Below, piece after piece: positions 1-21,732 of a stretch of 21,732 nucleotides of DNA (positions are counted from its first letter, which is position 1; the number at the start of each line of letters is the position of its first letter). The stretch spans positions 1-21,732 of IMG/VR virus record IMGVR_UViG_3300015371_000212; one strand, written 5' to 3'. The translations under genes were made by a program, and so were the position numbers. Source of the DNA: a virus. The notes beneath the pieces are model-generated. The model searched no databases and was not told where the DNA came from. It saw nothing but the letters and a program-made list of their open reading frames with translations.

Positions 1-42
1 CTCGGCGATGAGTTCCCGAATGTCGTAGGACACCTCATACAC
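1..42 (-). CDS. 5' end of a gene running off the left edge, unknown product
   Basis: A GTG start at 42 opens a frame beginning V-Y-E-V-S-Y-D-I-R-E-L-I-A-E that is still open at the window edge. A purine-rich AGAGGGG stretch lies about 9 nt upstream and could serve as ribosome binding site. An alternative ATG at 38 in another frame is also open. Only 14 codons are visible, so no function can be given. It follows the endolysin on the same strand; holin or accessory lysis genes often sit there, but nothing visible supports such a role. The 66-bp gap between 42 and the endolysin stop holds only the 8-bp palindrome ACAATTGT (59-66). Confidence 0.4.
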   Translation of the reverse strand, partial: MYEVSYDIRELIAE

Positions 43-108
43 CACACACCCCCCTCTGACAATTGTTACCCCTTAGTGTGCAGGTGGGGGCTGAAGAACC
101 ACTGAAGG

Positions 109-861
109 TCACCGGCCGACACGAACGAAACACTGAACCGCAGCACCAACCCGAGCCCGCCGCATCACCTCGCCGCCGTTCGAGTCATTCCCGACCGCCG
201 TGTTCCCCTCGATCGCATGGAACACCATCGTCGTGCCCTTCTCGAACAACCCCACATGGTCGGCTATGCCGTTGCCTTCCCAGTCATAACAGACCAGATC
301 CCCCGGAAGCGGCTTCTTCGTCACTGTGAGGCCGTTGGTGCCCTTGCGGGCGTCCTGGACGATGTAGGGGACGTACGCGTACCGGTGCGACCGCACGAAC
401 GCTTTAGAGCCGGCCCGGACGTAGCACCAGGTGACGAACATCGCGCACCACGGCCCCGTCACCCCATACCAATCACTGAACACCACCCGGTTACTGCCGG
501 CAGGGTTCTCTTTCGTGCCGATCTTCGCCAAAGCCTGCTTCAACGCCTTCACCGCCATCGGCGTCTCCGACTGGGCCTTGGTGCGGAGCTCGCGGCGTTT
601 CTGCATCTTCTCGTCCGGCTGCTCGAGCCCCTTCAGGTACCCGTCTAGCTTGTTCCCGTACGTCGGCCTCAGATCAATCGTCGAATACCCGAGCCAGTAC
701 TTCGCACGGATGCAGCCCCGCCCGGTTTCCTCGCCGAACACTCCGTCCACCGTCCCACGTAGGAAGTCGAGGCCGAACACGTTCGCCTGCTTGAGTACTT
801 CTTGCGCGGCGGTGACGTGCAGGCCGGTCGTCATCGGGCTCGTAACGCTGAGGGTGTACAT
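109..861 (-). CDS. Endolysin: N-terminal wall-binding-like region plus C-terminal CHAP amidase/endopeptidase
   Basis: Predicted peptidoglycan hydrolase of 250 aa that would act on the host wall at lysis. Residues about 10-80 resemble a peptidoglycan-binding-like fold (AAQEVLKQANVFGLD ... DGVFGEETGRG). Residues about 105-250 form a CHAP domain: catalytic Cys139 in the GPWCAMFVTWC segment, His202 in ADHVGLF, and a polar residue in the HAIEGN segment (about 216-220). A charged linker (QPDEKMQKRRELRTK) joins them. The ATG at 861 was chosen because it overlaps the TGA of the upstream minor tail gene (TGATG) and has GGAGGC upstream; the open frame runs further upstream but there only mirrors the tail gene. 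CHAP enzymes cut either the amide bond or the peptide cross-bridge, and the sequence does not say which. Confidence 0.88.
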   Translation of the reverse strand: MYTLSVTSPMTTGLHVTAAQEVLKQANVFGLDFLRGTVDGVFGEETGRGCIRAKYWLGYSTIDLRPTYGNKLDGYLKGLEQPDEKMQKRRELRTKAQSETPMAVKALKQALAKIGTKENPAGSNRVVFSDWYGVTGPWCAMFVTWCYVRAGSKAFVRSHRYAYVPYIVQDARKGTNGLTVTKKPLPGDLVCYDWEGNGIADHVGLFEKGTTMVFHAIEGNTAVGNDSNGGEVMRRARVGAAVQCFVRVGR

Positions 862-2870
862 CAGATCGCCGCGCCTCCCGTGCTTGGGTTTCCGACGCCT
901 AGGGTGACGTCGGGTGGCCGGCCGGGTTCGCCGCTGATCTCGATCCGCTGAATCCACAACGCCTGATCCAACCGTGTGCCGCCGCCGGGCGGGGTTCTGA
1001 ACACTTCGATCTTGTCTCCGATCTCCCGCCGCATCACCCCATCCAGAACATCCACGTTCGCCATCAGAGGCTTCAGGCTGAGGATGCGGGACTGTGGCTG
1101 TTTGTACTTCGCAAGGAGGGCGTCCCCGATGGTGGTTACGTCCGCGTCCGACGTCAACGGCAGATCCGTCACCGACTTTGGGTAGTCGCCGTACTGGTCG
1201 ATAGACGCCTGATCCGAAGACGAATCCAGGTCGCCGCCTGTCCGGGAGAGATCCCACCGGTTCGCCAAGTAGGAGTCGGAATAGTCCGGCGTCAGATCCG
1301 TGTACGGCAAGTCCGTGCCGTCGTCGTCGAACGTCAGCTGAACGGTGCTCCACGGCGCCACCGTCTTGTACGCCGCATCGAGCAGCGTGATCTCACCGTC
1401 AGCGGCGACGAACAACAGCCCTTCGGGCATCTCAGCTAAGGCGCACTTCTTCAACTCCGTGAGCGGATCCTGGCCGGCTTGGAACACCGGCTGCATCCCC
1501 CGCGTCCCCGTTCTAATGTTCCGTGGTGCATGGCTCGAGATGCTGTCGAGCACGTCAGTGGCGCGCAAATGGGCGAGGCCGACAGTTGATCCGCCACGGT
1601 AACCGCGGAGCGCCCCGGCCTGGTAGTGAGCCAATGCCCGGGCGACCGGCAGGGCGGTCTTCAGGTAGAAGGCTGTCTCGTCGAGGCTGATGCTGGTGAC
1701 GAGCGCGATACCGTTGATCTGCGTCGGCGCCCCAGCCGCGTTCGTCGGCCGGAACGACCCCGTCCCCGACCCGGCAGTATTGTCCTGCACCCCGTTGATG
1801 AAGATGCGAAGGTTGGCGCCGTCGAGCTCGGCCACAAGGTGATACCAGACATTGTTCGACAGGGCGGTGTTGCTGGTGACTGTCCGCTGGGTGCCGCCGC
1901 TGTCGTTGATGCGGAACACCACCACGCCGGTCGTGTTCAACTCGAGCGCCCAGGTCATCGTGCCCGCGCTGGTGGATTCTGGGCCATGCATAAAGGCCGT
2001 GTTCCCGCCCGGGTTCCCCGTCTTCTGAAACCATGTCTCAACCGTGTAAGCGGTGCCGCCCATCGGGTCGCCGATATCAGTTGAGTTAGCAACGATCGAG
2101 AACGGCCCCGTCGACTGCATATCCAGGTAGCCGCCCAAACCCTCACTGATCGACTGGAGATCACCGGCGATCGGGTTCGTACTAAAACTCGACGCGAACC
2201 CGACGCCGTTCACGACAGTCCAGTCCTGGAACCCCTGCACCATGTGCGGTGTCGTCACCGTGTCCCACTCGAACCCGTTGTACGTCCAATGGAACGTCGG
2301 AAGCTCGATCGTCTCCATCGTCGTCGTCGACGTCATGTTCGCGTCAGACCAGCGCCAGTAGTTCGTCGGATTATCGAACCCCACCAGATCGGCGTACGTG
2401 TTCCGGGGCGGATCCATCGTCGGCACATGCGCCCGCGCCAACACCGCCAACTCATCCGTACACGACACCACCGCGACGGCGTCCATGCCGTCCGGCCATG
2501 TCTGCTGGTACGCCTCCGCATACCCCTTGAACACGTCATTAGTGGCGCCGTTGAACTGCTCACGCAACCACCACCTATTCCTCGGCCTGATCCCCGTGTT
2601 GTTCACCGGGTCATACTCTCGCGTCTGGTTGTCGAGGCTGAACGTGGCCGTCCCAGCGTCCACCTCGTCCAACTCTGTCTGCCGGCCTCGAGCCGTACTG
2701 AAGGTTCTCAGGTCAGGGCTCGCGTCCACCCAGGTCGGAGTAGAACTGTTGAAGTTGTCCGTGGAGTAGAGGAGGCTCCACCAGGCCCCGGTGCCCTGCC
2801 CCGGATACGTCGACGTGGACGGGAAATCAGTCGTTGACGGAAACCTCAGCGTCCCCGTGTTGACCGTCAT
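861..2870 (-). CDS. Minor tail protein with an internal LamG/concanavalin-like domain
   Basis: A 669-aa virion protein downstream of the tape measure and therefore probably part of the distal tail tip or baseplate. The N-terminal 130 residues (LLYSTDNFNSS ... RTFSTARGR ... YDPVNN) resemble siphophage minor tail proteins that form the tip hub. Residues about 170-420 contain a LamG-like jelly roll: YTVETWFQKTG, WYHLVAELDG, LRIFINGVQ and SLDETAFY are typical strands, suggesting carbohydrate binding. The C-terminal third (DVLDSISSH ... LTELKKCALAEMPEGLLF ... DGEITLLD) returns to the tail-hub type. The ATG at 2870 overlaps the upstream TGA as ATGA, which fixes the start. Receptor recognition is inferred from the lectin-like insert and position only. 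Confidence 0.82.
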   Translation of the reverse strand: MTVNTGTLRFPSTTDFPSTSTYPGQGTGAWWSLLYSTDNFNSSTPTWVDASPDLRTFSTARGRQTELDEVDAGTATFSLDNQTREYDPVNNTGIRPRNRWWLREQFNGATNDVFKGYAEAYQQTWPDGMDAVAVVSCTDELAVLARAHVPTMDPPRNTYADLVGFDNPTNYWRWSDANMTSTTTMETIELPTFHWTYNGFEWDTVTTPHMVQGFQDWTVVNGVGFASSFSTNPIAGDLQSISEGLGGYLDMQSTGPFSIVANSTDIGDPMGGTAYTVETWFQKTGNPGGNTAFMHGPESTSAGTMTWALELNTTGVVVFRINDSGGTQRTVTSNTALSNNVWYHLVAELDGANLRIFINGVQDNTAGSGTGSFRPTNAAGAPTQINGIALVTSISLDETAFYLKTALPVARALAHYQAGALRGYRGGSTVGLAHLRATDVLDSISSHAPRNIRTGTRGMQPVFQAGQDPLTELKKCALAEMPEGLLFVAADGEITLLDAAYKTVAPWSTVQLTFDDDGTDLPYTDLTPDYSDSYLANRWDLSRTGGDLDSSSDQASIDQYGDYPKSVTDLPLTSDADVTTIGDALLAKYKQPQSRILSLKPLMANVDVLDGVMRREIGDKIEVFRTPPGGGTRLDQALWIQRIEISGEPGRPPDVTLGVGNPSTGGAAI

Positions 2871-3403
2871 CCAACTCTGACCATGCAGAACGCCGTCGTC
2901 GAGAACGTCAGGTTCCCGCCGCTGTTCTGGAACACCTGCAACTCCACGAAATCATTCACAGCCAGCTTGTACAGCGTCGACAAGCCCATCTGCTGCGACG
3001 TGGCGGACGGTGTGAAGTCGATCGGGCCGCCAACCACCGTCGTGTTGTTCAGGAACACGCGGATCGCGCGTTGCGTCCCGGCCGCCGACACCTGCATAGC
3101 GCCGTGACCCGTGATCTGATAAACGCCCGCGTACCGGCACGTCAACCTGCTGTTGTTCGTGACGGTGTCATGCATCGTCGACGCGGCGTTACCAGCCTGA
3201 TCGAAATCCTCACTGTTGAGCGCCTGGCTAGTCCACGTCGCGGTCGTGCAAGACGTTGTCGCGCCGGCCCACGCGCGTACGGCCGGGGCGTAGGAGACTT
3301 CGAGGATGCCGGCGTTCATGATGTTGAAGTTCGCCGCGCTGGTCGGTGTCGCGCCGCCGGAACCGTCCGCCCATGTCAGCCCCACGTACGGGATAGTCGG
3401 CAC
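2867..3403 (-). CDS. Small tail protein with a C1q/TNF-like jelly-roll domain
   Basis: A 178-aa protein. Residues about 40-178 show the beta-strand pattern of phage C1q-like domains: a TATWTSQALNSEDFDQ opening, a central CRYAGVYQITGHGAMQV strand pair, RAIRVFLNN, then LYKLAVNDFVELQVFQNSG and a closing TTAFCMVRVG. Such domains are usually trimeric and occur in receptor-binding or fibre proteins. GTG at 3403 begins directly after the tape-measure stop TAA (3406-3404), and its own stop overlaps the next start (ATGA). Its position between the tape measure and the large minor tail protein suggests a tail-tip component. The domain assignment rests on pattern recognition. Confidence 0.75.
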   Translation of the reverse strand: MPTIPYVGLTWADGSGGATPTSAANFNIMNAGILEVSYAPAVRAWAGATTSCTTATWTSQALNSEDFDQAGNAASTMHDTVTNNSRLTCRYAGVYQITGHGAMQVSAAGTQRAIRVFLNNTTVVGGPIDFTPSATSQQMGLSTLYKLAVNDFVELQVFQNSGGNLTFSTTAFCMVRVG

Positions 3404-5137
3404 TTAGGCTCCGTTCCTTCGCTGATGCTTCCGCTCAGCCCCACGGAACCACGAAAACAGCTTCTGCCCGTCAACGTAGAGGTTGATCGGCCCCGTGTCG
3501 CCGACCGGCTCCGGCCTGCCCAGCCCGTTGTAGGCGAGGTTCCAGCCGGGGCGGAGCCAGCCGCCCTGGTCGTACGTCGCCACATGCACATGATCCGAGT
3601 GGCCGCCCTCACGGTACGAGTTCAGCACCCCGCCGAAGATCGAGCCCAGCGGATCGTAGAACGCTTGTTTCACGCCACGATCTCCGATCAGTGAGAGGAA
3701 GAAGCGGGCCATCTGGCCGGGGCCGTCTGCGACGTCGATCGCTTTCGACGGATAAATCGAATGATCCGACCGGGTGCCGTGCTTCGTGACGGCGCCCTTC
3801 CGGTAGCCGGACGTGAGATGCAATCCCATCGCCTGGGCGCGGCTGAGCTCGTCGTACAGGGAAGGGTCGATGCTCTTCGGGCCGGTGCCGAACCCGCCGA
3901 ACATGCTCTTGTACTTGTTCGGATCCACGTCACCGATCGGGCTATGAGACGCCGCCGAACCGATCGCCCCCAACACGCCACCCAAAGCCTTGCCATGGTC
4001 AAGCACCCACTTAAACGCCTTCACGAGCTCGGTGAACGCGTGCACGAACGCTGCCACGGGTTTCAGCGCGTCCACGATTGCGTTCTTGATGTCGGCGATC
4101 ATCTTCGGCAGCGCCTTCACCTCCTCGAGCTTCACGAACCACTTGTAGAGGTAGTGGAAGCCGTCGGCGGCGATCTTCACGAAGTAGCCGATGTTCGCCC
4201 ATAGCGGCGTGATCGACTTCAGCTGCTCGTACTGGAACTTGTACTTCTCCTTCAGCTTGTCGAGGTTCCCTAGCTGGCTGTTCAGGGCGTCCGTCAACGC
4301 CACGATCTTGGGGAGAAGCTGCTTCCCGATCTCAACTTCGAGGTGATCCATTTGCGCCTTGTACTGCGCCATCCCGCCCGCGGCCGTGGCAGCGTACGCA
4401 TCAGACTGGCCGTGCAACTTCTTGTTCACCAGGTGAATGACCTTCTCCGCGGTCACCTGCTTGTCGTTCACCTGGGCTTGTGCTTTCGCGCCGTCGTACT
4501 GCGCCTTCGCATTATCCAAAGCCCGCTGTTTCTGCGCCTCCTCCGCCGGCGTGAGCTTCCCGAGCGCGTCATAGTGGGCGTTGATGGCGTCCTTGACGGC
4601 GTCGTAGGCGTGTTTCGCCTTCGCCTGTTCCGTCGTCACCGCCTGCACCTGCAACCCCAGGCTCTTGGCGGCGCGTTGGCTGCCCGCCATCGCCGACGTC
4701 AACAACCTTGTGGCGGTCTCCAGGTCAACGCCCTTGAAACGGGCCACATCCTGCGCTGTAGCGAGATCAACGGTCGCTTTCTTCATGTTGTGTGTCGCTA
4801 CCAGCAACGAGCCCAGCGCGGTCTTCGTGTCCGTGTCGGTGAAGCCGAGCTTCCGGCCGGACTCCTCGAGCTTGTCCACCTGTTCCTTGTACTTGCCCGC
4901 GTCCAGCCTGGCGGTTTTGAACGCCACATCCAGCCGCGTGTTCGCCGACTCGGCGTCCATCGCCGCTTTTACGCTCTTCTCCAGCCCGATCGCCAACCCT
5001 CCGGCGACGGCTACCCCGGCTAGTTTCGCGCCGCGGCCGACCTTCTGCATCCGGGTTTGCGACTTGTCCATCGCCCGGTCGAAATCCCGGGTGTTCGCCG
5101 TCAACAGCGCTTCCATGCGGGCGATCGTCGACGTCAC
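3404..5137 (-). CDS. Tape measure protein with C-terminal M15-like peptidase domain
   Basis: A 577-aa tail-length tape measure. Residues 1-60 (DFDRAMDKSQTRMQKVGRGAK, then a glycine/alanine-rich hydrophobic stretch) are a typical tape-measure start. Residues 60-400 are mainly helical, with a very Lys/Ala/Gln-rich coiled part (about 165-300) and hydrophobic segments (about 310-400). Residues about 425-520 look like a D-Ala-D-Ala-peptidase (M15) domain: LTSGYRKG, a Ser-x-His pair with His459, Asp468 in KAIDVA, and His516/His518 in SDHVHVA as candidate zinc ligands and catalytic residues. Such a domain could open peptidoglycan during DNA entry. GTG at 5137 overlaps the upstream stop as GTGA. It is short for a tape measure, implying a fairly short tail. 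Confidence 0.88.
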   Translation of the reverse strand: MTSTIARMEALLTANTRDFDRAMDKSQTRMQKVGRGAKLAGVAVAGGLAIGLEKSVKAAMDAESANTRLDVAFKTARLDAGKYKEQVDKLEESGRKLGFTDTDTKTALGSLLVATHNMKKATVDLATAQDVARFKGVDLETATRLLTSAMAGSQRAAKSLGLQVQAVTTEQAKAKHAYDAVKDAINAHYDALGKLTPAEEAQKQRALDNAKAQYDGAKAQAQVNDKQVTAEKVIHLVNKKLHGQSDAYAATAAGGMAQYKAQMDHLEVEIGKQLLPKIVALTDALNSQLGNLDKLKEKYKFQYEQLKSITPLWANIGYFVKIAADGFHYLYKWFVKLEEVKALPKMIADIKNAIVDALKPVAAFVHAFTELVKAFKWVLDHGKALGGVLGAIGSAASHSPIGDVDPNKYKSMFGGFGTGPKSIDPSLYDELSRAQAMGLHLTSGYRKGAVTKHGTRSDHSIYPSKAIDVADGPGQMARFFLSLIGDRGVKQAFYDPLGSIFGGVLNSYREGGHSDHVHVATYDQGGWLRPGWNLAYNGLGRPEPVGDTGPINLYVDGQKLFSWFRGAERKHQRRNGA

Positions 5138-5532
5138 TTCCGCACCGACGCTTTCCGGCGAATGTTCGCCTCCAAATCATTCACCACGGTCAGCACGTAC
5201 GCCTTATTTGCCCGCCTAGACGCTGGACGCAGGAAAGGCATAGCCGGGATGTACACCGTGCCGTACTCGAAGAACCGCAAAAACCAGGGATCGTCACCCC
5301 ACTTCGTCGATGACGCCTCAGCCGACAACGCGACCGTGTTGCGGTGCGGATTCACAACCTCAACCGAAATGTCGAGGTTGTCGTAGCCGCGGGCGGCGGC
5401 CTGGGACGAGGCGAGCCGCTCGCCCTCCTCCACCCCGACCTGAGACCACACCTTTTGGGCGCGCTGCATCGTGTCGGACGCTGCTTTCTTCACCGCGGGG
5501 AAGTGCTGCTCCAAGAGGAACCGTTTCGCCAT
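5134..5532 (-). CDS. HK97 gp10-like tail/neck protein
   Basis: A 132-aa protein whose second half carries the family signature FFEYGTVYIPAMPFLRPA, matching the E-x-G-T ... P-A-x-P-F-L-R-P-A pattern of HK97 gp10-type tail completion proteins. The N-terminal part is helical. The ATG at 5532 overlaps the TAA of the long chaperone product as TAATG, and its own stop overlaps the tape-measure GTG as GTGA, so translation is probably coupled on both sides. Family members usually lie between the head-tail adaptors and the tail tube. Here the gene lies between the chaperone and the tape measure, which is unusual. The exact structural role is not visible. Confidence 0.75.
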   Translation of the reverse strand: MAKRFLLEQHFPAVKKAASDTMQRAQKVWSQVGVEEGERLASSQAAARGYDNLDISVEVVNPHRNTVALSAEASSTKWGDDPWFLRFFEYGTVYIPAMPFLRPASRRANKAYVLTVVNDLEANIRRKASVRK

Positions 5533-6031
5533 TAGTTCCTTCTTGCCTCTTCTGCTTTCGCGGCGGCCTTCTGCGCTTCGATCCAGAGTTGCGCAGCCCT
5601 GACCCAGTACAAGGGTGTGTCCTCTACGTCACGGACGGGGCAGCGGAGGGCTTCTGCGACAGCGAAGTCTCCTGCCCATTCGGGGGGCTCGCCGGCGTCG
5701 AGATGGAGTCCGCGGGCGGAATAGAAGAGATACTCCTTGAGACGTTTCCCTCTTCGCTCGCCGGAGTAGCCGCCTCAAGCAGCTTCTCCGTCAACCGTGT
5801 CAGCACCGGATACGGCAACCGCTCCAAATTCCCCTTAGACAACGGCAACGGCTGCCCGTTCTCCGTCAGGTTCCACGACAACAACGCCAACTCCAGCCCC
5901 TCCACCAGGCTCGTCTCCATCCACCGTGGGGTGACGGCGTTCCCGTCGAACACGAACTCGACCGGCTCACCGCCAATGTCGACGGACACGGTGAGGGGGC
6001 GTTGCCGGGTGAAGCTACCCAGTTCGGGCAT
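5532..6031 (-). CDS. Tail assembly chaperone, long form made by -1 frameshift (gpG-T type)
   Basis: Long product of the tail assembly chaperone. Translation starts at ATG 6031, follows the short-form frame to codon 96 (AAC, 5746-5744), slips back one base on GGGAAAC, and continues K-R-L-K-E-Y-L-F-Y-S ... to TAA at 5534-5532. The result is 166 aa; 500 nt plus one re-read base gives an exact 167 codons. The second part reads as a genuine protein (DAGEPPEWAGDFAVAEALRC ... LYWVRAAQLWIEAQ) with a charged AAAKAEEARRN tail. Known long chaperones of this type coat the tape measure and recruit tail tube subunits. Position between tail tube and tape measure, the slippery heptamer and the TAATG link to the next gene all agree. 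Confidence 0.85.
5624..6031 (-). CDS. Tail assembly chaperone, short form (gpG type)
   Basis: A 135-aa unshifted product. ATG 6031 is preceded by a strong AGGAGG site 7 nt away and overlaps the end of the 54-aa gene upstream. Residues 1-90 (LTVSVDIGGEPVEFVFDG ... MVEG-type helix ... LPYPVLTRLTEKLLEA) form the conserved chaperone domain. After the slip site the zero frame gives a low-complexity Ser/Pro tail (VSRSISSIPPADSIS ...), suggesting that this tail is less constrained than the shifted frame. Short and long forms are both expected from the same mRNA, with the short one more abundant in known systems. Confidence 0.85.
   Translation of the reverse strand: MPELGSFTRQRPLTVSVDIGGEPVEFVFDGNAVTPRWMETSLVEGLELALLSWNLTENGQPLPLSKGNLERLPYPVLTRLTEKLLEAATPASEEGNVSRSISSIPPADSISTPASPPNGQETSLSQKPSAAPSVT
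5744..5750 (-). other. Programmed -1 ribosomal frameshift site GGGAAAC
   Basis: In the chaperone frame the bases read G GGA AAC, a canonical X-XXY-YYZ heptamer that re-pairs perfectly as GGG AAA after a -1 slip. The -1 frame then stays open for another 71 codons and ends exactly at the start of the next gene. Downstream pairing that might stimulate the slip was not worked out. Confidence 0.85.
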
Positions 6032-6179
6032 CAAGATCCTCCTGCGACAAGACGACGTGCCCGTCAGGGGCGACGATCTCCTTGTCAACCTTCGGATGCT
6101 TCACCGTGAACGGCTCCTTCACCACGGACGCGTCAGCGCCCTGCGGCTCCGGCGTCTCGGTCTTCTTCTCGTCAGCCAT
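6015..6179 (-). CDS. Small acidic/charged protein, unknown function
   Basis: A 54-aa protein, M-A-D-E-K-K-T-E-T-P-E-P ... V-L-S-Q-E-D-L-D-A-R-T-G, rich in Lys, Glu and Asp with a disordered-looking N-terminus. The middle reads like the short hairpin of a small phage accessory domain (EPFTVKHPKVDKEIVAPDGHVVLS). ATG 6179 has an excellent GAGGAGG site, which lies inside the end of the 31-codon gene upstream and overlaps its TGA (TGATG). The 3' end overlaps the chaperone start by 17 bp. The gene lies between tail tube and chaperone, so a tail-assembly role is possible but unproven. No family recognised. Confidence 0.7.
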   Translation of the reverse strand: MADEKKTETPEPQGADASVVKEPFTVKHPKVDKEIVAPDGHVVLSQEDLDARTG

Positions 6180-6274
6180 CAGTACCTCCTCGTTGAGAAT
6201 CCGTGCGGCTTCCACCGGTTCCAGCCCAGCACCGTGTACCAACTGCGTTTCACGTTGTAGAGGTACCGCGCCAT
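6179..6274 (-). CDS. Tiny basic 31-aa protein, unknown function
   Basis: ATG at 6274 shares its A with the tail tube TGA (TGATG), and the TGA at 6181-6179 shares its A with the ATG of the next gene (TGATG), so the frame fits the gap exactly. The product M-A-R-Y-L-Y-N-V-K-R-S-W-Y-T-V-L-G-W ... is rich in Tyr, Trp, Arg and Lys, unlike a random frame in this Ala/Gly-rich region. No domain recognised. It may act mainly as a coupling cistron that delivers ribosomes to the next gene, or encode a small virion peptide. The case rests on the double stop/start overlap. Confidence 0.6.
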   Translation of the reverse strand: MARYLYNVKRSWYTVLGWNRWKPHGFSTRRY

Positions 6275-7269
6275 CACAGAGCGGCGGTCTTGTTGACGGC
6301 CGTGATCCGGGCGAACGCCCCGGGCGCGCTGAACGTCGAGTCGTACACCGGCGTCAAACCAACCTCAACGACCTTCAGGCCGTCTTCGTCGTCGTAGCCC
6401 GGGTACTCGTTCACCTTCGCCGCGAAATCAATCGTCAGGCTGTAAAACGCTGTGGATGAGCCGGCCAGGACTGTGGACTTGGCCTCGAGCCGGATAAACT
6501 TCGTCGCCCCAGCACGGGCCGCGGTCAGGAACGCTTCACCCTGCGAATCCGCGCTGCACCTGAGTTTGCAGCTGATCGTCGGAGCCAAATCCACATCACT
6601 CGCGTAGGACGCGCTCGCGCTGTTGATCGGCCACACCGGGCCGGAGTATCCGCCAATAGCGAACTCGGCGTTGAAGTCGCGGGTGAGTTTAGTGGTGCCG
6701 ATCGACGCGAACGAATCATTCGAGTAAATGTTCAGATGGGTTGGCAGCACGATCGCCTCTTCGATCACGGTCGGCGTCGCGGTGAGGGTGATGTTGGCCT
6801 GGTAGTTCTGCGCAAACCCGCTACCCGAGATCGACAAGCCGTCGGTGCGGTTGTAGGTGAACGTGGCGTCAGTAATCACCACGTACGTCGCCTTCCCCGC
6901 CCTCACCGAGGAGCCCTCCTCGACGGTGTACCGGGCGTGCGTCTCCTCCGACCGGTTCAGAGGCTCGTACAGCCACTGCTTACCCGTCGTATCCACGGTA
7001 GTGGCGGTGACATCTTTGAGGAGCCCTGACAGGACGTACACGACTTCGCTGTAGCTGCCGGCGCCGTCGATGGTGATCGTTGACCAGTCCTTACCCGGAG
7101 TCACCGCCGACGGCGTCTTGGAGCCCATCGGCGTGAACGTGTTCATCTCCAGGTTCGGGTCGAGCTTGAACCCGATGTACTGAAGTAGCTTCCCCGCCGC
7201 CACGCCGGTGCCGGGGGTCGTCTCCTTGCCGATTTGTACTGACCTGCTGACGGTTGAAAGTTCCGGCAC
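6274..7269 (-). CDS. Major tail tube protein
   Basis: A 331-aa protein with the general pattern of siphophage tail tube subunits: an N-terminus (SRSVQIGKETTPGTG) typical of the family, a beta-rich body, an ITIDGAGSYSEVVYVLSGLL segment, and a C-terminal SLTIDFAAKVNEYPGYDDEDGLKVVEVGLTPVYD strand pair. It precedes the tail assembly chaperone, the standard gene order. GTG 7269 follows a strong GAGGAGG site. About 30 nt further upstream lies a copy of the 13-bp late motif (7297-7309). The subunits polymerise around the tape measure to make the DNA conduit. An Ig-like extra domain is possible given the length but was not clearly seen. Confidence 0.85.
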   Translation of the reverse strand: MPELSTVSRSVQIGKETTPGTGVAAGKLLQYIGFKLDPNLEMNTFTPMGSKTPSAVTPGKDWSTITIDGAGSYSEVVYVLSGLLKDVTATTVDTTGKQWLYEPLNRSEETHARYTVEEGSSVRAGKATYVVITDATFTYNRTDGLSISGSGFAQNYQANITLTATPTVIEEAIVLPTHLNIYSNDSFASIGTTKLTRDFNAEFAIGGYSGPVWPINSASASYASDVDLAPTISCKLRCSADSQGEAFLTAARAGATKFIRLEAKSTVLAGSSTAFYSLTIDFAAKVNEYPGYDDEDGLKVVEVGLTPVYDSTFSAPGAFARITAVNKTAAL

Positions 7270-7351
7270 CCTGCGCCTCCTCTAATGGTCTAACCCTGTT
7301 CTACGGCCAAGACGCAGCCCGATAGCCGATTCTGGCCCTACGCTGGCCCCA
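7270..7351. promoter_or_regulatory. Divergent intergenic region between tail tube gene and antisense Arc-like gene
   Basis: This 82-bp gap separates two genes that start in opposite directions. It holds the tail tube ribosome binding site, three TCTA words in direct orientation (7281-7284, 7289-7292, 7300-7303) and a copy of the 13-bp motif. On the plus strand TACGCT (7338-7343) has the TANNNT form of an actinobacterial -10 element about 8 nt before the ATG of the Arc-like gene, and there is no Shine-Dalgarno site, so a leaderless transcript is possible. TCTA/TAGA words are known half-sites of Arc, so autoregulation is plausible but inferred. Confidence 0.4.
7297..7309 (-). promoter_or_regulatory. 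Late motif copy 1 (TGGCCGTAGAACA)
   Basis: Minus-strand 13-mer matching the other four copies except that TAG is TGG. It lies about 28 nt upstream of the tail tube start, between the antisense Arc-like gene and the tail tube gene. It heads the tail/lysis block. Unlike most other copies it is separated from the start codon by a normal ribosome binding site. Confidence 0.55.
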
Positions 7352-7483
7352 ATGGCGTTCAACCTACGGATGCCCGACACGCTCAAAGCCCAACTGCAAG
7401 CCGCAGCGAAAGAGAACGGCCGCTCACTGAACGCGGAGATCGTTCAGCGGCTCCTCAGGAGCTTGCAGGGTTACACGCGTTAG
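7352..7483 (+). CDS. Arc-type ribbon-helix-helix DNA-binding protein, antisense to the late block
   Basis: The only plus-strand gene recognised. It encodes 43 aa: an N-terminal strand FNLRMPDTL followed by two helices (KAQLQAAAKENG and RSLNAEIVQRLLRSL), an almost textbook Arc-family pattern in which the strand pair of the dimer contacts DNA and N-G-R-S-x-N-A-E-I starts the second helix. Arc-like proteins repress transcription as dimers or tetramers. No ribosome binding site precedes ATG 7352; a TANNNT element 8 nt upstream would fit a leaderless mRNA. Its stop TAG overlaps the convergent stop of the tail terminator gene (shared TTAG). A fixed repressor-type gene inside a late operon suggests control of tail gene timing, which is inferred. 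Confidence 0.88.
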   Translation: MAFNLRMPDTLKAQLQAAAKENGRSLNAEIVQRLLRSLQGYTR

Positions 7484-7917
7484 AGGGCGTGCGCCCGGAT
7501 CCGGTACACCCCGCCCGACTGCAGCCAGAGCTCGCCGTTCTGCTCGAACTGCGCCGGTGACGGTGTCGGCTCCTCCCGGAACGAATGAACCTGCAACGAC
7601 GCGGTCGCCGCCTCATGGTTATGCAGCAGCACATCCAGCTGCGCACCGATCGCGTTCACCTCTGTCCGGTCAGGCTGGCCGGTGCCCTGCCAATGCACAC
7701 ACCCGCGGACATGATACGTCGCGTCCAACCAGACACGGGTCAGGCCGATCACGTACACGTCCGAGCCATCCAAGAAGTCGACACGGACGAGCGGATCCGC
7801 GAGTGTTTTCTCTACGACTTCGGGCATGATGCCGCCGTTCAGCATCCCCATCAGAGTGCTGTCACCCTCCAGGTAACTGACGAGCCAGGAGCCGAGTAGG
7901 TCTTGCTCGTTAGCCAA
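7480..7917 (-). CDS. Putative tail terminator / tail completion protein
   Basis: A 145-aa protein directly after the head-tail connector and before the tail tube, the usual position of the tail terminator. The sequence has the alpha/beta look of that family: an N-terminal helix (DLLGSWLVSYLEGDSTL), central strands (VRVDFLDGSDVYVIGLTRVWLDATYHVRGCVHW) and a long helix (RTEVNAIGAQLDVLLHNHE). The start is TTG 7917, overlapping the upstream stop by 8 bp; a later ATG at residue 23 is less likely because it would remove the first helix. Its stop overlaps the stop of the antisense Arc-like gene. Tail terminators cap the growing tail and join it to the head. The call rests on position and general pattern. 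Confidence 0.65.
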   Translation of the reverse strand: MANEQDLLGSWLVSYLEGDSTLMGMLNGGIMPEVVEKTLADPLVRVDFLDGSDVYVIGLTRVWLDATYHVRGCVHWQGTGQPDRTEVNAIGAQLDVLLHNHEAATASLQVHSFREEPTPSPAQFEQNGELWLQSGGVYRIRAHAL

Positions 7918-8881
7918 CGAGACTGGGTTGGTAGGAGCGAGCCACAGCCAGGCTCGACGGGGGCATGGTGATCAGGGATGGGCGCGCACCGGCGAGCATG
8001 ATCACGTTCGTGGCCTGCCCCGACGATGCCGGCCCCAAGTCTTGCGAGTAATGCTCCACGTCCCTGTCCATCACCGCAGCGACCGCCTCGAGCACGGCCT
8101 GCCGGACGTTGCCGGGAACGGCCGGGAATCCCCACACGCCTGTCACCTCGATCTGGTCTGACCAGCGCGGCTCGATGACGTCCTGCGTGAACTGAAGGCT
8201 GGTGATCGGCTGCCACGGCCGCCGCACCCTGGGCCTCAGGATCTGGTCACCCGCCGCGACAGTGGCGAGGCTGTTCCCGTCCTTGTCGAGAATCCGCACC
8301 AAGGTAGGGGTGGTGGAGAGGTCACCGATCCTGACCGGCCAGTACCCGTTCGGGTCGAAGATCCTCACAGCGGAGCCGCCACCATCGAAGCTCTTGAACT
8401 CCCGTTCCGACTCCTCATACATGCGATCTGAAATGTCATTGATCACCCTGACCAGGTCGAGGTCGTTGCTGGTGTTGACGGTTTGGCTCTGCAGCCAGTC
8501 CTTCGCCTCGCGGAGCCCGACCAGGGCGCGGGCGTTTAGTCCGGCGTTCGAGGTGAACTCGGACGGGTCGACGATCACCTCCCACTCTTCCGTCGCCACT
8601 ACCGCGCCGGCACCCTCGAAGCGCATGATCCAGTAGCCCTGCGCCGTCAGTGACGGGCCAGGGTTCGGCTGAAACACGCCAACGCTCGTCTTCTTCACCG
8701 GGGTGGAGCTCGAGTTGAGCGTCGACACCAACACGTTGTTGAGCAGAACGGATTCGACGCCGGCGGCGTCCTGGAGGCGGACGGTGAGGTTTGTCGGGTC
8801 TGTCGGGGTGCCGGCGATCGTGAACGTGGCGGTCGGTTCCGACCAGAGATCACCGACGTCCTTGTGCAAGATCTGGGCCAT
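7910..8881 (-). CDS. Head-tail connector (gp6-like adaptor) with an N-terminal beta domain
   Basis: A 323-aa protein. Residues about 120-320 match the helical gp6-like head-tail adaptor type: LREAKDWLQSQ, DLDLVRVINDISDRMYEESEREF, and a late helix PGNVRQAVLEAVAAVMDRDVEHYSQD. Residues 1-110 form a separate beta-sandwich-like domain (FTIAGTPTDPTNLTVRLQDAAGV ... GYWIMRFEGAGAVVATEEWEV) resembling domains in neck or decoration proteins. The adaptor would sit as a ring under the portal. ATG 8881 has no Shine-Dalgarno sequence; it lies 4 nt after the 13-bp late motif. It heads a two-gene block with the tail terminator. Confidence 0.78.
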   Translation of the reverse strand: MAQILHKDVGDLWSEPTATFTIAGTPTDPTNLTVRLQDAAGVESVLLNNVLVSTLNSSSTPVKKTSVGVFQPNPGPSLTAQGYWIMRFEGAGAVVATEEWEVIVDPSEFTSNAGLNARALVGLREAKDWLQSQTVNTSNDLDLVRVINDISDRMYEESEREFKSFDGGGSAVRIFDPNGYWPVRIGDLSTTPTLVRILDKDGNSLATVAAGDQILRPRVRRPWQPITSLQFTQDVIEPRWSDQIEVTGVWGFPAVPGNVRQAVLEAVAAVMDRDVEHYSQDLGPASSGQATNVIMLAGARPSLITMPPSSLAVARSYQPSLVG

Positions 8882-8885
8882 TGAT

Positions 8886-8898
8886 GGTTGTACGGCTA
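8886..8898 (-). promoter_or_regulatory. Late motif copy 2 (TAGCCGTACAACC)
   Basis: Its first three bases are the stop codon of the 563-aa gene, and ATG 8881 of the connector gene follows 4 nt after its end. No Shine-Dalgarno sequence is present between, so the motif occupies the place of one. The following bases (ATCAATG) nearly repeat those after copy 5 (ATGCATG). Confidence 0.6.
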
Positions 8899-10587
8899 GG
8901 GCGGCGTATCCGACCCGGACACTGAACCGCCTGTGACGTCGCGTACCGTCACATCCGGCCCGGACGTATCCGACGCGGCAGCCCCCGCCCCGAGGGTGTC
9001 AGAGCCGCTCACAGACGGCCCCGTGGTGTCTGTGAGCCCAACAGCGGCCAGGATCGTGTTCACGATACTCACGGCGCCGCCGTACACGGTCACGCCGAAC
9101 GTCGCCACCATCGACCCCGTCACAGCCACCGTCGCGCTCATCCGGTGCGCCACCTGCTTGGCGATCGAGGCGGTAGCGATGACCGAGGCCGTGAGGGTCG
9201 TGGCGACGCCTCGCCGCATGGAGGCACTCACGACAACTGCCGTGGCGGTCATCGCTACCAACTTCACCTTGATCGTGGAAAGGGTCGCTGTCAAGACCAC
9301 GCTCGTCGCGGTCAGGCGCTTACCAACCTGCTTGAACATCGAGGCGGTCACCGCGACGCTCGAGGCGGTGAGAAGCTTCCCCACGCTCCGGGTCATGCTG
9401 GCCGTCACAACCACGGCTGTGGCCGTCATAGCGAGCAGCTTCACCTTGATCGTCGTCAGCGTGGCCGTCACCACGACCGCGGTTGCGGTCAGGATCTTCC
9501 CCACCTGTTTCAGCATCGACCCGGTCACCACCACGCTCGAGGCGGTCAGCAGTTTGTTCACCTGCTTGGCCATCGACGCTGTGACCACAACCGCGGTGGC
9601 TGTCATCGCGAGCAGCTTCACCTTCACCGTCGCCATCGAAGCCGTCACAGCCACCGTGGTGGCAGTCATCAGCTTCCCGACCGTCTTCAGCATGGATGCG
9701 GTAACAGCCACCGCCGTCCCGGTCAGGTTCTTGCCGACCTGGCGCTGCATCGACGCGGTCACGACAACGCTGGTGGCGGTCATGGTTTGCGGGATCGTGG
9801 CCGGCCCGCCCAGCGTCCAATCAGGCCGTGGGAAGCCGAGGAACGGAACCCCCATCTTCTGAAACATCCGCAAAGTGGGTAGCAGCGGCTCAACCTTCGT
9901 GTAGCCGAGCTCTGCCACGCCGGCGCTCGACGCCAAAGCCAACTGGAACCCGATCCACGACACGGTCGGAGCGAACCCCGTCGCGTTCCCAGCCTGCGTC
10001 GTCGACGCCGAGCTCGAAGACAAGAAGTCATCGATCGTGCCGACCGCATGCCCGGTCGTCGCCGAGATGCGGCCGTTGTCGATCCGCTCCGTGAACCCCA
10101 CCGAAGGCGAGTAGTTCGCTGTCGCGCCACCGGACGTGTCGGAGCCGGTCTGCCCGATCAGCGTCAGCCGCATATCCCCGGACAGGAGCCCCGACAGGGC
10201 CGGTGTGGTCTGGGTGTTGCCTGTGCCGGTGTTGTTCTGGACATCACGGATGATCGACCCGGCCCCGGTACCGACCGTGAGCGTGTTCGGAACCCCCGAG
10301 TACGCCGCAATCCAGCAGCTGACAACACCGCCCGCGGCGTGGGTCAGAGTCGGCGCGGACTCAGCCCCGTTATCGCGCTTCGCGAAAATCCGTACAGCGC
10401 ATGTGGAGCCGTTCGTCGCGGACGCAACCAGCGTGTAACCCGAAACAGTGGATGCGACGTTGTCGAACTGGTTCGCGACCAGCAGCAGAATGTCGTCCGT
10501 CGTGTGGCCCGCGGGGAGGCCGATCGACGCGACGTTGCCTGAGTCTGCTCCTGCTAACGCACCGACCGCACGGAACGCGATCGCCAC
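8896..10587 (-). CDS. Repeat-rich virion protein, candidate head fibre or decoration protein
   Basis: A 563-aa protein. Residues 1-220 form a beta-rich globular domain common in phage fibres and decoration proteins (SIGLPAGHTTDDILLLVANQ ... YTLVASA ... VRIFAKRDNG ... WIAAYSGV). Residues 269-498 consist of a 59-residue unit repeated three times plus a partial fourth, each built from three short T-A-x-x-V-x-V-T-A-S-M strands ending in Q-V-G-K or I-K-V-K-L-x-A. Residues 520-563 contain degenerate D-T-x-G-P-x-V-S-G-S-D-T repeats. Alternating Val/Thr suggests a long beta structure. The GTG at 10587 lacks a clear ribosome binding site. Position between capsid and connector genes favours a head-surface role over a tail fibre, but this is inference. 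Confidence 0.7.
   Translation of the reverse strand: MAIAFRAVGALAGADSGNVASIGLPAGHTTDDILLLVANQFDNVASTVSGYTLVASATNGSTCAVRIFAKRDNGAESAPTLTHAAGGVVSCWIAAYSGVPNTLTVGTGAGSIIRDVQNNTGTGNTQTTPALSGLLSGDMRLTLIGQTGSDTSGGATANYSPSVGFTERIDNGRISATTGHAVGTIDDFLSSSSASTTQAGNATGFAPTVSWIGFQLALASSAGVAELGYTKVEPLLPTLRMFQKMGVPFLGFPRPDWTLGGPATIPQTMTATSVVVTASMQRQVGKNLTGTAVAVTASMLKTVGKLMTATTVAVTASMATVKVKLLAMTATAVVVTASMAKQVNKLLTASSVVVTGSMLKQVGKILTATAVVVTATLTTIKVKLLAMTATAVVVTASMTRSVGKLLTASSVAVTASMFKQVGKRLTATSVVLTATLSTIKVKLVAMTATAVVVSASMRRGVATTLTASVIATASIAKQVAHRMSATVAVTGSMVATFGVTVYGGAVSIVNTILAAVGLTDTTGPSVSGSDTLGAGAAASDTSGPDVTVRDVTGGSVSGSDTPP
9094..9783 (-). repeat. 177-bp in-frame tandem repeats in the 563-aa virion protein gene
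   Basis: Three full 177-bp units (9783-9607, 9606-9430, 9429-9253) and a degenerate partial fourth (9252-9094) each encode 59 residues beginning M-T-A-T-(A/S)-V-V-V. Each unit contains three subunits of about 18-22 codons. The units are diverged rather than identical, so the array is not very recent, although copy-number change by recombination remains possible. Confidence 0.85.
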
Positions 10588-10591
10588 GGGA

Positions 10592-11194
10592 CTAAGTCAT
10601 CGCGTTGACAGCGAGATCCTGCACGACGATCGTCTCCGACGTCGACCCTGACCTTTTCGCATCAATATGGATCGTCCCCGCCAACGTCGCATCGACGTTC
10701 ACCGCTGCCGCCGCGGACGCTGGAACCATCATCGGGTTCCCCGGCGACGTAATCAAAGCACTCGTGCCGTCAGCGTGGAACACGCCGTACGCGAACAACG
10801 GCGTAGCGGTCGGCACAAACGTCGTCGCGTCCCCTCGAGCCTCGATGTAACAGTGGAACACGGCGCTGATGTTCGTCTTGTTCAGCGTCCACGCCGTCGC
10901 CGCGCTGGTCGCAAGGATGGTTCCGCCCGCGTCAGTCGGCGTGCCCGTCTGGTGGCGGATCTCGATCGTGAAGTTCCCCGGCGTCGCCACCGTCGTGCAC
11001 TTCAGCAACATCACGATATGCCAGCGGCGGCCCGGCTTCAGCCAGTACCCCGCAGGGAACGCGAGGTTCGTCGCCGGCACACGCAAGACCGGAACCATGC
11101 TGATCGACGTGGTGATCGGTGACGTCGACCCGAAATCCGCGGACTGGAAATACGGATCCCTGGTCTCGTGATAGTTCTGAGTCTCGCCGGCCAA
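10592..11194 (-). CDS. Putative virion structural protein, beta-rich
   Basis: A 200-aa protein without a recognised catalytic motif. The sequence is rich in Thr, Ala and beta-forming residues (WLKPGRRWHIVMLLKCTTVATPGNFTIEIRH ... TNISAVFHCYIEARG), consistent with a jelly-roll-like virion protein. The start is TTG 11194, one base after the upstream TGA; no clear ribosome binding site is present, so translation probably depends on re-initiation. It lies in the block between the glycosyltransferase and the head-tail connector, beside the repeat-containing protein with which it may form an accessory head structure. Function unknown. Confidence 0.65.
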   Translation of the reverse strand: MAGETQNYHETRDPYFQSADFGSTSPITTSISMVPVLRVPATNLAFPAGYWLKPGRRWHIVMLLKCTTVATPGNFTIEIRHQTGTPTDAGGTILATSAATAWTLNKTNISAVFHCYIEARGDATTFVPTATPLFAYGVFHADGTSALITSPGNPMMVPASAAAAVNVDATLAGTIHIDAKRSGSTSETIVVQDLAVNAMT

Positions 11195-11195
11195 C

Positions 11196-11402
11196 TCAGA
11201 TCACCGTGTGCGAGTCGGGATCGGACACGTTGATGCTGGCCACGGAGTTGATCTCCTCGTCCTTCTTCAACGCCTTCTCAGCCTTCCCACGGGCCTTCTC
11301 AAGGTCGGGCTGCTCGTTGTTCGGAACCCACGGGCCGACATCGATGATCCGGGAATGCTCACCCGTCTTCTTCTTGTCGACGTACACGCGGGCAGCGTTC
11401 AC
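11196..11402 (-). CDS. Small charged protein, unknown function
   Basis: A 68-aa protein. After a short strand (AARVYVDKKKTGEHSRIIDVGPWVPNN) comes a highly charged helix (DLEKARGKAEKALKKDEE) that could form a coiled coil, then INSVASINVSDPDSHTVI. GTG 11402 overlaps the stop of the upstream structural gene as GTGA, indicating coupling. No family recognised. The dense packing within the structural block suggests a virion or assembly role. Confidence 0.65.
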   Translation of the reverse strand: MNAARVYVDKKKTGEHSRIIDVGPWVPNNEQPDLEKARGKAEKALKKDEEINSVASINVSDPDSHTVI

Positions 11403-11794
11403 GCGAAGATCGCCTTAATGGTGAACTGGATCGAATCCGAAGCCGACAAACCGATCCCGGTGAAGTCACCCTTCAAAAACAAGGTGCCACCCGACGCGGC
11501 GGTAAATAGGCCCGCGTTCGTCACCGTCCCCGCCCCAGTCGCCGTCCGGGTACCGATGACCTGGTAGGTGTCGTTCGTAACCGTCGTCGTCTGCTGCGTC
11601 GACGTGCCAACCGTGTGATCTGTCCCCGCCGAGGTTGTGAGGTCGACGAGCTTCTCCGTAAACAAGGTGGTGTCGGTGACGGCTGCGGTTCCTGCGCCGG
11701 TGCCCCAGCCGATGTTCTTCGGCTCCGCGGTGCCGACCGCGCCGACACGGGCGGTGATGACGTCACGGCCTGCGTTTACGACTACGGTCGCCAT
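11399..11794 (-). CDS. Conserved phage structural protein
   Basis: A 131-aa protein. ATG 11794 follows a good GGAGG site 6 nt upstream and was preferred over the much longer open frame to 12055, which overlaps the glycosyltransferase gene. The sequence is a Thr/Gly/Val-rich beta protein (NAGRDVITARVGAVGT ... NIGWGTGAGTAAVTDTTLFTE ... TYQVIGTRTATGAGTVTNAGLF ... LFLKGDFTGIGL) of a kind common in environmental phage genomes near capsid genes. It probably forms part of the virion surface. The upstream 48-aa gene overlaps its start by 13 bp. Exact function unknown. Confidence 0.72.
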   Translation of the reverse strand: MATVVVNAGRDVITARVGAVGTAEPKNIGWGTGAGTAAVTDTTLFTEKLVDLTTSAGTDHTVGTSTQQTTTVTNDTYQVIGTRTATGAGTVTNAGLFTAASGGTLFLKGDFTGIGLSASDSIQFTIKAIFA

Positions 11795-11928
11795 CCAAGC
11801 CTCCAGAGAAGTCGCTTCAACGGGTTTTTGTGCCAGTAGGAGACAACCCCCAGATCCTCCCGTGTCCCATCCTTGCGGATGACTACGGCCTCGATGGTTG
11901 CCTGCTTGATCTGGCTGTTCGCTTCCAC
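11782..11928 (-). CDS. Small conserved-looking phage protein (48 aa)
   Basis: GTG 11928, preceded by AGGA 4 nt upstream, opens a 48-codon frame ending in TAG at 11784-11782, inside the start of the next gene. The product has two parts: a strand pair (TIEAVVIRKDGTREDLGVVSYW) and a basic tail (HKNPLKRLLWRLGWRP). The DLGVVSYWHKNPLKR segment resembles short proteins I recall from many phage structural regions. The gene is in the same frame as the glycosyltransferase whose stop lies 15 nt upstream. It is the first gene after late motif copy 3. Function unknown. Confidence 0.72.
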   Translation of the reverse strand: MEANSQIKQATIEAVVIRKDGTREDLGVVSYWHKNPLKRLLWRLGWRP

Positions 11929-11933
11929 AGTCC

Positions 11934-11946
11934 TGTTGTACGGCTA
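11934..11946 (-). promoter_or_regulatory. Late motif copy 3 (TAGCCGTACAACA)
   Basis: The first three bases are the stop codon of the glycosyltransferase gene. The start codon GTG 11928 of the 48-aa gene lies 5 nt after the motif. It marks the start of the third late block. Confidence 0.6.
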
Positions 11947-12660
11947 CGCCGGACTGATGCTTCCCGACGGGCCAAACCGGCGCAAGAAAATGTTCTGCTC
12001 CGCGCCCGTGTTCATCCGGATCCCCCACTTGTGCTCGTCCTGCCAATGCGGCCACACGATCACCTGCGCGATATGCCCCAACAGGGCGGACGCGTCACAG
12101 TGGATCTTGAACCCCGCCTCACGGATCTTCCGGCAGAACTCGAGGTCTTCGTTCTGTTTCCCATACGTCTCGAAGTACGGATCCCCGATCGCTTCGAGAA
12201 CGTGGCGTTTGATCACCATTCCGGCCTGGCCGGCGGCGTAGATCTCGAACAGCCCCTCAGACGGCATCTCGGTGTGTAGGACGTGGGCGTCGTCCTGTTC
12301 CCCCTCGAACACAACGTGCGGGTACGGCGACTGGCGCTGCAGGCACAACGGCACCACCACGTCCACGTCATGCGAGACGAGTCGCTCGAGCAGGTCGGGG
12401 AGGAATACGTGGTCGTCGCCGATCAGGAACAGCCAGTCTCCTTCCATACCGCGCGCCAGCTGGTTGCAGTTCTCCGTAACGCTGCTGGTGGTTTTCCAGT
12501 CGTAATGCGAGATCAGATCCCCCGAATAGGACAGGAGGCCGATCAGGCATTGTGCGAACAGCGAGTACCGGGACAGTTCACCGGACACGACGCCGACGGT
12601 GCCGGGAAGCATCTGTTTCTTCGGTACCTCCCGCAACTGTGGGGCCTGGCCGGTCGTCAC
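11944..12660 (-). CDS. Glycosyltransferase, GT-A/family-2-like
   Basis: A 238-aa predicted nucleotide-sugar glycosyltransferase. Features are an N-terminal strand and helix (GTVGVVSGELSRYSLFAQ), the SSVTENCNQLARGMEGDWLF segment typical of small GT-A enzymes, an acidic metal-site-like GDDH motif (residues 81-84) after the LFLI strand, and a C-terminal E-D-L-E-F-C-R-K-I-R-E-A-G-F segment resembling the family's catalytic acid helix. GTG 12660 overlaps the stop of the acyltransferase gene (GTGA); ATG 12612 is an alternative start that would still keep the fold. It pairs with the adjacent acyltransferase, suggesting joint sugar modification. The target, whether virion protein or host glycan, is unknown. 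Confidence 0.8.
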   Translation of the reverse strand: MTTGQAPQLREVPKKQMLPGTVGVVSGELSRYSLFAQCLIGLLSYSGDLISHYDWKTTSSVTENCNQLARGMEGDWLFLIGDDHVFLPDLLERLVSHDVDVVVPLCLQRQSPYPHVVFEGEQDDAHVLHTEMPSEGLFEIYAAGQAGMVIKRHVLEAIGDPYFETYGKQNEDLEFCRKIREAGFKIHCDASALLGHIAQVIVWPHWQDEHKWGIRMNTGAEQNIFLRRFGPSGSISPA

Positions 12661-13169
12661 TGCATCCGCTGCCAGTACTGCAACGTGGATTCCATCTTCG
12701 TGGCGAGCTCGTCCCAGCCCTGCTCCTCGATCTCCGTCATCCGTGTCCCAGTCCACTTCCCTTTCACCAATGGCCTCGCAGGGTTCCCCACCCACGTCTC
12801 ACCGGCGGGAACGTCCTTCACCACCACCGCGCCCATCCCGATCCGGGCATCGTCGCCAACCGTCACGAACGGCTTGAACGTGGCGCCCTGGCCGACCCTG
12901 ACCCTGTCACCGATCTTGACGTGACCGCCAACCGAGCAGTGCGGGGCTAGTTCGCAGTCTTCGCCGATCTGTGCGTCATGGCCGACGTGAACGCCCTTCA
13001 TCAGCCACGACCTAGCACCAACCCGTGACGGCTCGTCCAACCCCGCATCGACGGTACACAATGCCTCGACGCGGGCCGTCTTCGAGATCAGCGGCGCATA
13101 ACACGCCATCCCCGGCCTGTAGTCGCGATGTTCCGGTGGTTCGCCGATAACAGCGAGCGGGTGGATCAT
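12657..13169 (-). CDS. Left-handed beta-helix (hexapeptide-repeat) acyltransferase
   Basis: A 170-aa protein. Residues about 25-135 show hexapeptide repeats (VGHDAQIGEDCELAPHCSV, then VKIGDRVRVGQGATF, VTVGDDARIGMGAVVVKDV) and end in the typical GNPARP signature, as in O- or N-acetyltransferases acting on activated sugars. His64 in VGHDA is a candidate catalytic base. A C-terminal helical extension (RMTEIEEQGWDELATKMESTLQYW) is unlike most family members and could mediate assembly. ATG 13169 overlaps the upstream stop (ATGA), and the gene's own stop overlaps the glycosyltransferase start (GTGA). A sugar-modification role with the neighbouring glycosyltransferase is inferred from context. Confidence 0.82.
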   Translation of the reverse strand: MIHPLAVIGEPPEHRDYRPGMACYAPLISKTARVEALCTVDAGLDEPSRVGARSWLMKGVHVGHDAQIGEDCELAPHCSVGGHVKIGDRVRVGQGATFKPFVTVGDDARIGMGAVVVKDVPAGETWVGNPARPLVKGKWTGTRMTEIEEQGWDELATKMESTLQYWQRMQ

Positions 13170-13447
13170 GCTGGCCTCTGAAACTGGCTCCGCGGCACCG
13201 CCGGCGACACATCACTATGAAGCCGCTTCACCGCCTGCCACATCTCACGCAAAGCCAAATCGTCGCCCGTGCGGAGGTACACGCCCACCTCGATAGTCAA
13301 CTGCTCGAGCGCGCTGTACCAGACAAGGCGGCGATGCACTTCCTCCTCGTCGATCGCCACAGACCGCCGGTGCTGAGCAAGCTCCTGTTCGAGCATGAAG
13401 ACTTGGGCGTGTAACGCGTCGAGCTCGCGGCGCAACTCATTCTGCAT
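13166..13447 (-). CDS. Small coiled-coil protein, unknown function
   Basis: A 93-aa protein, nearly all helical: ELRRELDALHAQVFMLEQELAQHRRSV has clear heptad spacing, and LALREMWQAVKRLHSDV ends in another helix. ATG 13447 is the first start after the upstream gene's coding part and overlaps that gene's 3' end by 11 bp; an earlier in-frame start exists but lies deep in the upstream gene. Its stop overlaps the acyltransferase start as ATGA. Function unknown; it could be an assembly factor or a partner of the sugar enzymes. Confidence 0.65.
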   Translation of the reverse strand: MQNELRRELDALHAQVFMLEQELAQHRRSVAIDEEEVHRRLVWYSALEQLTIEVGVYLRTGDDLALREMWQAVKRLHSDVSPAVPRSQFQRPA

Positions 13448-13634
13448 CTTCGTCGGGCTGCACCGGCCTGAACAACCCCGGATTCGACACAACGGCCGGG
13501 TGGTCGCCGCGCAACCTGGAATGCTTCGGATTGAACACCTCCGACATCAACACCCCATCAACTTCATAGTCGATGGCGGTCGGCTGTACCGGCTCAACCA
13601 TCTGACCGGGACGGAACTTCACTGTTTTCCTCAT
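13437..13634 (-). CDS. Small conserved-looking phage protein (65 aa)
   Basis: A 65-aa protein starting at ATG 13634 behind a very strong AGGAGGAG ribosome binding site. It ends in the pattern GDHPAVVSNPGLFRPV, which resembles short proteins I recall from phage structural regions that end in D-H-P-x-V ... P-x-L-F. The first half is beta-like (KFRPGQMVEPVQPTAIDYEVDG). Its ribosome binding site lies inside the palindrome at 13641-13653, so translation may be modulated by RNA folding. Function unknown. Confidence 0.7.
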   Translation of the reverse strand: MRKTVKFRPGQMVEPVQPTAIDYEVDGVLMSEVFNPKHSRLRGDHPAVVSNPGLFRPVQPDEDAE

Positions 13635-13640
13635 GTGCTC

Positions 13641-13653
13641 CTCCTACTAGGAG
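13641..13653. promoter_or_regulatory. Palindrome that can mask the ribosome binding site of the 65-aa gene
   Basis: CTCCTACTAGGAG is a perfect 6+1+6 palindrome. On the mRNA (minus strand) its second half contains the TAGGAG of the strong ribosome binding site, so pairing would hide it. Confidence 0.45.
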
Positions 13654-13654
13654 T

Positions 13655-13690
13655 GTTGTGGCCCCGGCCAGTAGGAACCGAGGCCACAAC
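13655..13690. terminator. Hairpin downstream of the capsid accessory gene, possible terminator or processing site
   Basis: GTTGTGGCC (13655-13663) and GGCCACAAC (13682-13690) are perfect inverted repeats; after one mismatch three more G-C pairs can close the loop. It lies in the 73-bp gap between the 85-aa gene (stop 13708) and the 65-aa gene. No T-run follows, so a classical intrinsic terminator is not supported; a weak terminator, mRNA stabiliser or cleavage site after the highly expressed capsid gene is possible. Confidence 0.5.
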
Positions 13691-13707
13691 CGTATCCGGG
13701 GGTTCGG

Positions 13708-13965
13708 CTAGGTGCCGTATCCCCAGCGCTTCTTCGTCTTCTCGTACAGGTACCGGAGGCCGTGCTCTTTCGCCTCCGCCGAGCCGGGCTCACCTGTGAA
13801 CTCGCCGACCTTCGCCAGCGCGTAACCGCTCGGCGTGTCGTAGCCGTCGTCGCCCTTCTTCGGGACGACCCGGTCTGGTTCGGTGAGGTCTGGCTGCACC
13901 GTCTCGGATGGGGGAAGAATCTCCGCGAGCTTCTTCTCCGCCGAGGTTGGCTTGTCGTCTGCCAT
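13708..13965 (-). CDS. Capsid-adjacent small protein, unknown function
   Basis: An 85-aa protein right after the major capsid gene, with a good GGAAGGAGGAAG site before ATG 13965. The first half is charged and Pro-rich and probably disordered (DDKPTSAEKKLAEILPPSE). The second half (GYALAKVGEFTGEPGSAEAKEHGLRYLYEKTKKRWGYG) looks folded. Small genes here sometimes encode head decoration or head completion proteins. No family recognised. Confidence 0.65.
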   Translation of the reverse strand: MADDKPTSAEKKLAEILPPSETVQPDLTEPDRVVPKKGDDGYDTPSGYALAKVGEFTGEPGSAEAKEHGLRYLYEKTKKRWGYGT

Positions 13966-13983
13966 TCTGCTTCTTCCTCCTTC

Positions 13984-15429
13984 CTATGCGAGCTTGAGGG
14001 TGCGGAACGCGTTCGCGTCCACAACCTTAGCGCCGTTACGCCAGTACGCGTACAAGCCGCGCTGACCAGTGGGCATGTTGTTGGTCACATCGAACAGGTG
14101 CGGGATCGTCTCGACTGCCATCCCGATCCTGTCGACGATGACGTAGTAGTTGAAGTCGCCGTACACGCCGATCAACTGACCCGTCGTCATCGTCGAGCTC
14201 ATCGCCGACGACTCGTACGCGGGCCGTCCAAGCAAGTTCGCCTGGAACTGGCCCGGACTCGGCACGTCCTGTGTTGCCAGCCCGCTCTTGAGCGTGTCGA
14301 TCCACAGGCCGGCGCCGCCGGCGGTGTCGAACTGCCTGATGCGGTTCGCGATTCCTGCGTTCATCACGAACACGCCCCTGGGCCTGAACCTCGGCCCGAG
14401 GGATGCTGACCAGTTGTAGATGTCGGCGATCACGATCGCGTTCGTCGCCGCCGCCGTGAACACGGTCGTTGCGCCGGTGATCACACCGAACGGCTCGTTC
14501 GTGCCGTTCCCGAGCGTGAACTTCGTCGCCTCGAGCTCGTCCTTCGCATCAGCGAGCAAACCGCCCATCTCGCTGGCGAAGCTGGGCCAGTCCATGCCGA
14601 TCTCGATCGAGAACGGAACGAACGCCCTTGCCTTCTCCGTGCTGATGGTTGGCTGTGCCAGCGTCGGAGCAGCGTCCGTCGCCGCTGTCGCCTCTGCGGC
14701 GTACGCGGCCGTGATGCCCGCCGAACTGACTCCGCGCCACTCGTCCACGCTGATGTTGATCACACGCGAAATGGAGCGGTACGGGTTGATCGCCAGGTTC
14801 GACGTGGGGATGATGGACGGGTCGAGCTCGAACGGAACCGCGAACCCGCCGGATGTTCCGGTCAGTGACGCGGCACGGCTGAACTCGAGCGCCCTTCCCT
14901 CCTCATGCGACAGGTAGGCGCCGCCGAGGTACTTCCCGAACGCCCGCTTGTACAACGGGCTGCCGGTGAGGAGCATGTGCCGCGACATGCGGCCCTCTTC
15001 GCCGTCGATGCGCTGCAACATGTCGTCGATGTGCTCCTGCACCTCTTCCGTCCGGTTCCTCGCTGACGGGAACTCGGCGTCCTCGAGCGCATACTTGGCA
15101 CGCTCTTTGAACTCCTTGCCGGCGACGGCCGGGTCTCGGAAGTCATGCCGGATCTGATCGAGGTCGAAGATGTCCGCCTTCGGCCTTGCGATCTGCGGAG
15201 CCTCGATCTTCTCGGTTCGGGTGTTGTCCGAAGCGAGCCCTTCGATCCGTTCCCGGCGAGCCTCGAGCTCAATCCGGGTCTGGTACTCCTCGATCTGCTT
15301 GTTCAGGTTGTTCCAACGTTCCTTGCCGCTTTCGTCGAAGCGCTTGCCGGCGTTCTCAGCCTCGAGATCCTTCAGCTGCAACTCCTTCTCCGCGCACTCG
15401 GAACGCAATGTCTCTAGGACAGATGCCAT
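13984..15429 (-). CDS. Major capsid protein, HK97 fold, with N-terminal scaffolding domain
   Basis: A 481-aa protein. Residues 1-70 form a coiled coil (ETLRSECAEKELQLKDLEAEN ... LNKQIEEYQTRIELEARRERIEG), the delta/scaffold domain normally removed by the prohead protease. Residues about 160-481 carry HK97-type features: SRAASLTGTSGGFAVPFELDP near the start of the mature fold, SISRVINISVDEW, the AKDELEATKFTLGNGTNEPFGVIT helix and loop, and GVYGDFNYYVIVDRIGMAVE near the end. The ATG at 15429 overlaps the protease gene by 16 bp and has GGGAGG upstream. The protease next door, the portal and the size all fit. The exact cleavage site cannot be read from sequence. Confidence 0.92.
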   Translation of the reverse strand: MASVLETLRSECAEKELQLKDLEAENAGKRFDESGKERWNNLNKQIEEYQTRIELEARRERIEGLASDNTRTEKIEAPQIARPKADIFDLDQIRHDFRDPAVAGKEFKERAKYALEDAEFPSARNRTEEVQEHIDDMLQRIDGEEGRMSRHMLLTGSPLYKRAFGKYLGGAYLSHEEGRALEFSRAASLTGTSGGFAVPFELDPSIIPTSNLAINPYRSISRVINISVDEWRGVSSAGITAAYAAEATAATDAAPTLAQPTISTEKARAFVPFSIEIGMDWPSFASEMGGLLADAKDELEATKFTLGNGTNEPFGVITGATTVFTAAATNAIVIADIYNWSASLGPRFRPRGVFVMNAGIANRIRQFDTAGGAGLWIDTLKSGLATQDVPSPGQFQANLLGRPAYESSAMSSTMTTGQLIGVYGDFNYYVIVDRIGMAVETIPHLFDVTNNMPTGQRGLYAYWRNGAKVVDANAFRTLKLA

Positions 15430-16142
15430 GATGGTTTCGCCTCCCTTCTAATGTTTGGCTCTGCGTCTGAGTGCTGCGGCTCACCAGCCTCGGGAGTGGA
15501 TGCCTCCGGCTCCGTCGGGGCGAGTGCTGCGGCTCGTATTCCCTCCAACAAAAGCTGAAGCCGCTCATCACTGGCGACCAGGCTTCTGAGGAGAAACTCG
15601 TCTGTGGCCGACCGGATCCCGGCCGTCGTGCCCTTATAGGCGGGGATCGGCGTCGGGCCGAACTCTTTCACCTTCAACTCCGTCATCGTCACCTCTGGCA
15701 GCCCCTTCGGGTTCCAAGAGGAACGCGTCGGTCTCATCACCGCGTCCTCCTTGACAACGTCGAACTTGTATGAAGAGCCGTACAGTCCCGCTTCGAGCCC
15801 CGGAAGGAGCGAGCGGATCTCCGGCGTATCGAACAAATCCACCTCATACGACGTGTCAGCGTTCAACGAGCGAATCGGCCCGAGAACCTGCACCCCGAAC
15901 CTCGGATCGAGGCCGTGGTGGAACAGGACACGCATGTTCTGCACCGATTCCGTGATCGTCTTCTCGAACGCGCCCGGTGCGGTGCGTTCGAAGTAGTGCC
16001 CTTCGATCATGCTGTTGATTTCCGTCCATTCGCCGGGGGCTGCGAACTGGCCGTGCAGGGTCGGCATCCCCTCGCCTTCAGCTGTGCGGACACCGATCCC
16101 GGACGTGTCGACGCGGATCAGGTCTTCGTGTGGTCTATCCAT
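15414..16142 (-). CDS. Prohead (head maturation) protease, HK97 type
   Basis: A 242-aa serine protease of the U35/S78 type that removes scaffolding regions during head maturation. The VLFHHG motif (His75/His76) supplies the catalytic histidine, and GLYGSSYKF (Ser123/Ser124) the nucleophile region. The closing segment TELKVKEFGPTPIPAYKGT matches the family's E-x-S-x-V ... P-A-Y strand. The last 60 residues are a charged, Pro/Glu-rich tail that may be auto-removed or act in assembly. ATG 16142 lies 5 nt after late motif copy 4 with only a weak AAGAG upstream. Its end overlaps the capsid gene start, so capsid translation may be partly coupled. Confidence 0.9.
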   Translation of the reverse strand: MDRPHEDLIRVDTSGIGVRTAEGEGMPTLHGQFAAPGEWTEINSMIEGHYFERTAPGAFEKTITESVQNMRVLFHHGLDPRFGVQVLGPIRSLNADTSYEVDLFDTPEIRSLLPGLEAGLYGSSYKFDVVKEDAVMRPTRSSWNPKGLPEVTMTELKVKEFGPTPIPAYKGTTAGIRSATDEFLLRSLVASDERLQLLLEGIRAAALAPTEPEASTPEAGEPQHSDAEPNIRREAKPSWHLS

Positions 16143-16147
16143 ACTCT

Positions 16148-16160
16148 TGTTCTACGGCTA
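16148..16160 (-). promoter_or_regulatory. Late motif copy 4 (TAGCCGTAGAACA)
   Basis: The first three bases are the portal stop codon and the protease ATG (16142) follows 5 nt after the motif. It sits in the only non-overlapping junction between terminase and capsid genes. Confidence 0.6.
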
Positions 16161-17537
16161 ACCCGGAGGCAGCATCGGCATCGCGGCCGGATCGCCTGTT
16201 CCGTTGGACGGCTGACCGGCCCCGGCGGGCTGCAACTGCACACTGAACAGGCCCGTGTGCTGCAGCCGCTTCAGATCACCGGACGTGACCGCGTCAACGA
16301 CGGAGGCGGGCTCGTAGCCGGCGTCGATCAGGGACTTGGTGGCGGCGGCCTGCATCTGCTGAACCTCCGCCCTGTCCTTGATGTCTTCCTGCAACGCGGG
16401 AATGTCGCGGTCGTCGTACCACAGCTGCGCAGCCGGCGGCGTCGGAATCAGGGTTTGCAGGCTCGCGGCGGCGTTCTGCCACAACCAGCGGATCGTCCCA
16501 TCCACAAACCGCCGTCTAGCCTGCCCGTAATTACTGTACGTGGCTGAGGCGAGGCCCTCTGAGAAGCCGGCGACGATCGGCGGAACCCCGGCCGCAGCGG
16601 CAATCCGTGTCTCGCCGGCGCCAATGATGGCTTTCATGTCCGAATCGGTGAAGTTCGTCCCGAGCGGTGTCGCATCGACCGCAGCCCTCAGGAAGATGCT
16701 TTTGGCGACGTTGCTGCCGCCCTCGTGCTGGCCCCGGTAGGCGGCCACGAACTCCTCGAACCGCTCCTGCGTCATGCTGGCTTTGTCGATCTGGAACAGG
16801 AAGTTATGCGAGCCGCCATGCTGCAAGAAGTCGATCTTGTGATCGCGGAACCCCGAGTCGGCCATGATCTCCCGGACAATCGGCGTCATCCACGACATCC
16901 CCCGGTAGCACGCCAACGGATCCGGCAACGGCGCGTAATGCGCCACCTGCTCACGCACGTACCCGACAGGGTCATTGCCCGACGCGATGCCGCCGGGCCA
17001 GTACGCGTACCCCTCAACCACAGCGTCCGGATCCTCTTCGCCGTAGCCGGATAGGACGATGGCGCACCAGTCGGGGCGGAGGCGTTTCAGGTAGTCGCCC
17101 TGCCTGACAATGAAACTGTTGCCGGCCAGGCTGATGTCGAGCTCCATTCGCGCCAACAGGTCGCTCGTCGTCCTGCCTGGTTCGGGCTCCTCGAGCGGCA
17201 CCAGATCGGCGTTCCCGAAATACTCGCCAGGCCTCCCGGATTGCAGCCGGCGGAACTGGAACCTGGCCTGCGAAAACACCTGAAGTCTCGACAGGATGCA
17301 GGCGAACACGATCCCGTTCCCCATATACCCGGCACCGGAGTAGCCGCGGATGTCCTGCTGGATCTCCTCCAGCTTCTTGTCCGAGTACGTCGGGCCGAGC
17401 CCGAACAACGGGTAGAAGCTGTTCTGGTACTGGAAGTACTCGCCGTACTGCTGCAACGACAACGGAACACCCGAACGCACACGCTCAGGCGCCGTGAGGT
17501 CACGCACAACCCCGATCTGGTCAGGGCCGTATCTCAT
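16158..17537 (-). CDS. Portal protein, HK97 family
   Basis: A 459-aa protein that forms the dodecameric DNA-entry ring at one capsid vertex. Supporting segments are GNGIVFACILSRLQVFSQARFQF (wing/clip opening), LLARMELDISLAGNSFIV, the PLACYRGMSWMTPIVREIMAD helix, KASMTQERFEEFVAAYRG and AAAGVPPIVAGFSEGLASATYSNYGQARRRFVDGTI, all typical of HK97-type portals. ATG 17537 was chosen because it overlaps the stop of the zinc-finger gene as ATGA; a start 11 codons earlier is possible but lacks that fit. The Pro/Gly-rich C-terminus is probably disordered. It lies directly upstream of the protease gene, the standard order. Confidence 0.9.
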   Translation of the reverse strand: MRYGPDQIGVVRDLTAPERVRSGVPLSLQQYGEYFQYQNSFYPLFGLGPTYSDKKLEEIQQDIRGYSGAGYMGNGIVFACILSRLQVFSQARFQFRRLQSGRPGEYFGNADLVPLEEPEPGRTTSDLLARMELDISLAGNSFIVRQGDYLKRLRPDWCAIVLSGYGEEDPDAVVEGYAYWPGGIASGNDPVGYVREQVAHYAPLPDPLACYRGMSWMTPIVREIMADSGFRDHKIDFLQHGGSHNFLFQIDKASMTQERFEEFVAAYRGQHEGGSNVAKSIFLRAAVDATPLGTNFTDSDMKAIIGAGETRIAAAAGVPPIVAGFSEGLASATYSNYGQARRRFVDGTIRWLWQNAAASLQTLIPTPPAAQLWYDDRDIPALQEDIKDRAEVQQMQAAATKSLIDAGYEPASVVDAVTSGDLKRLQHTGLFSVQLQPAGAGQPSNGTGDPAAMPMLPPG

Positions 17538-17704
17538 ACGACAAGCCCCGTTTCCTTGCGTCGACGACACGCCTTTTGCCTACACGCTTCTCCGCAGAAA
17601 ACAGCTTGTGGACGGTAAGTCAACAGGGATTTTCCGCACATCCAGCAAAGGTGGCACGCAATGTCGGTGCGCATCTTTCCTACCATCGGGCTACGCCTTC
17701 TCAT
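17534..17704 (-). CDS. Small zinc-finger protein between terminase and portal
   Basis: A 56-aa basic protein with a four-cysteine zinc site: C-W-M-C-G-K, then F-C-G-E-A-C-R-Q-K-A-C-R-R-R-K after 15 residues. This C-x2-C ... C-x3-C pattern with a basic tail is seen in small phage proteins encoded at the terminase/portal junction. ATG 17704 overlaps the terminase TGA (ATGA). Internal ATGs at 17686 and 17674 are alternatives, the last with a better GGTAGGAA site. Its stop overlaps the portal start (ATGA). A nucleic-acid-binding role in packaging is plausible but not shown. Confidence 0.78.
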   Translation of the reverse strand: MRRRSPMVGKMRTDIACHLCWMCGKSLLTYRPQAVFCGEACRQKACRRRKETGLVV

Positions 17705-19125
17705 ACGAGCGCGAACCCTCCACTGGAAACCTTGGACGCTGACCACAGTGCGAACGTCGCCGCCACCAAAGGGGTGATGTCGATCGTGGAGCGTTTCCGC
17801 GCCCACGCCCACGAATCACCCAAATCCCGCGACTGGGCCCCTCTGAGCGCGGAACGGATCTCTGACGAGCCCAAGTGCACCATTTCCTGCTCGTTGACGA
17901 GGTCGACGAGGAACCCGCACGCGCGCCCGTACTCCTGCGCCGTCATCTCGACAACCTGCACGTCCATCTCCTCAAGCTCCGGGATCAGCGCGGCAGCGGG
18001 GCCGCGGCCGTCACAGACGAACTCAACCACGTCATGATCCCTGCTCAACCCTAAAAGCCTGTCTTTGAGCCAGCCGGTGCCGGGCTGATGGTCGACGATC
18101 TCCATATGCAGCTTGTCTTCGCCGTTGCGGCCGGCCACCGCGATCGCCGCCGAGGAACGGGCGGGGCTGATGTCGAACGCGAAACACACCGGGCTGACGA
18201 TCTCCGACGCCGAATCGACCAGCTGATCCCACTTCTTCACGCTCACCGGGCCGTCATCACCGTCAGCACTAGGCCAGTCACCGACGCCCAGCCGTTCAAC
18301 GGCGAAAGATCTAGGGTCGAGCTCGCGCATCTCAGCCGCCACATACTCCGGGCTGATCCTGATCCCCAACGCCGGGTTGGCCTGCGCCCACAACTTCTGA
18401 TCAGCGGCCTGGGCCTCCTCGAGCTCGTCCGGCTTCTCCGCATCCACGCTCCACTCGAAGTACGCCAAACGCGGATCCTCACCCGCCAACGCGCGCTGCC
18501 GCACCCTCGCGAACACGTTCCCGTCGGGCATCGACTCCTGATCCACCGCCGAGCCGGTGTACCAGACCTGCGGATCCGGCTGCGCCGAAATCACAGGGAG
18601 GATCGAGCTCATCGACGCCTCGGGAATGTCCATCGCCTCATCGAAAATCACCGGCGACCCCGAGAAGCCGCGCCCACCGCGGCCCGTCCTAGTGCGGAAC
18701 CGGATGCGGTTGCCGTTCTTGAACTCGATCACCTCCTTACCCACGCCACGCCAAACATGCTTCACCTTCCGCTTCAACACCGGCGTATCCTCGATCAGAT
18801 CATCCAACCGGCGAAAACCCTCCAGCGACGTGTCGGAAAGGTGCGCTGAATGGATCAGCAACCGCTCGTCGAGGATCGTCGGCCCGATCAGCTCGCGAAT
18901 CTCCAAAATCCCGTTCTTGCCGTTCTGCCGTGCCGCGCACACACCCACCGCAAAAGCAGCCCACTTCCCCGCCTTCCGCTTCAAAGACTGCCGTAGCACC
19001 ATCAACTGCCACGGATCCAGCGTCACACCAACCTCAGCAATGAACCGGACAACCTCCGGCCAGCGCGGATGATCCCGGCCACCCGCCGGCACCACCATCA
19101 CCCGCGGCCTCTGCCGACCTACCAC
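17701..19125 (-). CDS. terL: Terminase large subunit (packaging ATPase and nuclease)
   Basis: A 474-aa motor protein of DNA packaging. The ATPase domain has a Walker A variant in CAARQNGKN (residues 63-71) and a Walker B motif VIFDEAMD (159-166). The RNase-H-like nuclease domain follows, with candidate metal ligands Asp318 in CFAFDIS and Asp372 in FVCDGRG. The closing ITPLVAATFALWSAS helix is typical. GTG 19125 overlaps the HNH gene stop by 7 bp; no strong ribosome binding site is visible, so translation is probably coupled. Neighbouring HNH and portal genes fit a cos-type packaging module, although no cos site was identified. No small terminase gene was found beside it. Confidence 0.93.
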   Translation of the reverse strand: MVGRQRPRVMVVPAGGRDHPRWPEVVRFIAEVGVTLDPWQLMVLRQSLKRKAGKWAAFAVGVCAARQNGKNGILEIRELIGPTILDERLLIHSAHLSDTSLEGFRRLDDLIEDTPVLKRKVKHVWRGVGKEVIEFKNGNRIRFRTRTGRGGRGFSGSPVIFDEAMDIPEASMSSILPVISAQPDPQVWYTGSAVDQESMPDGNVFARVRQRALAGEDPRLAYFEWSVDAEKPDELEEAQAADQKLWAQANPALGIRISPEYVAAEMRELDPRSFAVERLGVGDWPSADGDDGPVSVKKWDQLVDSASEIVSPVCFAFDISPARSSAAIAVAGRNGEDKLHMEIVDHQPGTGWLKDRLLGLSRDHDVVEFVCDGRGPAAALIPELEEMDVQVVEMTAQEYGRACGFLVDLVNEQEMVHLGSSEIRSALRGAQSRDLGDSWAWARKRSTIDITPLVAATFALWSASKVSSGGFALV

Positions 19126-19361
19126 CGACGGCTAACCCGCCTCACAGCACGGCCCGCGGTCGCACGGTTACACGCACGATGCTCCGGCCCCACATACCGC
19201 GACCGGTCATCATCATCATGCCCGAGATCCCACGGCTCACCCGGAACAATCACCCGGCCGCACCGCGCACACGCCACGCCACCCTCCGCAACCCGGCGAG
19301 CCCAACCCGCCCGCAAAACCTGATGACGCCGACCATAACCCCGACGCGACGTCGCCTTCAC
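19119..19361 (-). CDS. HNH endonuclease, packaging-associated
   Basis: An 80-aa protein with the HNH core: ACARCGRVIVPGEPWDLGHDDDD ... RYVGPEHRACNRATAG. Two C-x2-C-like cysteine sites (CARC, and C in HRACNRA) would hold a structural zinc, and the D-L-G-H ... E-H-R-x-C-N-R part forms the beta-beta-alpha metal active site. HNH genes adjacent to terL are known to be needed for cos cleavage in several phages. The start GTG 19361 has GGTGGGG upstream and overlaps the stop of a possible 63-codon gene (GTGA). The same frame is open to ATG 19553, which would add 64 low-complexity residues. The shorter form fits the usual family size. Confidence 0.85.
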   Translation of the reverse strand: MKATSRRGYGRRHQVLRAGWARRVAEGGVACARCGRVIVPGEPWDLGHDDDDRSRYVGPEHRACNRATAGRAVRRVSRRW

Positions 19362-19549
19362 GTTGCCCCACCACGCAACACCGTGTGGAAAAAAACTGAC
19401 AGGGCTGGGGTCATTTTGCCGTGTTTTTTCGCGGTGGCCCTCCCCCCCCGCCGTGGTGTTGTCGGTGTTGTGAACGTTGTCTTGTCGCGCAACGTTCTGT
19501 TTTTCGTTTTCGTTTGTTGCCTTGGCAGGCGTTGGCTTGTGTGTTGCAT
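19358..19549 (-). CDS. Possible small basic protein or translated leader upstream of the HNH gene
   Basis: A 63-codon frame from ATG 19549, very rich in Thr, Lys and Arg (QTKTKNRTLRDKTTFTTPTTP), with no recognised domain. In its favour, late motif copy 5 precedes it with nearly the same spacing as copy 2 has to a real gene, and its stop overlaps the HNH GTG exactly as GTGA. Against it are low-complexity composition and homopolymer runs (G8 at 19442-19449 and T7 at 19389-19395, minus strand), which look more like untranslated leader. A longer HNH gene starting at 19553 is the competing reading of the same DNA. Confidence 0.35.
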   Translation of the reverse strand: MQHTSQRLPRQQTKTKNRTLRDKTTFTTPTTPRRGGRATAKKHGKMTPALSVFFHTVLRGGAT

Positions 19550-19553
19550 GCAT

Positions 19554-19566
19554 GGTTGTACGGCTA
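19554..19566 (-). promoter_or_regulatory. Late motif copy 5 (TAGCCGTACAACC)
   Basis: This copy begins directly after a 6-bp hairpin and precedes ATG 19553 (0 nt) and ATG 19549 (4 nt). It heads the packaging block. The 13 bases are identical to copy 2. Confidence 0.6.
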
Positions 19567-19582
19567 GCAGGCTGCTGCCTGC
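19567..19582. terminator. Short hairpin after the sigma-like gene
   Basis: GCAGGC-TGCT-GCCTGC is a perfect 6-bp stem with a 4-nt loop (a seventh A-T pair is possible), starting right after the TGA at 19585-19583. No T-run follows. It may be a weak terminator or part of the boundary signal together with motif copy 5. Confidence 0.4.
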
Positions 19583-19744
19583 TCAGTGGGCTTGTGCGCG
19601 TAGCTCGTCACGCAGCATGGTCATGCGCTGCCGCACCCATCCCACTGTCATGCTGTGGTGTTGGGCTAGTTCTTTCTCTGAGTAGCCGTCTCGCATCGGC
19701 GTCGCTATATGCACCAGCGTCCACAATGCCGGCGTCGACAGCAA
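19583..19744 (-). CDS. C-terminal helix-turn-helix part of the split sigma-like protein (+1 frame)
   Basis: This frame encodes ALWTLVHIATPMRDGYSEKELAQ followed by SMTVGWVRQRMTMLRDELRAQ, a helix-turn-helix that resembles sigma region 4: S-E-K-E-L-A-Q as the first helix and V-G-W-V-R-Q-R as the recognition helix. It has no sensible start of its own near the domain; the frame is open upstream to 19978, but there it reads as Ser/Pro-rich low complexity. It is best understood as the continuation of the upstream frame after a one-base forward shift near the GGGG at 19745-19748. It ends in TGA before the short hairpin. Confidence 0.65.
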   Translation of the reverse strand: MLSTPALWTLVHIATPMRDGYSEKELAQHHSMTVGWVRQRMTMLRDELRAQAH

Positions 19745-20066
19745 CCCCGGGTTGATCGTCGAGGGGGACGAGCTTGACTGTGGGGCGTTCATACACCCCC
19801 CCTTTGAAGACCCACCGGGTGCGGGGGGTGTTGATGCGGCCCCTCCATTCAGCTGCCCGGGCTCTGAGCGTGGTGCCGGCGTACGTGCTGAACAGGATGT
19901 TGCGCTGCTCGAAGCGTTGGCTGAGGATCCAGCATTCTTCGATGAGGTAGGTGAGGAGCTCTTCGTGCTGATGCTCATTCAGCCCTGGTGTGGTGCGGTG
20001 CACGATTGTGGCGCAGAACGCTTCAACATCGGTGATGTTATGCAACCGGAGGCGACCCTCGAGCAC
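19608..20066 (-). CDS. Sigma-factor-like protein, N-terminal frame (frameshifted)
   Basis: Starting at GTG 20066, the first 107 codons read HNITDVEAFCATIV ... EELLTYLIEECWILSQRF ... LFSTYAGTTLRARAAEWRG ... YERPTVKLVPLDD, which I recognise as the region-2-like part of sigma-factor-like proteins found in many environmental phages. After LDDQPG this frame becomes unconvincing (AVDAGIVDAGAYSDADARR ...) and stops at 19608, whereas the expected C-terminal helix-turn-helix is intact in the +1 frame. Joined at the GGGG, the two parts give 160 aa, a plausible full length. TACGAT lies 6 nt before the GTG, so a leaderless transcript is possible. The gene may be broken, mis-assembled or recoded. Confidence 0.65.
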   Translation of the reverse strand: MLEGRLRLHNITDVEAFCATIVHRTTPGLNEHQHEELLTYLIEECWILSQRFEQRNILFSTYAGTTLRARAAEWRGRINTPRTRWVFKGGVYERPTVKLVPLDDQPGVAVDAGIVDAGAYSDADARRLLRERTSPTPQHDSGMGAAAHDHAA

Positions 20067-20097
20067 CCCCGAATCGTATTACCCGTGACGGATGGGC

Positions 20098-20268
20098 TCA
20101 CACCGCGTGTCGATGTTCAGCACGAATCTCCTCATACCCAGGTGGCGGACAGTCGCACTCACGGATACGCGCCTCGCCGTTCAACTGCATCGGCTGGTAG
20201 CGGCCACAGTTAGGGCAATACGACTCATCGGGTGGTCGTCGTGGCGGTGTCTTGTCGGGGCTAGCCAC
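20098..20268 (-). CDS. Small zinc-ribbon protein
   Basis: A 56-aa protein with one zinc site: Y-C-P-N-C-G-R in the middle and E-C-D-C-P-P-P after 16 residues (C-x2-C ... C-x-C). The N-terminal part (ASPDKTPPRRPPDE) is Pro/Arg-rich. GTG 20268 has GGATAGGG upstream and overlaps the methyltransferase stop by 8 bp. The first codons lie in an 18-bp direct repeat whose other copy stands directly after the lysozyme-like gene; there the repeat also begins with GTG in the same frame (V-R-P-D-K-T-P). The gene therefore seems to have lost and regained its start when the methyltransferase gene was inserted. Function unknown. Confidence 0.7.
   Translation of the reverse strand: MASPDKTPPRRPPDESYCPNCGRYQPMQLNGEARIRECDCPPPGYEEIRAEHRHAV
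20244..20261. repeat. 18-bp direct repeat, left copy
   Basis: The plus-strand sequence GCGGTGTCTTGTCGGGGC is identical to 21045-21062; with one mismatch it extends 3 bp further left. It lies in the first codons of the zinc-ribbon gene, touching the last base of the methyltransferase gene. Confidence 0.9.
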
Positions 20269-21016
20269 GCGCCCTATCCAGTTTTCGTTGAAGCCTGGCG
20301 TAACGCTCCTCAGCACCATGATCCGGGGACGGGAACGGCCTAACGTGCATGAGCAACTGCTTCCCGATGAACTCCGTATAGGCGGGCGGCACCGCTTCAC
20401 TGAGCTCTTCCAGCGTCATCCAGTCGATACCCATAGCCGCTTTCTGATCATCGAACGGGATGTCCCATGAGCCGATCTCCATCGTGCCCCTGACTAGGCC
20501 GCGGCTTGATCCTGTCCGCTGCTTAGACCTGCCTCCTGGGTAGCGGTCTTTCCCGTTCAGCAGGTGACGGCACGGCCACTCAGGGTCTTGTAGCGGCCAG
20601 TTCGTCTCGAACAGGCGGTGCCTCTGAATCTCCATCGGAGGATCGAACATCGTCCCGCACAACACGACCGGCTCCCACAGTGGGGCGCCATCGACATTCT
20701 CGATCACGTATGGCAAGCCAATCTCATACAGCAGCGCCCGTGTCTCTGCGATCAGATCGGGGTACTCGCCGACGTTGCCGGTGCGCTTGTACGCGGTGAA
20801 CGCCTGACAGGGCGGACTTGCATGGATTGCGTCGACCGTGTACGTCGCTGCGACGTCGAGGGCGTCACGGACAGACATGCGGAACGGGTAGTTCGGTTGC
20901 TTGACGATGTCCACACCCACCACCTCGAACCCAGCCCTGTGGTAGCCCATCGCAGCACCGCCGGCACCGCAGAACAGATCGAGTAGCCGGGGCTGGGAAG
21001 GGGAGGAACGTGTCAC
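20261..21016 (-). CDS. DNA (cytosine-5) methyltransferase
   Basis: A 251-aa enzyme that would transfer a methyl group from S-adenosylmethionine to cytosine C5 in DNA, most likely protecting phage DNA from restriction. Motif I LLDLFCGAGG (11-20) binds the cofactor, motif IV SPPCQ carries the catalytic Cys70, motif VI is ENV (106-108), motif VIII is QRHRLF (131-136), and motif X is PPAYTEFIGKQL (210-221). The target recognition region is short, so the recognition site cannot be read. GTG 21016 was chosen because the fold starts 10 residues later and because it overlaps (GTGA) a 17-codon leader frame; longer starts would run into the lysozyme-like gene. The gene is flanked by direct repeats. No partner restriction enzyme is present. 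Confidence 0.9.
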   Translation of the reverse strand: MTRSSPSQPRLLDLFCGAGGAAMGYHRAGFEVVGVDIVKQPNYPFRMSVRDALDVAATYTVDAIHASPPCQAFTAYKRTGNVGEYPDLIAETRALLYEIGLPYVIENVDGAPLWEPVVLCGTMFDPPMEIQRHRLFETNWPLQDPEWPCRHLLNGKDRYPGGRSKQRTGSSRGLVRGTMEIGSWDIPFDDQKAAMGIDWMTLEELSEAVPPAYTEFIGKQLLMHVRPFPSPDHGAEERYARLQRKLDRARG

Positions 21017-21066
21017 CTCGGAGTTTTCGACGCGAGCGCGTGTAGCGGTGTCTTGTCGGGGCGCAC
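21013..21066 (-). pseudogene. 17-codon leader frame, apparent remnant of the zinc-ribbon gene start
   Basis: GTG 21066 follows the lysozyme-like stop TAG with no gap and reads V-R-P-D-K-T-P-L-H-A-L-A-S-K-T-P-R, then TGA. The P-D-K-T-P part is shared, in the same frame, with the real zinc-ribbon gene start (V-A-S-P-D-K-T-P). The TGA overlaps the methyltransferase GTG (GTGA), so it may still pass ribosomes on to that gene. Confidence 0.55.
21045..21062. repeat. 18-bp direct repeat, right copy
   Basis: Identical to 20244-20261. It lies between the lysozyme-like gene stop and the methyltransferase start, 801 bp from the left copy; 801 is divisible by three, so deletion between the copies keeps the reading frame. 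Confidence 0.9.
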
Positions 21067-21402
21067 CTATGCACACTCCCACGGAGACCAGCCCGCATCC
21101 AACCAATACGCGTGGGCCGCTCGCGCCTGACCCAACGCCGACCACGAATGACCGTACCGAGCCCGCGCAAACGACCCCATCTGGAACAAGCCGAGATACT
21201 GACCGTTCCGAGCCGACGTGCTGTACGTGTTCCCCGTCTCACACGCCACCACATCAAACGCCTCCACCCGCTGCGCCGGCGTCTTCCAGTACGCACGCAC
21301 CGCCTTGAACACGTCCGGTGGCACCGGCGCTCGCGCCTCGCCGCGCGCAACCACCACCAAGAAACCGAGCGTAACTCCAACCAGAACCGTAACTAGCCTC
21401 AC
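21067..21402 (-). CDS. Small lysozyme/transglycosylase-like protein with N-terminal membrane segment
   Basis: A 111-aa protein. Residues about 3-19 (LVTVLVGVTLGFLVVVA) form a hydrophobic signal or anchor segment. Residues about 30-111 match the lysozyme-like/SLT fold used by phage and actinobacterial muralytic proteins: ACETGNTYSTSARNGQYLGLFQMG contains the candidate catalytic Glu55 and the G-L-F-Q-M-G signature, and HAYWLDAGWSPWECA closes the domain. GTG 21402 overlaps the upstream TGA (GTGA) with GGAGGT 6 nt before it, which decides this start over the longer open frame. It may be exported to the cell wall. A virion or infection role is possible; the main endolysin is at the other end of the window. 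Confidence 0.82.
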   Translation of the reverse strand: MRLVTVLVGVTLGFLVVVARGEARAPVPPDVFKAVRAYWKTPAQRVEAFDVVACETGNTYSTSARNGQYLGLFQMGSFARARYGHSWSALGQARAAHAYWLDAGWSPWECA

Positions 21403-21725
21403 AGAACCACCTCCAACTCTGATTGCGGCAGCCAATGCGCCACAGACGCGCCAGCCCGTTTCGCCTCGAGCGGCAACCCCTTCGCCGACGAGCCGTACGC
21501 CCACCCCACAATCCGGTACCCGGGAAACTGGCCCGTCACCAGCCAAAACCGCCGATCATCCGGATCGTCCGGGTAAACGAGCAAATGACCGTGCTCATGC
21601 CTGGTCTGGCGAACCTCGTCACCGTTCAGCAGATCACCGTCGTAGCAGGGACGGTCGGCGGGAGGCAACCCGACACGCAACAGACCGGCAACGGCAACCT
21701 CAGCGCCGGCAGCGTCGAGCTCCAC
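21399..21725 (-). CDS. Conserved phage hypothetical protein, 5' end uncertain
   Basis: A 108-aa frame from GTG 21725; the frame remains open to the window edge, so the true start may lie outside. The pattern V-R-Q-T-R-H-E-H-G-H-L-L-V-Y-P-D-D-P-D-D-R-R-F-W-L-V-T-G ... Y-R-I-V-G-W-A-Y-G followed by W-L-P-Q-S-E-L near the end resembles an uncharacterised protein I recall from many environmental phages. The histidine and acidic residues are notable, but no catalytic family can be named. Its stop overlaps the start of the lysozyme-like gene (GTGA). No function assigned. Confidence 0.7.
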   Translation of the reverse strand: MELDAAGAEVAVAGLLRVGLPPADRPCYDGDLLNGDEVRQTRHEHGHLLVYPDDPDDRRFWLVTGQFPGYRIVGWAYGSSAKGLPLEAKRAGASVAHWLPQSELEVVL

Positions 21726-21732
21726 AGCAAAG

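Follow-up and report, generated by a model that had tools for sequence, protein, structure and literature searches.

A short gene-boundary repeat in metagenomic phages as a candidate stop/start joint for cassette exchange

A C5-cytosine methyltransferase gene in a metagenomic phage is bounded by two copies of a short repeat that recurs, one to nine times each, in six other IMG/VR contigs (here L003, L066, L067, L068, L069 and L072). We propose that the repeat is a multi-copy gene-boundary linker of ~23 bp, and that it forms a stop/start joint at which homologous recombination exchanges gene cassettes, a reading that we hold at a probability of roughly 0.7. As we envisage it, the TAG within the GGCTAG of the linker would terminate any upstream gene, and in another frame the same bases (TTG/GTG GCT AGC CCC GAC AAG ACM CCG) would offer a start and the first eight codons (M-A-S-P-D-K-T-P) to the gene downstream. 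Because the linker supplies both a stop and a start, any linker-bounded cassette could be exchanged without damage to the frame, and with translational coupling to its neighbour kept; a cassette with two linkers would fit any copy, and might be gained, lost or replaced through linker-to-linker homologous recombination, within or between phages. The methyltransferase in the window (the whole 21,732-nt stretch of viral DNA analysed) would be the occupant of one such slot. We infer that the exchanges are made by general homologous recombination, through a phage or host recombinase, and suggest that translation begins at the linker.

The methyltransferase locus

On the minus strand of the window the gene order is: 108-aa gene, lysozyme-like gene, methyltransferase, zinc ribbon, 152-aa gene, HNH, terminase, portal. 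The cassette locus lies between the lysozyme-like gene and the HNH/terminase genome end, and its features are listed here by window position.

21399..21725, minus strand: 108-aa gene, function unknown (phrog_18407, E 6e-12); its stop overlaps the lysozyme-like start
21067..21402, minus strand: lysozyme-like gene, 111 aa, constant, flanks the variable cassette locus on the left; 79-96% identical in L003, L066, L067, L069 and L072
21045..21067, minus strand: linker copy 1, lysozyme-type variant (TAG, then GTG CGC CCC GAC AAG ACA CCG C), directly after the lysozyme-like stop
21013..21066, minus strand: 17-codon leader ORF, VRPDKTPLHALASKTPR followed by its stop, beginning in copy 1; the TGA overlaps the methyltransferase GTG (GTGA)
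20261..21016, minus strand: C5-cytosine DNA methyltransferase cassette, 251 aa (PF00145, phrog_363; motifs DLFCGAGG, PPCQ, ENV, QRHRLF)
20244..20266, minus strand: linker copy 2, standard form GTGGCTAGCCCCGACAAGACACCGC; methyltransferase TAG at 20263-20261, GTG of the next gene at 20268-20266
20098..20268, minus strand: zinc-ribbon small gene, 56 aa, CPNCG...CDC, with its N-terminus MASPDKTP from the repeat
20085..20100, minus strand: TGAGCCCATCCGTCAC, at which the variable locus ends on the right and L003 homology restarts (blastn, L003 4249-4446 to window 20110-19913)
19608..20066, minus strand: constant right-flank gene, 152 aa, with a 37% aa relative in L003 (tblastn)

An earlier, sequence-only reading of the window had picked out an 18-mer, GCGGTGTCTTGTCGGGGC, at 20244-20261 and 21045-21062, 801 bp apart and flanking the methyltransferase; both copies are indeed exact, and the 18-mer is absent elsewhere in the window, even with up to three mismatches. 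The pair exceeds chance, in that 0.08 matches (≤3 mismatches) would be expected in the window, no shuffle held two, and no other exact direct repeat within 1.2 kb in the window is as long as the 18-mer (Markov-simulated windows: mean 12.7, maximum 16). The enclosed gene was also correctly named, with PF00145 matched at 28.4 bits (cut-off 22), phrog_363 at E 9.6e-42, and the PCQ and ENV motifs present. Its start is most likely the GTG at 21016-21014, overlapping the stop of the leader ORF, and at copy 2 it overlaps the zinc-ribbon gene, which starts GTG GCT AGC, by 8 nt. Neither the lysozyme-like nor the zinc-ribbon product has a Pfam or PHROG match, so that 'lysozyme-like' stays the unconfirmed label of the earlier reading, and 'zinc ribbon' describes a cysteine pattern only.

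That reading took the pair for an 18-bp target-site duplication, left when the methyltransferase was inserted, in one event, into the start of the zinc-ribbon gene. Two perfect copies do flank the gene, and collapsing them after the lysozyme-like TAG gives, as it had proposed, V-R-P-D-K-T-P-P-R-R-P-P-D-E-S-Y-C-P-N-C-G in frame with the zinc-ribbon gene; a duplication of this kind is nevertheless extremely improbable, given that each relative has the repeat one to nine times at unrelated boundaries, and that it also stands at the same lysozyme junction in relatives that lack this methyltransferase. At that junction L067, L069 and L072 carry other genes, which speaks against an insertion inside the zinc-ribbon gene start. 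The 801-bp insert contains the methyltransferase and leader ORF only, with no transposition gene or other mobility enzyme. Since the lysozyme/repeat junction is present in relatives, since the repeat occupies up to nine places per array, and since the related L003 methyltransferase cassette has copies of its own, the repeats exist apart from this insertion. The spacing, to which significance had been attached as a multiple of three, is meaningless in that respect (successive spacings in L069 are 400, 1051, 217, 159, 243, 142, 217 and 196). What stands is that the methyltransferase is an added cassette between direct repeats, whose recombination would remove it in frame. The single-copy junctions looked for in relatives exist too, although it is other cassettes that follow them, and not the zinc-ribbon gene.

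Distribution of the linker

On its sense strand the linker reads approximately GTTGGCTAGCCCCGACAAGAC[A/C]CCGC. Our sample is seven contigs, several short and all metagenomic, and these hold 24 exact CCCCGACAAGAC cores: two in the window, four in L003, one in L066, two in L067, three in L068, nine in L069 (inside 2.7 kb) and three in L072. Besides the window, only these six among 2.9 million viral contigs scanned have the exact element, and a scan for the ATG-AGC/ATG-CGC form returned the same contigs. The linker was not found in 84,980 bacterial and archaeal genomes, searched for hosts and prophages, nor was any full copy found in isolate phages; mycobacteriophage relatives of the methyltransferase match it at ~76-79% DNA identity over short pieces, with no repeat. 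Alignment of the lysozyme-like gene across the 84,980 genomes confirmed no relative, and the L069 zinc-ribbon cassette, sought elsewhere by peptide pattern, turned up only in L069 itself. Terminase relatives, as a source of more neighbours, yielded one 5-kb contig beginning just before the terminase gene and one distant phage.

In L066 the contig terminus coincides exactly with the 3' end of its linker copy (5034-5050), which fits branching of the assembly graph, either where several following cassettes exist in the population or through some mis-joins. Short repeats can mislead assemblers, and some cassette orders could be mis-joined; the linker repeats themselves cannot be assembly products.

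Anatomy and reading frame

Across the 24 copies information content is high from about -6 to +16 around CCCCGACAAGAC[A/C]CCG and drops outside, with twelve consecutive bases invariant throughout. Every copy lies in gene orientation, and the frame is always P-D-K-T-P, usually M-A-S-P-D-K-T-P. A start codon stands 6, 9 or 12 nt before the CCC in 22 copies (ten TTG, seven ATG and five GTG), and the remaining two (L068 3039, minus strand, and L069:10149) are in-frame read-throughs inside zinc-ribbon genes, fusing two protein parts. In 13 copies the upstream gene terminates at the TAG of GGCTAG, such that its product ends in -VG, -GG or -RG, and TTG/GTG-GCT-AGC starts the next gene. Five copies have a linker ORF of just 12-17 codons, whose TGA overlaps the next start (ATGA/GTGA) in four of them, including the window's; the same leader pattern is seen at L069:8722, at the L068 copy 3197 (minus strand) and at L003:4127.

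With nearly all copies at gene starts and in one orientation, the linker might instead be a start-associated element needed by each gene of the region, with a mainly translational or regulatory function, exerted through binding of a phage protein or RNA or by adjusting initiation; recombination would then be a by-product of the shared sequence. Anti-Shine-Dalgarno pairing in the 18 nt before linker starts is above background (mean -9.0 kcal/mol, against -6.0 for other window genes and -4.4 at random sites), and the twelve invariant bases, falling within the coding part, suggest a nucleic-acid signal; start-associated sequences are described for cluster K mycobacteriophages in a passage of PMC3203893. 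We consider this rather unlikely as the whole explanation, because the two intragenic copies have no start nearby, because the RNA fold at the repeat is not conserved (z-scores scattered from about -0.8 to +2.2, mostly positive), because most phage genes, such as the window's structural genes, do without the linker, and because the one-sided homology described below gives direct evidence of exchange. By analogy with the role proposed for the cluster K sequences, a regulatory or translational role may coexist with one in exchange, and strict conservation of the linker DNA might reflect a regulatory binding site.

A further possibility is that selection acts on the peptide, MASPDKTP being a functional N-terminal tag, for targeting or partner binding, on many proteins. 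This would suit the PDKTP frame and residues, kept in 24/24 copies, as well as a look-alike with different Ser and Asp codons that ends three arrays; it is hard to square with CCC GAC AAG, which shows no synonymous change in 24 copies from genomes differing by 10% G+C, with the orphan leader of 12-17 aa, unjoined to any protein, in five copies, with the internal position of two, or with a degenerate-codon scan of viral contigs for diverged elements, which gained single-copy hits only. We regard such a tag as quite improbable; conservation of the linker, as judged from its codons, is at the level of DNA.

The look-alike, LVASPDKPP (CTGGTCGCTTCTCCCGATAAGCCACCC), lies in or ends the last gene at L003:4226, L072:2493 and L069:11119, occurs internally at L003:3328, and is possibly a diverged terminal linker copy, resembling ASPDKTP and lacking the stop. 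The intragenic linkers at L068:3039 and 2859 (minus strand) and L069:10149 fuse a common zinc-ribbon N-terminal domain to unrelated C-terminal parts, and this L068 gene has another, partial linker copy, CCCCGACAAGAAGGG, at its end.

Homology breaks at the linker

When 150 nt on each side were compared for every pair of copies (threshold score 25, top shuffled score 14.5), homology was one-sided in 17 of the 18 pairs above threshold, and 235/253 pairs had homology on neither side. Taken as a reading of sequence comparisons, one-sided homology at the copies is direct evidence of exchange. Were the copies the conserved 5' ends of diverged paralogous genes, produced by tandem gene duplication, an internal AEVVRLxxAL module common to some small cassettes would find a ready explanation; this account is improbable, however, in view of the many pairs without homology on either side, and of post-repeat cassettes drawn from families with no relation to each other (C5-methyltransferases of two different kinds, phrog_12600, zinc ribbons and coiled-coil-like proteins).

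The breakpoints can also be followed by blastn, in which the window matches L003, L067, L069 and L072 at 80-90% through the lysozyme-like gene, and the match stops where repeat copy 1 ends (L003 2927; L067 7910; L069/L101 13292; L072 1376). In the case of L072 the identity is 90% across the 108-aa and lysozyme-like genes, stopping at the repeat. What follows copy 1 is the leader and methyltransferase in the window, a 71-aa protein in L003, a related gene pair in L067 and L069, and a short leader in L072. L003 is the closest relative by methyltransferase (77% aa, with 96% for the lysozyme-like gene), and its homology to the window restarts at the methyltransferase and then again at TGAGCCCATCCGTCAC; the linker stands at the starts of four successive L003 genes, of which the methyltransferase is the third, its own N-terminus being the repeat read in frame, with further copies before and after. 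In L066 the sequence changes just after the lysozyme-like stop with no repeat copy there, and exchange at gene ends is therefore not always linker-dependent.

A whole cassette is common to two unrelated phages. Between the L068 record (66.7 kb, 52% G+C) and the L069 record (62% G+C), blastn finds a 186-bp patch of 91% identity that comprises exactly a linker, the zinc-ribbon domain and a linker, one cassette between two copies; past the second linker the two proteins continue into unrelated C-terminal parts, and beyond this patch the records share only brief matches, located at linkers and the EVVRL module. The 9% divergence means that this shared cassette is not a product of assembly.

The AEVVRLQ/R module itself (GCCGAGGTGGTGCGGCTACRG) lies inside many small cassette genes, as if it were a sub-gene joint, at L069:10598, 10839 and 11023, L003:3232, L067:8476, L072:1672 and L068 ~2903 (minus strand).

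Recombinases

The L068 record carries a phage RecA gene (G001:C1:53070-53807; PF00154, 168 bits). No RecT was found in any of the records, and neither a tyrosine integrase (PF00589) nor a serine recombinase in the seven, all of which may be fragments. A length of 23 bp is short for RecA-type recombination; the identical stretch at some joints is up to 37 bp.

Comparison with known systems

It has long been asked of phage mosaics whether their joints arise by homologous recombination at boundary sequences, or by illegitimate recombination and then selection. To our knowledge, each known phage boundary sequence is specific to one junction; the linker, unlike these, recurs at as many as nine places in succession, brings its own stop and start codons, and is coding in part. 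A passage of PMC3029335 (citing its refs 21, 22) relates that short conserved boundary sequences have long been proposed to mediate modular phage exchange, and that they are not findable at most mosaic borders. The linker resembles them, so far as that passage describes them, in its shortness and its shared presence at the borders of genes or modules, in one-sided homology, and in being consistent with general recombination; homology breaks at the shared border sequence in 17/18 pairs and, by blastn, in four relatives. Here one short sequence marks nearly every border, and a single cassette bounded by two copies is common to unrelated phages. The sequence of the linker would itself explain how joints survive functionally; it is small enough to be tested in laboratory phages, and could be a natural standard joint for gene cassettes.

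The start-associated sequence (SAS) of cluster K mycobacteriophages, as set out in the passage of PMC3203893, is a 13-bp element, GGGATAGGAGCCC, containing AGGAG and placed 3-7 bp upstream of mostly ATG starts, usually after an intergenic gap of >50 bp. In that description SAS/ESAS and the linker are alike as asymmetric, multi-copy repeats of one orientation, found at the starts of unrelated small non-structural genes (all 24 linker copies share one orientation, and 22 are at starts of unrelated genes), with the upstream stop sometimes inside the repeat, and absent from hosts. They differ in sequence, and the linker, which lacks AGGAG, takes in the start, runs on for ~20 nt inside the gene and links genes that overlap; traces of cassette exchange are present at the linker, whereas the PMC3203893 passage reports none for SAS. 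That the linker is a cluster K SAS is ruled out by its sequence and by its position overlapping the start.

Arbiol et al. 2010 and Comeau et al. 2014, both cited in PMC4503421, are said to have described PeSL promoter/terminator cassettes that mediate modular shuffling in T4-type phages. PeSL and linker are alike as repeated elements at gene borders in plastic regions, and in modular shuffling, but PeSL is transcriptional (an early promoter and stem-loop) and the linker a translational stop/start joint with no stem-loop signal.

In integrons, small cassette genes stand in a row with a common short site (attC) at the boundary of each, and an integrase is present. The linker locus is likewise an array of small genes with a shared short site at each boundary; its site differs in being asymmetric and translated, with no conserved fold, and no integrase was found in these records. 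An integron cassette array as such was rejected, there being no PF00589 match in the seven records (possibly fragments) and no foldable site. More tentatively, the loci might amount to an integrase-free, integron-like phage platform, with a 23-bp translated linker as both stop/start coupler and universal recombination site, moving anti-restriction and accessory cassettes between unrelated phages.

We class the linker apart from boundary sequences and SAS because it is coding, overlaps both the stop and the start codon, and recurs at one boundary after the next. It joins features of boundary sequences with those of start-associated repeats, within the limited literature compared, and it may have been described elsewhere.

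Cassette content and host

Apart from the families named above, other cassette proteins show weak DNA-methyltransferase similarity, and these contents suggest an accessory or anti-restriction locus; the cassettes may serve anti-restriction or similar accessory roles. The best terminase relatives belong to Rhodococcus, Arthrobacter and Mycobacterium phages (37-38%), and the host is therefore likely to be actinobacterial.

Upstream of the lysozyme-like gene in L003 (1-2344) there appear, by eye, to be a helicase-like gene and a further DNA methyltransferase-like gene. Away from the cassette locus, positions 9095-9783 of the window (in the minus-strand ORF 8896-10587) hold units of a 177-nt repeat, sub-spaced at 57/120 nt, which probably encode a repetitive part of a tail tape-measure-type protein.
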